Shown here piece by piece: positions 1 through 64,000 of a stretch of 64,000 bases of DNA (positions are counted from its first letter, which is position 1; each line of letters starts with the position of its first letter). The position numbers were made by a program, and so were the translations under genes. This DNA comes from Pedobacter arcticus A12 (GTDB taxonomy: Bacteria; Bacteroidota; Bacteroidia; Sphingobacteriales; Sphingobacteriaceae). Location of the stretch: the NCBI RefSeq assembly GCF_000302595.1, contig NZ_AKZJ01000014.1, positions 124,001 through 188,000 on the forward strand, read 5' to 3'. Below the pieces are notes generated by a model. That model made no database searches. It saw only the letters and a program-made list of their open reading frames with translations, and was not told the origin of the DNA.

Positions 1-1549
1 TCATGGAACTATCAATCGCCATTACTGCGCCCTGCAAATCAAACATTTTAGTGAAAGCTGTGTAGGTTAGGTTTTTATCTAATGCAGATAAATTATACGA
101 GAAACCTAGAATGTTTTTATTAAGATAGGGATTACTGATTTTGTAGGTAGTACTATATTCGTTGTTCTCTTTACGCTTATACCCTAAATAGGTGTAATTT
201 AATGCCAGATAATGGTTTTCGTTAAGATTATATTTAAAGTTGGTATTGCTTTGCAGCGATTTAACATCAAACACCATGATTGTTTTGGTTGGTCTGATTT
301 CGCCACCGCTAGTTTCATAGTTTCTAACTATAGAATTTCCGGTCCAATCATACCTTCTAGATGAAGTATCCACTTTTCGCTCCTCGGCAATGTTATAAGA
401 AGCAGCGATACTTGCCTCAAGGCTTTTAGTAAATAATCCTGATTTTTTATATTTTAAAGACGGTACTAGGTTTTTGCTTTCGGTAAAAGCATCTCCCACC
501 ACCCTTAACATAGTAGCGCCCTGTTGTGTTTCTTTATGATTAATGCTTCCGGCTAAACCCAATAACAGGTAGTCTGCAAATTTTTTGTCTTTTACACCAA
601 CTTCTGCCATAAGCGTGGCTTGCCTATAACCATCATGAAAGTGTTTGTATTTTTGTATCGGTCCAAATGCGCCAGAAACAGGGTCTGCAATGCTAACATC
701 AACTTTGTAACTATTGTCGGAATAGTTAGTAAAGGCACTGAAATTTGTTAGAATACCGTTTTTGCTAGTAAATCTGCTGTTAATGGAGGCTTTATGCGTA
801 TTAAAAGAACCGAAACTATAGGAGGCATCTATAAAACGATTGATACTTTTATTGGTTACAATATTTACTGCGCCACCAAGTGCATCTCCGCCAAGTTCAA
901 TGGGTACAACACCTTTATAAACATCTATGCGCTCGGCTACATTTGAAGGGATATTATTAAGGGTAAATGATGAACCATAATTATCTATCGGAATACCATC
1001 CATAAAAAACTTTACCTGATTTCCCGAGAAGCCATTTAGCGAAAATTTAAATTCTGACCCCATCCCACCAGATTCACGAACACGTATTCCAGTACTTCTG
1101 TTTAAAATTTGGTTTAAATCCACGCTGGTATTTGCGAATTTTTTTGTTTCTATGGAATTCACTGTAAAACCAGACTCTCTAATTTCTTGCGCTTTGGTTT
1201 TACCCATTACGTTAACGGACTCTAATGTCTGTACACTACTGGCCAAAGAAACATTGAAAAGTAGACTAGCACCTTCTTTAAGCGAAACCTGTTTTTGTTG
1301 TGCAGACATCCCCACAGAAGAGATAAGTAGCGTATAATTGCCTGCGTTAAGGTTTTCCAGCTTAAAAATTCCATCAACATCTGACACGGTGGAAGTTGCC
1401 GCGTTCTGAATTTTTATAAGCGCTCCTGGAATTGGCAAACCATCTTCATCGGTAATTTTACCGGTAATTTTTGAAGTTTTATTTTGAGCGAAAGAAACTG
1501 AAAACAGCAGACAGCAAATGCTAGTCAGCAAAATTTTTTTAATTTGCAT
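1..1549 (-). CDS. TonB-dependent receptor, 5' part (C-terminus outside window)
   Basis: An open frame runs from ATG at 1549 to the window edge (516 codons), so most of the C-terminal barrel is missing. The protein starts with a signal peptide ending in SFAQ. A carboxypeptidase-regulatory-like domain follows (motif KITGKITDEDGLPIPGA). Next comes a TonB plug (GIRVRESGGMGSE, FFMDGIPIDNYGS, RIDVYKGVVPIELGGDALGG) and then beta-strand-rich barrel sequence. Such outer-membrane receptors import siderophores, haem or other ligands using TonB energy. It is the third gene after a PepSY protein and a DUF4198 protein on the same strand, a combination usual for iron/metal acquisition in Bacteroidota. The ligand cannot be read from the sequence. 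The family call is secure; the iron role is inference. Confidence 0.93.
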   Translation of the reverse strand, partial: MQIKKILLTSICCLLFSVSFAQNKTSKITGKITDEDGLPIPGALIKIQNAATSTVSDVDGIFKLENLNAGNYTLLISSVGMSAQQKQVSLKEGASLLFNVSLASSVQTLESVNVMGKTKAQEIRESGFTVNSIETKKFANTSVDLNQILNRSTGIRVRESGGMGSEFKFSLNGFSGNQVKFFMDGIPIDNYGSSFTLNNIPSNVAERIDVYKGVVPIELGGDALGGAVNIVTNKSINRFIDASYSFGSFNTHKASINSRFTSKNGILTNFSAFTNYSDNSYKVDVSIADPVSGAFGPIQKYKHFHDGYRQATLMAEVGVKDKKFADYLLLGLAGSINHKETQQGATMLRVVGDAFTESKNLVPSLKYKKSGLFTKSLEASIAASYNIAEERKVDTSSRRYDWTGNSIVRNYETSGGEIRPTKTIMVFDVKSLQSNTNFKYNLNENHYLALNYTYLGYKRKENNEYSTTYKISNPYLNKNILGFSYNLSALDKNLTYTAFTKMFDLQGAVMAIDSSM

Positions 1550-1576
1550 TAATTTAATGTTACACGTTAAAGATTG

Positions 1577-1626
1577 CCGCTTCGCAGCGGTTATTTAGCC
1601 GTACGGTTGCCGCCGTACGGTTTTTT
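1577..1626. other. Two adjacent hairpins in the leader of the TonB receptor gene
   Basis: Two short perfect hairpins lie between the DUF4198 gene and the receptor start. One is CCGCT/AGCGG at 1577-1590; read on the minus strand its loop is GCGA, a GNRA tetraloop. The other has CCGTACGG at both 1599-1606 and 1613-1620 and is followed on the plus strand by six T (1621-1626). The T run makes it terminator-like for plus-strand transcription, but both flanking genes are on the minus strand. It may be an mRNA-processing or stability element in the operon. Function unknown. Confidence 0.4.
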
Positions 1627-1720
1627 AAATAATCTTTTAGAATTGCCGTTCTATAAATTATTATTTAATTAGTGCCTGAGTGCTCTCGGCAACCAGCAAA
1701 GAGCAAACAGAGCTTTAATA

Positions 1721-2443
1721 TTATTTAATTACTTCAAAGCTGGATGTTGCACCTTGCCAAGTTGCGGTATAGTTTTTTTCGTGATGCTCACCGGTTATTT
1801 TCTGATAATCGGTAACCTCCAACACATAACGACCGGCCCATAATGGAGAAAACTCAATTTCTCCGTTTTCATCTGTTTTATACTCTTTGCTCCATCCCGC
1901 TGGTGAAAAAACGCTTACATTTTTATCTGCTAAAACTTTTCCGTTTAATATTGCTTTAATTTTTACTGGCGTATTGGCTTTGTAAACTTTAGCATCAATA
2001 ACAGATGCGTGTAAAGGGCTTGAAATTTCGTTCCAGTTTATAGCACCTGCTTTCCCTACCGCAACTGTTGCCAAAGAAGAAAACTCATATTTGGTAGTTC
2101 CGCCCAGTTCTTTAGCTTCATGCACTACGCTTAGCACATATACACCATCGCTTTCTGGTTTAAAACTCGCGGAATAAAAATTAGATCCGGGCGTAGTAAC
2201 TAGCTTAATTTTTTCTTTTCCCGGAGTGCTTAGCCACAATGAAAAGTCTTTAACATCCGAATACCATTTGCTTACCGAATCTCTTTCATTGCTTACATAT
2301 TCTCCATAAAATATTTTTACTTCTTGGCTTATGCCAATTTTACCTGTTATTTTAGTTTCTATCCATAAGGCATGGGCAAAAAGCTGGCTGCTTGTCGCGA
2401 TTAGCAGTAATGTAAATAGTATTGATTTTAAATTATTCATCAT
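1721..2443 (-). CDS. DUF4198-type periplasmic protein
   Basis: This 240-residue protein has a signal peptide (hydrophobic run ending SSQLFA) and a mature N-terminus beginning HALWIETK, typical of DUF4198 proteins. DUF4198 proteins are periplasmic, immunoglobulin-like and often sit beside metal transport genes. The C-terminal part contains a carboxypeptidase-regulatory-like beta sandwich (TDENGEIEFSPLWAGRYVLEV). The gene starts 7 bp after the PepSY gene stop and precedes the TonB receptor, so the three are probably one operon. ATG at 2440 is an equally possible start. A biochemical role is not established; metal handling in the periplasm is inferred from context. Confidence 0.8.
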   Translation of the reverse strand: MMNNLKSILFTLLLIATSSQLFAHALWIETKITGKIGISQEVKIFYGEYVSNERDSVSKWYSDVKDFSLWLSTPGKEKIKLVTTPGSNFYSASFKPESDGVYVLSVVHEAKELGGTTKYEFSSLATVAVGKAGAINWNEISSPLHASVIDAKVYKANTPVKIKAILNGKVLADKNVSVFSPAGWSKEYKTDENGEIEFSPLWAGRYVLEVTDYQKITGEHHEKNYTATWQGATSSFEVIK

Positions 2444-2450
2444 TTTTTGT

Positions 2451-3734
2451 TTAGATTTTGTTTGTATTCGTTTGTAATATTGGAAGTTCTTCTTGTAGTA
2501 CTAATTTCTTTGAGATCCTTTTGGGAACAAAGTTTCTTGGTACAGTACTTCGCGGTGTTGCACTAAAATCGGTCTGACTTGGTGCTTTAACTTTTCTATT
2601 TTTACCGTATTTTCTGCCCCACCATACCAAAAATCCCGTTATCGGTAACGATGCGCCAATTAGGCTTGCTAAAAAGGCCAGAACTTTCCCGGGGAAACCT
2701 AAAATGCTCCCTACATGGATATCATAATTCATTTTCCTCAGTTTTCCGCCAAATCCCGCTTGCTCATAATCCTGATCATATACCGGACTTGTTCCTTTGA
2801 GTTGTTTTAAGGTATGTTGGTCAAATTGGTAGCTTTTGTTATTATAAAACTGTCCGCTTGTTGGATAAACGTAGATGCTGATCACAGAGCTTGCTTTGGC
2901 TGTATCTGGGAAACTGTAGTAAAAACCTTCTGCTTTTGGGTTCTCTGCCATCGCAAATAAAAAGGCTTTGTCAATAGCTTGTTCTGACGCGTAAAATTTT
3001 TCGGTTTGTAAAGAATCAGATTTTAACCTGCTGAACTCTCCTAAAGATTGCCCGCCCGAAGTTGCCCAATACATACTTTCGCTATACCATTTTATCCCGT
3101 AAACCATCCCGGTTAATGCAATTGCCAATAGGAACAATAGCGAGTAGAATCCTAATACATTATGCAAATCGAGATTTACGCGTTTAAAAGAACCTCCCCA
3201 TTTAATTTTAAAGCTTTTTTCTGTTGTTTTTTTGTTCCATTTTTTAGGGTACCACCAAACTAAACCGGTAATTAGCAATACCACAAAAATTAAGGTGGCA
3301 TAATTTACAATCGGTCTCCCTATTTCATAAGGCATCCACAAAAACCGATGACCGCTTAATATGAAATCAAAAAAATTCACATCTCCTTTTTTGCGCTGTT
3401 TATTACTGATCACGTCTCCAGTGTAAGGATTCACTTTTAGGGTTGCTCCTTCGCCTTGTCGGCTCCCAATACCCACATTTACGGCTCTCCCTTGCTGATA
3501 AGTAACGTATAAAATATTTTTATCAGTGTATAGCTGTGTTGTGATTTTTGCTAATTGAGAAGGCACCAAAACTGGTTTGTCCTGTTGCTGTATAACGGTT
3601 TCGGGTGCTAATAATGCGTCTATCTCTTCATTGAAAACCCAAATGCATCCTGTAATGCAAACAATAAATACAATGATGCCGGACCCTAATCCCAACCATA
3701 AATGCAACCAGTTATTAACTTTTCTAAAAGCCAT
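2451..3734 (-). CDS. PepSY-associated transmembrane protein
   Basis: This 427-residue inner-membrane protein belongs to the PepSY-TM family. Transmembrane segments are visible near residues 10-32 (WLHLWLGLGSGIIVFIVCITG), about 140-160, about 190-215 and near the C-terminus (GKVLAFLASLIGASLPITGFLVWWG). A periplasmic PepSY-like region lies between. The histidine placement (HLW, SGHRF, DLHNVLGF, DIHVGSILG) matches the family pattern thought to hold haem or metal. Members occur with siderophore receptors and are proposed ferric-siderophore reductases or uptake helpers. It is the first gene of the operon and has a good Bacteroidota promoter upstream. Its link to iron is from family context, not from motifs that prove it. 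Confidence 0.88.
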   Translation of the reverse strand: MAFRKVNNWLHLWLGLGSGIIVFIVCITGCIWVFNEEIDALLAPETVIQQQDKPVLVPSQLAKITTQLYTDKNILYVTYQQGRAVNVGIGSRQGEGATLKVNPYTGDVISNKQRKKGDVNFFDFILSGHRFLWMPYEIGRPIVNYATLIFVVLLITGLVWWYPKKWNKKTTEKSFKIKWGGSFKRVNLDLHNVLGFYSLLFLLAIALTGMVYGIKWYSESMYWATSGGQSLGEFSRLKSDSLQTEKFYASEQAIDKAFLFAMAENPKAEGFYYSFPDTAKASSVISIYVYPTSGQFYNNKSYQFDQHTLKQLKGTSPVYDQDYEQAGFGGKLRKMNYDIHVGSILGFPGKVLAFLASLIGASLPITGFLVWWGRKYGKNRKVKAPSQTDFSATPRSTVPRNFVPKRISKKLVLQEELPILQTNTNKI

Positions 3735-4139
3735 ATTTTTATTTAGACTAATTATTAATAAGGCAAAGATATAAGTAGAATGTCAAATTCCAAGAGTTAT
3801 TTATAATTATTCTAAATAATATTAAAATATTTACGTTGCCACCTAGAGCTCATTTGAGGTTTGCTTTTATTTAAGTACTAAGATTATCCCTTATAAAAAC
3901 TGCGGGTGCGTGATGTCATTTAGAGCCTTTGGATGTAAAAGCGTATGATGTTACAAATGCCTAAATCAGTAAGATTATTAAACAATCAAGCCGAAATGTT
4001 AAAAAAAGCTAAAACATATAGCCTTTTAGCCTAAAAGCCTTAAATAAAATCTTATTTTTACCGCCCAACATTGCCATATTGACGTAAATTATTGCATGGC
4101 TTAGTTGTTGATTTCAAATAAAATATCCAAAAAAAGAAA
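3735..4139. other. Divergent intergenic region between the PepSY operon and secA
   Basis: These 405 bp separate two divergent transcription units. I find the minus-strand promoter listed at 3764-3793 and AT-rich sequence on the secA side. I see no tRNA, no credible short gene and no convincing exact -7 box for secA. Confidence 0.6.
3764..3793 (-). promoter_or_regulatory. Promoter of the PepSY-DUF4198-TonB receptor operon
   Basis: Read on the minus strand, TTG (3793-3791) is followed after 19 bp by TATCTTTG (3771-3764). This is an exact match to the Bacteroidota consensus TTG-N17-23-TAnnTTTG. It lies 30 bp upstream of the PepSY start. The AT-rich stretch just upstream could hold a Fur-type operator, but I cannot recognise one with confidence. 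Confidence 0.6.
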
Positions 4140-7100
4140 ATGTTAAGTTTTATCAATAAAATATTCGGTAGCAAATCCGATCGTGATGTTAAAGCTGCAA
4201 GACCTCTTGTAGAGAAAATTAAAGCAGAATACGAAAAATTAGGTAGTCTTTCTCATGACGAGTTAAGAGCGAAAACTCAAGATTTTAAGCAACGTATCAA
4301 AACTTCTTTAGCAGATATTGATGCCAAAATTGAGGAGATAAAAACAAACGTACTGGATAGCCCAGAAATGCCTTTGCATGAAAAAACGGAGTTTTACGAT
4401 GAGATTGACCGTTTAGGCAAAGACAGAAACAAAAAACTAGAAGAAACTTTACTAGAGATATTGCCAGAAGCTTTCGCTGTGATGAAAGATACGGCTCGTC
4501 GGTTTACCGAGAATGAAGCGATTGAAGTTACGGCAACAGATTTCGATAGAGAGTTAGCAGCCCGCAAACCAAACGTAGTAATCAAAGGAACTACTGCCTT
4601 GCACCACAACAGCTGGTTGGCTGCCGGAACAGAGGTGAAGTGGAACATGGTGCATTACGATGTGCAGCTGATTGGTGGTATCGTTTTGCATGAAGGTAAA
4701 ATTGCCGAGATGGCAACGGGTGAGGGTAAAACCTTAGTTGGAACTTTACCAATTTACTTAAATGCACTTTCTGGAGAAGGAATTCACGTAGTAACAGTCA
4801 ACGATTATTTGGCTCGTAGAGATAGTGAGTGGAACGGCCCAATTTTCGAATTTCACGGTTTAGCGGTTGATTGTATCGATAAACACCAGCCTAACTCGCC
4901 ACAAAGAAGAAAAGCTTACCAAGCAGATGTGGTTTACGGAACCAACAACGAGTTTGGTTTTGATTACCTGCGTGACAATATGACACGCTCGCCAGAAGAA
5001 TTGGTACAAGGCAAACTACATTATGCAATTGTGGATGAGGTGGATTCGGTTTTAATTGATGATGCTCGTACACCTTTGATTATTTCGGGTCCAATTCCAC
5101 GTGGCGATGAACATGAGTTTTATGATTTAAAACCACGTATTGAACGTTTGGTAAATGCGCAAAAAAACTATGTACAGGGCGCTTTAAACGAAGCAAAGAA
5201 ATTAATTGCTGACGGTAAAACTGGTCCAGACGAAGGCGAAGGTGGTTTAGCTTTATTTAGAGCTTACCGTGGCTTACCAAAAAACAAAGCATTGATTAAG
5301 TTTTTAAGTGAGTCTGGGATGCGAACCATCCTAAACAAAACAGAAAACTATTACATGCAAGATCAAAACAAAGAAATGCCAAAAGCAGATCAAGAGCTTT
5401 TCTTTGTGATTGATGAGAAAAACAACCAAGTTGAGCTTTCAGAAAAAGGTATCGAATTGATTACCGCTTCTGGTGAGGATGCTGGCTTTTTTGTGATGCC
5501 AGATGTAGGGACGGAGATTGCAGATATTGAAAAATCGAGCATGACTAATGAAGATAAGGCCTCTAAAAAAGACGAATTAATTAGAGATTTCTCCGTAAAA
5601 TCAGAACGTATCCACTCGGTAAATCAGCTTTTGAAAGCTTATACTTTATTTGAAAAAGATACAGAATACATCATTGACGAAGGAAAAGTTAAGATTGTTG
5701 ATGAGCAAACGGGGCGTATCATGGACGGTCGTCGTTACTCAGACGGTCTGCACCAAGCTATTGAGGCTAAAGAAAATGTAAAAGTAGAAGATGCAACGCA
5801 AACTTACGCTACCATAACGCTTCAAAATTACTTTAGAATGTACCATAAGTTAGCCGGTATGACGGGTACTGCGGTTACAGAAGCAGGTGAGCTTTGGGAA
5901 ATCTATAAATTGGATGTGGTAGAAATCCCAACCAACCGCCCGATAGTTAGGGATGATAGACAGGATAAAGTTTACCGTACCACTCGTGAAAAATACAATG
6001 CCGTAGCAGAAGAAATTGTAGAATTAACACAAGCTGGTCGTCCGGTTTTGGTAGGTACTACTTCGGTAGAAATTTCCGAATTATTAAGCCGTATGCTTAA
6101 GATGAAGGGAATTAAGCATAATGTATTGAACGCAAAACTACACCAACGTGAGGCGGATATTGTTGCTGAAGCGGGTAAACCAGGGCAGGTAACTATCGCT
6201 ACAAACATGGCCGGTCGTGGTACAGATATTAAATTGGGCGAAGGCGTAAAAGCAGCGGGTGGTTTAGCCATTGTTGGTACCGAGCGTCACGAATCTCGTC
6301 GTGTGGATAGGCAGTTAAGAGGTAGAGCTGGTCGTCAAGGAGATCCAGGTTCTTCTCAGTTCTTTGTTTCTTTAGAAGACAACTTAATGCGTCTTTTCGG
6401 TTCAGAGCGTATTGCAGGCTTAATGGTGCGTATGGGTATTGAAGAAGGTGAAGTAATTCAGCATTCAATGATTACCAACTCTATCGAAAGAGCACAGAAA
6501 AAAGTAGAGGAAAACAACTTTGGTATTCGTAAGCGTTTATTAGAGTATGATGATGTGATGAACTCACAACGTACGGTAATCTACACCAAACGTAAAAACG
6601 CATTGTTTGGCGAGCGTTTAGATGTGGATATCGAAAACATGATTTTAGATGTTGTTGACGATGTTGTAGGTGAATATAAAGACAATAATAACTACGAAGG
6701 CTTTAAGTTGGAGGTGTTAAGACTTTTTGCTTTCGATAGTCAGGTTACAGCAGATGAGTTTACAACGTCGAACGTTGCCAAGTTAGGCGACCGCGTTTTT
6801 GACGAAGCGCAGGCTTTCTACAAACGTAAATCACAAGAAGTTGCAGACCAAGCTTACCCAGTTTTAAAAGACGTTTACGATACCCGTGGAGAAAGCATTG
6901 AAAGTATTATTGTTCCGTTTACGGATGGCTCTCACGGTATACAAGTTGCAGCACCATTAAAGAAATCGGTAGAAAACAAAGGTAAAGAAGTGGTAAAAGC
7001 TTTTGAAAAAACCATTTCGCTTTCGCTGATTGATGATACCTGGAAAGAGCATTTGCGTGAAATGGATGATTTGAAGCAATCTGTACAAAACGCAGTTTAC

Positions 7101-7445
7101 GAGCAAAAAGATCCATTGGTTGTGTACAAAATGGAAGCTTTCAACCTATTTAAAGGCATGCTTGGCGTAGTTAATAAAGAAGTGGTAAGCTTCTTGTTTA
7201 AAGGAATGATTCCGGTACAAGGTAATGCTCCTTTAAGAGAAGCAATGCCACAACCAAAAACTGATATGAGCAAGTTAAAAACCTCTAAATCAGATACGGT
7301 AAACGAAAATAACGGTGTGCCAATTGAAGACACTAGAGAGTTACAAAAACCACAGCCTGTAAAAGCTGAAATAAAAATAGGCAGAAACGACCCTTGCCCT
7401 TGCGGTAGCGGTAAAAAATACAAAAGTTGCCACGGACAATCTTAA
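4140..7445 (+). CDS. secA: Preprotein translocase ATPase SecA
   Basis: SecA is the motor of the Sec translocon. It binds preproteins and drives them through SecYEG by ATP hydrolysis at the cytoplasmic membrane. The 1101-residue product has the Walker A motif ATGEGKT (residues 192-198), a DEVDS-type Walker B region followed by [11 protein letters not shown], and the second nucleotide-binding fold with [11 protein letters not shown] and the arginine-rich [16 protein letters not shown]-terminal zinc-binding tail [12 protein letters not shown] is also present. The length exceeds E. coli SecA (901), as is usual for Bacteroidota, which have an internal insertion. The SPOR gene starts directly after the stop codon. 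Confidence 0.98.
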
Positions 7446-7883
7446 ATGGATATTAAAAGGAACATATTTACAATAATAATTAGCTTAATCGCCACCGGTG
7501 CATTTGCACAAGAAGCCGGAAGGGTTACTGTTGTAAAAGATCCTTTAATAGATAGTTTAATAGCCCGAAGAATTGCACTCAACAAAGGCGTTACCAAAGA
7601 CGGTACGCCTATTGTTGTTTTTGGTTACCGTGTACAGGTTTTTTTTGGCAACGATAGAAAAGAGGCTTATAATGAACAAGCCCGTTTTAATTCTTTATAT
7701 CCCGAGTTGGCAACTTATATTTCATACACACAGCCAAATTATAGGGTTAAGGTTGGCGATTTTAGAACCCGAGCAGAAGCGCAGAAGCTGATTACCGAAC
7801 TGCGCCCAATATTTCCAACACTTTTTATTTTTAATGAGCGCATCAATCCGCTTAAAGCTGATGAATACCATGTTGATAGATAA
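7446..7883 (+). CDS. SPOR domain-containing exported protein
   Basis: This 145-residue protein has a signal peptide (hydrophobic run ending ATGAFAQ) and a C-terminal SPOR fold: GYRVQVFFGNDRKEA, then NYRVKVGDFRTRAEAQKL, about residues 55-125. SPOR domains bind glycan strands stripped of peptides, usually at division sites, so an envelope or septal role is likely. The ATG abuts the secA stop codon and the stop overlaps the next gene, so secA-SPOR-amidohydrolase are probably co-transcribed. The family is clear from the repeated VQVG/VKVG pattern; the precise role is not. Confidence 0.88.
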   Translation: MDIKRNIFTIIISLIATGAFAQEAGRVTVVKDPLIDSLIARRIALNKGVTKDGTPIVVFGYRVQVFFGNDRKEAYNEQARFNSLYPELATYISYTQPNYRVKVGDFRTRAEAQKLITELRPIFPTLFIFNERINPLKADEYHVDR

Positions 7884-9054
7884 AATAAAGCATTTGGCTA
7901 AAGAAATCCATGCCGATGTAATCACAAACAGAAGACATTTACACGCAAATCCAGAGCTTTCTTTTGAAGAGTTTAAAACAGCTGCCTTTGTTAAGGCAGA
8001 GTTAGATAGACTTGGAATTCCTTATGAAGATATTGCCAATACTGGAGTTGTAGGGATTTTACAAGGAACAAAAGCATCAGAGAAAGTAATTGCCTTGCGG
8101 GCAGATATGGATGCTTTACCAATTACAGAAGCAAACGAGGTAGCATATAAATCAAAAAATATTGGGGTAATGCATGCCTGTGGTCATGATGTACATACTT
8201 CATCTTTATTAGGTACAGCTCGGATTTTATCACAATTAAAAGATGATTTTGGCGGAACCATTAAATTGATGTTTCAGCCAGGAGAAGAAAGGTTGCCCGG
8301 TGGCGCAAACTTGATGATCCAAGAAGGTGTTTTAGAAAATCCGAAACCTACGGCGGTAATGGGACAACACGTAATGCCTTTGATAGAAGCCGGAAAAGTA
8401 GGCCTTCGTTCTGGTAAATACATGGCCTCCACAGATGAACTTTATGTAACTATAAAGGGCAAAGGTGGACACGGTGCACAACCCCAGCAAAATATCGATC
8501 CGGTGGTGATTATGGCGCAAATTATTACGGCGTTACAAACTATTGTAAGCCGTTACGCAGATCCTAGGTCTCCATCTGTGCTATCTTTCGGAAAAGTGAT
8601 TGCTAATGGTGCTACCAATGTTATTCCTAACGAGGTTTATATGGAAGGTACTTTTAGAACGCTAAACGAGAAATGGAGAGCAGAAGCACACGTGAAGATG
8701 AAGAAAATGGCAGAAAGCATTGCCGAGGGCATGGGCGGAACTTGTGATTTTAATATTCAGAAAGGTTATCCTTTTTTGGTTAACGAAGAGAAGCTAACCG
8801 CTAGAGTAAAAGAAGCAGCTATAGATTATTTAGGTGAAGAAAATGTTTTGGATTTAGATATTTGGATGGCAGCAGAGGATTTTGCTTATTTTTCGCAAGC
8901 AAGCGATGCCTGTTTTTACCGTTTAGGAACACGTAACGAAGCAAGAGGGATTACCTCTTCTGTACATACACCAACATTTGATATCGAAGAAAATTCGTTG
9001 GGCTTAAGTACCGGTTTAATGGCTTATTTGGCTGTTAAAGAGTTAGGGAATTAA
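7870..9054 (+). CDS. M20 family metallo-amidohydrolase
   Basis: This cytosolic, roughly 394-residue enzyme belongs to the M20D amidohydrolase group (N-acyl-amino-acid, hippurate or indole-acetyl-amino-acid hydrolases). Metal-site motifs are visible: HLHANPELSFEE, ALRADMDALPI, MHACGHDVH, FQPGEE and the late AEDFAYF. The dimerisation insert begins near GKGGHGAQPQQ. I chose ATG 7870 because family members start with a MLxDKI-like sequence. ATG 7861 is also possible, and both overlap the SPOR gene, which suggests translational coupling. The exact acyl-amino-acid substrate cannot be told. Confidence 0.9.
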   Translation: MLIDKIKHLAKEIHADVITNRRHLHANPELSFEEFKTAAFVKAELDRLGIPYEDIANTGVVGILQGTKASEKVIALRADMDALPITEANEVAYKSKNIGVMHACGHDVHTSSLLGTARILSQLKDDFGGTIKLMFQPGEERLPGGANLMIQEGVLENPKPTAVMGQHVMPLIEAGKVGLRSGKYMASTDELYVTIKGKGGHGAQPQQNIDPVVIMAQIITALQTIVSRYADPRSPSVLSFGKVIANGATNVIPNEVYMEGTFRTLNEKWRAEAHVKMKKMAESIAEGMGGTCDFNIQKGYPFLVNEEKLTARVKEAAIDYLGEENVLDLDIWMAAEDFAYFSQASDACFYRLGTRNEARGITSSVHTPTFDIEENSLGLSTGLMAYLAVKELGN

Positions 9055-9070
9055 GCTTCCATCTTTTTAT

Positions 9071-9095
9071 ACTCCCGATTTTCAGAATCGGGAGT
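9071..9095 (+). terminator. Hairpin terminator after the amidohydrolase
   Basis: A perfect 10-bp stem (ACTCCCGATT at 9071-9080 with AATCGGGAGT at 9086-9095) closes a TTCAG loop 17 bp after the stop codon. The T tract after it is weak (TTGAAT), so termination may be partial. Confidence 0.55.
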
Positions 9096-9113
9096 TTGAA
9101 TAAAAACTGTGTT

Positions 9114-9617
9114 ATGAAACTCAAATTAGCTTTACTTGGATTTTTTATAGTGATTGGCACAAGTATTCTGTTTGCACAGGAACCAGTTGCCAAACCAAAA
9201 CTCTACAATCCAGAAGCTGATGCAAAACAAGAAATAGTTGATGCCGTAGCAAAAGCTAAAACTGAAGGAAAACATGTTTTTTTGCAGATTGGCGGTAATT
9301 GGTGCGTATGGTGTTTGCGCTTCAACAAACTGGTAACCGAAAACCAAGGACTCAGTACCATCCTCAAAGAAAACTACGTAACCCTACACGTAAATTATAG
9401 TAAAGAAAATAAAAACGAAGAAGTATTGGCTAGTTTGGGTTATCCGCAACGTTTCGGTTTTCCTGTATTTGTAGTTTTAAACGCAGAGGGTGAACGCATT
9501 CATACGCAAAGTTCCGCTTACCTCGAAAATGGAGAAGGGCATGGCGTTAAATTGGTTTCGGAGTTTTTACAATCATGGACCCCAAAAGCGATAAGCCCAG
9601 CTACTTATAACAAATAG
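9114..9617 (+). CDS. Exported thioredoxin-family protein (WCVWC)
   Basis: This 167-residue protein has a signal peptide (residues 1-21, ending ILFAQ) and a thioredoxin-like fold with the redox pair C64-x-x-C67 in NWCVWC. A cis-proline segment (GFPVFVVLNAEG) follows. It is probably a periplasmic thiol-disulfide or thioredoxin_7-type protein. ATG 9114 is preferred over the TTG at 9096 because the signal peptide begins there and the TTG falls at the edge of the upstream hairpin. Its partner is unknown. Confidence 0.85.
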   Translation: MKLKLALLGFFIVIGTSILFAQEPVAKPKLYNPEADAKQEIVDAVAKAKTEGKHVFLQIGGNWCVWCLRFNKLVTENQGLSTILKENYVTLHVNYSKENKNEEVLASLGYPQRFGFPVFVVLNAEGERIHTQSSAYLENGEGHGVKLVSEFLQSWTPKAISPATYNK

Positions 9618-9630
9618 TGGTAAATTTCGT

Positions 9631-9638
9631 TATCTTCG
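9631..9638 (+). promoter_or_regulatory. Possible -7 box of the 9660 lipoprotein gene
   Basis: TATCTTCG matches TAnnTTTG at seven of eight positions and lies 21 bp before the ATG. No clear TTG is found at the -33 spacing, so this is weak. Confidence 0.3.
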
Positions 9639-9659
9639 GGTACATCAAACCAATTTCTC

Positions 9660-10115
9660 ATGAAAACCTTTATCACACTATTATCAGCTACTGCTTTTTT
9701 ATTTGCTGCTTGTAACCAAAACCAGCCTAAACAAACTACAGAAGAAACCACAACAGAAAACACAAAAGTAGCTACACAATGTTACCTAGGCTTATCTGGA
9801 AAAGATTCTGTTACCATGTCTATAAATAATATTGATGGAAACGTAACTGGTACTTTAGTTTTTAATTTTTTAGAGAAGGATGATTCTAATGGTGATATTA
9901 AAGGCTCTTTCAGTGGTGATACACTATTTGTAAATTACGTTTTCAATGCTGAAGGAACGGTTTCTAAAAGCCCTTTAGTTTTCCTTAAAAAAGGAGATGA
10001 TTTACAACAAGGTTACGGAGACATTGTAACTTACTTAGGCAAAACTTATTTCAAGGATCATTCAGCAATCAAGTTTGATCAAGGGTTTTTGCTTAAACCA
10101 GTTGATTGTAAATAG
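9660..10115 (+). CDS. Small lipoprotein of unknown function
   Basis: This 151-residue protein has a lipobox (LFAAC, Cys18) followed by a Gln/Thr/Glu-rich linker and a single beta-rich domain. I do not recognise the domain. The recurring pattern DGNVTGTLVFNF ... GDIKGSFSGDTLFVNYVF looks like a small antiparallel barrel that may respond to a ligand, but this is only a shape impression. It ends 1 bp from the convergent AraC-MGMT gene. Confidence 0.75.
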   Translation: MKTFITLLSATAFLFAACNQNQPKQTTEETTTENTKVATQCYLGLSGKDSVTMSINNIDGNVTGTLVFNFLEKDDSNGDIKGSFSGDTLFVNYVFNAEGTVSKSPLVFLKKGDDLQQGYGDIVTYLGKTYFKDHSAIKFDQGFLLKPVDCK

Positions 10116-10116
10116 G

Positions 10117-10974
10117 TTAGTTTTTATTTATTTTGGAAGCTTCCCATCCTAGCATCGCAGTTTTCCTATTTAGTCCCCACATGTAACCACCCAACTTCCC
10201 ACTATTTTGGATCACCCGGTGACAAGGAATTAGAAATGCAACCGGATTATTCCCAATCGCTGTGCCCACTGCTCTGGCTGCGTTCGGCGAACCAACTTCC
10301 AATGCAATACTCCCGTAAGTATTTAATTCACCAAAAGGAATGTTTAACAAAGCTTCCCAAACTTTCAACTGAAAATCGGTTCCTTTTAAATGTAGTTTAA
10401 TTGATTGCGGAGCAGTAAAATCTTGTTGTAAAACATAAATTACCGATTGCTGCAAATCGTCTAAAACTTCTTTAAAATCGGCTTTAGGGAAATCAGTTTT
10501 TAATAATTCCAATGCCAATTTACTATCCTCATAAAAAGCCAAATAGCAGATTCCTTTTGTGGTGCTTGCAATTAAAACATCGCCAAAATAAGAAGAAGTA
10601 AAACTGTAATTGATATGTAGTGCTTGTCCGCCATTTTTAAATTCTCCGGGTGTCATTCCTTCAATTTTTACAAACAAATCATACAATCTGCTGGTGCCAG
10701 ATAAACCTGTTTCTAAGGCCGTATCAAAAAGATTTAGAGTTTCATTTTTATGCAACAACTGTTTGGCATAATTGACATTGAGGTATTGCGCAAACTTTTT
10801 CGGGCTGACACCTGCCCAATCGGAAAAAATCTTTTGAAAGTGGAACGGACTTAAGTTTACATGCTCGGCAATTTGCTCTAAACTAGGTTGTTGCTTAAAA
10901 TTATCAACAAGGTAAGCGATTGCTTTTGCAACGAGCTGATAATTAAATCCTGTTTCTGTTTTCATCGTTTGCAA
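10117..10974 (-). CDS. AraC-type HTH fused to O6-methylguanine-DNA methyltransferase (Ada-like)
   Basis: In this 285-residue protein, residues about 10-115 form an AraC/XylS double helix-turn-helix (SLEQIAEHVNLSPFHFQKIFSDWAG). Residues about 130-280 form the MGMT domain, with active-site PCHRV (acceptor Cys251) and the NAARAVGTAIGNNP motif. It lacks the N-terminal zinc/methylphosphotriester domain of E. coli Ada, so if it regulates, the signal is not the classic Cys38 methylation. It likely repairs O6-alkylguanine and may regulate its own gene. It stands alone between a convergent lipoprotein gene and a divergent transposase. ATG 10965 is an alternative start. Confidence 0.92.
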   Translation of the reverse strand: MQTMKTETGFNYQLVAKAIAYLVDNFKQQPSLEQIAEHVNLSPFHFQKIFSDWAGVSPKKFAQYLNVNYAKQLLHKNETLNLFDTALETGLSGTSRLYDLFVKIEGMTPGEFKNGGQALHINYSFTSSYFGDVLIASTTKGICYLAFYEDSKLALELLKTDFPKADFKEVLDDLQQSVIYVLQQDFTAPQSIKLHLKGTDFQLKVWEALLNIPFGELNTYGSIALEVGSPNAARAVGTAIGNNPVAFLIPCHRVIQNSGKLGGYMWGLNRKTAMLGWEASKINKN

Positions 10975-11078
10975 ATTAAGATTTATTGAAAGATTACGAA
11001 ACCCGAAACTTGCGGTTTGTTGGAAAAAGGTTTACTTTGATAAATGAGTATGGACAGTAAGTCACCAGAATAAAAAAA

Positions 11079-11729
11079 ATGACATTATTTAAAAACAAAT
11101 ATCGGATAGAGTCAGCAAGATTGCAAACATGGGACTATGCTAGCGAAGGATCCTATTTTATAACAATCTGCACCAAAGATAGAAACCACTATTTTGGAGA
11201 AATTGTTGGGGGCGAAATGAAATTATCAGGGGCAGGGATATTGGCAGACGTTTTTTGGTATGAAATAAAAAACCATGCAAAGAATATTGAATTGGGCGAA
11301 TTCGTGGTGATGCCAAACCATATTCACGGGATTTTGATTTTACATGCAATGGATATATCGGGTGTAGAGACAAGGCATGCCTTGCCTCTATCACCCGTTG
11401 CATCACCCGTTGCATCACCCGTTGCATCACCCGTTGCATCACCCATCGCACCGCCACCCAATTTACCATCAATCCCGTCATCGCCCGAAAAAACCATCGG
11501 ACAAACCCGTTTTCAAAATCCCGGTAAAAATTCAATATCATCCATTATCGGAGGATATAAATCTGCAGTAACCAAACATTGTAATCGTTTAGGTTTTGAA
11601 AATTGTTGGCAACCTCTTTTCCACGATCATATTATTCGCGATGCCCAAGCGTTTGAAAACATACAAAATTATATCGCCACAAATGTTAAGAACTGGAAAG
11701 AAGACAAATTTTGCTCACCTAAACGATAG
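11079..11729 (+). CDS. REP-associated tyrosine transposase (RAYT, Y1/HUH family)
   Basis: This 216-residue single-copy HUH transposase is of the IS200-like Y1 class. The metal-binding HUH motif is in VVMPNHIHGILIL. The N-terminal SYFITICTKDR strand and the GGYKSAVTKHCNR helix that bears the nucleophilic-Tyr region are typical of RAYTs. RAYTs cleave and join single-stranded REP palindromes and are domesticated relatives of IS200/IS605. Between the HUH strand and the Tyr helix the frame runs through a 39-bp palindrome and then four copies of a 12-bp repeat, which adds an S-P-V-A-repeat linker. No flanking IS ends or target duplications are visible. Confidence 0.93.
   Translation: MTLFKNKYRIESARLQTWDYASEGSYFITICTKDRNHYFGEIVGGEMKLSGAGILADVFWYEIKNHAKNIELGEFVVMPNHIHGILILHAMDISGVETRHALPLSPVASPVASPVASPVASPIAPPPNLPSIPSSPEKTIGQTRFQNPGKNSISSIIGGYKSAVTKHCNRLGFENCWQPLFHDHIIRDAQAFENIQNYIATNVKNWKEDKFCSPKR
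11359..11397. repeat. 39-bp imperfect palindrome inside the RAYT reading frame
   Basis: The two arms CGGGTG-TAGAGACAAGGCA (from 11359) and TGCCTTGCCTCTA-T-CACCCG (to 11397) pair with one bulge and one mismatch. The core CAAGGCATGCCTTG (11371-11384) is perfect. The pattern GTAGAGAC(n)GTCTCTAC is familiar from dispersed repeats in Bacteroidota and cyanobacteria. Here it encodes the peptide VETRHALPLSP without breaking the frame. Confidence 0.85.
11392..11451 (+). repeat. Tandem 12-bp repeats, four perfect copies plus one degenerate
   Basis: CACCCGTTGCAT is repeated perfectly at 11392, 11404, 11416 and 11428, followed by a degenerate unit from 11440. Each unit encodes S-P-V-A in the RAYT frame. 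The first unit begins with the right end of the 39-bp palindrome, so the array probably arose by slippage at that end. Confidence 0.95.
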
Positions 11730-11801
11730 TATGATTTCTTTCGCGACATTCAGTTTAAACGGTAAAAACATTATAAACGCTCAAAAAATTAGTATTGATC
11801 C

Positions 11802-12821
11802 ATGCACCTAACCTACAAACCCTTCAACCTACAACTAAAATACCCATTCACCATCGCCAAATTCTCCAGAACATCAACACCCTTGATGCTGATTGAATTG
11901 GAGTACGAAGGTTTTATTGGTTACGGCGAAGCATCCATGGTTCCCTATATGGGCGAAAGTGTGGAAACCGCAACTGCGTTCCTAAAAAAAGTCGACCTCA
12001 ACAGATTTTCCTTTCCTTTTGATATGGAAGAAATCATCAATTACTTAGATGAAACTGCATCAGGACAACCGGCGATAAAAGCCGCAATTGATATTGCTTT
12101 GCATGATTTAACCGGGAAACTATTAGATAAACCCTGCTACGAATTATTTGGGTCGCAGCTCAGTTTAATGCCACAAACAACTTACACCGTTGGGATTGAT
12201 GAACCAAAAATCATCATTAAAAAAGTAAACGACGCTTTAACTGACGGTTTCAAACTGCTAAAAGTCAAACTCGGCAGAGACAGCGATAAAATCCTAATTG
12301 AGACCATCCGTAAAATAACCGATCTACCGATTTATGTGGATGCAAACCAAGGTTGGGTAAATAAAGAAAAAGGGTTGGAAATGGCACATTGGTTAAACAC
12401 CCAAAATGTAAAACTGATTGAACAGCCCATGCATAAAGAAGACGTTGACGGAAACGCCTGGCTTACCGAAAGAAGCCCGATCCCAACGGTTGGTGACGAA
12501 GCCGTACAACGCCTGCCTGATGTAGCGAAAGCAAAAGGTGTTTATCATGGCATCAACGTTAAAGTGATGAAATCTGCTGGAATGTATGAGGCTTCCAAAA
12601 TGATTGCTTCGGCAAAAGCCAATAATTTAAAAGTGCTGATTGGTTGTATGAGCGAAACCAGCATTGCGACTTTGGCCGGTGCGGCGCTTGCACCACTTTG
12701 CGACTGGGCAGATTTAGACGGCCCTTTCTTAACTTCCAACAACCCCTTTAAAACGCCAAGATTTGAAAACGGTCGCTATGTTTTATCTGCAAAACCCGGG
12801 TTAGGAATTGAATTTATTTAA
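11802..12821 (+). CDS. Dipeptide epimerase (L-Ala-D/L-Glu type), enolase superfamily
   Basis: This 339-residue protein has the enolase-superfamily muconate-lactonising/epimerase layout: an N-terminal capping domain, then a TIM barrel. The barrel carries the KVK catalytic pair (LLKVKLGRD), metal ligands DANQGW, EQPM and GDEA, and the second catalytic lysine in NVKVMKSAG. L-Ala-D/L-Glu epimerases act on dipeptides released from peptidoglycan during murein recycling, which fits the organism's other peptidoglycan genes. Some relatives epimerise other dipeptides, so the exact substrate is open. It stands 72 bp after the RAYT gene with no other obvious partner. Confidence 0.88.
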   Translation: MHLTYKPFNLQLKYPFTIAKFSRTSTPLMLIELEYEGFIGYGEASMVPYMGESVETATAFLKKVDLNRFSFPFDMEEIINYLDETASGQPAIKAAIDIALHDLTGKLLDKPCYELFGSQLSLMPQTTYTVGIDEPKIIIKKVNDALTDGFKLLKVKLGRDSDKILIETIRKITDLPIYVDANQGWVNKEKGLEMAHWLNTQNVKLIEQPMHKEDVDGNAWLTERSPIPTVGDEAVQRLPDVAKAKGVYHGINVKVMKSAGMYEASKMIASAKANNLKVLIGCMSETSIATLAGAALAPLCDWADLDGPFLTSNNPFKTPRFENGRYVLSAKPGLGIEFI

Positions 12822-12961
12822 GCCGTATTAGCGAGCAAACACAAGGCTTTTAACTTTTCGCTTTTAACTTTCCACTTTTTTCTCTTCTTAAGTATTAACT
12901 TTATCGCACAAACAGAATTGAGCATGGTTTTTGCTAAATCTGTTGTTTAAGATACACCCAA

Positions 12962-14476
12962 ATGAAAGATAAAGTTAGAGTTAGATTTGCTCCTAGTCCA
13001 ACCGGAGGGCTACATATTGGCGGGGTTAGAACCATTTTGTTCAATTACCTTTTTGCAAAACACCACAATGGTGAATTTATTTTAAGGATTGAGGATACAG
13101 ATCAAACTCGCTTTGTACAAGGAGCCGAGGATTATATTTACTCTTGCTTGAAATGGTGCGGTATTACAGTAGATGAAGGTACACGAGAAGGTGGCAATTA
13201 CGGTCCTTATAGACAGAGCGAACGAAAATCTTTATACAGAGAGTATGCTGAGAAATTGGTAGCTGCCGGACACGCCTATTACGCTTTCGATACTTCGGAA
13301 GAATTGGAATGTAAAAGACAGGTAATTGAGAATTTTAGATACGATCATAGTTCTAGAAAGCAGTTAAGAAACTCATTAACTATTCCACATGAAGCCGTAG
13401 AAAGTTTAATTAGAGAAGGAGCGCCACATGTGATCCGGATAAAAATGCCAGAAGATGAGCAGGTAGCCTTTCACGATATGATTCGTGGAGATATTGCTTT
13501 TCACAGTAGCGAGGTTGACGATAAAGTATTGCTTAAGGCAGATGGAATGCCTACGTACCATTTAGCAGTTGTAGTGGATGATTATTTGATGAAGATAAGC
13601 CACGTTTTTAGAGGCGAAGAATGGTTGCCATCTGCACCGGTGCATATTTTACTTTGGAAATATTTTGGATGGGCTGATGAAATGCCAAAATGGGCGCATC
13701 TTCCGTTAATCTTAAAACCGGATGGAAACGGTAAGTTGAGCAAACGTGACGGTGAACGATTTGGTTTTCCCGTGTTCCCTATCAATTGGGTTGATGCGAA
13801 TACAGGTAACAAAACTGAGGGATTTGTAGAAGCAGGTTTTGTACCAGAAGGCTTTATAAATATGCTTGCCATGTTGGGCTGGAATGATGGTACCGACCAA
13901 GAGATTTTTAACATGGAAGAATTGATTGCCAAATTCTCTTTAGACCGGATACATAAAGCAGGCGCTAAGTTTGATTACGAGAAAGCAAAATGGTATAATG
14001 CCGAATGGATTAAAGCAAGTTCGGCAGGGCATTTACTGCCACAGGTAAAGCCATTTTTAAACCATAAAGGAATCAACAATATCGACGATGCTTATTTGTT
14101 AGATGTGATTGAAATGGTAAAAGAACGTTGTGTTTTATTACCCGATTTTTATGAGCAAGCTTCGTTTTTCTTTACCGCACCAGTTCACTGGGATAGCAAC
14201 GCTGTTAAACCAAAATGGAATACAGGTAAAGACGCATTTTTTAGAGAATTTGCTGATCAGATCAAAGACAAGAACGATTTGTCTAGTGCAGCATTAGAAA
14301 CTATATTTAAAGATTTAGCCACCGAAAAAGGAATGAAAGTTGGCGAGCTCATGCTTCCCTTCCGTATTATGTTGGTTGGTGGTAAATTTGGTCCACAGGT
14401 TTTTGACATTGCAGAAAAAATTGGTATTACTGAAACCATCCATAGAATCCACAACGCTTTAGAAGCATTCAAATAA
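12962..14476 (+). CDS. gltX: Glutamate--tRNA ligase
   Basis: This cytosolic class I aminoacyl-tRNA synthetase charges tRNA-Glu. The 504-residue product has the HIGH-type motif in FAPSPTGGLHIGG (near residues 9-20), the nucleotide-binding DTDQTR region, the WLPSAP segment, and the KMSKS equivalent KLSKRDG near residue 260. A C-terminal anticodon-binding helical domain follows. Length and motifs are normal. It converges on groL with a strong bidirectional terminator between them. Confidence 0.97.
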   Translation: MKDKVRVRFAPSPTGGLHIGGVRTILFNYLFAKHHNGEFILRIEDTDQTRFVQGAEDYIYSCLKWCGITVDEGTREGGNYGPYRQSERKSLYREYAEKLVAAGHAYYAFDTSEELECKRQVIENFRYDHSSRKQLRNSLTIPHEAVESLIREGAPHVIRIKMPEDEQVAFHDMIRGDIAFHSSEVDDKVLLKADGMPTYHLAVVVDDYLMKISHVFRGEEWLPSAPVHILLWKYFGWADEMPKWAHLPLILKPDGNGKLSKRDGERFGFPVFPINWVDANTGNKTEGFVEAGFVPEGFINMLAMLGWNDGTDQEIFNMEELIAKFSLDRIHKAGAKFDYEKAKWYNAEWIKASSAGHLLPQVKPFLNHKGINNIDDAYLLDVIEMVKERCVLLPDFYEQASFFFTAPVHWDSNAVKPKWNTGKDAFFREFADQIKDKNDLSSAALETIFKDLATEKGMKVGELMLPFRIMLVGGKFGPQVFDIAEKIGITETIHRIHNALEAFK

Positions 14477-14501
14477 CCAAGATTATGATTATCCTTAAAA
14501 T

Positions 14502-14537
14502 AAAAATCCCTGTTCTAATTAAAGAACAGGGATTTTT
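14502..14537. terminator. Bidirectional terminator between gltX and groL
   Basis: A 15-bp perfect stem (14502-14516 with 14523-14537) has a six-base loop, an A tract on the left and a T tract on the right, so it can serve both convergent genes. Confidence 0.9.
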
Positions 14538-14588
14538 TATGTTTGAGCGCTTTCAGCCTTAAACTTATTGCTTTCGGCTAGGAAAGAA

Positions 14589-16226
14589 TTACATCATACC
14601 GCCCATTCCACCGCCACCCATTGGAGGCATTGGAGCTGAACCTGCTTCTTCTGGCTCATCCGCTAACACACATTCTGTGGTTAACAACATCGCTGCAATT
14701 GAAGCTGCGTTTTCCAAAGCTACACGAGAAACTTTAGTTGGATCGATAACACCAGCGCTAATCAAGTTTTCGTAAACATCTGTACGGGCATTGTATCCGT
14801 AATCTGCTTTACCTTGTTTTACATTATGAACAACGATTGAACCTTCGATTCCAGCGTTTGCACAAATTTGACGTAAAGGCTCTTCGATTGCTCTTTTGAT
14901 AATTTTGATACCAGTAGTTTCATCTTCGTTAAGTCCTTTTAAGTCGTCTAAAGAAGCAACCGCTCTAATGAAAGCAACACCACCACCAGCAACAATACCT
15001 TCTTCAACCGCTGCTCTGGTTGCGTGTAAAGCATCGTCAACTCTGTCTTTCTTCTCTTTCATCTCAACCTCTGAAGCAGCACCAACATAAAGTACAGCAA
15101 CACCACCAGAAAGTTTAGCTAAACGCTCTTGTAATTTTTCTTTATCGTAATCAGAAGTAGTAGTCTCAATCTGAGTTTTAATCTGATTTACTCTAGCTTT
15201 GATATCTTCAGAAGCACCAATTCCATTAATAAGGGTAGTGTTATCTTTATCGATAGTGATTTTTTCAGCCTGACCTAAATCTGCTAATTCTGCGTTTTCT
15301 AATTTGAAACCTCTTTCTTCAGAAATTACCGTTCCGCCAGTTAAAATAGCGATGTCTTCTAACATTGCTTTTCTTCTGTCTCCAAAACCTGGAGCTTTAA
15401 CAGCAGCAACTTTCAGAGAACCGCGAATTTTGTTAACTACCAAAGTAGCTAATGCTTCGCCATCTAAATCTTCAGCAATAATTAAAAGAGGCTTGCCGGT
15501 TTGAACTTGTTTTTCCAAAATTGGCAACAATTCTTTCATGTTGCTGATTTTTTTGTCGTAGATTAAAATGTAAGGATTTTCTAATTCAACCTCCATTTTA
15601 TCTGCGTTGGTAACAAAGTACGGAGAAAGGTAACCTCTGTCAAACTGCATACCTTCTACAGTTTTAACTTCAGTTTCAGTTCCTTTAGCTTCTTCAACAG
15701 TAATTACACCGTCTTTACCAACTTTAGCCATAGCTTCAGCAATTAAAGAACCGATAACATCATCATTGTTTGCAGAAATAGATGCAACTTGTTTGATTTT
15801 GTTATTGTCTTCGCCAACAGATTGTGACTGAGATTTTAAGCTTGCAACAACAGCAGTAACTGCTTTGTCAATACCGCGTTTCAAATCCATTGGATTTGCA
15901 CCAGCAGCAACGTTTTTAATACCCGCAGTAACAATTGCTTGAGCTAAAACCGTAGCAGTTGTTGTTCCGTCACCTGCAATATCAGCAGTTTTAGAAGCAA
16001 CTTCTTTTACCATTTGCGCACCCATGTTTTCCACGGTGTCTTTCAATTCAATTTCTTTAGCCACAGTAACACCATCTTTGGTGATGATTGGAGAACCGAA
16101 TTTTTTATCGATAATTACGTTTCTACCTTTTGGACCTAAAGTTACCTTAACAGCATTAGCTAAGATATCTACACCGCGTTTCAAAGCATCGCGAGCTTCT
16201 ACATTATATTTAACTTGTTTTGACAT
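14589..16226 (-). CDS. groL: Chaperonin GroEL (60 kDa)
   Basis: The 545-residue chaperonin subunit forms the double-ring folding chamber with GroES and ATP. The ATP-binding motif [10 protein letters not shown] and [14 protein letters not shown] are present near the N-terminus. The EGIVAGGG region is intact, and the C-terminal Gly-Met tail (GGGGMGGMM) is typical. It follows groS on the same strand, but the 150-bp spacer between them is occupied by a dispersed repeat, which is unusual for this operon. Confidence 0.99.
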
Positions 16227-16240
16227 TTTTTTTAGATTTT

Positions 16241-16372
16241 TAGTATTTAGTAGCTAGTATCTAGATGACCTGCGTACTGAAAACTTATAAACTTAATTTT
16301 ACTTTATTGGTAGAACGTAACTAGCATTTGCCACACTATAAGTGTCTTAATACTTGTTACTAACATCTTGCT
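16241..16372. repeat. Dispersed intergenic repeat, copy 1 (between groS and groL)
   Basis: Both ends match the element at 34620-34750. One end reads AGCAAGATGTTAGTAACAAG on the minus strand (from 16372), continuing into TATTAAGACAC. The other end carries TCTAGATACT, then CTACTAAATACT (minus strand, near 16264-16241). The middle differs. The sequence is rich in TAGTAT/ATACTA inverted units, so the transcript between the two chaperonin genes can fold. Confidence 0.75.
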
Positions 16373-16376
16373 ATTC

Positions 16377-16652
16377 TTACAGTACTGCGTAAATATCAGC
16401 TTCTTTCATAATCAAATACTCTTTTCCTTCGTAAGTGATTTCAGTACCTGAGTATTTTCCGTATATAACTTGATCCCCAACTTTAACAGTCATTGGTTCA
16501 TCTATTTTACCGTTTCCAACTGCTACAACAGTTCCACTTTGAGGTTTTTCTTTTGCTGTATCAGGGATGTAGATACCTGAAGCGGTTTTTTCTTCTGCAG
16601 GAGCAGCTTCTACCACTACTCTATCTGCGATAGGTTTAATGTTCAATGCCAT
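16377..16652 (-). CDS. groS: Co-chaperonin GroES (10 kDa)
   Basis: The 91-residue co-chaperonin caps the GroEL chamber. The N-terminal [11 protein letters not shown] strand, the mobile loop region ([18 protein letters not shown]) and the closing [16 protein letters not shown] are all standard. The operon order groS-groL is normal. Upstream on the minus strand there is a TTGACA-N16-TATTGT-like sequence but no CIRCE inverted repeat. Confidence 0.98.
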
Positions 16653-16800
16653 AATTGTTTATTATTTATAATTTTTATTTTCTGTTTGTGATTCATCACA
16701 CAATATGCCAAATGAGAAAAGTGTCAATATTTCACCACATACGTCAGCAAGCTTAAAAGTATAGAAATAAAAAATGCCAGCTTGTCAGTTTTTAAAAATA

Positions 16801-16834
16801 AAAAGGTCACTCCTTTATTGGGAGTAACCTTTTT
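16801..16834. terminator. Terminator after the LruC lipoprotein gene
   Basis: AAAAGGTCACTCC and its near-complement GGGAGTAACCTTTT (16801-16834) form a hairpin with one imperfect pair, flanked by A-rich and T-rich tracts. It follows the minus-strand gene ending at 16853. The rest of 16653-16852 holds the groS leader. Confidence 0.8.
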
Positions 16835-16852
16835 ATTTTTGAGGCGTTTTAT

Positions 16853-18802
16853 TTATTTATACCAATCGGTAAACTGAGTGCCACCAGAAGCTGCCCAGGC
16901 ACCAAATTTCGCATAAGCTTCGTTTACTGCTTTGGCTTCGGCAGGGTAGGTAAAAGGCTCGGTAAACTGTAAAGCCCAAGGCCAGTTATTTGTACCGATA
17001 TAGTAATTTCCCATACTCGCATTTGACCTGTCGTCTTGGTAACCGAACAGCGCATTATCTGCTAAATTTGTTGGTGTTTTACCGGGTAAATGAATTTCGT
17101 GACTTCTTCTTCCATCACTAATTAAAAATGGATTATAAGGTGCACCGCTCAATATATTAGCAGGCTGTGGACTAACAAATTTAATCTTCACACTTACCAT
17201 ATTATTTCCATCACTGAGTGATTTTTGATCATCAAATGGGATGATTACTGCCTTAGCTTGACCGGCTTCTGTACCGTTAGCATTGGTTTGGATGTAATTT
17301 TTTGATCTAACCTGCCCGCTGGTTGAAGCAATTACGGTTGAACTAAATGGTAATTCTAAACCAAAACCATTATGGTAATAAGCTAAAGCCGTTGTTACTT
17401 TATAATCTGCGGTCATCTCTACCACATTATTACTTGCATTGGTAATGTAGGTATATCTGTAATTGATACCTAAATCATTCATATCGTAATCACCTTTTAA
17501 TGGCCAATTATCCTCAAAAGCTAAGGTACCCCAGCTGTTTTTTGATGGGAAGTAATTATTATATGCTTTTGTAGCATCGGTTGGATATTCATCAAATTGG
17601 TCAGTAACGCCATCACCATCGGTGTCTTTAGGCGTATCTAAATTAACTACCCCAAGTTTTGATATTGCATCTTTTGGAAAACAATCAGCATATAAAACCA
17701 CGTCGTTAAAATCATGGTCACAAACAGCTTCTGTTTCGCGGTTTAAATCCTCAATCCCGATTACAAAAATATCCTCTTGTGCAAAATTTAATAATACAAT
17801 GTGTTTCTGTAAAGCGTCTGTGCTTTCGGGGTTGTACTCTTTATTGCTGTAAAATTTTGAAACACTGTTTTTAACCGCTTTGCTTGCGCTATCCCAACCG
17901 TTTGATAATAATAAGATACCGATGCTTGTACCTGCGTTAAAAGTACCTAAACTTACCCGATCGCCAGAAACCATTGTTCCACCTGCGCCAATTGCCGATG
18001 CATTAGGGAAAATGTATTTCACATCTGAAATTTGCGAAGCACTTGTTGGTGGATTGTTTGTTGGATAGCTATAGTAAGCGATAGAATTTGTTAAACCAGC
18101 ACCCTCAGAAACAAAAGTTACAAAAACTTCGCCTGTTTTTCCCAGATTTAACGTTTGGGTAGCACTGTTTGCTAAAAAAGCTGGGTGATGCGCTCTAACA
18201 TCTGAACCGTCAGGAATAGAAGCGTTGATATGATTTAATAAATTAACACTTACGTCCCCGGGTTGTGGTGTTAAATAGTTTGGTCTTCCGTTATCATCAT
18301 AAGTGCCCATGTAGCTGTAGCTGGCATCCATTGTTTTGACAGACTGTGTGGTTTTAGAACTTAATGCGGCTTTGTTTGTTATTGGTGTAATGAAGTTACC
18401 TTCCAGCCCTTTTTTGCCCCCAATAATTAAATCCAATTTGTTGTTTTCGAAATAGCTAATTACCTCGTTTTGTAAACCGATGTAGTTTGGTTTTACAATC
18501 ACCTCGTCAATATAACTCGCAATATTCAAATCAGTGTTGATTTTTCCGTTAGCATCTGTTAAAGATTTTAACAGCTGATTCCCGTTTTTAGCATTGTAAA
18601 AAGTAACGGGAATATTAGCTAGTGGCTTATTGTTATTTGTTAACAGGCTAACATTAATTTTTACGCTTTTGATGGTTGAGAAATTAAAACCATTTGGCGC
18701 TATGTTTTTAGGATTAGCCATTTCTTCAGCAGCATTTGGGTTGTCTTTTTTACAGGCAACAATCGAAGCTAAAACTAACAAGGCTAAAATTGAACGTTTC
18801 AT
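16853..18802 (-). CDS. LruC domain-containing lipoprotein
   Basis: This 649-residue lipoprotein has a lipobox ending in Cys17 (SIVAC) followed by KKD, then a carboxypeptidase-regulatory-like segment (PLANIPVTFYNAKNG). A DUF4114-like region carries DHDFNDVVLYAD. An acidic calcium-type repeat follows (DTDGDGVTDQFDEYP), then a C-terminal DUF4842/LruC domain (NSWGTLAFEDNWPLKGDYDMNDLGINY). LruC proteins were named in Leptospira and are widespread, probably surface-exposed, in Bacteroidota. Function is unknown. The DxDxDG loops suggest calcium binding. The gene is monocistronic, with its own terminator and a structured leader. Confidence 0.9.
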   Translation of the reverse strand: MKRSILALLVLASIVACKKDNPNAAEEMANPKNIAPNGFNFSTIKSVKINVSLLTNNNKPLANIPVTFYNAKNGNQLLKSLTDANGKINTDLNIASYIDEVIVKPNYIGLQNEVISYFENNKLDLIIGGKKGLEGNFITPITNKAALSSKTTQSVKTMDASYSYMGTYDDNGRPNYLTPQPGDVSVNLLNHINASIPDGSDVRAHHPAFLANSATQTLNLGKTGEVFVTFVSEGAGLTNSIAYYSYPTNNPPTSASQISDVKYIFPNASAIGAGGTMVSGDRVSLGTFNAGTSIGILLLSNGWDSASKAVKNSVSKFYSNKEYNPESTDALQKHIVLLNFAQEDIFVIGIEDLNRETEAVCDHDFNDVVLYADCFPKDAISKLGVVNLDTPKDTDGDGVTDQFDEYPTDATKAYNNYFPSKNSWGTLAFEDNWPLKGDYDMNDLGINYRYTYITNASNNVVEMTADYKVTTALAYYHNGFGLELPFSSTVIASTSGQVRSKNYIQTNANGTEAGQAKAVIIPFDDQKSLSDGNNMVSVKIKFVSPQPANILSGAPYNPFLISDGRRSHEIHLPGKTPTNLADNALFGYQDDRSNASMGNYYIGTNNWPWALQFTEPFTYPAEAKAVNEAYAKFGAWAASGGTQFTDWYK

Positions 18803-18862
18803 AATACTTATTTTTTGTGTTATAAAGAGTTAAACGTTTTAGGTTTAATTCTTATTAATACC

Positions 18863-18939
18863 TATGCTAGAAGCATACCACAGCCAATAGCCTTTTACTG
18901 GGCTATTAATAAAACAAGATAAATTGCGCTTTGAAGCGC
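18863..18939 (-). promoter_or_regulatory. Three consecutive hairpins in the LruC gene leader
   Basis: Stems are TATGCT/AGCATA (18863-18877), AATAGCC/GGCTATT (18886-18907) and GCGCT/AGCGC (18926-18939). They lie 60-140 bp upstream of the LruC start codon. They could form a structured 5' UTR, but no known riboswitch consensus was recognised. Confidence 0.35.
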
Positions 18940-19135
18940 ATGAGAGGCTTTTTTGCTCATTAAAGCAAATAAATAACTATTTAGTTGTAAATCGAGAAGC
19001 TAGAAAACTGGGGCGTAAGTAAGAATATTTGAGGAAAATAAATCTCAATTTTTATTATTTCCCCATCATTTATTGGGGAAATTATGGAAGAAAGACAGCG
19101 TTGTACTTGGCTTTAATTGTTGAGATAAAAATAAA

Positions 19136-19177
19136 GCGGGGTTTTTAATCCTCATAAAAAGGAATTAAAAACCCCGC
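19136..19177 (-). terminator. tatC terminator
   Basis: GCGGGGTTTTTAATCC pairs with GGAATTAAAAACCCCGC with one bulge. On the minus strand a T-rich tract (TTTATTTTTAT) follows. It begins 27 bp after the tatC stop. Confidence 0.85.
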
Positions 19178-19203
19178 CAATTATCGCTTAGCAAAATGAT
19201 TTA

Positions 19204-20082
19204 TTAAGAGTTAAAGAACTCTTTCTCTGCTTTTTGTTTTTTCTTCTGCACTCTTGCTGATACCGATATACTAAACTCGTATAAAAGAAACAGCGGTAAG
19301 CTTACTGTTAACATTGTTGGGATATCTGGTGTAGGTGTTACGATTGCTGCAATCACTAAAATAATAATTACTGCATACCTCCTTTGCTCCCTCATAAACT
19401 TAGGCGTCATTATACCTAGCTGAGAGAGGATGTAAATTACGATTGGAAGTTCAAAAACTGCGCCTGTGCATAGGGTCAAAGTAGCCACAGACGAAAAGTA
19501 AGAATCAATGGTGATGGTGTTTTCAATATCGGGGCTAATGCTGTAATTAGATAAGAAGTTTACAGATAGTGGCGCTACAATAAAATACCCAAATAATATC
19601 CCAACTACAAACAACAAAGTTGCATAGAAAACAAAACCGGTAGCGGATTTGCGCTCGTTATCTTTTAGTGCTGGTTTTACAAAACGCCATATTTCCCAAA
19701 GTAAATATGGGAATCCTAAAACTACACCTGTCATTAAAGCCGAATTAATCTGTAGTGTAAACTGCCCAGCCATTTCTGTATTGATGATTTTTCCCGGGAT
19801 ATTTGTAATACAGAAATCAGGTCCCATATTAAAATACTCGCCTATTTTACACATCATCCGATAAGTCCAAAAGCTAGACTTACGCGGCCCCATGATGATG
19901 GTATCGAAAATAAAATCGTAATAGACAAAACAGAAAATAGTAGTGATAACAATAGCAATAGAAGAACGCACCAAGTGTATCCGCAATTCCGCTAGATGAT
20001 CGAAAAAAGACATTTCGCCTTCAATACTTTTACCTTTATTTTTTACAGATTTTAGTAAATCTGTTTTTCTTTCACTACCCAT
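19204..20082 (-). CDS. tatC: Sec-independent protein translocase subunit TatC
   Basis: TatC is the inner-membrane receptor for twin-arginine signal peptides. The 292-residue product starts with the conserved EMSFFDHLAELRIHLVRS segment and has about six transmembrane helices, with the family's FELPIVIYILSQLGI segment. The C-terminal cytosolic tail is Lys-rich. No tatA/tatB lies next to it, so the partner subunits must be elsewhere. It is flanked by terminators on both sides, so it is transcribed alone or by read-through from accC. Confidence 0.96.
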   Translation of the reverse strand: MGSERKTDLLKSVKNKGKSIEGEMSFFDHLAELRIHLVRSSIAIVITTIFCFVYYDFIFDTIIMGPRKSSFWTYRMMCKIGEYFNMGPDFCITNIPGKIINTEMAGQFTLQINSALMTGVVLGFPYLLWEIWRFVKPALKDNERKSATGFVFYATLLFVVGILFGYFIVAPLSVNFLSNYSISPDIENTITIDSYFSSVATLTLCTGAVFELPIVIYILSQLGIMTPKFMREQRRYAVIIILVIAAIVTPTPDIPTMLTVSLPLFLLYEFSISVSARVQKKKQKAEKEFFNS

Positions 20083-20100
20083 TGCTATTTATTATTAAAC

Positions 20101-20138
20101 AAAAATACCATTTTGAATTACGTCAAAATGGTATTTTT
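20101..20138. terminator. Terminator after accC
   Basis: A perfect 16-bp stem (20101-20116 with 20123-20138), with AAAAA on one side and TTTTT on the other, lies 20 bp after the accC stop on the minus strand. Confidence 0.9.
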
Positions 20139-20157
20139 AGTTTTAAATTTTATTTAA

Positions 20158-21504
20158 CTATTCTTCTGTACCTAAATCAAAGGTTTCCATAAACTTAGTG
20201 GTAAAATTACCAGCCCTAAAGTTTGGGTCTTTTAAAAGTTTAAGGTGGAAAGGTATAGTGGTTTTTATACCTTCAATTACAAATTCACTAAGTGCTCTTT
20301 CCATCGTGTTTAACGCTTCTTCGCGGGTTTGAGCCACACATATTAGCTTCGCAATCATGGAGTCGTAATTCGGTGGAATTACGTAGCCTGCGTAAACGTG
20401 GGTATCAACCCTTACACCATGCCCGCCCGGAGAGTGGAAATGTGTAATTTTACCCGGACAGGGTCTAAAGTTATTGTAAGGGTCTTCGGCATTTATGCGA
20501 CATTCGATAGCGCACATTTCTGGAAAGTAAGATTTTCCTGAAATTGGAATGCCTGAAGCCACTTTAATCTGTTCTTTGATTAAATCAAAGTTGATTACTT
20601 CTTCTGTAACCGGGTGCTCTACTTGGATACGGGTGTTCATTTCCATAAAGTAGAAATTACGATGTTTATCTACCAAAAATTCTACGGTACCCGCACCTTC
20701 ATATTTTACAGCTTCTGCACCTTTGATAGCAGCTTCTCCCATTCTTTCACGCAGTTCTTGCGTCATAAAAGGAGAGGGAGCTTCTTCAACTAATTTTTGG
20801 TGACGACGCTGGATAGAACAATCTCTTTCTGATAAATGACAAACTTTACCAAACTGATCTCCAATAACCTGAATTTCGATATGGCGAGGATCTTCAATGT
20901 ATTTTTCAAGGTACATTCCATCGTTCCCGAAAGCAGCAGCAGATTCCTGACGAGCAGAGTTCCAAGCATCTTCGAAATCTTCATCTTTCCATACTTGTCT
21001 CATTCCGCGACCACCACCACCGGCTGTAGCTTTTAAAATTACAGGATAGCCAATTTCGTTTGCAATCTTTATTCCTTGTTTAACATCGGTCAATAAACCT
21101 TCAGAACCTGGAATTGTAGGTACACCAGCTAATTTCATGGTGTCTTTTGCCGAAGCCTTATCACCCATTCCATTAATCTGTTCTGCAGTTGCACCAATAA
21201 ATTTAATACCATACTCTTTACAGATTGCCGAAAATTTTGCGTTCTCAGACAAAAATCCGTAACCCGGATGGATGGCATCTGCATTGGTTAATTCTGCAGC
21301 AGAAATTATATTTGGGATATTTAGGTATGAATCTTTACTCGGAGGAGGACCTATACAAACAGCTTCATCAGCAAAACGTACGTGTAAACTTTCTCTGTCT
21401 GCGGTAGAATATACTGCCACTGTTTTTATACCCATTTCTTTACAGGTACGGATAATGCGCAGTGCTATTTCTCCTCTATTAGCAATTAATATTTTTTTAA
21501 ACAT
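20158..21504 (-). CDS. accC: Acetyl-CoA carboxylase, biotin carboxylase subunit
   Basis: AccC carboxylates the biotin on AccB using ATP and bicarbonate, the first half of malonyl-CoA synthesis. The 448-residue protein shows the N-terminal [17 protein letters not shown] fold and the ATP-grasp glycine loop [12 protein letters not shown]. The [15 protein letters not shown] catalytic segment is also present. It lies 72 bp after accB on the same strand, as in the usual accB-accC operon. Confidence 0.98.
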
Positions 21505-21576
21505 AATAACGGTTTTATCAATCTGTTAATTTGTGTGGAAGGGCACTTGAAATGCCCAATAAGTAATACAAATAAA

Positions 21577-22050
21577 CTATGATGGATCTACCAGGAATAA
21601 TGGTTGGTCGTACTCAACAGGTTGTGAGTTTTCTACCAATACTTTAACAATTTTACCCGAAACTTCTGACTCAATCTCGTTGAAAAGCTTCATTGCTTCA
21701 ATAATACACAACACTTGTCCAGTTGCTATTTCATCGCCCACATTTGCAAAATTTGGTTTATCTGGTGAAGCAGAACGATAAAAAGTTCCGATCATTGGAG
21801 ACTTTATGGTAATGTAGTTACTATGATCTTCAACCGCGATAGCTGGCGCAGCAACCGGAGCTACTGCTGGTGCAACAGCAACAGGTGCTTGCATTTGCTG
21901 AGCAACAGGTATGTTTGCATTTACGTAAGTTGGCTCTTGCGTAGTTTTTATGGTAATTTTAAAGTCTTGTTCTTCAATAGAAACTTCATTCACTCCTGAT
22001 TTTGCTACAAATTTAATCAGATCTTGAATTTGTTTAATGTCCATTCCCAT
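21577..22050 (-). CDS. accB: Biotin carboxyl carrier protein of acetyl-CoA carboxylase
   Basis: The 157-residue carrier has a small N-terminal domain, then an Ala/Pro/Val-rich flexible linker (about residues 52-73). The biotinyl domain carries Lys121 in the EAMK motif as the biotinylation site. It acts with AccC and the carboxyltransferase AccAD. It lies within the fabH-accB-accC run of fatty-acid genes. ATG at 22044 (third residue) is an alternative start. Confidence 0.97.
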
Positions 22051-22117
22051 ATTGGTGAGGTTTTAAATTATGTGTTTAATTTAGAAATCTAATATAATAA
22101 TTATCTGTAAAAATAAC

Positions 22118-23107
22118 TTAGTATGCCCACTTAAGGTATAAAGAACCCCAAGTAAAGCCGCCGCCAAAAGCCGCCAATACTACATTATCTCCTTTTTTTA
22201 ATTTGCTTTCCCATTCCCATAAACAAAGAGGGATGGTGCCGTTTGTTGTGTTGCCGTACTTCTCGATGTTGATCATTACTTTCTCGGATCCAACACCCAT
22301 ACGGTTTGCCGTAGCATCAATAATTCTTTTGTTGGCTTGGTGTGGCACTAACCATGCAATATCGTCTGCAGTAAGGTTATTCTTCTCCATAATCTCGGCA
22401 GAAACATCTGCCATGTTGGTAACTGCAAATTTAAATACAGCCTGTCCTTCTTGGTAAACAGTATGTAAACTCGCATTCACAGTTTCGTGGGTAGCAGGAT
22501 TTAAAGAACCGCCAGCTTTTATATTTAAGTATGATTTACCAGCACCATCACTTTTTAAAATGGAATCAATAATACCATATCCCTCTGTGTTGGGTTCTAA
22601 CAATGCTGCACCACATCCATCACCAAAAATAATACAGGTTACCCTGTCTTTATAATTAATAATAGACGACATTTTATCGCCACCTACTACCAAAACTTTT
22701 TTGTGTTTGCCCGATTCAATAAACTGTGCTCCTGTGCTTAAGCCGAATAAAAATCCTGAACAAGCAGCCTGTAAATCATATCCCCAAGCATTTTTGGCGC
22801 CAATTTTATCGGCCAAAATATTTGCAGTTGCAGGGAAAGGCATATCTGGTGTTGAGGTACAAAAGATAATCAGATCTATTTCTTCTGCGCCAATACCTCT
22901 TTTCTTAAGCAAGCCTTCTACAGCTGGCACTGCCATATCAGAAGTTGCTAAACCTTCACCTTTTAAAATTCTTCTTTCTTTTATTCCTGTACGTGTTGTA
23001 ATCCACTCGTCATTGGTATCAACCATTGTTTCTAACTCTTGATTAGTTAAAACATAATCTGGCACATAACCATTTACAGCGGTGATTGCAGCATGAATTT
23101 TGCTCAT
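22118..23107 (-). CDS. fabH: Beta-ketoacyl-ACP synthase III
   Basis: FabH condenses acetyl-CoA (or a branched starter) with malonyl-ACP to begin fatty-acid synthesis. In the 329-residue protein the catalytic triad is visible: Cys116 in AACSGF, His256 in VPHQANKRI and Asn286 in YGNTTNG. It follows plsX by 10 bp on the same strand, the normal arrangement. Starter specificity (straight or branched) cannot be read directly, though Bacteroidota usually make iso-branched acids. Confidence 0.97.
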
Positions 23108-23119
23108 ATTTTGATATGT

Positions 23120-24061
23120 TTAAGAATTGAAAGCTGTTTTAAACTTTTCAATAATTTGAGTTTCCACCATGTCTTTAGACAATAGTATCATATTTTTGAT
23201 AGCTTCTGGGCTAGAAATCCCATGTCCAATAACAACAGGTGCATTTACACCTAAAATTGGGCTTCCACCATATTGTTCGTAATTGAACCTATCGAAAAAC
23301 TCATCTTTTAAACCTTTTTTAAGTGTTAAAACATAAAAAGATTCTGCTAATTTTAAAACAACGTTGCCTGTGAAACCATCACAAACCATTACATCTGATT
23401 TTGCGTTGAATAAATCCCTGCCTTCAATATTGCCGGCAAAGTTTATTTCAGAAGCGGCTTTTAATAAAGGATAAGTAGCTTGCGTAAGCATGTTTCCTTT
23501 TCCTTCTTCCTCGCCTAAGTTCATTAAACCAACTTTAGGATCGGCAATGTGGTAAACGTGTTTTGCGTATAAGCTGCCCATTATTGCAAACTGAACTAAG
23601 TGTTCTGGCTTACAATCTGCATTGGCACCAGCATCCAGCAACATTCCAAAACCACCTTTTTCTTTAGGGATAACAGTAGAAATTGCAGGTCTTAAAACTC
23701 CTTCAATCGCTTTTACACTAAACATGGCACCAACTAACATGGCACCGGTATTTCCTGCTGATGCAAAAGAATCAATTTTTCCTTCTTTCAACTGTTGAAA
23801 ACCTACCGATATGCTGGAATTCGCTTTTTGAACAATAGCTTTTGTAGGATGTTCTCCCATACCAATTACCTCTGTAGTATGTACATACTCAAATAAATCG
23901 GGGTTAAAACTATGCTCTTTAAGGATGGGTGTAATTTGGTCTTTATCTCCAAATAATACGAGGTGTTGGTCTTTTGATAGGGTTTGATGTGCTGCAATTG
24001 CTCCTAATACGGTTGCTTTTGGCGCATAATCACCGCCCATTATATCTAAACCAATTTTCAT
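23120..24061 (-). CDS. plsX: Phosphate acyltransferase PlsX
   Basis: PlsX turns acyl-ACP into acyl-phosphate, the acyl donor for glycerol-3-phosphate acylation by PlsY. The 313-residue product starts with the conserved KIGLDIMGGDYAPKA and has the GNTGAMLVGAMFSVKAIEGVLRPA region and the late ICDGFTGN-type motif (CDGFTGNVVLKL). It leads the plsX-fabH-accB-accC run. A strong terminator separates it from rpmF upstream, so it probably has its own promoter near 24093. Confidence 0.97.
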   Translation of the reverse strand: MKIGLDIMGGDYAPKATVLGAIAAHQTLSKDQHLVLFGDKDQITPILKEHSFNPDLFEYVHTTEVIGMGEHPTKAIVQKANSSISVGFQQLKEGKIDSFASAGNTGAMLVGAMFSVKAIEGVLRPAISTVIPKEKGGFGMLLDAGANADCKPEHLVQFAIMGSLYAKHVYHIADPKVGLMNLGEEEGKGNMLTQATYPLLKAASEINFAGNIEGRDLFNAKSDVMVCDGFTGNVVLKLAESFYVLTLKKGLKDEFFDRFNYEQYGGSPILGVNAPVVIGHGISSPEAIKNMILLSKDMVETQIIEKFKTAFNS

Positions 24062-24092
24062 TGAGATAAGTTGCTTTTAATGAAGTTGTGCT

Positions 24093-24100
24093 CGAAAATA
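24093..24100 (-). promoter_or_regulatory. Possible plsX promoter -7 box
   Basis: On the minus strand TATTTTCG (seven of eight to TAnnTTTG) lies 31 bp upstream of plsX and just downstream of the rpmF terminator. No perfect -33 TTG was found. Confidence 0.35.
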
Positions 24101-24126
24101 ACAGTCTTGGCTATTCTGAGGTTAAA

Positions 24127-24178
24127 AAAAATCCTTGTGTAAGGTAATAAATAAATTTTTACCAACACAAGGATTTTT
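24127..24178 (-). terminator. Terminator between rpmF and plsX
   Basis: The outer 14-bp perfect stem (24127-24140 with 24165-24178) encloses a smaller GGTAA/TTACC stem. On the minus strand a run of T follows. It lies 12 bp after the rpmF stop, inside what is otherwise a classic rpmF-plsX-fabH string. Confidence 0.85.
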
Positions 24179-24189
24179 ATTCGCATAAA

Positions 24190-24381
24190 CTATGCTATAG
24201 ACGTGTTCTCTATTAACAATTTACCTCTAAGGTAAAGGTTTCCGTCAACATTATAAGCTCTGTGTGGCAAGTGTACTGCGCCAGTTTCTTTATCTAACCA
24301 CAAAGAAGGTGCTGTTGCTTTATAGTGAGTTCTTCTTTTGTCTCTTCTTGATTTGGAGACTTTTCGTTTTGGATGTGCCAT
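24190..24381 (-). CDS. rpmF: 50S ribosomal protein L32
   Basis: This 63-residue basic protein has the family N-terminus [20 protein letters not shown] and C-terminal [18 protein letters not shown]. It carries no zinc-binding cysteine pairs, so it is the zinc-independent form. It follows the DUF177 gene by 13 bp, as is usual (yceD-rpmF). Confidence 0.97.
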
Positions 24382-24394
24382 TTTTTCCTATTTT

Positions 24395-24931
24395 TTAATT
24401 TTTCCTAATGTTCTTTAATATGTCCCACCGTGGATCTTCTTGTTCGCTTGCATTTTGTTCTGTTTCTCCAGAAAACTCTTCTATTTTTTTGAGCATTTCT
24501 AGATCACATGATGGGGTGTTTCCTGGATCCTCACAAATGTTGAGGTAAGGAACCGCTAAGTTGATGATTTCATAGATGAATGATGAAACGTCAACTTCAC
24601 TTTCACTTTTTGTGATAACGATAACCTCTTCACTGTCCGACATGTCGTCAGACTCAGTGAATTTGGCAATTAACCTGTCTTCCGCTTCCATTTCGTGTGG
24701 AAATCCAGCTAAGCACTTATCACAACTTAATTGTACTGTACCTTTGATTTTAAAATTGAGAACCATTAAGGTTTCTCGCTTCTCTAAAAGCAAGCTTACA
24801 CTTAGTAAGCCGTCTTTTACCAAAGAATATTCAAATTCATCAAAAAAGCGTCTGTCAACATCATAGTTAAATTGATGTTGGCCAATCTTTAATCCCGTAA
24901 AGGGTATTGAATATTGTTTTAACGATTTCAA
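24395..24931 (-). CDS. DUF177 (YceD-type) protein
   Basis: This 178-residue acidic cytosolic protein has the DUF177 core with a CDKCLAGF zinc-ribbon-like pair and the EEVIVITKSESEVDVSSFIYEIINLAVPY-type segment, split here as EVDVSSFIYE and INLAVPYLN. YceD-family proteins are found beside rpmF across bacteria and are linked to 23S rRNA or ribosome maturation. It is co-directional with rpmF at 13 bp spacing and has a TAnnTTTG box just upstream. Confidence 0.9.
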   Translation of the reverse strand: MKSLKQYSIPFTGLKIGQHQFNYDVDRRFFDEFEYSLVKDGLLSVSLLLEKRETLMVLNFKIKGTVQLSCDKCLAGFPHEMEAEDRLIAKFTESDDMSDSEEVIVITKSESEVDVSSFIYEIINLAVPYLNICEDPGNTPSCDLEMLKKIEEFSGETEQNASEQEDPRWDILKNIRKN

Positions 24932-24950
24932 AGTTCGACAATTAAGCCTG

Positions 24951-24958
24951 CAAATTTA
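24951..24958 (-). promoter_or_regulatory. -7 box upstream of the DUF177-rpmF operon
   Basis: TAAATTTG on the minus strand is an exact TAnnTTTG match, 20 bp before the DUF177 start. The -33 TTG is not clear. The remaining 24959-25188 interval after pdxA is AT-rich and shows no gene. Confidence 0.45.
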
Positions 24959-25188
24959 GGAAAAATTATTAAGGGCTAAAGGTTTTTTTTAAAAATTGGA
25001 AAAGCCTAGAAAAATACATTTGTTTTTACATAAATACACACTAAAAACGCGGTTTCGGTACTTTGAAGGATGATTTTTTGAGGTGAGCTATGCTTTTATA
25101 AAGTAGCCTTACACTCGGTTTTTCAACTTCTCTGTAGCCGTTTGTTTTTTTAGTCGGCTTATTTCTGCTTAAAACGCCTTAATGGTTT

Positions 25189-26244
25189 TTAATCTCTATC
25201 CCTACTGTGCTTACTAAAAGGTAAAGTGTTTTGAACCATTTCCGCATGTTCTCTCCTGCGTTTTACAATGTGTATTGCCTGAAATAATGCGTCTCTAAAT
25301 GAACTTGCCGAAGCTGTGTTTTTTCCCGCGATGTCATATCCGGTACCGTGATCTGGCGAGGTACGTACAACCGGCAAACCTGCGGTAAAGTTTACACCGT
25401 GGTGAAAGGCCAAGGATTTAAAAGGGATTAAACCTTGATCATGGTACATCGCCAATATGGCATCGAACTGGCTAAAAGCTTGATTACCGAAAAATCCATC
25501 GGCTGGGAAAGCACCAAAAGCAAAAATGCCTTCTTTTTGAGCAGCGTCAATTGCCGGATGAATAATTTCTTCTTCTTCCATACCAATTAAGCCACTATCG
25601 CCAGCATGCGGATTTAATCCTAAAACAGCAATCTTAGGTTTTTCTATCCAAAAATCATATCGTAAAGAATGATCCATTAACCTCAGTTTTGATAAAATAG
25701 CTTCTTGGGTAATGCCTTTTGCAATATCTTTAACAGGAATGTGCCCCGTAACTACCCCCACTTTCAACTCGTTGCTTACTAAAAACATCAACGAATCTGG
25801 CGAACCAGTCATCGCCTGAATGTATTCTGTATGTCCATTAAAAGTAAACTGGTCACTTTGTATATTATGCTTGTTGATTGGAGCCGTAACTAAAGCATCA
25901 ATTTTACCGGCTACCAGATCTGCAGTTGCTCGTTCTAACGATAAAAACGCATATTTTCCACCAATGTCATTTGCTTTTCCCAGTTCAATCTTCACATCTT
26001 CTTCCCAACAGTTGATCATATTTGCTTTGCCGGCGTGTGCATTTTCTGGTTGGTTGATCACCTGAAAAATAAATTCTTGTATGCCCGCTGCTTTTCTGTG
26101 AAATGAAGCAACTTTGGTATGTCCGTAAACAATAGGTGTGCAATATTTATAAATTTCGGATTCGGAAAGCGTTTTAATAATTACCTCTAAACCTATTCCA
26201 TTTACATCTCCAATAGATATTCCTACCTTTAACAACTCGCTCAT
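25189..26244 (-). CDS. pdxA: 4-hydroxythreonine-4-phosphate dehydrogenase
   Basis: PdxA oxidises 4-phosphohydroxy-L-threonine on the DXP-dependent route to pyridoxal 5'-phosphate. The 351-residue product has ISIGDVNGIGLEVIIK at the N-terminus and the TAPINKHNIQ substrate loop. The metal-binding histidines lie in FNGHTEYI, GLNPHAGDSGLIG and MYHDQGLIPFK. It is divergent from rsmA, so the classic pdxA-rsmA linkage is kept although not as one operon. Confidence 0.96.
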   Translation of the reverse strand: MSELLKVGISIGDVNGIGLEVIIKTLSESEIYKYCTPIVYGHTKVASFHRKAAGIQEFIFQVINQPENAHAGKANMINCWEEDVKIELGKANDIGGKYAFLSLERATADLVAGKIDALVTAPINKHNIQSDQFTFNGHTEYIQAMTGSPDSLMFLVSNELKVGVVTGHIPVKDIAKGITQEAILSKLRLMDHSLRYDFWIEKPKIAVLGLNPHAGDSGLIGMEEEEIIHPAIDAAQKEGIFAFGAFPADGFFGNQAFSQFDAILAMYHDQGLIPFKSLAFHHGVNFTAGLPVVRTSPDHGTGYDIAGKNTASASSFRDALFQAIHIVKRRREHAEMVQNTLPFSKHSRDRD

Positions 26245-26349
26245 ACAAAAAATGCTTTTATAAAATTTCTTGCAAAATAAAGATTTTGGAACGAATGTTA
26301 ATTTTAAAGATTAAACTTTCCGTAATTTGTAGCTCATCTTTACAAAATA

Positions 26350-27141
26350 ATGAGTCAGGTAAAAGCCAAAAAGCATTTAGGACAGCATTTTTTAACCGAT
26401 AAAAATATCGCAGAAAAAATTGTGAACAGCTTAATACATCACAATAAGTACGATAAAGTTTTAGAAGTTGGACCAGGAATGGGCGTTTTGTCTGATTTTT
26501 TATTGCAGAAAAAAGAATACGAAACTTACTTGATAGATATTGACACCGAGTCGTTCAATTTTCTCCATAAAAAATACCCGCATTTAGGCGATAAGTTGCT
26601 GAACGCAGATTTTTTGCATCTTAATTTTAAGGATGTTTTTCCGGCTAGCTTTGCGATAATAGGGAACTTTCCTTACAACATCAGTTCGCAGATTTTATTT
26701 AAGATTTTGGATAACAGAAACCAAGTGCCAGAGGTAGTTGGAATGTTTCAAAAAGAGGTTGCAGAACGTTGTACGGCAAAGCCAGGAAGTAAAGAGTATG
26801 GCATTTTGAGCGTTTTTTTGCAGGCCTATTTTAAGTGCGAGTATTTGTTTACGGTAAAGCCTGGGGTTTTTAATCCGCCACCGAAGGTGATGTCTGCAGT
26901 AATTAGGTTAAGTAGAAACGAAGTAAAGGAGCTCGGTTGTAACGAAAAATTGTTTTGGACAGTGGTTAAGGCCGGCTTTAACCAGCGAAGAAAAACCCTG
27001 AGCAATGCGGTATCCGGCGTAATCCCAAAAGAAAAGCAGAATGACGATGCAGTTTGGACATTAAGAGCAGAACGTTTAAGTGTGCAGGATTTTGTGGATT
27101 TAACCAATTTGATTGAGAAAAGTAATGAAAAAGACAGTTAG
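26350..27141 (+). CDS. rsmA: 16S rRNA (adenine1518/1519-N6) dimethyltransferase
   Basis: RsmA (KsgA) dimethylates two adjacent adenines in helix 45 of 16S rRNA. The 263-residue protein has KKHLGQHFLTDKN at the N-terminus, SAM motif VLEVGPGMGVLS, acidic DID at motif II, and the catalytic NFPYNISSQIL. It is divergent from pdxA, and its last 17 bp overlap the next lipoprotein gene, indicating translational coupling. Confidence 0.97.
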   Translation: MSQVKAKKHLGQHFLTDKNIAEKIVNSLIHHNKYDKVLEVGPGMGVLSDFLLQKKEYETYLIDIDTESFNFLHKKYPHLGDKLLNADFLHLNFKDVFPASFAIIGNFPYNISSQILFKILDNRNQVPEVVGMFQKEVAERCTAKPGSKEYGILSVFLQAYFKCEYLFTVKPGVFNPPPKVMSAVIRLSRNEVKELGCNEKLFWTVVKAGFNQRRKTLSNAVSGVIPKEKQNDDAVWTLRAERLSVQDFVDLTNLIEKSNEKDS

Positions 27142-27883
27142 TTACATAACACTGTTAGCGATGCTGTTTGTAATTGGATGTGGTAACACAAACAACCCAG
27201 CTTATACTAATGCATCATCACTTAACGCAGATAGCACAACTAATCAAAGTATAATTTTACGAGACTCCGTAGTTGTGTTAAAATATAAAACACAAACCGA
27301 TACTATTGCTTTTCCAGTAGTCAACGCTCAGTTTCCACAGTTAGCAGCTGCCTTAAATCCGGAAGCAGTTTTAGGAGAGAGGCTTTCCAAAATCAAAGAA
27401 AATTATGAAGATTGCGGTTGCGGTTACACTTCTCTGATGTATAAAAAAACTTTTTCAAACGCAAAAATCCTCTCTTTGTGGTTTTATGCAGAATTTATCG
27501 GAGCATACCCTAGTCAAACCACCATTTATCAAACTTTGAGTATTAATACCGGCTTAGTTTATAAATTAACCCAGCAGCTGAATGAAGCAGGAGAAAAATA
27601 TGTGTTAACAAAATATAAGGCTACATTATTGAAAAGGTTAGAAGCAGACAAAGCAAATCATACAGAAAAAGACTATGATAGTGCTTGTAATCAGATAAAA
27701 GAAAATATTAATCAACTTACTTTTGAAGCAATTAATGACAATTATATAGTTAAAGATAGCTCCGTTATCGTAAAAACAGAACCAATTTTGCCTCATGTAG
27801 TTTTGGCTTGGGAAATAGATAGAATGGTTGATTTTTCTTTGGATGAGTTAAAGCAATTTAAAAAAGAGGGCGCAAGTATTTAA
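27125..27883 (+). CDS. Lipoprotein of unknown function
   Basis: This 252-residue protein has a lipobox (FVIGC, Cys19) and a Ser/Thr/Asn-rich linker. I do not recognise its domain with certainty. The order of features (LNPEAVLGERLSKIKENYEDCGCGYTS, later TIYQTLSINTGLVYKLTQQL), shown here in short pieces, loosely recalls DUF3298/RsiV-like periplasmic domains. A CGCG cysteine pair sits near residues 99-102. ATG 27125 is chosen because the signal peptide begins there; it overlaps the end of rsmA. Confidence 0.8.
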   Translation: MKKTVSYITLLAMLFVIGCGNTNNPAYTNASSLNADSTTNQSIILRDSVVVLKYKTQTDTIAFPVVNAQFPQLAAALNPEAVLGERLSKIKENYEDCGCGYTSLMYKKTFSNAKILSLWFYAEFIGAYPSQTTIYQTLSINTGLVYKLTQQLNEAGEKYVLTKYKATLLKRLEADKANHTEKDYDSACNQIKENINQLTFEAINDNYIVKDSSVIVKTEPILPHVVLAWEIDRMVDFSLDELKQFKKEGASI

Positions 27884-27900
27884 GCCCGCAAAAAACAGAA

Positions 27901-28827
27901 ATGAAAAAAATATTAATAGTTGATGATTTACACCCAGCTTTTAAACTAGCAGCAGAAGCAATGGGTTTTGAGGTGGACGACCGCCCGCTAATCAAAAAAG
28001 AAGAAGTTTTAGCGATATTAAAGGATTACGCGGGTATAGCGATAAGAACTAAATTCCGTGTAGATGCAGAAGTTATAGCAGCCGGTCCGAACCTAAAATT
28101 TGTCGCCAGAGCAGGTGCGGGAATGGATAACATTGATGTGGCTGTGGCCGATGAGAAAAACATTCAGTTAATTAACGCACCAGAAGGGAACGCTGATGCT
28201 GTTGGGGAGCACACTTTAGGTATGTTGCTTTCGATGATGAACAATTTCCGTAAAGCGGATATTGAAATACGCAACGGTATTTGGGACAGAGAAGGTAATC
28301 GTGGTTACGAATTAATGGGAAAAACCGTCGGGATTATTGGCTATGGGCACATGGGGCAAGCATTTGCAAAGCGCTTAACCGGCTTTGGTGTAAAGGTAAT
28401 TGCTTACGATAAATACAAGACGGGGTTTTCTGACCAATATGCTACCGAAGCGAGTATGGAAGAAATTGTAAAATACAGCGATGTTTTAAGCTTACACATC
28501 CCGTTAACCAAAGAGACCAAGCAATTGGTAGACGATGAGTATCTATTGCATTTTAGAAGACCGATTTTCTTTTTAAACGCTGCCCGTGGAGAAATTGTGA
28601 ATACAAAAGCAGTTTTAAAAGCAATTGATACTGGGAAAATTTTAGGTGCAGGTTTAGATGTGCTCGAAAAAGAAAAATTCCCAGGTTTGGATGATGCCGA
28701 TTTTTATAAAGAACTTATTGCAAACCAGAAAGTGCTTTTAACACCTCATGTTGGTGGCTGGACATTTGATTCGTACCGAAAAATATCTGAGGTTTTAGCG
28801 ACTAAGCTTAAAAATTTGGAAATATAA
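27901..28827 (+). CDS. D-2-hydroxyacid dehydrogenase family protein
   Basis: This 308-residue NAD-dependent dehydrogenase belongs to the D-isomer 2-hydroxyacid family (phosphoglycerate dehydrogenase-like). The Rossmann motif GIIGYGHMG is near residue 143. The catalytic Arg lies in NAARGEIV, the Glu in DVLEKEKFPG, and the His in LTPHVGGWT. It lacks an ACT domain, so it is a short SerA-like or glyoxylate/hydroxypyruvate-type enzyme. The substrate is not determinable here. It starts 17 bp after the lipoprotein stop. The greA promoter overlaps its 3' end. Confidence 0.9.
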   Translation: MKKILIVDDLHPAFKLAAEAMGFEVDDRPLIKKEEVLAILKDYAGIAIRTKFRVDAEVIAAGPNLKFVARAGAGMDNIDVAVADEKNIQLINAPEGNADAVGEHTLGMLLSMMNNFRKADIEIRNGIWDREGNRGYELMGKTVGIIGYGHMGQAFAKRLTGFGVKVIAYDKYKTGFSDQYATEASMEEIVKYSDVLSLHIPLTKETKQLVDDEYLLHFRRPIFFLNAARGEIVNTKAVLKAIDTGKILGAGLDVLEKEKFPGLDDADFYKELIANQKVLLTPHVGGWTFDSYRKISEVLATKLKNLEI

Positions 28828-28847
28828 AACCAAAAGTTATATCTTCG
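28815..28847 (+). promoter_or_regulatory. Candidate greA promoter
   Basis: TTTG (28815-28818) and TATCTTCG (28840-28847, seven of eight to TAnnTTTG) are 21 bp apart. Transcription would start near 28854, ahead of two hairpins and the greA start. Confidence 0.5.
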
Positions 28848-28853
28848 TAAAAA

Positions 28854-28932
28854 AGGAAACAAGACTATGTATGCGAAAAGCAGATGTAGTCTTGTTTGTT
28901 TTTTAGAGCTTGGCCAACGCCGGGCTTTTTTT
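28854..28932 (+). ncRNA. Putative greA leader RNA ending in an intrinsic terminator
   Basis: From the predicted start the transcript can form a first hairpin (AAGACTA at 28861-28867 with TAGTCTT at 28887-28893, then a T-rich tract). A second follows (AGCTTGGC/GCCGGGCT) that ends in seven T. The greA ATG comes only 29 bp later. Whether this is a free sRNA, an attenuator or the terminator of the upstream gene is inference. Confidence 0.4.
28907..28932 (+). terminator. Intrinsic terminator just upstream of greA
   Basis: An 8-bp stem (28907-28914 with 28919-28926, including two G-U pairs) with loop CAAC is followed by a seven-base T run. It could terminate the dehydrogenase transcript or attenuate greA. 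Confidence 0.75.
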
Positions 28933-28961
28933 ACAATAACCGATTAATAATACAGAAGAAG

Positions 28962-29435
28962 ATGGCAGATGTAGCTTATTTTACCAAAGAAGGTTTAGAG
29001 AAACTGAAGGAAGAATTACATTATTTGAAAACCGAGGGAAGAAGAAAAATATCGGCAGCTATTGCAGAAGCGAGAGATAAAGGTGATTTATCTGAAAACG
29101 CAGAGTACGATGCGGCAAAGGAAGCTCAAGGGCACCACGAAACTAAAGTTGCGCAGTTGAGTAATATTTTAGCTTCGGCCAGATTGATAGACGAATCTAA
29201 ATTAGATACTTCGAAAGTTTTGGCGCTATCTATTGTAAAGATAAAAAACGTTAAAAACGGCGCTACCATGACTTACCAACTGGTATCAGAAAATGAAGCT
29301 GATATGAAAACTGGAAAGATCTCTGTAAAGTCACCAATTGCAAAAGGATTGTTGGGTAAATCTGTTGGCGAAGTTATTGCTATTGATGTACCAGCCGGTA
29401 AAATGGAATTTGAAGTTTTGGAGATTAGTCGATAA
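28962..29435 (+). CDS. greA: Transcription elongation factor GreA
   Basis: GreA inserts a coiled coil into RNA polymerase's secondary channel and stimulates cleavage of backtracked RNA. The 157-residue product starts at ATG 28962 (MADVAYFTKEGLEKL). It contains the tip motif with acidic residues (ARDKGDLSENAEYDAAKEAQG) and the C-terminal SPIAKGLLGKSVGEV domain. An upstream in-frame extension has no family match and is rejected as start. Confidence 0.97.
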   Translation: MADVAYFTKEGLEKLKEELHYLKTEGRRKISAAIAEARDKGDLSENAEYDAAKEAQGHHETKVAQLSNILASARLIDESKLDTSKVLALSIVKIKNVKNGATMTYQLVSENEADMKTGKISVKSPIAKGLLGKSVGEVIAIDVPAGKMEFEVLEISR

Positions 29436-29585
29436 TAGCGGGAGTTCATTTAGTCATTAGGACTTTGTTGTGGAAACTGTAATGTAGATAAGGAAGCAAT
29501 TTCCTGCCAAACATCATGACTAATTTAACTAGTCCATTAAACCAGTATAATCAACTAACAAACTAAATCCTAACAAACTAAAAAA

Positions 29586-29978
29586 ATGGCAAGCATATTC
29601 ACAAAAATAGTAAACGGAGAAATTCCTGCACATAAAGTTGCAGAAACGGAAGAGTATTTAGCCTTTTTAGACATCAGTCCGCTAAAGATGGGTCATGTGC
29701 TGGTAATTCCGAAAAAGGAAGTTGATTATATTTTTGATTTAGATGATGAAACCTACACAGGTTTAATGATTTTCGCGAAAGTAGTAGCGACAGCAATTAA
29801 AAAGGCGATTCCTTGTACAAGAGTTGGTGTTGCAGTTGTTGGATTGGAGGTTCCTCATGTACACGTCCATTTAATCCCGATAGATAATATTACTGATATG
29901 GATTTTAGTAATCCTAAATTAAAATTATCCGAAAAAGAACTGAGCGACGTTGCTCTAAGAATATTAGGTACGTTTTAA
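29586..29978 (+). CDS. HIT family nucleotide hydrolase
   Basis: This 130-residue histidine-triad protein carries the triad in HVHVHLIP near residues 96-103. The N-terminal SIFTKIVNGEIPAHKVAE is of the Hint/HinT branch, which hydrolyses purine nucleoside phosphoramidates such as AMP-lysine. Its last 4 bp overlap the convergent waaA gene end. The 150-bp stretch before it has a nested hairpin and an ACTAAC-rich run. Confidence 0.94.
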   Translation: MASIFTKIVNGEIPAHKVAETEEYLAFLDISPLKMGHVLVIPKKEVDYIFDLDDETYTGLMIFAKVVATAIKKAIPCTRVGVAVVGLEVPHVHVHLIPIDNITDMDFSNPKLKLSEKELSDVALRILGTF

Positions 29979-31204
29979 AATATTCTTCCCATAATTACAG
30001 CAGTGGCGCCAGTATTGTGCGTCACATAACTTTTTGCTTTTTCTCCAGCTTCCATTCTAAATCCAGCTTGTTCAATTAATTTATCAAAAACCGAATCAAG
30101 ATCTTCCTGATCTGTAATGGTAAATCCGCCACCAACAGCAATTAAGTCTTTAGCTTCCTGAAATTTTTGGTACTTGCTTCCAAATACAACAGGTAATCCC
30201 CAAGCAGCGGCTTCCAAAGTATTGTGAATTCCTACACCAAAACCACCACCTATGTAAGCTATTTCTCCATAACTATACAAAGAAGAAAGCATCCCAATGT
30301 TATCTATGATGATACATTTAATAGAAGAATTCAATTGCTTAGTGCCGTTTACTAGCAATGAATAGCGTACAGATTGATTCCCAATCAACTTCTCCAAACC
30401 TGCAATTTTATCCTCGCCAATTTCGTGGGGTGCAAAAATCATTTTCCAGTTTTTATCCAAATTTTTAATGTATCCAGCAATTAGTGCTTCATCTGCCGGC
30501 CAGGTGCTTCCGGCAATAATCAGTTTTGTGTTCCCTTTAAACGCTTCAATCAAAGGGAAATCTTTCTTGTTCTTAGCTAAGTCTAAAACGCTATCAAACC
30601 TTGTATCGCCACAGTTGGTATAATTATTCAACCCAATTCTAATTAATAATTCTGCTGATTCTGTGTTCTGCACAAAAAAGTGGGTTACAAAACTTAAAAT
30701 GTTACGGTTGAAGCCACCATACCATTTAAAAAATATTTGATTGGGTCTAAAAATAGCAGAAGTCACATAAACAGGAATTTGCTTTTGGTGAAGTTTTTTA
30801 TAAAAGTGATACCAGTATTCATATTTATTAAAAATCGCCAGCTCTGGCTTAAATAAATCAATAAATTTTTCAGCGTTTCTTGCGGTATCTAACGGCAGAT
30901 ACAAGATATAATCGCCCAAAGATGAGTTTTTTCGAATTTCGTAACCAGACGGAGAAAAGAAAGTAATCACAATCTCTTTCTCAGGATAATCTCTTCTGAT
31001 TGCCTGCAAAAGAGGTTTCCCCTGTTCAAATTCGCCTAAAGAAGCGAAATGCAACCAAATCTTCTTTTTTGTAACGTTTGGACTGAATTTTCTTTCCCAA
31101 TTTTTCCTTCCATCTATCCATAGCCTTGCTTTTTTATTGAAAAAAGAAAATAAAAGAACCAGGAAATAATAAACTTTAATCGCAATGTTATAAAAAATAG
31201 GCAT
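29975..31204 (-). CDS. waaA: 3-deoxy-D-manno-octulosonic acid transferase
   Basis: WaaA (KdtA) is the inner-membrane-associated GT30 glycosyltransferase that adds Kdo from CMP-Kdo to lipid A precursor. The 409-residue product has an N-terminal membrane anchor (YYFLVLLFSFF), the family's WLHFASLGEFEQGKPL segment, and the TSAIFRPNQIFFKWYG region. The C-terminal donor motif AYIGGGFGVGIHNTLEAAAWG, with PVVFG, is also clear. It converges with the HIT gene with a 4-bp overlap and no terminator between them. Confidence 0.95.
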   Translation of the reverse strand: MPIFYNIAIKVYYFLVLLFSFFNKKARLWIDGRKNWERKFSPNVTKKKIWLHFASLGEFEQGKPLLQAIRRDYPEKEIVITFFSPSGYEIRKNSSLGDYILYLPLDTARNAEKFIDLFKPELAIFNKYEYWYHFYKKLHQKQIPVYVTSAIFRPNQIFFKWYGGFNRNILSFVTHFFVQNTESAELLIRIGLNNYTNCGDTRFDSVLDLAKNKKDFPLIEAFKGNTKLIIAGSTWPADEALIAGYIKNLDKNWKMIFAPHEIGEDKIAGLEKLIGNQSVRYSLLVNGTKQLNSSIKCIIIDNIGMLSSLYSYGEIAYIGGGFGVGIHNTLEAAAWGLPVVFGSKYQKFQEAKDLIAVGGGFTITDQEDLDSVFDKLIEQAGFRMEAGEKAKSYVTHNTGATAVIMGRIF

Positions 31205-31265
31205 TTATCTCTCGAATGATTAACTTCGTCCAATTTAAAAATTTGATAAAAATACTCAATTTAAT

Positions 31266-32579
31266 ATGAAGATAGCAGTAATTGGGACGGGATATGTGGG
31301 CTTAGTAACCGGCACTTGTTTGGCCGAAACAGGAAATGACATCATCTGTGTAGATATCGTTGAAGAAAAAGTAAACAAGATGAAAAACGGGGAACTACCT
31401 ATTTACGAGCCCGGTTTGGATATCCTTTTTCACCGAAATATTGAACAGGGAAGGTTGAAATTTACCACCAATCTTGCCGAAGCTATCAAAGACGCACAAA
31501 TTATTTTCTTGGCATTACCAACGCCTCCAGGTGGTGATGGTAAAGCAGACTTAAGCTACGTTTTAGGCGCAGCAAAAGACATTGCTTTGTTGGTGAAAGA
31601 TTATAAAGTAATTGTCACAAAATCTACCGTTCCGGTTGGTACAGCAGATAAAGTGAAAGCCGTTTTCAACGAAAACACTTTGGTAGAAGTAGATGTGGTT
31701 TCAAATCCAGAGTTTTTACGTGAAGGTGTTGCCGTTGACGATTTTATGAAGCCAGACCGTGTGGTTGTGGGTACAAGAAGCGACCAGGCGAAAAAACTAA
31801 TGGAAGAACTTTACGCACCTTATGTACGTTCTGGAAATCCAGTTATTTTTATGGACGAACGTTCTTCTGAACTCACAAAATATGCGGCCAATTCATTTTT
31901 AGCAACAAAAATCACGTTTATGAACGAGGTTGCCAACCTTTGCGAACTGGTTGGTGCGGATGTGGATATGGTACGTAAAGGTGTGGGCGCCGATGACCGC
32001 ATCGGAAAAAGATTTTTATTTCCAGGCATCGGTTACGGCGGAAGCTGTTTCCCGAAAGATGTTCAGGCATTAGCTTTATCCTCTAAAGAATATAATTACG
32101 ATTTCAAAATTTTAGATGCGGTAATGGAAGTTAACCAAACGCAAAAACTAAAAATCGTTGAAAAAATGATGAAATACTATGGTGGCGATGTAAAAGGTAA
32201 AAAGTTTGCACTTTGGGGCTTGGCTTTTAAACCAGAAACTGACGATATTAGAGAAGCGCCTGCGTTATATATTATCGATGAATTAACTAAAGCCGGAGCA
32301 GAGATTGTAGCTTATGATCCAGAGGGTATGGAAAATGTAAGAAGAATGAAAGGTGATATTTTAGCTTTCGCCGATAATGCTTATGAAGCTTTGGAAGGTG
32401 CTGACGCACTGATTATCGCTACAGAATGGCAAGCTTTCAGAAATCCTGATTTCAAGCAGATTGAAGAAAAGCTAAAAGCAAAAGTGATTTTTGACGGGAG
32501 AAACCTTTACGATTTAAATAAAATGATTGATTTAGGATTTTATTACAACAGCATAGGAAGAGCAGAAGTTAAAGCATAA
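31266..32579 (+). CDS. ugd: UDP-glucose 6-dehydrogenase
   Basis: This enzyme oxidises UDP-glucose to UDP-glucuronate with two NAD+. The 437-residue product has an N-terminal Rossmann motif [10 protein letters not shown] and the catalytic Cys261 in [10 protein letters not shown]. The [16 protein letters not shown] segment of the UDP-binding domain is present. It opens a nucleotide-sugar operon; the next gene, 13 bp on, uses its product. Confidence 0.97.
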
Positions 32580-32592
32580 AAAAATCCGGAAG

Positions 32593-33579
32593 ATGAAGAA
32601 AAGAGTATTGATTACCGGTGCAGCCGGATTTTTAGGATCGCATCTTTGTGATCGTTTTATAAAAGAAGGTTACCATGTAATTGGCATGGATAACTTGATT
32701 ACTGGCGATTTGGCCAATATCGAGCATCTTTTTAAACTGGAGGATTTTGAGTTTTACAATCACGATGTTTCAAAGTTTGTTCACGTTCCGGGCGAGTTAG
32801 ATTATATTTTGCATTTCGCATCGCCGGCAAGTCCTATCGATTACCTAAAAATCCCAATCCAAACTTTAAAAGTTGGTTCCTTGGGTATTCATAATTTATT
32901 GGGTCTGGCCCGAGTTAAAAAAGCTAGGCTGATTATCGCATCAACATCAGAAGTTTACGGTGATCCAGCTGTAAATCCGCAACCAGAAGAATATTGGGGA
33001 AATGTAAACCCAGTTGGTCCACGTGGTGTTTATGACGAAGCAAAACGTTTCCAAGAAGCCATCACAATGGCGTACCACACTTTTCACGGTGTTGAGACCC
33101 GTATTGTGAGAATATTTAACACTTACGGACCACGCATGCGTTTAAATGATGGACGTGTTTTACCTGCATTTATTGGTCAGGCTTTACGCGGCGAAGATTT
33201 AACAGTTTTCGGCGATGGAACACAAACCCGTTCATTCTGTTATGTAGACGATTTGGTAGAAGGTATTTACAGATTGTTATTGTCTGATTACGCACAACCA
33301 ATGAATATCGGTAACCCAGATGAAATCACCATTGGTCAGTTTGCAGAGGAAATCATTAAACTAACTGGCACTAATCAAAAAGTGATTTACAAAGAATTGC
33401 CACAAGACGATCCAAAACAACGCCGTCCGGATATTACTAAAGCCAGAGCAATTTTAAATTGGGAGCCCAAAGTGAACAGAGCCGAAGGCTTGAAAATCAC
33501 TTATGCGTATTTTAAAACTTTAACCAAAGAACAGTTGGATAAAGTAGATCATAAAGATTTTACGAATTATAATAGATAG
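32593..33579 (+). CDS. UDP-glucuronate decarboxylase (UDP-xylose synthase type SDR)
   Basis: This 328-residue extended SDR has the NAD motif GAAGFLGSH, the catalytic YDEAKRF (Tyr-x-x-x-Lys), the STSEVYGDP strand and the [10 protein letters not shown] loop characteristic of UXS. UXS turns UDP-glucuronate into UDP-xylose, a logical next step after Ugd. It is followed after 3 bp by galE. The Arg-rich RRPDITKAR region supports UDP-sugar binding. Other SDR sugar dehydratases are less likely because of the close match to UXS motifs. Confidence 0.9.
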
Positions 33580-33582
33580 AAA

Positions 33583-34611
33583 ATGGGAAATAAGATTTTA
33601 GTAACCGGAGGAACAGGATTTATTGGCTCGCACACTGTTGTGGAGCTTTACAATGCAGGTTATACGCCGGTGATTGTTGATAATCTTTCAAACTCCTCGA
33701 TAAAAATATTAGATCAAATTGAGAAAATAATTGGTTACAAGCCAGAGTTTCATGAGTTTGATTTGTGTGATGAAGCTAAAACAGCAGATTTCATTAAAGC
33801 AAACCCAGACATTACTGGCATTATCCACTTCGCAGCTTTTAAAGCAGTTGGCGAATCGGTACAAAAACCTTTAGAATATTATAAAAACAACTTTTTCTCA
33901 CTCATCAACTTATTAACTCCCTACAAAGGAAAAAACATCAATTTCGTATTTTCTTCGAGCTGTACAGTTTACGGTCAGCCTGATGCTTTGCCTGTTACAG
34001 AAGCGGCGCCAGTTAAAAAAGCAGAATCTCCGTACGGAAATACCAAGCAAATTGCCGAAGAAATTTTAGCCGAAACTGCAGCCGTAAGCAAGAATTATAA
34101 CATCGTTGCGCTAAGATATTTCAACCCAGTTGGCGCACATAAAACTGCGCTGATTGGTGAATTACCTATCGGCGTTCCACAAAACTTAATTCCTTTTGTA
34201 ACACAGACTGCCATCGGCAAAAGAGAAAAAATCACTGTTTTTGGCGATGATTATGATACTGAAGACGGAAGTTGCATTAGAGATTACATCCATGTGGTTG
34301 ATTTAGCGAAAGCTCACGTTGCTGCTATCAAACGTATGGAAGAAGGGAAATCTGCTGATAATTACGAAGTTTTTAATATCGGTACTGGAAATGGAACAAC
34401 TGTTTTAGGTGTAATTAAAGCCTTTGAAAATTCAACTGGCGAAAAACTGAATTACAAAGTTGGTCCACGCAGAGAAGGAGATATCGAAAAAATTTATGGC
34501 GATGTGACTAAATCAGCAGAAGAGCTGGGCTGGAAAGCCGAATTAAATGTGGACGACATGATGAAATCTGCATGGGAATGGGAAAAATATATTAGTAAGA
34601 ATCCTTTTTAG
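33583..34611 (+). CDS. galE: UDP-glucose 4-epimerase
   Basis: GalE interconverts UDP-glucose and UDP-galactose (or their N-acetyl forms). The 342-residue SDR has GGTGFIGSH, the SSSCTVYGQP strand, the catalytic SPYGNTK and the RYFNPVGAH loop. The GEDGSCIRDYIHVVDLAKAH-type motif appears as EDGSCIRDYIHVVDLA. It lies 3 bp after the decarboxylase, in the same operon. A dispersed repeat separates it from rfbB. Confidence 0.96.
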   Translation: MGNKILVTGGTGFIGSHTVVELYNAGYTPVIVDNLSNSSIKILDQIEKIIGYKPEFHEFDLCDEAKTADFIKANPDITGIIHFAAFKAVGESVQKPLEYYKNNFFSLINLLTPYKGKNINFVFSSSCTVYGQPDALPVTEAAPVKKAESPYGNTKQIAEEILAETAAVSKNYNIVALRYFNPVGAHKTALIGELPIGVPQNLIPFVTQTAIGKREKITVFGDDYDTEDGSCIRDYIHVVDLAKAHVAAIKRMEEGKSADNYEVFNIGTGNGTTVLGVIKAFENSTGEKLNYKVGPRREGDIEKIYGDVTKSAEELGWKAELNVDDMMKSAWEWEKYISKNPF

Positions 34612-34619
34612 TTTAAAGT

Positions 34620-34750
34620 AGCAAGATTTTAGTATCAAGTATAATTAAGACACAAGATATTAGTATCAAGTATAAAGACCCTACACAGTCGTCATGCGAT
34701 ATGTCTTGATACTTACTACTCAATACTTCTTACTTGATACTCACTACTTC
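34620..34750. repeat. Dispersed intergenic repeat, copy 2 (between galE and rfbB)
   Basis: The left end AGCAAGATTTTAGTATCAAG, continuing into TATAATTAAGACAC, matches the groS-groL copy at 16372-16342 (minus orientation). The right part TCTTGATACTTACTACTCAATACTT matches that copy's other end; I split it here as TCTTGATACT and CTACTCAATACT. Inside, TAGTATCAAGTATAA occurs twice directly (34630, 34661), and inverted ACTTGATACT occurs near 34704 and 34732, so it can fold extensively. Confidence 0.8.
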
Positions 34751-34769
34751 ATACCCTATCACTTATCAA

Positions 34770-35825
34770 ATGAAAAAAATACTCATCACCGGCGGAGCCG
34801 GATTTATCGGTTCACACGTTGTTAGGCGTTTTGTGAACACCTATCCAAATTATCAGATTGTTAACTTGGATAAGCTGACGTATGCTGGGAATCTTGAAAA
34901 CTTAAGAGATGTTGAGCAATCTGCGAATTACAAATTTGTAAAGGGAGATATTGTTGATGCTGCTTTTATTCAGGATTTATTTGATAAAGAGAACTTTGAT
35001 GCAGTTATACATTTAGCGGCCGAATCTCATGTTGATCGTTCAATCACAAATCCTACAGAATTTGTGATGACTAACGTTGTGGGTACGGTAAATTTGTTGA
35101 ATTCTGCCAGAACAACTTGGAAAGGCGACTACGATAGAAAACGTTTCTATCATGTTTCTACTGATGAGGTTTATGGTGCTTTAGGCGAAGGAACAGAAAT
35201 GTTTACCGAAGAAACCTCTTACGACCCGCATTCTCCATATTCAGCCTCAAAAGCAAGTTCAGATCATTTTGTAAGAGCCTATTTTGATACTTATGGAATG
35301 GATTGTGTGATCTCTAACTGTTCTAACAATTATGGTTCACACCATTTTCCGGAGAAATTGATTCCACTTTCAATCCATAATATCCAACAAAACAAAGCCA
35401 TCCCGATTTACGGAAAAGGCGAAAATATAAGGGACTGGCTTTGGGTTGAAGATCATGCGAGGGCGATTGATGTAATTTTCCACAAAGCGAAATCTGGCGA
35501 AACTTATAATATCGGTGGTCATAACGAATGGACGAATATTGATTTGATTAGGACTTTGTGTAAAGTGATGGATAGAAAGTTAGGTAAAGCAGAAGGCACA
35601 TCAGAAAAACTAATTACTTACGTTACCGATAGAGCTGGCCACGATTTGCGTTACGCAATTGATGCTACAAAACTTAAAAACGATTTAGGTTGGGAGCCAA
35701 GTTTACAGTTTGAAGAAGGTTTAGAAAAAACGGTGGATTGGTATTTAGCAAACGAAAAATGGTTGAATAACGTTACATCTGGTAATTATCAGAGTTATTA
35801 CGAAGATCAATACCAAAACAGATAA
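34770..35825 (+). CDS. rfbB: dTDP-glucose 4,6-dehydratase
   Basis: RfbB makes dTDP-4-keto-6-deoxyglucose, the precursor of dTDP-rhamnose and other deoxysugars. The 351-residue SDR starts at ATG 34770 (MKKILITGGAGFIGSH). It has the HLAAESHVDRSI motif, the catalytic SPYSASKASSDH and the NNYGSHHFPEKLIP substrate loop. Upstream in-frame codons lie in the repeat and are unlikely to be translated. No rfbA/C/D genes are nearby, so the rest of the dTDP-rhamnose pathway is elsewhere. Confidence 0.96.
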   Translation: MKKILITGGAGFIGSHVVRRFVNTYPNYQIVNLDKLTYAGNLENLRDVEQSANYKFVKGDIVDAAFIQDLFDKENFDAVIHLAAESHVDRSITNPTEFVMTNVVGTVNLLNSARTTWKGDYDRKRFYHVSTDEVYGALGEGTEMFTEETSYDPHSPYSASKASSDHFVRAYFDTYGMDCVISNCSNNYGSHHFPEKLIPLSIHNIQQNKAIPIYGKGENIRDWLWVEDHARAIDVIFHKAKSGETYNIGGHNEWTNIDLIRTLCKVMDRKLGKAEGTSEKLITYVTDRAGHDLRYAIDATKLKNDLGWEPSLQFEEGLEKTVDWYLANEKWLNNVTSGNYQSYYEDQYQNR

Positions 35826-36566
35826 ATGTTCGGTCTTTTTAAAAAGAACAAAAAAATACCAGAATTTGATTTTAGCACTATCGGGATTGATATGCACTCG
35901 CATGTCCTTCCCGGTATTGATGATGGCGCACCAACGGTAAAGGAATCGGTGATGATGGTGAAACGTTTTCAGCAACTCGGCTTTAAAAAACTGATTGCTA
36001 CGCCACATATCATGGCAGATTATTACCGCAATACGCCAGACACCATCAACAGAGCTTTGGATGAACTGCGGGAAGAACTAGTAAAGCAAAATATCGATAT
36101 GCCCGTTGAAGCTGCAGCGGAATATTACTTGGATGAAACCTTTGAGAATAAAATCAATAAGGGAAATCTGATGACGATGGGTGGCGATTATATTTTGTTT
36201 GAGCTTTCCTACATCAATTATCCAAACAACATCAAAGATATCATCCAAAAACTTAATGATAAAGGCTTAAAGCCGATTTTAGCGCACCCAGAGCGATATC
36301 CTTATTTAGGTTCGATAGAAAATTATTATAAGATTAGGGAATTCGGCTGTTACTTCCAACTTAATACGATTTCTTTGGCTGGATATTACGGCAAACAAAC
36401 CCAAAAAATAGCAGAACAATTAGTGGACAATATGATGATTGATTTCATCGGTTCAGATATGCACCATCTTAGGCATGCTGATGCTCTGCGGCAAAGTCTT
36501 TTTACACCACATTTAAAAACTTTGTTTGAAGAAGCATCTTTGCAGAATGTGATGCTTTCGAAATAG
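35826..36566 (+). CDS. CpsB/CapC-type PHP tyrosine-protein phosphatase
   Basis: This 246-residue PHP-fold metallophosphatase is of the CpsB/YwqE group. Metal-binding motifs are visible: IDMHSHVLPGIDDGA, ATPHIMADYY, ILAHPERYPY and IGSDMHH. These enzymes dephosphorylate the tyrosine kinase that controls capsule or exopolysaccharide export. It starts directly at the rfbB stop, so it belongs to the polysaccharide operon. The matching kinase (Wzc-like) is not in the window. Confidence 0.92.
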   Translation: MFGLFKKNKKIPEFDFSTIGIDMHSHVLPGIDDGAPTVKESVMMVKRFQQLGFKKLIATPHIMADYYRNTPDTINRALDELREELVKQNIDMPVEAAAEYYLDETFENKINKGNLMTMGGDYILFELSYINYPNNIKDIIQKLNDKGLKPILAHPERYPYLGSIENYYKIREFGCYFQLNTISLAGYYGKQTQKIAEQLVDNMMIDFIGSDMHHLRHADALRQSLFTPHLKTLFEEASLQNVMLSK

Positions 36567-36567
36567 T

Positions 36568-36723
36568 CTATTTTAGTTTTTCGAGTATTTTTTTTAGGAG
36601 TTCGATTTGTTCTTTTTTTAGTTTCTGGCTTTTCCTAAAAAATCTGATAATTACGATAATGATTATCAGCGGTATTACAAACCAAATTAGAAGTAGAATT
36701 ATTTCAGATGTACCAAGAACCAT
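36568..36723 (-). CDS. 51-residue single-span membrane peptide
   Basis: ATG at 36723 opens a 51-codon frame ending at TAG 36568. The peptide has a short N-terminus (MVLGTSE), one strongly hydrophobic helix (about residues 8-28), then a basic amphipathic helix (RFFRKSQKLKKEQIELLKK). This LGTxE-hydrophobic-charged layout is common for small Bacteroidota proteins of unknown role. It converges with the PHP phosphatase 1 bp away. A real gene seems likely because the composition is so protein-like, but it is unverified. Confidence 0.6.
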   Translation of the reverse strand: MVLGTSEIILLLIWFVIPLIIIIVIIRFFRKSQKLKKEQIELLKKILEKLK

Positions 36724-36762
36724 ATCTTTGAATTTGATTTAAATTTTTGGTTATCTCTCTGG

Positions 36763-37043
36763 TTAAAACAAATCGGAATGCGTACCCGTTCTTATCAGTT
36801 CGATCAATTTTAAAGTCTCAGTTTGCTCCCATATTAAAAGTAAGTCTGGTTTCACATGGCATTCCCAATATCCGATAAATTTACCCGATAGTTTATGCGG
36901 TTTGTGTTTTGATTTAATCCTTTATGCCCTTCATTAGCCAAAATCTCAATAAAATCCTTGAGAACAACGAAATCTCTATTAGACCGTTTCTTCAGTAAAG
37001 TCAAATCTTTAAGAAACTTATTGGATGCAGTAATGCGATACAT
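36763..37043 (-). pseudogene. YafQ/RelE-type toxin gene broken by a one-base frameshift
   Basis: The first 45 or so codons from ATG 37043 read as a YafQ-type toxin N-terminus (MYRITASNKFLKDLTLLKKR). After the TTT run at 36913-36915 (plus strand) the frame is lost and it stops early (63 codons). The adjacent frame continues perfectly as the toxin C-terminus: HKPHKLSGKFIGYWECHVK, then PDLLLIWEQ and a final RTGTHSDLF, stop at 36763. Adding one base to that run restores a full-length protein. YafQ toxins are ribosome-dependent mRNA endonucleases. The toxin should be inactive unless the base is a sequencing error or the ribosome slips. Confidence 0.85.
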
Positions 37044-37231
37044 TATTTTATACTATCAAACAACGCAGCAACACTCTCGAACTCAATTCCTTTCCCCGCT
37101 TTCAATTCCTCCATCGCTTTTAGTGTTTCTACGTTAGGATTTTTACTCTTCTTGACTTTTACATCTAGCGCTTTCAAAACAGCAAGTACATCTTTGATTT
37201 TCTTTTCTGGAATCTCTATTTCGTAAGTCAT
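37043..37231 (-). CDS. Antitoxin of the broken YafQ-type pair
   Basis: This 62-residue protein starts at ATG 37231 (MTYEIEIPEKKIKD), with the motif NPNVETLKAMEELKAGKG typical of small antitoxins that precede RelE/YafQ toxins in Bacteroidota. Its stop codon overlaps the toxin start (TAATG), the usual coupling. Upstream in-frame codons to 37354 have no family likeness. The antitoxin frame is intact while the toxin is not. Confidence 0.8.
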   Translation of the reverse strand: MTYEIEIPEKKIKDVLAVLKALDVKVKKSKNPNVETLKAMEELKAGKGIEFESVAALFDSIK

Positions 37232-37361
37232 TTTAGATAAATTAGATAAGCTTAAATCTTCTGAAATTCGGTATAAATATAACGTAATTTGATTTAACGA
37301 AAAAACAAGAGATAAAATGTGCAGTAAATTCTCAAAACATCCACTCTTTTCCAAATAAAAG

Positions 37362-37392
37362 CTGGCTGGTCGGGTTTAAATTTTTATTTTCG
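37362..37392 (+). promoter_or_regulatory. Possible leuS promoter
   Basis: TATTTTCG (37385-37392, seven of eight to TAnnTTTG) lies 23 bp before the leuS ATG, with CTG (two of three to TTG) 20 bp upstream. Confidence 0.35.
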
Positions 37393-37415
37393 CTGATATA
37401 TCATAAATCGTAGCA

Positions 37416-40400
37416 ATGGATTATCAATTTAAGCAGATAGAGAAGGACTGGCAGAAGTTTTGGGCAACAAACGAAACGTTTAAAGCAGAGGTAGACGAAA
37501 GCAAGCCGAAATATTATGTGTTGGATATGTTTCCTTACCCAAGTGGAGCGGGATTACATGTTGGACACCCGCTAGGCTATATCGCTTCTGATATTTTTGC
37601 TCGATATAAAAGACTAAAAGGTTTCAATGTTTTGCATCCAATGGGTTACGATTCTTTTGGTTTGCCTGCAGAGCAATACGCCATTCAAACTGGTCAGCAC
37701 CCAGCAAAAACTACTGAAACCAATATCAATAGATACAGAGAACAATTAGACAATTTAGGTTTTTCTTTCGATTGGAGCAAGGAAGTGCGTACCAGTTCGC
37801 CCGAATATTACAAGTGGACGCAGTGGATTTTTATGCAGCTGTTCAACTCTTGGTACAACAAAGAAACCGACAAAGCCGAGCATATTTCAACGCTGATTGC
37901 AAAATTAGAAACCATCCCGGCCAAAGAAATCAATGCAGTTTGTGATGACGATGTTTTACCGTTGCTCCCAAGCGATTGGAGCACCATGACCGCCGAAGAA
38001 AAGCAAGCTGAATTGTTGAAATACCGCTTGACATTTTTAAAAGAAAGCACTGTAAACTGGTGCGCAGCTTTAGGAACTGTTTTAGCAAACGATGAGGTAA
38101 AAGACGGCTTTAGCGAGCGTGGCGGTCATCCCGTTGAGCAAAAGAAAATGATGCAATGGAGTATGCGAATTACAGCTTACGCTGAAAGATTATTACAAGG
38201 TTTAAACCATATCGATTGGCCAGAACCGTTAAAAGAAATGCAACGCAACTGGATTGGGAAAAGTGTTGGGGCGATGGTGAAATTTAGCCTCATCCCCAAC
38301 CCTTCTCCGAAGGAGAAGGGAGCGCAGGAGAACTTGGAGAATTTGAATGACGTAGCTGGGCGGAGAGGATATGAGACTGCGAATTCTTTCGCTTGGGATA
38401 TTTTAAAAGGAAATTCTAAAGAGAACAGGAAGCAACAGACAGATGCTGAGATTGTTCTATGGAATGAATTACGAGACAGTCAAACTGGATTTAAAATTAG
38501 GAGACAACATGTTATTGAAGGGTATATCGCTGATTTTGTTTGTTTACCGAAAAAACTAGTAATAGAAATCGACGGAGGATATCACAATACTGTAGAAACT
38601 ATTGAATACGATAACCAAAGAACCGAATTCCTAAACAAAGCCGGATTCCAGGTCATCCGCTTCACTAACGAAGAAGCAATAAACAACACAAATAAGGTAA
38701 TAACAACAATAAAAGAAAAACTCCAGGCAAGTCCTTCTTACCCAGAAAAAGCAGAGCCAGTAAGCACATCCACAACGCAAGTGGCTCCTTCTCCTTCGGA
38801 GAAGGCGGGGGATGAGGCTTCTTTTATTGAGGTCTTCACAACTCGTGTCGATACATTATATGGCGTTTCATTTTTAGCAATTGCTCCAGAGCATGAGCTA
38901 GTTGCCTCATTGACTACGCCAGCGCAAAAAGCGGATATAGAAAACTACATTTTAGCGACTAAAAAGAAATCGGAATTAGACCGTATGTCTGATGTGAAAA
39001 CGGTTTCGGGTGCTTTTACAGGAAGTTATGCGATAAATCCGTTAAGTGGCGAAAAAGTGCCGGTTTGGATTGCTGATTACGTTTTGGCCGGTTACGGAAC
39101 AGGTGCGGTAATGGCGGTTCCGTCTGGCGATCAACGTGATTATCTTTTCGCACAGCATTTCGACTTACCGATTATCCAGATTTTGGATGCGCAGGTTTGC
39201 GATAAAGAAGCTGATGCAACCAAAGAAGGTCGATATATCAACTCTGGAATTATCAACGGTTTGAGCTACAAAGAAGCTACTCAAAAAATTGTTACCGCAT
39301 TAGAAGAAGTTGGAATGGGTTACGCAAAGGTGAATTTCCGCATGCGTGATGCGATTTTTGGCCGCCAAAGATATTGGGGCGAGCCAGTTCCGGTTTATTT
39401 TAAAAACGGTTTACCTTATCTTATTAAAGAAGAAGAACTTCCTTTGCTGTTGCCAGAAGTAGATAAATATTTACCTACCGAAAGCGGAGAACCACCTTTG
39501 GGTAGAGCAAAAGACTGGAAATACCAAGACGAATACGAATATGAATTAAGCACCATGCCAGGTTGGGCGGGCAGTAGCTGGTATTGGTACCGTTATATGG
39601 ATGCAAAAAACGATGCTGCTTTTGCAGATAAAGACAAAATAGCTTACTGGAAAGATGTGGATTTGTACATCGGAGGTAATGAACATGCCACCGGACATCT
39701 TTTGTACAGCCGTTTCTGGAACAAATTTTTGAAGGATTTAGGTTATGTGAACGAAGAAGAACCATTCAAGAAGTTGATTAACCAGGGGATGATTCAGGGG
39801 CGGAGTAACTTTGTTTATAGATTGAATTATTCTGTAAATAATCTGAAAGAAAATCTTGAAAATCCTGATGAGGATCTCGATAAGATTAACTATCTAACTC
39901 AAGAATTACCTCTAGTTTTCATTTCATATGATTTAGTTGACAAAATAACGAATGACGCTGATTATAGGATGATGACCCAGAACAACATCAACGATAATCT
40001 TTTGAGTTTGGAACTAAAAGCTAACGGGATTGAAATATTGTTGGACAATGAAAATCTTATTACTAAAATTCATGTTGACGTAAATATAGTTGAAAATGAC
40101 ATTTTAAACATCGAAAAATTTAAAGCTTCAAGGCCAGAGTTTAAAGACGCAATCTTCATTTTTGAAGACGGTTCAAACCCCCTCTCCTTCGGAGAGGGCC
40201 GGGGTGAGGCCAAATACGTTTGTGGTCACGAAGTAGAAAAAATGTCTAAATCCAAATTCAACGTGGTAAATCCCGATGATTTAGTAGAACGTTACGGTGC
40301 AGATACATTGCGGATGTACGAGATGTTCTTAGGTCCTTTGGAGCAAAGTAAACCATGGAATACCAACGGGATTGAAGGTGTTTTCAAATTCTTGAGAAAA

Positions 40401-40925
40401 TTCTGGAAACTTTTCCATGATGATAGCTTCAACTTCGTAGTTTCTGATGAAGCACCAACAAAAGCAGAATTAAAAGCTTTGCATAAAATTATTAAAAAAG
40501 TAGAAGAAGATATCGAGCGTTTTTCTTTCAATACATCGGTTTCCAGCTTTATGATTGCGGTTAACGAGTTAACGGATTTAAAATGCAACAAAAGAGCAAT
40601 CTTACAAGAAATGGTCATTCTTCTTTCATCTTATGCACCCCATATCGCAGAAGAGCTTTGGAAACAATTAGGCAACGAAGAAGGAACACTTTCTTACGCC
40701 CAATTCCCGGTTTTTAATCCGGAGCACCTTGTAGAAAACGAATTTGCTTATCCCGTATCAATCAACGGGAAAACAAAGATGAACCTAACGCTTTCCTTGA
40801 CTTTAGAACCAGTTGATGTTGAAAAGGAAGTGTTAGCGAATGAACAAGTGTTGAAATATCTAGACGGTAAAACGCCTAAAAAGGTAATTGTTGTAAAAGG
40901 AAGAATAATTAACGTGGTAATCTAG
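37416..40925 (+). CDS. leuS: Leucine--tRNA ligase with in-frame DUF559 insertion
   Basis: This class I synthetase charges tRNA-Leu. All hallmarks are intact: HIGH-type HVGH (residues 48-51) after PYPSGAG, the editing-domain start FTTRVDTLYG (about 474), the RQRYWGEPVP segment, and KMSKS at 942-946. At 1169 residues it is about 200 longer than is usual. Residues 291-468 are a DUF559 nuclease domain bounded by inverted repeats. Residues 920-932 are a 13-codon palindromic repeat. The segment between FVYR (near 809) and HVDVNIV is also longer than I expect. The insertions sit in surface-type junctions (start of the CP1 editing domain and just before KMSKS). The uninterrupted frame suggests the enzyme is made and functional. 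Whether the insert is retained in the protein is unknown. Confidence 0.95.
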   Translation: MDYQFKQIEKDWQKFWATNETFKAEVDESKPKYYVLDMFPYPSGAGLHVGHPLGYIASDIFARYKRLKGFNVLHPMGYDSFGLPAEQYAIQTGQHPAKTTETNINRYREQLDNLGFSFDWSKEVRTSSPEYYKWTQWIFMQLFNSWYNKETDKAEHISTLIAKLETIPAKEINAVCDDDVLPLLPSDWSTMTAEEKQAELLKYRLTFLKESTVNWCAALGTVLANDEVKDGFSERGGHPVEQKKMMQWSMRITAYAERLLQGLNHIDWPEPLKEMQRNWIGKSVGAMVKFSLIPNPSPKEKGAQENLENLNDVAGRRGYETANSFAWDILKGNSKENRKQQTDAEIVLWNELRDSQTGFKIRRQHVIEGYIADFVCLPKKLVIEIDGGYHNTVETIEYDNQRTEFLNKAGFQVIRFTNEEAINNTNKVITTIKEKLQASPSYPEKAEPVSTSTTQVAPSPSEKAGDEASFIEVFTTRVDTLYGVSFLAIAPEHELVASLTTPAQKADIENYILATKKKSELDRMSDVKTVSGAFTGSYAINPLSGEKVPVWIADYVLAGYGTGAVMAVPSGDQRDYLFAQHFDLPIIQILDAQVCDKEADATKEGRYINSGIINGLSYKEATQKIVTALEEVGMGYAKVNFRMRDAIFGRQRYWGEPVPVYFKNGLPYLIKEEELPLLLPEVDKYLPTESGEPPLGRAKDWKYQDEYEYELSTMPGWAGSSWYWYRYMDAKNDAAFADKDKIAYWKDVDLYIGGNEHATGHLLYSRFWNKFLKDLGYVNEEEPFKKLINQGMIQGRSNFVYRLNYSVNNLKENLENPDEDLDKINYLTQELPLVFISYDLVDKITNDADYRMMTQNNINDNLLSLELKANGIEILLDNENLITKIHVDVNIVENDILNIEKFKASRPEFKDAIFIFEDGSNPLSFGEGRGEAKYVCGHEVEKMSKSKFNVVNPDDLVERYGADTLRMYEMFLGPLEQSKPWNTNGIEGVFKFLRKFWKLFHDDSFNFVVSDEAPTKAELKALHKIIKKVEEDIERFSFNTSVSSFMIAVNELTDLKCNKRAILQEMVILLSSYAPHIAEELWKQLGNEEGTLSYAQFPVFNPEHLVENEFAYPVSINGKTKMNLTLSLTLEPVDVEKEVLANEQVLKYLDGKTPKKVIVVKGRIINVVI
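38286..38323 (+). repeat. Left inverted repeat of the DUF559 element
   Basis: AGCCTCATCCCC is followed by a perfect 9-bp hairpin CCCTTCTCC-GAA-GGAGAAGGG (38300-38320) and AGC. It encodes SLIPNPSPKEKG in the leuS frame. Confidence 0.92.
38784..38819 (-). repeat. Right inverted repeat of the DUF559 element
   Basis: It is the reverse complement of the left repeat with few differences: GCT, then the hairpin CCTTCTCC-TTC-GGAGAAGG (38787-38805), then a G-rich tail ending GATGAGGCT. It encodes APSPSEKAGDEA in the leuS frame. Confidence 0.92.
40173..40211 (-). repeat. Solo 39-bp palindromic repeat inside leuS
   Basis: The hairpin CCCTCTCC-TTC-GGAGAGGG (40180-40198) plus a CCGGGGTGAGG tail has the same design and orientation as the right end of the DUF559 element. 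It adds exactly 13 codons (SNPLSFGEGRGEA) between the conserved EDG and KYVCG of LeuRS. It resembles Rickettsia palindromic elements, which also insert in frame into proteins. Confidence 0.85.
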
Positions 40926-40953
40926 AAAAAACAAAGATCATTTCTTGTTTTTT
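40926..40953 (+). terminator. leuS terminator
   Basis: AAAAAACAA (40926-40934) pairs with TTGTTTTTT (40945-40953), followed by further T. It starts at the leuS stop codon. Confidence 0.65.
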
Positions 40954-41031
40954 TTCGTGTAAAGAAACAAATTATTTGTACTTTGCTGTATCTAATTGAA
41001 TCGTTAAAACGTAAAAGGATAAACTAAGACT

Positions 41032-41469
41032 ATGAAATTTTACACTACACTAATTTTATTCTTTTTTTATGCCTTCATCTTCCGAGCGGAAGCCCGCGTA
41101 ACTGATTTAACAGATTCCATTAGCGATGTGAAGATTGAGAACCAGCAGATTATCTTTGATACAAAGGTGTTAGGAATAGTAAGAAAGCTAAAAGTTCATC
41201 GCAACACTTCAAAAACCGAAAATTATACATACCAGATTTTTGAAAAAAAAGGGAAATTGATTGCAGAGTATGAAATGGAAATCTCAAGTAATGAGAAGAA
41301 AACTAAAGAAGGAATTTTATCTGCACAGATAAAAACGTTAAAGGATAACGTAGTCCATAATGGCAATAACTTTCTTGATTACCATATGAAACCATCTAAG
41401 AATAATGTGGAACGCATTTTGCAATTAGATAAAGTTATTAAGTATCTCTTAACCTATAAATACCTTTAA
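41032..41469 (+). CDS. Exported protein of unknown function
   Basis: This 145-residue protein has a signal peptide (hydrophobic run up to FRAEA). The mature part is mostly beta-strand and basic, with DVKIENQQIIFDTKVLGIV and TYQIFEKKGKLIAEYEMEI. I do not recognise a family. It stands alone between leuS and a glycosyltransferase. A TACTTTGC sequence near 40979 resembles a shortened -7 box. Confidence 0.7.
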   Translation: MKFYTTLILFFFYAFIFRAEARVTDLTDSISDVKIENQQIIFDTKVLGIVRKLKVHRNTSKTENYTYQIFEKKGKLIAEYEMEISSNEKKTKEGILSAQIKTLKDNVVHNGNNFLDYHMKPSKNNVERILQLDKVIKYLLTYKYL

Positions 41470-41519
41470 TTTAGCATTGGTGCTAATATCTTCAAGTTTT
41501 TTAATTAAAATTGGCGGTA

Positions 41520-42269
41520 ATGCAAATCTCTATTGTAACAGCCACGTTTAATTCCGAAGATTTTATTGCTGACGCGATAAAATCCTATCAAGATCAAATT
41601 CTCTGTGATAAAGAACTGGTGGTTATAGACGGTAAAAGCTCCGATAGAACGCTGGAAATCCTCAAGCAAAATAACTCAGCCATAGCGACCTTAATTTCCG
41701 AGCCCGACAAAGGTATTTACGATGCACTGAACAAGGGAATTGGACTTGCAAACGGAGATATTATTGGCATTTTGCATTCCGATGATTTTTTGGCACATAA
41801 TGAGGTGTTAGCACTGGTAAACAAAAAATTTGCTGAAAACCCAAATTTAGATGCCGTTTACGGAGATCTACAATACGTGAATAGGCAGGATCCTAATAAA
41901 GTAATCAGACATTGGAAATCTGGCGAGTACCACCTTAATAATTTTAAAAAAGGTTGGATGCCACCACACCCGGCACTTTTTATAAGAAAAGATTGTTTTA
42001 ATAAATTTGGAGCTTATAACCTAGCATATAAATCTGCAGCAGATTATGATTTGATACTCCGTTTTTTGTTTAAAAACCAGATTAAGGTTGCATACATTCC
42101 ACAAGTTTTGGTAAAAATGCGAGTTGGTGGTTTAAGCAATAAATCGTTAAAAAACCGGATAAATGCAAACAGGGAAGACCGTTTAGCGCTAAAACTAAAT
42201 GGCGTACCCAATCCGCTATGGGTTTCTGTTTTAAAACCACTATCTAAAATTGGTCAGTTTTTGAGATAA
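41520..42269 (+). CDS. Family 2 glycosyltransferase
   Basis: This 249-residue GT-A fold transferase has the N-terminal ISIVTATFNSEDFI and the DGKSSDRTLEIL strand. The DxD-like motif lies in HSDDFLAH, with GLANGDIIGIL before it. It likely adds a sugar to a lipid-linked or surface polysaccharide intermediate. The start is ATG 41520; a TTG three codons earlier is less likely. It precedes a WecA-like transferase by 16 bp, so the two probably belong to one polysaccharide unit. Donor and acceptor are unknown. Confidence 0.9.
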   Translation: MQISIVTATFNSEDFIADAIKSYQDQILCDKELVVIDGKSSDRTLEILKQNNSAIATLISEPDKGIYDALNKGIGLANGDIIGILHSDDFLAHNEVLALVNKKFAENPNLDAVYGDLQYVNRQDPNKVIRHWKSGEYHLNNFKKGWMPPHPALFIRKDCFNKFGAYNLAYKSAADYDLILRFLFKNQIKVAYIPQVLVKMRVGGLSNKSLKNRINANREDRLALKLNGVPNPLWVSVLKPLSKIGQFLR

Positions 42270-42282
42270 ATATTTAACTTTG
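42250..42282 (+). promoter_or_regulatory. Exact -7 box overlapping the WecA-like gene start
   Basis: TAACTTTG (42275-42282) is an exact TAnnTTTG match, with TTG 22 bp upstream (42250-42252). Transcription would begin almost at the GTG start 42286, implying a leaderless mRNA if real. It may also be chance. Confidence 0.3.
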
Positions 42283-42285
42283 AAC

Positions 42286-43398
42286 GTGGCTATTGACTTC
42301 TCATTTCTCGAAATTGAATGGATTTATTATTTAGTAGTAATAGTAATTTCGAGTGTAATTTCCTTTATCGCTATCCCGTCTATCATGTTCGTAGCTCGAG
42401 AACGCCATTTGTATGATGATGCAGAGAGCATGCGTAAGGACCATGACCACGGTATTCCGCGTTTAGGAGGTGTTGCAATTTTTTGCAGCTTTACCATCGT
42501 ATCCTTGTTATTTGCAAAATATGATGCTGTGCTTCCCACAAATATCCTCTTAACATCCTGTATTATCCTTTTTGCTGTAGGTTTAAAAGATGACTTGGCA
42601 GGTTCCGGACCGGGGACAAAATTTGTAATGCAGTTTTTAGTTGCATCTATATTGGTTTTTCTTGGAGACGTCCGCCTAACCAGTCTATACGGAATCTTCA
42701 ACGTAGCAGAAATTCCGGTGTATCTAAGTATCCCTGTCTCTGTGTTAATCATCATGTTTATTGTTAATGCATTCAATTTAATTGATGGTATAAATGGCTT
42801 AGCAGGCACTATCGGCTTAGTAGTTAACCTTACTTTTGCAGTTTTATTTATACACATGGGCCAAATAGAAATGGCTTCTTTGGCATTTAGCATGGTTGGG
42901 GCAATAGTTGGCTTTTTATATTACAATTATACGCCTGCCCGAATTTTTATGGGAGATACCGGGAGTCTTTTGATTGGCTTAATTTCCGTAGTGCTAGCAG
43001 TCAAATTTATCGAATTGAATAAATTCACAGACTTTGGCCCTCGACCCTCATTTTTCTCTGCGCCAGCAATTGCCGTTTCGGTGTTAATTATCCCCTTATT
43101 TGATACTTTTAGAGTATTTTCAATACGTGTTTTAAAAGGAAACTCTCCCTTTAAGGCCGACAGAAATCATATTCATCACCGGATATTACGTTTAGGCTTT
43201 AGCCATACTCAAACAACCTATTTATTGGCATTCACAAACCTGGTATTTATTTACCTTTCGCTCAATTTAAGAGACTGGGGTAATTTTACCTTGATTTTTA
43301 TGTTTATGGGGATCTGTGTTTTAATTAATTGGGTAACCACAATATTGATACGTATAAAAGATCGAGGGCATTTTAAAATTACTTTCCTATATAAATAA
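42286..43398 (+). CDS. WecA/MraY-like polyprenyl-phosphate sugar-1-phosphate transferase
   Basis: This membrane enzyme, about 370 residues, transfers HexNAc-1-P from a UDP-sugar to undecaprenyl phosphate and starts O-antigen or other glycan synthesis. Motifs of the family are present: MRKDHDHGIPRLGG, the GLKDDLAG aspartates, NAFNLIDGINGLAG, FMGDTGSLLIG and HIHHRILRLG. About ten transmembrane helices are visible. No ATG fits the N-terminus; GTG 42286 or TTG 42280 must serve. It is WecA-like rather than MraY because it sits among polysaccharide genes, not a division/cell-wall cluster. Confidence 0.92.
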   Translation: MAIDFSFLEIEWIYYLVVIVISSVISFIAIPSIMFVARERHLYDDAESMRKDHDHGIPRLGGVAIFCSFTIVSLLFAKYDAVLPTNILLTSCIILFAVGLKDDLAGSGPGTKFVMQFLVASILVFLGDVRLTSLYGIFNVAEIPVYLSIPVSVLIIMFIVNAFNLIDGINGLAGTIGLVVNLTFAVLFIHMGQIEMASLAFSMVGAIVGFLYYNYTPARIFMGDTGSLLIGLISVVLAVKFIELNKFTDFGPRPSFFSAPAIAVSVLIIPLFDTFRVFSIRVLKGNSPFKADRNHIHHRILRLGFSHTQTTYLLAFTNLVFIYLSLNLRDWGNFTLIFMFMGICVLINWVTTILIRIKDRGHFKITFLYK

Positions 43399-43498
43399 GC
43401 TTCCCTGTTTGTTTTTTGAGTGGCTCTTGTTCAAAAATCGGGTGTAAAACTTACTGTCGTTTGCAATTTTGGGCGTTTTAACACGCCTTACACTGTAT

Positions 43499-43563
43499 CT
43501 TTTTTGTCTGGAGAATTATCACTCCGAGCGGAGTCGAAGAAGGGAGTCGAAAGACAAAAAAAG
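43499..43563. repeat. Terminator-like hairpin carrying a REP-type palindrome
   Basis: Outer arms CTTTTTTGTCT (43499-43509) and AGACAAAAAAAG (43552-43563) enclose ACTCCGAGCGGAGT (43521-43534) and a GAGTCGAA repeat (43531, 43545). CGAGCGGAGTCGAA-type repeats are familiar in Bacteroidota intergenic DNA. It lies between the WecA-like gene and the convergent NUDIX gene. The rest of 43399-43649 has no credible gene. Confidence 0.65.
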
Positions 43564-43649
43564 AACACCGTTCCAGTCGTTAACGCAAAATTTCTATTCC
43601 CGAATTTGAGTATAACCAAGAAAGAAACGGCGAAGATCAGGAAGTGTAA

Positions 43650-44201
43650 TTAGCTTAACTCTCCCAGTTTCAAAAATCCATACATCAAACCCGTAACATG
43701 TAATGCTTGTGGAATTTCGTTCTTTAACAACATTTCTTTTACTTGCGGAATGGTGTATAATTCTATGTCAATATCCTCATGTTCATCTAAATCCTGTTCC
43801 TGAACTTTTTTTCCGCCTTTTGCCAAATAGCAATATGTAACATTGTTTGATGTGGCAGGGTTGGGGTAAATGGTGCTCACCAATTCAAAATCTTCAAACA
43901 GATAGCCTGTTTCCTCCAATAGCTCTCGTTTTGCGGCATCAACGGGCTTTTCATCACCATCAATTACGCCCCCTGGTATTTCTATAGAAATGATATCCCC
44001 GCTATGGCGGTATTGCCTAACCATAATTACCTGTTCGTCTTCTGTAATTGCAACAACATTTACCCAGTTCGGATATTCTAATACATAATATTCAGAAGCA
44101 ATTCTACCATCCGGCAGTTCACATTCGTCCACACGTAAAGTTGCCCAAGGTTTTTGTACTAAATACGCTGATGAAACTGTTTTCCACTTTAAAATGCTCA
44201 T
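43650..44201 (-). CDS. NUDIX hydrolase (ADP-sugar pyrophosphatase-like)
   Basis: This 183-residue protein has a complete NUDIX box (GGVIDGDEKPVDAAKRELLEETGY, given here as GGVIDGDEKP and RELLEETG) near residues 76-99. The VIMVRQYRH and IEIPGG context is typical of ADP-ribose/ADP-sugar pyrophosphatases. I chose ATG 44201 because the upstream in-frame extension (to 44351) has no family likeness. It is a single gene, convergent with the WecA-like gene. Confidence 0.9.
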   Translation of the reverse strand: MSILKWKTVSSAYLVQKPWATLRVDECELPDGRIASEYYVLEYPNWVNVVAITEDEQVIMVRQYRHSGDIISIEIPGGVIDGDEKPVDAAKRELLEETGYLFEDFELVSTIYPNPATSNNVTYCYLAKGGKKVQEQDLDEHEDIDIELYTIPQVKEMLLKNEIPQALHVTGLMYGFLKLGELS

Positions 44202-44625
44202 GGCTAAAATTAATGATTTATTGTAGTAAAGCGCTAATATTTTAAACATGTTTCCTTTCGGTATGGCCTTGCAAATCCTAAAATCGGCACAAATCAGATT
44301 GCTTTTTGGACTCTCAAACATCATAATTAAAAAATATTCATTCCTACTCACCCTTGTGGCAGAGTTAATTGTTTTGTTATAAAAGGAGGACTTCCTCCGA
44401 CCAGTTATACATAAGAATTGATTAAGATTTTATTGAGGTAGAAAAGCTATTCGGTGCCTGTACGATGAAAATTTAGGAAAGAGGCTCGCTCTTAAACCGC
44501 TGTTTTTAGAAGAGCAGAGACCTAATCACTATGGCAGAGTACGTTTTATTGAAAAGAGAATTAGGGTGCTTTAAGCACATAATATGTAAACAACCAATTA
44601 TTAATTAACCATTTAAATTAAAATT
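44202..44625. other. Structured leader region ahead of the glycan-use locus
   Basis: These 424 bp divide the divergent NUDIX gene and the first T9SS gene. There are hairpins GGAGG-ACTT-CCTCC (44385-44398), AAGAG-GCTCG-CTCTT (44479-44493) and GTGCTTTAAGCAC (near 44569-44582). No known riboswitch class or gene was recognised. The space could hold a locus promoter or a regulatory RNA. Confidence 0.45.
44593..44607 (+). repeat. Leader motif ACCAATTATTAATTA, copy 1
   Basis: The 15-bp motif lies 18 bp before the ATG of the first T9SS paralogue and recurs exactly before the second (48312-48326). Shorter forms precede the GHL10 gene (46493) and SusC (near 50020). Confidence 0.6.
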
Positions 44626-46290
44626 ATGAAACAAAAATTTTTACTTATTTTATTATTAGCCTTTGTTGGCCTAGGTGCAAGCGCTCAAAGTTTTACCAAT
44701 AATTGGGAAATAAGCGCAGGTAATGCTGCTTATCCTTGGCTTAGTGCGACTGTCGGCACTGTTAACGGACTTGCATATAATCCTATAACCAAAAAGCTAT
44801 ATGTGGCTGAGAGAGGCGTCGGTGTTAATATTATAAACCCAGCAACTGGTGCTGTGCAAGTCAGCCCTTTACCTTCGACCCTAGATAAAGGTGGTGCTAC
44901 AGGGCTTTTTTTTACAAAAATTGCTGTAACCGCTACTGGTGAGATATTTGCAACCTCCGTAAATACCGCTGGAAAATGTGATATTTATTATTGGACTGAT
45001 GAAACAGCTGAGCCGGTAAAAATTAGTGATGATATTCCCACTAGCGAATGGGCGATAACGGGCGGTGAAAGATCTGGCGATACATTTGCAGTGAGCGGAT
45101 CTGGAGCTAATGTGGTGTTGTATGTAGGTGGACTTAAGGCTCTAAATGTCAAAGTACTCGTGAAAAACCCAACCACGCATAAGTTTGAAATAAATAAAAC
45201 TATAGAATTAGACGGAACCAAACAAGGTTATGCGGCCGGTGGTATTTCACCTGAATCTCCGGATACAAAATCAAATATCTGGGTGAGTGGTTTTTATGGG
45301 ACTACTAATTATCAAATCCGAAAGTATGATGTAAGCAATGGCGCTAGTATTGCAGAGCTAGCTGATGGCGGATTGGATGCTACTACAGGCGTTCCAGCTG
45401 CCAATTCCATCAGTAAAAAGTTTTTAGCGGTAAAGCATTTTCAAATAGGTACCAAAAAATTCTTAGCTGTAACAGGGGCTTATTATGAGTATAAGGCTCC
45501 GCCAAATACTGTTGCTCCTACTGGAGAAGAGTTGGCTTTACATATCTATGATATTACTAATGCTCCTTCCGTAGTGTCGTTTATTGCTGGAACAAAGTTA
45601 ACAAACACTCCAATCAATAGTAATGTTGTGGCTGCTGCGGATGTTGATTTCAAAAAGACAGTGAATGTTGATGGAAGTATAGATCTACAGTTTTTTCAAT
45701 TAATACCCAGAAACGGTTTTGCGTCACACACTATCACGTTTAATGCAGACGGTACTTTGCCTGTTTCTCTTTCATCGTTTAACGCTTCTTTAGTAAATAA
45801 TCAAAGTCAGCTCAATTGGTCAACCGCTTCAGAAAGCAATAATGCCGGTTTCGAGATTGAAAGCAGTACAGACGGAATATCTTTTAATAAAATCGGGTTT
45901 GTGGCTTCAAAATCATCAAATAGCAGTAGCAAATTAAGTTATACTTTTAACGATAAATTAGCTTCAACTGGTATAACGTACTACCGCTTAAAGCAATTAG
46001 ATTTAGATGGAAAGTTCGCTTATTCCGATGTTAAATTTATCAATAACCAAATTCTAATTAAAGGTATAACCATATCTCCAAATCCAACTACCGACGTTAT
46101 TGAAGTTAATGGTTTGAATATGGATGGCGTAACTTTTGGTTTATTTACTGCAAATGGCGCAAAATTAAACACTAAAGGTTTGGTAGAGGGTAATAAACTA
46201 TCTATGGCAGGCTTAAAAGCTGGAATCTATATTTTGAAAGTTTCTAAAAATGGCCAGTTATTACAAACAACTAAAGTTGTAAAGAATTAG
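44626..46290 (+). CDS. Secreted protein with T9SS type A sorting domain (paralogue A)
   Basis: This 554-residue protein has a signal peptide ending in ASAQ, then a beta-propeller-like region rich in NGLAYNPITKKLYVAERG-type turns (about residues 40-370), resembling DUF4623 proteins. A C-terminal region (LPVSLSSFNASLVNNQSQLNWSTASE and onward) and a final T9SS sorting domain (ISPNPTTDVIEV ... GIYILKVSKNGQ) follow. It should be secreted by the type IX system and anchored to the cell surface. It is a close paralogue of the protein at 48343-49920. It probably acts with the glycan-use locus, perhaps as a binding protein. No enzymatic motif is visible. Confidence 0.85.
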   Translation: MKQKFLLILLLAFVGLGASAQSFTNNWEISAGNAAYPWLSATVGTVNGLAYNPITKKLYVAERGVGVNIINPATGAVQVSPLPSTLDKGGATGLFFTKIAVTATGEIFATSVNTAGKCDIYYWTDETAEPVKISDDIPTSEWAITGGERSGDTFAVSGSGANVVLYVGGLKALNVKVLVKNPTTHKFEINKTIELDGTKQGYAAGGISPESPDTKSNIWVSGFYGTTNYQIRKYDVSNGASIAELADGGLDATTGVPAANSISKKFLAVKHFQIGTKKFLAVTGAYYEYKAPPNTVAPTGEELALHIYDITNAPSVVSFIAGTKLTNTPINSNVVAAADVDFKKTVNVDGSIDLQFFQLIPRNGFASHTITFNADGTLPVSLSSFNASLVNNQSQLNWSTASESNNAGFEIESSTDGISFNKIGFVASKSSNSSSKLSYTFNDKLASTGITYYRLKQLDLDGKFAYSDVKFINNQILIKGITISPNPTTDVIEVNGLNMDGVTFGLFTANGAKLNTKGLVEGNKLSMAGLKAGIYILKVSKNGQLLQTTKVVKN

Positions 46291-46333
46291 GTTAGCCAAA
46301 TAAGAAAGTACTTCTAGCTTTTCTAAAGCAGGA

Positions 46334-46372
46334 ACAACAAAACCTCAAGATATAATCTTGGGGTTTTGTTGT
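46334..46372 (+). terminator. Terminator after the first T9SS gene
   Basis: An 18-bp stem (46334-46351 with 46355-46372, one G-U pair) with loop ATA is followed by TTTT. It implies that the GHL10 gene at 46504 has its own promoter. Confidence 0.85.
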
Positions 46373-46503
46373 TTTAACTTAATTTTTCTTTTGATAATTT
46401 CAGGCATCGCGATGCTGGTTTTTACGTTTTTTAAATTTAAACTTGCATATTATTGCTATTTTAGATTTATTATTCTTATACTTACACTATAAACCAATTA
46501 TTT

Positions 46504-48297
46504 ATGAAGTCAAGTGTAATCCTGTGCGCATTGATTTTTACGCTTAATTTTAATCTAAAGGCACAAGATAGCCCTAAGAGAGAACTGCGTGGCGCCTGGA
46601 TAGCTACATTTTCTAATATTGATTGGCCCATAAAAACACAAACGCCTCAACAGCAAAAAAACGCATTTATAGATATTTTAAATCACCACCAAGCTACCGG
46701 TATAAATGCGGTGTTTGTACAAATCCGTAGTCAATGCGATGCTTTTTATCCAAGCGAATTAGAACCTTGGTCGGCAGATTTAACTGGTAAGCAAGGAGTG
46801 GCTCCCTCTCCATATTGGGATCCTTTAACGTTTATGATTGCCGAATGCCACAAAAGAAATATGGAGTTTCATGCTTGGTTGAACCCTTACAGGGCAATAA
46901 GTTCTGTTGCAAACCTCAGTTCTTTTTCTGCAAATCATGTAGCAAAGCAACACCCAGATTGGCTAATTACTTCTGGTAATTTAAGAACCTTAGACCCTGG
47001 ATTACCGGCGGTGCGTACCTATATTTTGGAGGTTATCAAAGATATTGTTAATCGCTACGACGTGGATGGTGTTCATTTTGACGATTATTTTTACCCAAAC
47101 AGTGCTTTCAGTGATGATCAAACTTTTGCAAATTTTTCACGAGGATTTACCAACAGGGACGATTGGAGAAGAGATAATGTCAATATTTTAATAAAAAATA
47201 CTTATAGCGCCATCAATTTGTTAAAACCCTGGGTGAAATTTGGCGTTTCTCCCTCGGGGATTTATAGGAATAGTACTAACCCGGATATTGGAACTCCAAC
47301 ATCCGGATTAGAGCATTATAATTCCCTTTATGCCGACTCAAAGAAATGGATTGCAGAAGGCTGGGTGGATTATTTGGCACCACAGATTTATTGGTACAGA
47401 GGGCAAGCAAATGCCGATTACAGTAAAATTACACCTTGGTGGAATAATAATGCTTATGGTCGGCATATATATATCGGTCAGGCCGGATACAAAGTAAATG
47501 ACGCCACGCAAGGTAGCCAATGGTTGGTGGCGGCAGAAATTCCAAATCAGGTAAGATTAAATAGGCAATCGCAGTACAGTAACCTTAAAGGTCAAGTTAT
47601 TTATAATACAAAAAGTTTACTGGCAAACAACAACAAAGCATTTAGAGATTCTTTAAAACTAAATGTTTACAATAAGCTTTCCCTAATACCAATCATGCCT
47701 TGGAAAGACAATGTTGCGCCAGCATCTCCAACAGCTTTAATTGGAAATAAATACGGACAAGATTCGCTGGTTTTAACATGGACTGCCCCGCCAGCTGCCA
47801 TCAGCGAATTTGATAAAGTAAAAGCTTATGTGGTCTACAAATCTGCGAATGCAAAAATTGATACGCTAAGCAATGTAGAAATTATTGCCGTTGTGAACCA
47901 ACCAAAGTATGTGGATATGCAGTTGGCGAATGGTTACAACTTTCAATATAAAGTAACCGCTTTAGATCGCTTCCATAATGAAAGCCTATCCAGCAATACT
48001 ATTTCTACTTTAACCACCGCTATTGATGATTTGGAGAGTAGGTCAATAGCTAAAATTATAGTTTATCCAAACCCAAGTACGCAGCATATTACCGTTGAAC
48101 TGAAAGATTATGCTGCCAATAAAGTTTGGATTCAGATTATTGATATGCAAGGGAAGGTTCGCTTACGTGAAACTTTTAAGCGGAATGTTGAAAACACGTA
48201 TGTCGTTGATTTTCAGAACAGGTTAAACCCAGGTCAATATATAGTAGCCGTTAAAGGAGAAAATTTTCAAGAACACACCAAAATCATTGTGCGGTAA
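46504..48297 (+). CDS. GHL10 (DUF187) glycosidase with T9SS sorting domain
   Basis: This 597-residue secreted enzyme has a signal peptide, then a GHL10 TIM barrel (about residues 25-370) with ELRGAWIATFSNIDWP, FHAWLNPYRA and the catalytic-region motif VDGVHFDDYFYP. A fibronectin-III-like domain and a C-terminal T9SS sorting domain (VYPNPSTQHITVEL) follow. GHL10 includes E. coli DigH, which cuts peptide-free peptidoglycan glycan strands. With murQ in the same locus, a peptidoglycan glycosidase role is likely. It is paralogous to the GHL10 at 58165-59685, which lacks the sorting domain. Confidence 0.9.
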   Translation: MKSSVILCALIFTLNFNLKAQDSPKRELRGAWIATFSNIDWPIKTQTPQQQKNAFIDILNHHQATGINAVFVQIRSQCDAFYPSELEPWSADLTGKQGVAPSPYWDPLTFMIAECHKRNMEFHAWLNPYRAISSVANLSSFSANHVAKQHPDWLITSGNLRTLDPGLPAVRTYILEVIKDIVNRYDVDGVHFDDYFYPNSAFSDDQTFANFSRGFTNRDDWRRDNVNILIKNTYSAINLLKPWVKFGVSPSGIYRNSTNPDIGTPTSGLEHYNSLYADSKKWIAEGWVDYLAPQIYWYRGQANADYSKITPWWNNNAYGRHIYIGQAGYKVNDATQGSQWLVAAEIPNQVRLNRQSQYSNLKGQVIYNTKSLLANNNKAFRDSLKLNVYNKLSLIPIMPWKDNVAPASPTALIGNKYGQDSLVLTWTAPPAAISEFDKVKAYVVYKSANAKIDTLSNVEIIAVVNQPKYVDMQLANGYNFQYKVTALDRFHNESLSSNTISTLTTAIDDLESRSIAKIIVYPNPSTQHITVELKDYAANKVWIQIIDMQGKVRLRETFKRNVENTYVVDFQNRLNPGQYIVAVKGENFQEHTKIIVR

Positions 48298-48311
48298 GGC
48301 ACATTTTATAA

Positions 48312-48326
48312 ACCAATTATTAATTA
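48312..48326 (+). repeat. Leader motif ACCAATTATTAATTA, copy 2
   Basis: It is identical to the motif at 44593-44607 and lies 16 bp before the second T9SS paralogue. Confidence 0.6.
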
Positions 48327-48342
48327 TTTAAAAATTTACATT

Positions 48343-49920
48343 ATGAGAAAATTATTACTAGCATTTGTCGCTGTTATCGTTGGAGGGTATGCTTACGCAC
48401 AAGGTCCACTAACTAAAAATTGGGAGGTTAAGGCATTAGTGACAGGATCTCTTGTCGGTACAGCAAGTTTACAAACTACTATAGCCTATAATAGTGTTAC
48501 TGAAAAGCTTTATTTGCCAGAAAAAAATAATAAGATTAGTATTCTAAAGCCATCCGACGGAACAATTAGTAGTCCGGCAACATTAACAACGTTGTCTGGT
48601 GGTGCTTGGGCAGCCAGTTATAAATATAATAAAATTAGAGTAACCACTGCTGGTGTAATTTACGCATGCAACATGACTGTTCCAACAGGACCTACCGCTA
48701 CCACAACCGCTGGCACTGTATATATTTACCGATGGGGTTCGGAAGCTGACGCAAGCCCAGTTACATCTGCAATATCGGTTATCGGACGAACAGGAGACTC
48801 TTTTGCGGTAAGTGGAACTGGCGTAAATACAATCATTTACATAAGTGGTGCGGCTAATCAACTTATATACGTTTGTAAAACAGCAGACGGAACTAACTTC
48901 GTTCTAGATCATACAATTACTTTAACTAACCCAGCTGATGCTCGTTCAAGTATTTCCGCGGTTTCAAATTCCTTAACGTCAGATTTGTGGATAAATACCT
49001 TGAATGTAGAGGCAAAGCGTATTTCCAGTAACGCAGCAGGAGTGGTAGGGACCACTAGTTCAATTGTAACAGGATTAATTGATCAAAAGTACGCTAACGC
49101 AGAGTATATTCAAGAAGGTAGTAGAAAATTTCTAGCAGTTTCAGGAGCTAATGACGCAGTATTGGGGCTAGATTTTAAGTTATATGAAATAACTGATTTT
49201 CCAACTCCCAACACTGCCGTGACACTGGTTGGGAGCGGGGTCTTAGCTCCTGCTGCATATACAGCTAATGCAAATGCTTACGCAGATGTAGCTTATAAAA
49301 AGAATTTAGATAATACTTATACATTTTTTCATTTAGCTAGCAACAACGGTTTGGCTGCATATACGACAGCATCAGCGCTCCCAGTAACCCTAACCTCTTT
49401 TGCAGCATCGTTTACAAACAACCAAAACAGTTTAACTTGGTCAACGGCTAGTGAAAACAACAGTTTAGGTTTTGATGTGGAGAGCAGCACAGACGGTACA
49501 GGTTTTAGCAAAATTGGTTTTGTAGCTTCAAAGAATGATGGTAACAGCTCAAGCGCATTAAGCTATGCTTTTCAGGATAAATCAGCAACGGCAGTTACTA
49601 CTTACTACCGCTTAAAGCAAGTGGATAAAGACGGAAGGTTTGAATACTCAGGTATCAGATCGGTTAAGAATCCACTTGTTGACAATCAAAACGTTTTTGC
49701 AGTTTATCCAAACCCAACTACAGATTACGTAGAAATTGCTGGTGCAAATACAGATGGAGTTACTATTCAGTTATTTACCACGATGGGAAAAGAAGTTAAT
49801 ATCAGCAATTTGTTGCAAGGAAATCGTTTAGATATGACGAGTTTAAATGCGGGTATTTACGTATTAAGAATAAGTGAAAATGGTCAATTACTTCAAACAA
49901 GCAAACTGGTGAAGAAATAG
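48343..49920 (+). CDS. Secreted protein with T9SS type A sorting domain (paralogue B)
   Basis: This 525-residue paralogue of the 44626 protein has a signal peptide ending in AYAQ and the same propeller-like body (IAYNSVTEKLYLPEKNNKIS). The same LPVTLTSFAASFTNNQNSLTW linker and sorting domain (VYPNPTTDYVEI ... GIYVLRISENGQ) follow. Sequence identity is highest in the C-terminal third. The two copies flank the GHL10 gene, so this part of the locus grew by duplication. The ligand is unknown. Confidence 0.85.
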   Translation: MRKLLLAFVAVIVGGYAYAQGPLTKNWEVKALVTGSLVGTASLQTTIAYNSVTEKLYLPEKNNKISILKPSDGTISSPATLTTLSGGAWAASYKYNKIRVTTAGVIYACNMTVPTGPTATTTAGTVYIYRWGSEADASPVTSAISVIGRTGDSFAVSGTGVNTIIYISGAANQLIYVCKTADGTNFVLDHTITLTNPADARSSISAVSNSLTSDLWINTLNVEAKRISSNAAGVVGTTSSIVTGLIDQKYANAEYIQEGSRKFLAVSGANDAVLGLDFKLYEITDFPTPNTAVTLVGSGVLAPAAYTANANAYADVAYKKNLDNTYTFFHLASNNGLAAYTTASALPVTLTSFAASFTNNQNSLTWSTASENNSLGFDVESSTDGTGFSKIGFVASKNDGNSSSALSYAFQDKSATAVTTYYRLKQVDKDGRFEYSGIRSVKNPLVDNQNVFAVYPNPTTDYVEIAGANTDGVTIQLFTTMGKEVNISNLLQGNRLDMTSLNAGIYVLRISENGQLLQTSKLVKK

Positions 49921-49940
49921 TAGCTCGTTAAAATCATATT

Positions 49941-49988
49941 ATTGCGCTTTTATACAGATAAAAAATATAATCTGCATAAAAGCGCAAT
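49941..49988 (+). terminator. Hairpin after the second T9SS gene
   Basis: ATTGCGCTTTTATACAGAT pairs with ATCTGCATAAAAGCGCAAT (49970-49988), one mismatch in 19 bp. There is no T tract after it, so it may stabilise or process RNA ahead of susC rather than terminate. Confidence 0.5.
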
Positions 49989-50069
49989 ATGTTAGAAATA
50001 TTTCATATCTTGTTTCTATAACCAATTGTTGGCCTCGCCAAATCAAAATTATTAACCAAAATCTGAATT

Positions 50070-53000
50070 ATGAGATTAAGACTAATTGCACTGGCTTTTG
50101 GACTCTTGTTGTTTTCAATGCAGCTTTTTGCTCAAGAAAAAACTGTGACAGGAAAAGTAACTGCTACTGACGATGGCTTTCCAATTCCGGGTGTTACGGT
50201 ATCCGTAAAAGGAAGTGCAAAGGCAACGCAAACAAGTATAGACGGACTTTATTCTATTTCGGCTCCCGCAAATGCTACCTTACTCTTCACATTTATAGGG
50301 ATGAAAGCCGAGGAACGGGTAGTGGGCTCCACTTCCGTGATCAATGTTGCACTTTCGCAAGATGCAAAATCCTTAAATGAAGTAGTGGTTACAGCTTTAG
50401 GGATTGAAAGAGATAAGCGAACCTTAACTTATTCTGTGCAAACAGTAAAAGGAGATGATTTACGGGATGCAAATCAGTCAAATATCATCAACGGTTTACA
50501 GGGCCAGATTGCCGGTGCGCAGATCACATCGGCAGGGGGCTCACCTGGTTTACCTTCAGAAATAATTTTGAGAGGTGTTTCTTCTTTAACGGGAGATAAC
50601 CAGCCATTAATGATTGTAGATGGTATTCGGGTAAGTAATGCATCATCTGATGGTACAATTAACAGACTGGCAGATTTTAATCCAGAGGATATTGCAGATA
50701 TATCTATCCTTAAAGGAGCAGCAGCAGCAGCGCTTTACGGTATTGATGCCGCGTCTGGAGCAATAATTATAACTACCAAAAAAGGTAAAAAGGGGGCCAT
50801 CCAAATTAACGGAGGCTTTAAGTCGTTTTTAGAAACTGTAGGTAAAACACCTAATCAGCAAAAGTTGTTCACTACTGGATTAGGAGGTGTATATGACGGA
50901 AGTTCTACATCATCTTGGGGTCGTAAGTTTAGGTATGATGAAGAGATACACGATAACATCAACAGATTTTTTGATACCGGTTTAATTAACGATGTTAATT
51001 TGAATGTTAACGGCGGTACAGACAATTACAATTATTACATGTCTGGAAACTATAGAGACGGTTCATCAATTATCCCAAACACAGGGTCTGATAAATTGTC
51101 TTTTTTATTAAAAGGGTCGGCTAAACTGGCTAAAAACCTAGAGTTAGGCGCTTCTGCAAATTACATCAACAACAATATCAAAGAAGGTATTGTGGGTGGT
51201 TCATCTGGTGGTTATGCAAACAGCATTTATATGTATCCGTTGCGTTTTGATATCTTAAACTATCAGCAACCAAACGGATCGCCTATTTATGAGTACTATA
51301 ACAAAACCGGATCAGACGAAACCGTAATTATTTCGCCAATGTGGAATGTGATGAAAAATCCACGAAACACTTCTACTCAACGTATTGTAGTAAACAGTAA
51401 CTTGAATTATACAGTTAACGACTGGATAAACCTTTCTTACAGAGTTGGTCAGGATTTTTACAACCAAGCATTTGCTAACATCACTGTAGAAGGCACACCT
51501 AACTATATGAACGGCCGCCTTAGAGAAACTAAGGGAAATTACAAATACATTACCAACATATTCAACAGTACTTTTGATAGAAAACTTACCAAAGACTTAA
51601 GGGCAACGTTAATTCTTGGAGGTTCATCAGAATATTACGAGGCTAAAACCAATGCCTTTACCGGAGAAAACTTTATTGTTCCCGGGATTTATAGTGTAAA
51701 CAATATCGACAGAAATAATTTAACAGTTACCGAGGGCTATCCAAGAAGAAGACGTTACGCTACTTATGGTGATTTCAAGTTAGATTATATGAATATGTTG
51801 AGCATTGGAGTAACGGGTAGAAACGATTGGACTTCTACACTATCTAAAGCTAACAGATCATTTTACTCACCTTCTTACTCAGGTAGTTTCACCTTCTCAG
51901 AATTGTTTGAGAATAGAAATAATTGGTACGGTAAGTTAAGAGCGAGTTACGCAAAAGTAGGTAAGGATGCGCCAATTTATAGAACCAATACCAACTTGGT
52001 ACAGTTTCAAGGCGTAGGTGGTGGTTACCAAAATGACCCAACGGGTGGTAACGTAGATTTAGTTCCAGAAACTACCAGAGAAAAAGAGATTGGCGCTGAG
52101 TTTAAGTTGTTCAATAACAGGTTAAGTATAGAGGCAGCCTACTATGATAAAGAAAGTAGCGACCAGATTGTTACTGCTAGAGTGCCTTTAACAACAGGCT
52201 TTGTGATTAAAGCGTTTAACGCTGGTAGGTTGAGGAACAGAGGGTTTGAACTGTCATTAAACGGAAGCCCAATAAAAACGAAAGATTTCAATTGGAACAT
52301 GACTTTGAATGCTTGGAAAAACTCTTCTAAAATGTTGGAATTCCCCGGACAGATAACTGTTTTCCCTTACACTTTTGGTCAGCCTTATACTGCTGCCATC
52401 GCAGGATCTATGTTAGATATGCCGGTATTAGGCATAATCGGAACTGATTATCAAAAAAATGATGACGGCTATACGGTAATTGACCAAACAGGCTATCCGG
52501 TGATTAATTCACAAAATTCACAGCTATATATCGGAAACAGAGAACCTAAATTTAACATCGGGCTTTTGAATAAGTTCAATTATAAAGACTTTTCATTGTC
52601 GTTTCTTTGGGATTTCAGATTTGGAGGGGATGTGTATAATGCAACCCGTTTAGGTATGATATCTAGAGGAATATCTGAGGATGTTGGAAACTATAGAGAT
52701 AAAATGTACGTTTTTAATGGTGTAGTACAGCAAACAGATGGTTCTTATATTAAGAACACCAAAGAGGTTGCTATGGATTATGCTTTCTTTACCAACAGAT
52801 ATACGCCAGTAGGTTCAAATTTTATCGAAACGGTAAACTGGGCTAGAGTTAGATATATCACTTTAGGTTACTCGGTACCTAAAAAAGTAGCCGAAAAACT
52901 TAGGGTAGGTAGATTAAGTGTGGAGTTATCTGCTCAGAACCCTATTTTAATTACCAACTACTCTGGCGGAGATCCAGAAGTAAACAGCGCTGGTCCTAAT

Positions 53001-53093
53001 GCAGGCGGTGGCGGCGGTAGTACAATGGGCGTTGATTTTGGAAATATCCCAATCTCCAGAACCTACTCATTAGGCTTATCAGTTGGATTTTAA
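50070..53093 (+). CDS. SusC/RagA-family TonB-linked outer membrane protein
   Basis: This 1007-residue outer-membrane transporter has a signal peptide, a carboxypeptidase-like domain (KTVTGKVTATDDGFPIPGVTV) and the box LNEVVVTALGI. The plug domain (GLQGQIAGAQITS, PLMIVDGIRVS, DIADISILKGAAAAALYG) and a long beta barrel follow. SusC forms a pedal-bin complex with SusD and imports oligosaccharides. At 1007 residues it matches the family. The susD gene follows after 10 bp. In this locus the cargo is inferred to be peptidoglycan- or amino-sugar-derived. Confidence 0.96.
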   Translation: MRLRLIALAFGLLLFSMQLFAQEKTVTGKVTATDDGFPIPGVTVSVKGSAKATQTSIDGLYSISAPANATLLFTFIGMKAEERVVGSTSVINVALSQDAKSLNEVVVTALGIERDKRTLTYSVQTVKGDDLRDANQSNIINGLQGQIAGAQITSAGGSPGLPSEIILRGVSSLTGDNQPLMIVDGIRVSNASSDGTINRLADFNPEDIADISILKGAAAAALYGIDAASGAIIITTKKGKKGAIQINGGFKSFLETVGKTPNQQKLFTTGLGGVYDGSSTSSWGRKFRYDEEIHDNINRFFDTGLINDVNLNVNGGTDNYNYYMSGNYRDGSSIIPNTGSDKLSFLLKGSAKLAKNLELGASANYINNNIKEGIVGGSSGGYANSIYMYPLRFDILNYQQPNGSPIYEYYNKTGSDETVIISPMWNVMKNPRNTSTQRIVVNSNLNYTVNDWINLSYRVGQDFYNQAFANITVEGTPNYMNGRLRETKGNYKYITNIFNSTFDRKLTKDLRATLILGGSSEYYEAKTNAFTGENFIVPGIYSVNNIDRNNLTVTEGYPRRRRYATYGDFKLDYMNMLSIGVTGRNDWTSTLSKANRSFYSPSYSGSFTFSELFENRNNWYGKLRASYAKVGKDAPIYRTNTNLVQFQGVGGGYQNDPTGGNVDLVPETTREKEIGAEFKLFNNRLSIEAAYYDKESSDQIVTARVPLTTGFVIKAFNAGRLRNRGFELSLNGSPIKTKDFNWNMTLNAWKNSSKMLEFPGQITVFPYTFGQPYTAAIAGSMLDMPVLGIIGTDYQKNDDGYTVIDQTGYPVINSQNSQLYIGNREPKFNIGLLNKFNYKDFSLSFLWDFRFGGDVYNATRLGMISRGISEDVGNYRDKMYVFNGVVQQTDGSYIKNTKEVAMDYAFFTNRYTPVGSNFIETVNWARVRYITLGYSVPKKVAEKLRVGRLSVELSAQNPILITNYSGGDPEVNSAGPNAGGGGGSTMGVDFGNIPISRTYSLGLSVGF

Positions 53094-53103
53094 TTAGCGA
53101 GAT

Positions 53104-54624
53104 ATGAAAAATATACTAAAATCAATTTCAGTTTTATTGCTGGCATTAACGTTAACAACGTCATGTTCTAAACTTGATATCAATGTTAATCCGGTAAACC
53201 CCGTAACATCGCCAACAAACCTAAGGTTGCCTGCAATTTTAGGAAATATGGCGTATCATAATTATTCTCACGCTCGTTTTTCATCGTACCATTCTTATTA
53301 TATGACCACTAGGTTAAGCAATACAAGAATTGAGTCTTTGTTAGACTATAATGGTGTAACCCGTTTAGGAGCATGGAGATGGCATTATTTCGATGTAGGA
53401 AGTAATTGCAAAGGGTTAATTGAGACTGCTGAAAGAGAAGGCTCCTTTAACTACATGGGTGTAGGCAAAATTATGTTGGCCTACTCTTACCTAACCGCAA
53501 CAGATTCATTTGGCGATATGCCTTTCGGCGAAGCATACAGTGGAAGTTTTAACCCAGTTTATGACTCGCAACAGAAGGTTTATGAAGGTATTGCTAAATT
53601 ACTGGATGATGGTTTGGCTGACCTTGCGAAAGCAACACCTACAGATAAAGCGATGAATGCAACGTCTGACTTAATTTTTGCGGGAAACTTAACGAAATGG
53701 GCAGCATTTGCCAAAGCTGTAAAAGCTAGAATGTATTTGCACACGGCCAACTTTGACAATGGTTACGATCGTCTGTTGACAACCGTTAACGATGCACTCA
53801 CAAATTTCGACGATGCTATTTTTAACTATCCAACAGGAGCTACCCGCGAGTGGGAAATGAATCTTTGGGGTCCACAGGTAGCCAGTCCAGAGTGGAATTT
53901 TGCTGATATCAGAAATAGTTTGGTGGAGTCAATGCACACAGACTTTTTTATGAATTACTTAACAGTAAATCAGGCAGGTTTAGAGTATGACCCAAGATTG
54001 TTTAAACTAACAACGCCAGGCGCCAACAATAAATACTTATCAGCGAAGGCATCTGAGGGGATATCCACATTAGGTTTGCCAACTGGTACAACAATGGCAG
54101 ATTTTGCAAATCTTTACAATGGTTTTTGGACAAAAAACGACTCTCCATTGCCTTTTATACTTAAAGAAGAGCTTTACTTTATTAAAGCAGAGGCAGCTTT
54201 TTATAAGCAAGATCTAACAACAGCACATGCTGCTTACAAATTAGGGATACAGACAAACCTGAAAAGATTGGGTGTTTCAGATGCTGATATTACAGCTTAC
54301 ATGACTACTTCAAAAGTTGTTGCTGACCCAACTGCATTAAAAATTAGTGATATCATGATGCAAAAGTACGTGGCTTTGTATCTACAGCCAGAAACTTGGG
54401 TTGATATGCGTAGATACGGATATAGCGCTACTGCTTATCCAGGCATCTACTACCCAAAAAATGCTTTGGCAGAATGGCAGGGAAGAAACATACAAAGACT
54501 TCCGTATGATAGACAGACAGAATATATATACAATCCAAAGGAGATAGCAAGATTAGGCGCTGATGCCAGAAATTGGGTATTTACACCGGTGTGGTGGGCA
54601 GATCAGTCACAACTAAAAAATTAA
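53104..54624 (+). CDS. SusD/RagB-family surface lipoprotein
   Basis: This 506-residue lipoprotein has a lipobox at Cys21 (LTTSC) followed by SKLD, then the all-helical SusD-like fold (SusD_2 branch). Helical repeats include YLTATDSFGDMPFGEAYSG, the family's signature stretch. C-terminal KEELYFIKAEAAFYK and PETWVDMRRYGYS follow. It captures glycans at the surface for the SusC channel. The pair defines the polysaccharide-utilisation locus. Confidence 0.96.
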   Translation: MKNILKSISVLLLALTLTTSCSKLDINVNPVNPVTSPTNLRLPAILGNMAYHNYSHARFSSYHSYYMTTRLSNTRIESLLDYNGVTRLGAWRWHYFDVGSNCKGLIETAEREGSFNYMGVGKIMLAYSYLTATDSFGDMPFGEAYSGSFNPVYDSQQKVYEGIAKLLDDGLADLAKATPTDKAMNATSDLIFAGNLTKWAAFAKAVKARMYLHTANFDNGYDRLLTTVNDALTNFDDAIFNYPTGATREWEMNLWGPQVASPEWNFADIRNSLVESMHTDFFMNYLTVNQAGLEYDPRLFKLTTPGANNKYLSAKASEGISTLGLPTGTTMADFANLYNGFWTKNDSPLPFILKEELYFIKAEAAFYKQDLTTAHAAYKLGIQTNLKRLGVSDADITAYMTTSKVVADPTALKISDIMMQKYVALYLQPETWVDMRRYGYSATAYPGIYYPKNALAEWQGRNIQRLPYDRQTEYIYNPKEIARLGADARNWVFTPVWWADQSQLKN

Positions 54625-54629
54625 GAGGT

Positions 54630-55394
54630 ATGAGATTTTATAAAACATTTTTAATTGCAGGGTTTGCAATAACCATGTTGTCTTGTAAAAAGGAGAGTCC
54701 AATTGTGGATTTGGGTAGTGCTTTAGAAAATAATGCACACCGAGCTTCATTAAGAGTGACACTAAACAACAGAGCGCCAGCTATTGGCGATTCCATTATT
54801 CTAACTGCGTCTACTTGGCATATTAGCGACAAGATTGATAAGGTCGAATTTTCGGAAACAGTAGTAGAAAAATACGCCGTAAATCTGAAACTAAATAATA
54901 CAACCCTTAGTTCTTTTGTAGATGATGTGCCGGTTTATATTGTGTTAGACTCTTTAGAGAAAGAAAAGATTTACAAAACAGTTTCAAGCCAAAATAACGA
55001 GTTAGGTAAGTATTTTGAAACACTTTCAGACGCTTACGTAATCCGAGATGTTTACAAAAAATTTATGCCGAGAGATGTTAAAAATGCTGATTTAATCAAT
55101 GCTTTATCAGATGAAGGTTTTGCATCGCTTAAAAGTCTGTTGGCTTTAAAAATCAACGTTTTGGATTATAAAGCGTTATTTCCAACAGCACCTGCTTCAG
55201 ATATTAGCGGTGCGGTACTAAGTGCTGCCGGCAAAGCAAACTTAAACAGCAACCTTACAAAATCTTTGCTAATTGCTAATGCTTTGCAAACAGCAACCAA
55301 AAAAGGTTCTTTGATTGTGAGTTTAAAGGTAAAAGTTACAGCGCAAAATACAGCTACCAATGAAGTCGTGAACGTTTTTCAGGCTAAATACTAA
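54630..55394 (+). CDS. Locus-specific lipoprotein, unknown function
   Basis: This 254-residue protein has a lipobox (TMLSC, Cys19) followed by KKESP, an acidic/basic start compatible with surface export. An immunoglobulin-like N-terminal part (RVTLNNRAPAIGDSIILTASTWH) precedes a helical C-terminal part. In position it corresponds to the SusE/SusF-type binding proteins after susD, but it is not recognisably a SusE. It starts 5 bp after susD. Confidence 0.78.
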   Translation: MRFYKTFLIAGFAITMLSCKKESPIVDLGSALENNAHRASLRVTLNNRAPAIGDSIILTASTWHISDKIDKVEFSETVVEKYAVNLKLNNTTLSSFVDDVPVYIVLDSLEKEKIYKTVSSQNNELGKYFETLSDAYVIRDVYKKFMPRDVKNADLINALSDEGFASLKSLLALKINVLDYKALFPTAPASDISGAVLSAAGKANLNSNLTKSLLIANALQTATKKGSLIVSLKVKVTAQNTATNEVVNVFQAKY

Positions 55395-55397
55395 AAC

Positions 55398-57026
55398 ATG
55401 TTAATGATGAGAAAATATTTATTGTATTTAACAGCAATAGTGTTGCTTGCAGTGGGTTGCAAGCAAGATGAGATTAGCAGAATTACCCCAACAGGAGATT
55501 TTGATGTTTATTTTGATTTTCCACAGGGAGAAATTACTGCACCAACTAAACTAATTTTAGTAAACAGGTCTAGGTTTTCCGAGAAGTTTTTATGGAAATT
55601 CCCACAGGGAAAAACTTTAAAAGATTCAACCTTATCGGATGTAAGCACAAGCGAAAAGGTAGTTCCTGATACCATTGTTTACAGTTTGCCAGGGACTTAT
55701 AAAATCACTTTAACTGCATGGCAAAACGGTAAAATGGACTCCATAACTCGAGATATTGTTGTGAAGAAAAGAACACCCTCCATAACAGCGCCTGATAATA
55801 TCGAAGTTCTCAATAGCTATCAGTTTCTGGCTTCTGCTTTTAAATTCCCAGCAAATCCTATTTCATTCTCTTGGAATTTTGACGAGCCAGGTTTAGTATC
55901 AACGGAGCAAAATCCAACTATTGCTTTCCAAAGAGAAGGTCTTCATACCATCACACTAACAGTTAACGATGGAGAAGAAACGCTTGTTGTTACAAAAATT
56001 GTTGAGGTAAAAGGAGAACTGGCAAAGAGCCTTTACTTTACTGATGCGGTGAGCCAAAAAATTTACAGACTTAGTTTTGCGCAGAACGCGGTAGTGCAGC
56101 AAACCACCATGTCAACCACGCTTCACCCTTTATCTATCAGTGTGCATAATAACAGAATTTATGTTGTAGAAACGGGGAAAGGTTTAAGATTTAGCTCTGG
56201 CGTAAACGCAGCCGCTGATGGCAGCATCACATCTTATGATATTAATGGATCTAATCCAGTTGTTTTAACAAAATCTTCTGTTTCTGTGGGTACAGTGGAC
56301 TATAGAAACGATCCTTGGATGCATACGTTTGATGGTAGTGGAAATATTTGGTTTACCGAGAGAAACGGTGGCGTAAGAACCTTACCTACTGCTGCGGTTG
56401 ATGTTCCGTATCCATTGTCGAAATTTGCATTAACTGCGGCAAATGCTGGAGTATCTACCGCAACCTATTTTGATGGTGGCTTGGAGTTCGTAAATAACGA
56501 GCTTTGGTTGTCAAAAACAGGAACCACTGGCAAGGGAATCTGGAGATTTAATACAGATGGAACGTTTGTTGCCCCACTTGGCGGTAGTATCATGAATTAT
56601 GCAATCAGAACGTTTGTGGTAGACCAGGTTCATCAGAAAATATACTTTGCGGTTAACGTTGGCGCTTTTGGGTTGTACCGAGCAGATATTGATGGAAACA
56701 ATGTAGTGGCCGTTGATAATGGGGCAAGTATGCAAATTGATGCAAATGGATTTTCGCTAGAAGGTTCAGATAACGAGCGGATATACATTACCGGCTTGGC
56801 CTTAAATTTAGATACATCATTACCTTCTGGCGGTAATTTGTATTTCGGTTATAGAAGTGATTTAGACATCACAGGTGATCCCAATGCTCCAACTATAAAG
56901 AAAAACCCAGCTGTTAATTCAGGTGTCAAAGTTTACCCATTGGACGGTAGTAGTGCTCCAAAATTCATTGAAGCAACAAAAGGCTATGCGCCCTATGGTA
57001 TTGCTGTAGATAATGTTAGAAGATAG
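55398..57026 (+). CDS. PKD-domain lipoprotein with beta-propeller
   Basis: This 542-residue lipoprotein (lipobox ending Cys21, then KQDE) has one or two PKD domains (about 35-205; FLWKFPQGKT, ISFSWNFDEPG and TITLTVNDG). A YWTD/six-bladed propeller-like region follows (KSLYFTDAVSQKIYRL, QKIYFAVNVGAFGLYRADIDGNN). Surface carbohydrate binding is the likely role. It starts 3 bp after the previous gene and belongs to the susCD operon. No catalytic motif is visible. Confidence 0.85.
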   Translation: MLMMRKYLLYLTAIVLLAVGCKQDEISRITPTGDFDVYFDFPQGEITAPTKLILVNRSRFSEKFLWKFPQGKTLKDSTLSDVSTSEKVVPDTIVYSLPGTYKITLTAWQNGKMDSITRDIVVKKRTPSITAPDNIEVLNSYQFLASAFKFPANPISFSWNFDEPGLVSTEQNPTIAFQREGLHTITLTVNDGEETLVVTKIVEVKGELAKSLYFTDAVSQKIYRLSFAQNAVVQQTTMSTTLHPLSISVHNNRIYVVETGKGLRFSSGVNAAADGSITSYDINGSNPVVLTKSSVSVGTVDYRNDPWMHTFDGSGNIWFTERNGGVRTLPTAAVDVPYPLSKFALTAANAGVSTATYFDGGLEFVNNELWLSKTGTTGKGIWRFNTDGTFVAPLGGSIMNYAIRTFVVDQVHQKIYFAVNVGAFGLYRADIDGNNVVAVDNGASMQIDANGFSLEGSDNERIYITGLALNLDTSLPSGGNLYFGYRSDLDITGDPNAPTIKKNPAVNSGVKVYPLDGSSAPKFIEATKGYAPYGIAVDNVRR

Positions 57027-57038
57027 GTATTAGTTTAA

Positions 57039-57062
57039 GAGGCTGTTTTAAATAACAGCCTC
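57039..57062 (+). terminator. Hairpin between the PKD and GH18 genes
   Basis: A perfect 9-bp stem GAGGCTGTT/AACAGCCTC with loop TTAAAT is followed by a weak TTGAT. It lies 12 bp after the PKD stop and 20 bp before the GH18 start, so it probably only reduces read-through. Confidence 0.5.
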
Positions 57063-57082
57063 TTGATATAAATTAAGATTTT

Positions 57083-58126
57083 ATGAAAAAGATATTCTTA
57101 CTAGGGTTTTTAGGTCTCGTTTTGCTTCAAGCATGTGAAAAAGACGTAGCAGTAGTACCCGAAAATTACAATACCGGTGCAGTTAGAACAAAGCCAACTA
57201 CACCTTATGTATCAAACACAGCATTTAAAATAGTTGCTTATTACGCAGAAGGCCGAGAGCCGGATTCAATTGGTGTAGAAAAATTTAAAATGATTACCCA
57301 TTTACACTATGCTTTTGCGTACCCTAACGCTAATGGAACCATAAAGGCAATTACTAAACCTGCTAACTTCGAAAAAATGAGAAAGTTGGCTAAGGATAAC
57401 GGCGTTAAGTTTGGAGTTTCAATTGCTGGCGTATCGGCGGCGGAAAAGGAAAACTATGAAACAATCATGAAAGATCCTTCGTTGAGAGCAACATTTATCA
57501 CCAATGTGGTGAATTTTGCCGTAACCAACGATTTAGACGGGATTGATATTGATTGGGAATACCCAAGCGCAAACTTAGGAAACCAAATAACCTACGAAGC
57601 TTTTATGAAAGCGCTTTCTGTAGAATTGCATGCGTGGCATAAATATTTGAGCGCTGCTGTAACTGCCGGCGTTTACGCTGGAGGTATTAGAGACGGAGTT
57701 ACACTTGGAGCCGTAGAAGCAATGGATTTTGTAAACCTAATGGCTTATGATGGTGCAGGTTATCGCTCAGACCCTAACCACGCTTCTATGTTTTTAACGG
57801 AGGATGTGGTTGCTTATTGGGTAAACCAAAAAGGAATTCCGAAAGAAAAAGCAGTTGTAGGGATACCAGCTTATGGTAAAAATGCGGCTAACGCAGCTTT
57901 AACCTTTCGCGATTTGCTTTTTCAAGGTGCTGATGCGAACCTAAATTCATTTACTACAACTGGGGGCTCAACATATTACTACAATGGTATACCTTCTGTA
58001 AAAGCAAAAGCTCTTTTGTCTAAAGCAAAAGCCAATGGTATAATGTTTTGGGAATTTTATCAAGATGTTAATGGAGATAAATCCTTGTTAAAAGCTACAA
58101 ACGATGCTTTAGGGAGAGCATATTAA
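57083..58126 (+). CDS. Glycoside hydrolase family 18 lipoprotein
   Basis: This 347-residue lipoprotein (Cys18) has a GH18 TIM barrel. The catalytic DxxDxDxE motif is intact in LDGIDIDWEYP (Asp152, Asp155, Asp157, catalytic Glu159), with VNLMAYD on a later strand and a final MFWEFYQD. GH18 enzymes cut beta-1,4 GlcNAc links in chitin, N-glycans or, in some cases, peptidoglycan-like chains by substrate-assisted catalysis. Context with murQ favours an amino-sugar polymer. It is surface or periplasm anchored. Confidence 0.92.
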   Translation: MKKIFLLGFLGLVLLQACEKDVAVVPENYNTGAVRTKPTTPYVSNTAFKIVAYYAEGREPDSIGVEKFKMITHLHYAFAYPNANGTIKAITKPANFEKMRKLAKDNGVKFGVSIAGVSAAEKENYETIMKDPSLRATFITNVVNFAVTNDLDGIDIDWEYPSANLGNQITYEAFMKALSVELHAWHKYLSAAVTAGVYAGGIRDGVTLGAVEAMDFVNLMAYDGAGYRSDPNHASMFLTEDVVAYWVNQKGIPKEKAVVGIPAYGKNAANAALTFRDLLFQGADANLNSFTTTGGSTYYYNGIPSVKAKALLSKAKANGIMFWEFYQDVNGDKSLLKATNDALGRAY

Positions 58127-58164
58127 ATTAATTCATCACAAATTTTTAAGCTGATTTTTTTATA

Positions 58165-59685
58165 ATGATAAAGAGATATGTTCTTCTTGTGCCTATGTTT
58201 TTAGTTTTTTGGGCAACAATTGTAATAGGTCAAACATTGCCAAAACGGGAATTTCGGGCAGTTTGGGTGGCAACGGTTAAAAATATTGATTGGCCTTCTA
58301 AATCTGGTTTATCTTCAGAAAAGCAACAACAGGAGTTGATTTCCATTTTAGATGAGCATCAAAAAAACAACATCAATGCTATCTTTTTTCAGATACGCCC
58401 TGCGGCAGATGCCTTGTACGCAAAAAGTAAGGAGCCATGGTCTGCAGTATTAAGCGGAAAGCAAGGCGAAGCGCCGAAGCCTTTTTATGACCCATTAGAT
58501 TTTGCAATTAAAGAAGCACACAAACGTGGAATGGAACTGCATGCTTGGTTAAACCCTTACCGAGCCACAACAGATTCAGATTCGCTATCGCTAAGCAAAA
58601 ACCATATAACCATAACACACCCAAATTGGGTTTTTAGTTATGAGGGTAAAAAATACTTTAACCCCGCACTGCCAGAAGTTAGAGACTATATTAATGAAGT
58701 TGTGATGAACGTGGTAAAACAATATGATATCGATGGAGTACATTTCGATGATTATTTTTATCCTTACCCAGGCAAAAAGCAATTGCCAGATAGTTTAGCG
58801 TTTATTGCAAATAAACGCGGACAAAGCAATATCGAAGATTGGCGACGAGAAAACGTTGACTTGCTAATTAAACAAGTTTCGGAGAGCATTCACAAAACTA
58901 AAAAGTATGTAAAGTTTGGCGTAAGTCCCTTCGGAATTTGGAGAAATAAAAAAGACGATCCCCGTGGGTCCGATTCTAATGGTTTTTCTGGTTATAGCGC
59001 ACTTTACGCAGATGTTTACAAATGGGCTAAAAATGGCTGGTTAGATTATGTTAACCCCCAGATTTATTTTCCTTTTGGATACGCTCCTGCAGCCTATGAG
59101 AAATTAACGGATTGGTGGGCAGCAAACGCCTTCGGCAAACATGTTTATATCGGCCATGGAATATATCGCCTTGATCAAAAGCTGAACGGTTGGGATAATC
59201 CACAACAGCTTCCTAACCAAATCCGTTACCTTAGAAATAACAAAAATATCCAGGGGAGTGTGTTTTTTAGTTCAAAGTCTGTAACCAATAACATGGGCAG
59301 TTTTCAGGATTCGCTAAGGCAAAATCTTTATAAAAACACTGCTTTGCCACCAACAATGCCCTGGATAGATAATATACCGCCAGCAGTTCCAATAAAGCTT
59401 ACGGTAAAAAGAGGCAGTAGTTCTGTATTGTTAAACTGGAAAAAGCCTTTACAAGTTAGAGACGGCGATACTGCTTATGGTTATGTAATTTATAGAACTG
59501 TTGCTGCGCATAAGTTAGATATTAACAATCCGCAACAGATCTTAAAAGTGGTTTACAATGATTCGGAATCTTTCGAGGATAAATCTGTGGAGAGAAAAGA
59601 GAAATACCGTTATTCAATTACCGCGTTAGATAGAATGAAGAATGAAAGTGGGGCATCTAACCAAGTAAAAGCGAAGACAAAATAA
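58165..59685 (+). CDS. GHL10 (DUF187) glycosidase without sorting domain
   Basis: This 506-residue exported enzyme has a signal peptide, then a GHL10 barrel (REFRAVWVATVKNIDWPSKSG, HAWLNPYRA, IDGVHFDDYFYPYP) and a C-terminal fibronectin-III-like domain (PPAVPIKLTVKRGSSSVLLNWKKP). It has no T9SS tail, so it is probably periplasmic, while its paralogue at 46504 is surface-bound. This division would let the cell cut long strands outside and short ones inside. Its position directly before murQ supports a peptidoglycan substrate. Confidence 0.9.
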   Translation: MIKRYVLLVPMFLVFWATIVIGQTLPKREFRAVWVATVKNIDWPSKSGLSSEKQQQELISILDEHQKNNINAIFFQIRPAADALYAKSKEPWSAVLSGKQGEAPKPFYDPLDFAIKEAHKRGMELHAWLNPYRATTDSDSLSLSKNHITITHPNWVFSYEGKKYFNPALPEVRDYINEVVMNVVKQYDIDGVHFDDYFYPYPGKKQLPDSLAFIANKRGQSNIEDWRRENVDLLIKQVSESIHKTKKYVKFGVSPFGIWRNKKDDPRGSDSNGFSGYSALYADVYKWAKNGWLDYVNPQIYFPFGYAPAAYEKLTDWWAANAFGKHVYIGHGIYRLDQKLNGWDNPQQLPNQIRYLRNNKNIQGSVFFSSKSVTNNMGSFQDSLRQNLYKNTALPPTMPWIDNIPPAVPIKLTVKRGSSSVLLNWKKPLQVRDGDTAYGYVIYRTVAAHKLDINNPQQILKVVYNDSESFEDKSVERKEKYRYSITALDRMKNESGASNQVKAKTK

Positions 59686-59784
59686 GGGTAGGCTTTAATC
59701 GACTATCGTCTAAATCATTTTTAAAAATCAAACAACAATACAAACTAATTCATCAAAAATTTACAATCTTAAATTTAGAACATC

Positions 59785-60603
59785 ATGGATATTACGACAG
59801 AAAAAGAGTCGAATTACAACGACCTAGAAAAAATGACTGTCAAAGATATTTTGGTAAATATCAATAAAGAAGACAGCTCCGTAACGGCTGCGGTTGCCAA
59901 AGTAATCCCACAAATTGAAGCATTGGCAACCGTTGCTTCGCTACAGATGAAGAAAGGTGGCCGGATGTTTTACATCGGTGCAGGTACCAGCGGACGGCTA
60001 GGTGTGCTAGACGCATCAGAATGTCCGCCAACTTTTGGAGTTCCTTTTGATAGAATTGTTGGGATTATTGCAGGTGGAGAAGGTGCTATTAGAAAAGCAG
60101 TGGAGTTTGCCGAAGATGATATGGAGCAAGCTTGGAAAGATCTAAAAGAATTTAATATCAATCAAAATGATATTGTGGTGGGTTTGGCTGCATCAGGTAC
60201 CACGCCTTACGTTATTGGCGGTTTGCGCACAGCTAACAATAATCAAATCACAACCGGCTGTATTGTTTGTAACGCAAGTAGTCCGGTTGCAAAAGAAGCT
60301 AAGTATCCTGTAGAAGTGGTTGTAGGTCCTGAGTTTGTGTCAGGTTCAACGCGTATGAAATCTGGTACAGCACAAAAACTAGTACTTAACATGCTCAGCA
60401 CCTCTGTAATGATACAATTGGGCAAAGTGAAGGGAAATAAAATGGTTGATATGCAATTGACCAATAAAAAGCTGGTAGCCCGTGGCGTTAAAATGATCAT
60501 GGCAGAAACCGGTGCAGAGGAAGCTATAGCTGCAGATTTGCTGAGAGATTTTGGAAGTGTTAGAAAAGCAATAGATAATTTTAAAAACTATAAAACAGTA
60601 TAA
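59785..60603 (+). CDS. murQ: N-acetylmuramic acid 6-phosphate etherase
   Basis: MurQ removes D-lactate from MurNAc-6-phosphate, giving GlcNAc-6-phosphate, and is dedicated to muramic acid catabolism. The 272-residue SIS-domain protein has YIGAGTSGRLGVLDASECPP, VGLAASGTTPYVIGGL and SGSTRMKSGTAQKLVLNMLST. It lies 10 bp before the symporter gene and is the best clue to the substrate of the whole locus. It needs a MurNAc kinase or phosphotransferase; neither is in the window. Confidence 0.96.
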   Translation: MDITTEKESNYNDLEKMTVKDILVNINKEDSSVTAAVAKVIPQIEALATVASLQMKKGGRMFYIGAGTSGRLGVLDASECPPTFGVPFDRIVGIIAGGEGAIRKAVEFAEDDMEQAWKDLKEFNINQNDIVVGLAASGTTPYVIGGLRTANNNQITTGCIVCNASSPVAKEAKYPVEVVVGPEFVSGSTRMKSGTAQKLVLNMLSTSVMIQLGKVKGNKMVDMQLTNKKLVARGVKMIMAETGAEEAIAADLLRDFGSVRKAIDNFKNYKTV

Positions 60604-60613
60604 TTTAGCATTT

Positions 60614-62101
60614 ATGTCGCCAATTCTATTGCTCTCTTTTTTAATCATTTACTTTGCTGTCCTTATCGGGATATCCTATTTTACTTCTCGTGGATCATCA
60701 GATAATTCTAGCTTTTTTATAGCTAACAGAAATTCGAAATGGTATTTTGTGGCATTCGGGATGATTGGAACGGCACTTTCTGGTGTAACTTTTATATCTG
60801 TTCCGGGTGCAGTAGAACAAAGTGCATTTAGTTATTTTCAATTTGTTCTGGGAAATACGGTTGGCTTCGTATTAAATGCCACTGTTTTATTGCCTTTATA
60901 TTATCGGTTGAACTTGATCTCTATTTATACTTATTTAGAAGAAAGGCTTGGGTTTTGGAGCTATAAATCTGGCTCCATGATATTTTTAATCTCTAGGATT
61001 GTAGGTTCTGCTTTTAGGTTATATCTGGTAGCTATAGTGCTCCAGAAATTTATATTTGACGCTTGGAACGTTCCTTTTTGGCTCACCATTGTCATCTGTT
61101 TGGTATTAATTTGGTCTTACACTTTTAAGGGCGGTTTAAAAACAATCGTGATAACTGATACATTACAAACGGTTTTTTTATTATCGTCCGTAGTATTGTC
61201 CATTTATTTCATCGCCAAAAGCTTAGATTTAAATATTGCCCAAACTTTTGAAACAGTAAAAGAAAGCTCCTATTCGAAAATCTTCTTTTTTGATAACTTC
61301 TCAGAAAATAAAAGGCATTTCTTAAAACAGTTTTTAGGAGGTATTTTTATCACCATCGCCATGACGGGTTTAGATCAAGACCTGATGCAAAAGAATTTGA
61401 GTTGCAAAAACATCGGCGAAGCACAGAAAAACATGCTCACCTTTACAGGGATATTTGTAGTGATCAATTTATTTTTCTTGAGCGTTGGTGCATTGCTTTA
61501 CATCTACGCTAATGCAAAAGGAATAGATATTGCTAGTTTGGCAACCCCAGATCATCTTTTTCCAGAAATCGGTTTAAATCATTTAGGTGCTTTCCCGGCA
61601 ATCGTGTTTATGTTAGGCTTAACAGCCGCTACTTTTGCTACCACAGATTCGGCTTTAACAGCGTTAACCACCTCTTTTTGTGTCGATTTTTTAGGCTTTA
61701 ATAAAGGAGGAGATTACAATTCTAAAAAACTAATCAATACTAGGCATTTAGTTCATATCGTATTTTCTATACTGATTTTTGGCGTGGTACTGGTTTTTAA
61801 AGTAATCAACGATGATTCGGTTGTAAACGCAATTTTTAAAGCAGCAGGTTATACTTACGGACCTTTATTAGGATTGTTCGTCTTTGGTATGATGAACGGC
61901 AGAAAGATAAAAGATAGATTGGTGCCCTTTATTTGTCTGCTAGCCCCAATACTCACTTTTATAATCGATATAAATTCCGAAACCTGGTTTGGTTATGCGG
62001 TTGGTTTTGAGTTAATTATAATTAATGCATTTATTACAATCTGCTGTCTGTTTTTAATCAGTAGTAAACCAACATTTCCGGCCGTTAATGTTAAGTTTTA
62101 A
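60614..62101 (+). CDS. Sodium:solute symporter (SSS family)
   Basis: This 495-residue inner-membrane protein has about 13-14 transmembrane helices and the SSS layout: NSKWYFVAFGMIGTALSGVTFISVPG at the N-terminus and the GLTAATFATTDSALTALTTSF sodium-site segment near residue 335. It is co-transcribed with murQ. Relatives (MurT-like in Tannerella) import MurNAc or anhydro-MurNAc, so this is probably the inner-membrane sugar importer. Substrate is inferred. Confidence 0.92.
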   Translation: MSPILLLSFLIIYFAVLIGISYFTSRGSSDNSSFFIANRNSKWYFVAFGMIGTALSGVTFISVPGAVEQSAFSYFQFVLGNTVGFVLNATVLLPLYYRLNLISIYTYLEERLGFWSYKSGSMIFLISRIVGSAFRLYLVAIVLQKFIFDAWNVPFWLTIVICLVLIWSYTFKGGLKTIVITDTLQTVFLLSSVVLSIYFIAKSLDLNIAQTFETVKESSYSKIFFFDNFSENKRHFLKQFLGGIFITIAMTGLDQDLMQKNLSCKNIGEAQKNMLTFTGIFVVINLFFLSVGALLYIYANAKGIDIASLATPDHLFPEIGLNHLGAFPAIVFMLGLTAATFATTDSALTALTTSFCVDFLGFNKGGDYNSKKLINTRHLVHIVFSILIFGVVLVFKVINDDSVVNAIFKAAGYTYGPLLGLFVFGMMNGRKIKDRLVPFICLLAPILTFIIDINSETWFGYAVGFELIIINAFITICCLFLISSKPTFPAVNVKF

Positions 62102-62178
62102 CGATGGGTGTGCAGTAAATAAACTGAGCTTGCTCATATAATTTATTCCACAAAAGTAATGTATAGCCCTTGCTATAA

Positions 62179-62922
62179 TTATACAATAGTGATAATATCA
62201 GCGTAAGCGTGGAGTTTCTCGTCGTCAGGACTTAACTCTGTAACTAAATAATCTAGCGCATTCAAATCACAAACTTTTAATTTTTGTATGGTATCTAACT
62301 TCTCTGCAATGCCAATTAAAGCGGTTTTTGTTGCAGCTTTTACCATTGCTTTTTTTACCTGCACTACTTCCCAATCCGAATCGGTAACTCCATCTTTTAG
62401 CGAAAAACTGCTAGAAGTTAACAAGCAAAGGTCAAATTTAATATCAGCTAGTTGACTAATTACTGCCGAACCTACGCTTATCTGTGCATTTTTAGATAAG
62501 TTTCCACCCAGCAAAATAACGGTTACATTTGGGTATTCCACCAATTCAATAGCCACTAAAGGACTAACAGTAAAAAATGTACAGGCTAATCTATCCGGAA
62601 TCATCCTTGCCAATTCAATCATGGTTGTTCCGCCACTTACCAGTACCAGCATGCCATCTTTAATCAGGCTTAAAACTTTTCTAGCAATCTCCTTTTTGCC
62701 TTCTTTGGCATATGTATCTGTATCGTGAAATGGATAGTGAAAAGATTTAGATAAAGCGCCTCCATGCACTTTTAGGATTTTTCCAGCATCAGCCAGATCA
62801 TTTAAATCTCTACGGATTGTATCTTCAGAAACTACCAGTTTCTCACTTAAATCTGAAGATAAAACTTTATTGTGAAGATTGATTTGTTTAATGATATATG
62901 CTTGGCGCTCTTCTTTTAACAT
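62179..62922 (-). CDS. DeoR/GlpR-family transcriptional regulator
   Basis: This 247-residue repressor-type regulator has an N-terminal winged helix-turn-helix (LSSDLSEKLVVSEDTIRRDLNDL, about 17-40) and a C-terminal DeoRC sensor domain (DGMLVLVSGGTTMIELARMIP). Sensor domains of this class bind phosphosugars. It is convergent with the symporter gene and probably controls the locus, with an amino-sugar phosphate as a plausible ligand. Confidence 0.93.
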   Translation of the reverse strand: MLKEERQAYIIKQINLHNKVLSSDLSEKLVVSEDTIRRDLNDLADAGKILKVHGGALSKSFHYPFHDTDTYAKEGKKEIARKVLSLIKDGMLVLVSGGTTMIELARMIPDRLACTFFTVSPLVAIELVEYPNVTVILLGGNLSKNAQISVGSAVISQLADIKFDLCLLTSSSFSLKDGVTDSDWEVVQVKKAMVKAATKTALIGIAEKLDTIQKLKVCDLNALDYLVTELSPDDEKLHAYADIITIV

Positions 62923-63046
62923 TGGAGGGAGTGTTTACGATAACAAATATATTAATCGAAACGATAAAACAGAAAAGAAAGTACGTTTATATAAAAGATA
63001 TAAGTTAGGAAAGAAACCGCAGTGAAAAATTATAAGATTTTAAATA

Positions 63047-63084
63047 CATCTGAACGCTGAAAGCGAATGCTCAACGTTCAGATG
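63047..63084 (-). terminator. Terminator-like hairpin after the TPM gene
   Basis: CATCTGAACG (63047-63056) pairs with CGTTCAGATG (63075-63084), 8 bp after the TPM stop on the minus strand, followed by TGTATTTAAAATCTT. The 63001-63040 stretch beyond is AT-rich DeoR leader. Confidence 0.6.
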
Positions 63085-63091
63085 TTGAATG

Positions 63092-63883
63092 TTACCAACT
63101 ACCGCTAGCTCCGCCACCACCAAAGCTACCACCACCAAATCCTCCAAATCCACCCCCGCCAGATGAGCCGCCGAAACCTCCACCTCCACCAAATCCGCCA
63201 CTGCTTCTTCCCCCGCTTCCTAAACCTGCGAGTACAGACCACCACATCATGTCCGCCGCACCTCGGCTACCAATTACATTTCTACCACCTCCACCGCCGC
63301 CTTTTCCACCTCGTCCAATTAAACTAATCACTACAATTGCAATCAGAATTACAAGTCCAACCGGGAAACCCTTTTCTTTTTTAAGTTTCTTAGTATTGGT
63401 GTTTTTGTATTCGCCTTTGGTATAGCTAATAATAGCATCTGTTCCAGCGGTTAAACCAGTGGCATAGTCACCGTTTTTATAGTTGGGTTTTATTTCATTT
63501 TCTATAATCCGCTTGGCAATAGCATCAGGTAAAGCACCCTCTATACCGTAACCGGTTTGTATCGTTACCTTTCGGTCGCCAATGGAAGTTAAAACTAAAA
63601 TTCCTGTATTTTTCTCTTTTCCACCAATTCCCCAGGCTCTTCCTAATTGGTAGGCATAATCTCCAATTTCATATCCATCTAAAGAGGGAATTATAACAAC
63701 GGAAATCTGTATAGAAGTTGAATCATCAAAAGCGACAAGCTTTTGCTCTAACGCAGCAACTTGGCTACTGTTTAAAGTATTGGTATAATCGTTAACTAAT
63801 GTAGTTGGCTTGGCCGGGAATTTTTGAGCATAACCTAAGAAAGAAAAAATACTTAAGCATATAAATAGTAGAAAACGTTTCAT
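63092..63883 (-). CDS. TPM domain-containing exported protein with Gly-rich tail
   Basis: This 263-residue protein has a signal peptide (ending LGYAQ) and a TPM domain (about 25-165: LVNDYTNTLNSSQVAALEQKL, GRAWGIGGKEKNTGILVL, IQTGYGIEGALPD). One transmembrane helix (GFPVGLVILIAIVVISLIG) and a Gly/Ser-rich tail follow. It matches YgcG-like members that occur with LemA. The upstream partial TPM gene ends in TGATG overlapping an ATG at 63898, five codons earlier, which is an alternative coupled start. Confidence 0.88.
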   Translation of the reverse strand: MKRFLLFICLSIFSFLGYAQKFPAKPTTLVNDYTNTLNSSQVAALEQKLVAFDDSTSIQISVVIIPSLDGYEIGDYAYQLGRAWGIGGKEKNTGILVLTSIGDRKVTIQTGYGIEGALPDAIAKRIIENEIKPNYKNGDYATGLTAGTDAIISYTKGEYKNTNTKKLKKEKGFPVGLVILIAIVVISLIGRGGKGGGGGGRNVIGSRGAADMMWWSVLAGLGSGGRSSGGFGGGGGFGGSSGGGGFGGFGGGSFGGGGASGSW

Positions 63884-63897
63884 GTAAAATTCTTTCA

Positions 63898-64000
63898 TCA
63901 GTTTAAAAACACAATATCATCCGAAAGTTCATTAGTATCATCGCTACTGTACGGGAAATACCTTTTTAACTGTTTCCCAGCTTCAATAATACCAACACTA
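63898..64000 (-). CDS. C-terminal end of a second TPM domain protein (partial)
   Basis: The minus strand reads an open frame from the window edge to TGA at 63900-63898. Its last residues (GIIEAGKQLKRYFPYSSDDTNEL) resemble the end of periplasmic TPM proteins such as those found before YgcG; I give them here in short form as EAGKQLKRYFPY and DDTNEL. The stop overlaps the next start (TGATG), so the two genes are coupled. The usual order would be lemA, TPM, TPM. Confidence 0.75.
   Translation of the reverse strand, partial: SVGIIEAGKQLKRYFPYSSDDTNELSDDIVFLN

Follow-up and report, generated by a model that had tools for sequence, protein, structure and literature searches.

An in-frame, palindrome-bounded DUF559 nuclease block in leuS of Pedobacter arcticus is probably a frame-neutral mobile element

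In the REP/RAYT systems, a hairpin with a short tag occurs as inverted pairs around an enzyme gene and as non-autonomous copies elsewhere, and pairs of a REP with its enzyme are known. The unit that we describe here, located in the leuS gene of Pedobacter arcticus A12, shares these features, i.e. the short-tagged hairpin, the inverted pairs around an enzyme gene and the non-autonomous copies, but its enzyme is a PD-(D/E)XK nuclease instead of a Y1 HUH transposase (TnpA_REP), and the unit is also found in frame inside genes. The Rickettsia palindromic elements (RPE) and the intragenic CGTC/GTAG REPs resemble it in a different respect: according to the available excerpts, they are short palindromic elements that occur in frame in unrelated protein genes (PMC3733652, PMC10969869), with the CGTC families being marked as not transposase-associated in the REP feature table (PMC3733652). 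Those excerpts mention no nuclease for them, whereas here such ends bound a nuclease gene and are found beside nuclease-free solo and dimeric copies.

The EDxHD enzymes, including I-Bth0305I, are presented in the excerpted source as homing endonucleases, I-Bth0305I being a multi-domain enzyme of a group I intron with a target of nearly 60 bp (PMC3943268); in contrast, our locus has no intron, and a compact domain stands alone between the palindromes. In a phage methylase, the ShiLan element is an open, in-frame insertion with a disjunct distribution, a nuclease and no splicing domain, and the same methylase carries a lone LAGLIDADG nuclease without an intein or intron (PMC11855218, in part); our unit is alike in being an open in-frame insertion of disjunct distribution that carries a nuclease and no splicing domain, but the HNH nuclease of ShiLan is out of frame, and palindromic ends are not mentioned in the available text, while the DUF559 domain here is in the frame of its host. 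The Vsr-type and free-standing DUF559 nucleases belong to the same domain family as our insert (profile match to PDB 3hrl, E 2e-34; VsrA of Caulobacter, PMC12907096). VsrA, which is required for the SOS response in cells that lack a cytosine methylase, is read by its authors, in the excerpts, as a mismatch-repair nuclease (PMC12907096); the SOS requirement fits with nuclease activity in the DUF559 family, but the present units look mobile and are bounded by palindromes. In Legionella, repeated segments with a transposase and DUF559 are described as recombination hotspots (PMC12308824, in part).

Palindromic inserts that keep the frame have been published, and so, separately, have nuclease insertions that are in frame or hidden. 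The excerpts of the open-licence literature (PMC12907096, PMC6712171 and PMC12308824 included) contain no report that ties DUF559 to palindromes or to in-frame insertion; the combination of a palindromic insert with a PD-(D/E)XK nuclease across core enzymes of Bacteroidota was likewise not found in the open-licence literature, a search that most subscription papers lie outside.

The window, i.e. the whole stretch of 64,000 nucleotides that was analysed, contains on its forward strand the leuS gene (37416–40925; ORF list, Pfam and NCBIfam), which encodes a leucyl-tRNA synthetase of 1169 residues including its inserts (NCBIfam leuS_bact, E 2e-275). The 534-bp block at 38286–38819 is an in-frame insertion that separates the catalytic core from the editing domain, presumably at a turn on the enzyme's surface, judging from the LeuRS structure, and the reading frame runs uninterrupted through the whole of it. 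Our inverted-repeat search has resolved the block into an ordered unit: an outer tag (type CCTCATCCCC; here AGCCTCATCCCC, 38286–38297), a self-complementary hairpin (CCTTCTCCGAAGGAGAAGG, 38301–38319), the DUF559 domain in the leuS frame and on the same strand (38406–38723, from the Pfam match), the same hairpin inverted (38787–38805) and the inverted tag (38808–38819). The outer arms (12 bp) and the inner arms (19 bp) are both 100% complementary, and they are separated by spacers of 3 and 2 bases. The initial annotation, made from the letters of the window, had described an in-frame block of this length that is open through both repeats, with perfect outer inverted repeats of 12 bp, and in these respects it is borne out; the nearly perfect repeats of about 36 bp that it also reported are indeed inverted ends, but not one 36-bp stretch, being made of the 12-bp and 19-bp arms. 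Absent from that annotation is a second copy of the palindrome in the same leuS, found by palindrome search at 40180–40211, where CCCTCTCCTTCGGAGAGGG is followed by CCGGGGTGAGGCC: it is a solo hairpin and tag, in frame and nuclease-free. No target-site duplication was seen by eye in the comparisons of leuS and valS, in which the insertion seems to take the place of a few loop codons. As a separate observation, the leuS stretch that follows RSNFVYR (39817–40120) is several tens of residues longer than, and unlike, that of most relatives; it is expanded in G001, G004 and G007 too, and the palindromes do not account for the expansion.

The interior of the block, which had been recognised as DUF559 or Vsr-like before any search, is matched by Pfam DUF559 (PF04480) at residues 331–436, with E 5e-32 for the whole protein and 3e-33 when the block is searched by itself; the scores of 110 and 114 bits compare with a curated cut-off of 20.6. 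The five residues that had been named for the domain, E345, D373, E384, D386 and H390 (E55, D83, E94, D96 and H100 of the block), all occupy invariant columns in an alignment of 83 sequences, from which near-duplicates were left out. For leuS inserts, dN/dS could be computed in 11 of 15 pairs and is 0.07–0.15 in these, with dS being saturated except in the pair G001–G003 (0.079). A second structural match, weaker than that to 3hrl, is to PDB 3r3p, a “Mobile intron protein” (E 6e-7), which we take to be the catalytic domain of I-Bth0305I, and which is the likeness of our domain to the EDxHD homing endonucleases. In this alignment E94 is kept, D83, D96 and H100 lie opposite A, N and W, and E55 falls outside the aligned part; since E94 is the sole named residue that is matched, the similarity indicates kinship of fold and not the same active site. 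The genome of P. arcticus holds one full-length DUF559 among two matches in all, the other being a fragment of 40 codons.

We have aligned leuS from 18 genomes of the genus (the window and 17 others) in order to compare the site near residue 292, where the block is located. The site is not fixed: a unit of the window's type (type A) is present in 6 of the 18 (the window, G001, G002, G003, G016 and G017), a divergent DUF559 whose GC-rich repeats differ (type B) in 3 (G010, G012 and G013; in G013 the leuS frame breaks off after the insert), and no DUF559 in 8 (G004 to G009, G011 and G015), where short unrelated fillers are present in some; the remaining genome, G014, has a contig that stops inside the tag. 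Occupied and unoccupied alleles of one site are thus found among close relatives, as in homing elements. At a second leuS position, near residue 529, DUF559 occurs in five loci of our scan of genome contigs; at this position G006 has two inverted hairpins around a short spacer, i.e. the unit minus its nuclease (a dimer), and G017 has a solo palindrome. Two kinds of filler at the site near residue 292 may be mentioned in their own right: an GTCGGAAGCC-like in-frame filler occurs instead of DUF559 in G004, G007 and G009 (loci L120, L123 and L125), and A-rich repeats occur in G006 and G015.

The insert has also been compared with the gene around it. G001 and G003 agree at 161 of the insert's 174 third codon positions, but at 462 of 613 in the leuS that flanks it (Fisher p 1.5e-7), while the leuS flanks of G001 are nearer to those of G004 (538/613) and G007 (539/613), both of which are DUF559-free at the site. 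The greater likeness of the insert at silent sites suggests, for this one pair of genomes, that it has been exchanged laterally.

Copies of the palindrome, nuclease-free ones among them, are spread through the genome of P. arcticus, where the pattern CCCTCTCCN{2,5}GGAGAGGG has 33 exact copies, against 0 for the same pattern read backwards. Six of the 33 are flanked on either side by 100 open codons or more; their hosts are leuS, valS, a MiaB-like gene (which contains a further copy of slightly different sequence), a MetH-like gene, a semialdehyde dehydrogenase gene and one gene without a Pfam match. As with the RPE, in-frame palindromic copies are therefore found in different genes of one genome. 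Others are located near the frame starts of MurD-like, amino-acid kinase and Cys/Met PLP genes, or between genes. Both G000 and G002 have the same valS loop occupied, the loop codons of the relatives being gone (in this comparison the motif search recovered 9 of the 17 fetched loci).

We consider that the block is probably a palindrome-bounded, frame-neutral selfish element, in its autonomous form [tag-hairpin]-DUF559-[hairpin-tag], with a putative homing-like nuclease. What is read from the sequence itself is the anatomy, the open in-frame reading, the conserved residues and the low dN/dS, and, in the comparison of genomes, the several kinds of host gene, a leuS site that has been occupied more than once, and the nuclease-free solos and dimers. 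A frame-neutral mobile unit was already the proposal of the initial annotation, and it is supported both by the varied occupancy of the leuS site and by the repeat-nuclease units that are present in other genes and genomes. Its strongest rivals are that the palindromes are mobilised by RAYT, with DUF559 as a passenger, and that DUF559 is a recruited accessory domain; we weigh both below, together with the evidence that bears on them.

The palindromic ends are not peculiar to leuS. The scan of genome contigs, in which 78 of 116 stretches were confirmed as DUF559 loci, used close peptide patterns and is biased to Bacteroidota; a GC-rich hairpin within 250 bases is found on both flanks in 20 of these 78 loci, on either flank in 36 and on neither in 42, the figures for control windows taken on the same loci being 5 (both flanks) and 420 (either flank) of 9984. 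When the upstream flank was compared with the reverse-complemented downstream flank, 32 of 75 loci reached a score of at least 14, against 0 of 440 controls (3 of the 78 lie too close to the end of their locus). Many of the aligned flanks read CCTC, a C-rich spacer, and then CCCCTCTCC with its complement; a clear terminal repeat is not seen in the recG copies, and among the epimerase, ileS and degT copies it is weak or absent in several. Among the best matches from the class of Bradyrhizobium, which we take to be the Alphaproteobacteria, 29 of 30 fetched loci were compared (that of L103 was left out): hairpins are found on both flanks in 14 of 29, against 15 of 1574 controls, and on either flank in 25 of 29, against 212 of 1574, and the DUF559 frame is shorter than 250 codons in 25 of 29. 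Across 301 genomes of the window's family, 104 have both the palindrome and a strong DUF559 match, 38 DUF559 only, 22 the palindrome only and 137 neither (odds ratio 17; within-genus permutation p 5e-5); a strong match here means E<1e-15 (142 genomes), and 43 genomes with weaker matches are scored as lacking the domain. The association is incomplete in both directions, with the palindrome being present in 22 of 159 genomes without a strong DUF559, and this exact palindrome missing from 38 of the 142 that have one.

These data bear on the first rival, in which the palindromes are REPs that are moved by RAYT (TnpA_REP, a HUH transposase) and DUF559 is a passenger. Y1_Tnp matches do occur in all 18 genomes of the genus (82 matches), the anatomy of tag plus hairpin resembles that of a REP as described in the excerpts of PMC3733652, and one of ten inspected Y1_Tnp loci (L164) has palindromes of CTTCTCC/CTCTCC type nearby. 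The other nine of the ten inspected (of the 82 matches) are without this type of palindrome: a different one (GCCCACGG...CCGTGGGC) is present at three, a further kind at a single locus and none at five; moreover, the palindrome tracks DUF559 within genera and flanks DUF559 itself in two phyla. We therefore regard mobilisation by RAYT as unlikely. Three Y1 transposase genes of the genus (L169, L170 and L172) are accompanied by a palindrome of different sequence, GCCCACGGTTTAAACCGTGGGC, which looks like a REP-like family of its own.

The hosts of DUF559 are the subject of the second rival. The domain is found in frame within 13 kinds of gene, some of them related, as identified by Pfam, NCBIfam and homology: leuS (two sites, near residues 292 and 529), ileS, recG, a ligase-associated DEXH helicase, a MeaB/methylmalonyl-CoA mutase fusion, chorismate synthase (aroC), urocanase, methionine synthase (metH), UDP-galactopyranose mutase, a DegT-type aminotransferase, an epimerase/polysaccharide-synthesis protein, a type ISP restriction enzyme and a type I restriction enzyme; it also occurs in N-terminal fusions to hisF and in a one-sided case in a BadF-like protein. 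On a tree of 100 DUF559 domains, built from a short alignment of 113 columns and with 26 forks open, the host labels need 29 changes (minimum 17), against a mean of 64.7 when shuffled; the domains therefore cluster by host gene, yet jumps between genes are needed. The methylmalonyl-CoA mutase copies are nested within leuS copies, the aroC copies are interleaved with those of leuS position 529, the urocanase, HsdR and type ISP copies form one clade, and the copies of leuS position 292 form several separate lineages, with at least 4 changes on starred branches; the recG, hisF and epimerase copies each form a single group. The tree includes 100 of 108 rows: 7 were skipped for stops or length, L163 was dropped as being from the same genome as L039, the three genes of L143 share a single row, and L060 is represented without its first domain. 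The latter locus is a leuS that carries two DUF559 domains, with ExDGxxH at frame residues 388 and 779, i.e. at both usual sites.

According to this rival, DUF559 is a functional accessory domain, of repair or defence, that was recruited by its hosts, the palindromes being ordinary repeats that gather at tolerant loops. Points in its favour are the single groups of the recG, hisF and epimerase copies, which may be fixed domains, the unrelated fillers that also occur at leuS site 292, and the reading of Caulobacter VsrA as a mismatch-repair nuclease (PMC12907096, in part). Against it stand the very different functions of the hosts (tRNA ligases, chorismate synthase, urocanase and methionine synthase), the inverted paired ends, the DUF559-free alleles in close relatives and the repeated occupations of a site, and we consider recruitment unlikely as well.

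The frame of the insertions is also informative. Among internal insertions with host homology on both sides, host and nuclease share a single frame in 59 of 61, a rate that is overstated, as the host references were drawn from in-frame cases and out-of-frame insertions in other genes would be missed; all 61 are on the host strand. The two exceptions are L052, from a MAG, and L136, from G013. Three hisF rows were set aside from this count (N-terminal fusions whose upstream match may be the homologous hisA), and five rows are one-sided; 38 of 107 loci have no match to a host reference, and most of these are short, free-standing frames. The survival of in-frame copies would explain the frame bias. 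That the insert is instead removed before the protein works, by intein-like splicing, as an intron or by ribosome bypassing, would be favoured by its position in an essential enzyme, given what is established for inteins and introns, but is very improbable: the initial annotation already took it for neither intein nor intron, there are zero intein-model matches for leuS or the block (Pfam and NCBIfam) and zero Rfam matches for group I/II introns at E<=1 over 37400–40950, and RNA splicing or bypassing would not need the frame that is kept through the insert in 59 of the 61 insertions, a set built from in-frame hosts. Among the free-standing cases, L143 (G265:C23) has three DUF559 genes in tandem, with palindromes of CCCCTCTCC type around them.

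For the palindrome-bounded, frame-neutral element that we prefer, the following course may be envisaged. The nuclease, produced as part of the host enzyme or, in free-standing copies, from a gene of its own, would cut either an element-free allele or a palindromic end, whereupon the element would be copied in by repair. The usual event would be homing to the same site between strains, and the rare one a jump to a new gene; a copy would survive only where it has been inserted in frame in a tolerant loop of an important gene. Any frameshift or nonsense mutation of the nuclease would there destroy the host enzyme as well, so that the nuclease would be shielded from decay. A broader reading, to which we give slightly less than even chances, is that CCTC-tagged CCYTCTCC hairpins are mobilised by cognate DUF559 nucleases across bacteria, as a second, RAYT-independent REP system and a source of in-frame palindromic protein inserts, in which embedding in an essential protein makes the loss of the nuclease lethal. 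If so, some of the sporadic extra domains in essential enzymes would be parasites and not accessory functions; and a Pfam family of unknown function that is bounded by palindromes in two phyla, and located in tRNA synthetases and other core enzymes, offers a concrete enzyme to test.

We have also considered whether the openness of the palindrome in most reading frames is an adaptation. Three of four end sequences are open in 5 of 6 frames and the fourth in 3 of 6; since 39–62% of shuffled sequences (89% for the fourth) are equally open, this is not claimed. Two further occurrences of the domain were noted: a genome of 3.4 Mb from the class of Bradyrhizobium (G316) has 10 DUF559 matches, 8 of them at E<1e-20, and a DUF559 gene of Armatimonadota (L104) has long inverted palindromes at both of its ends.
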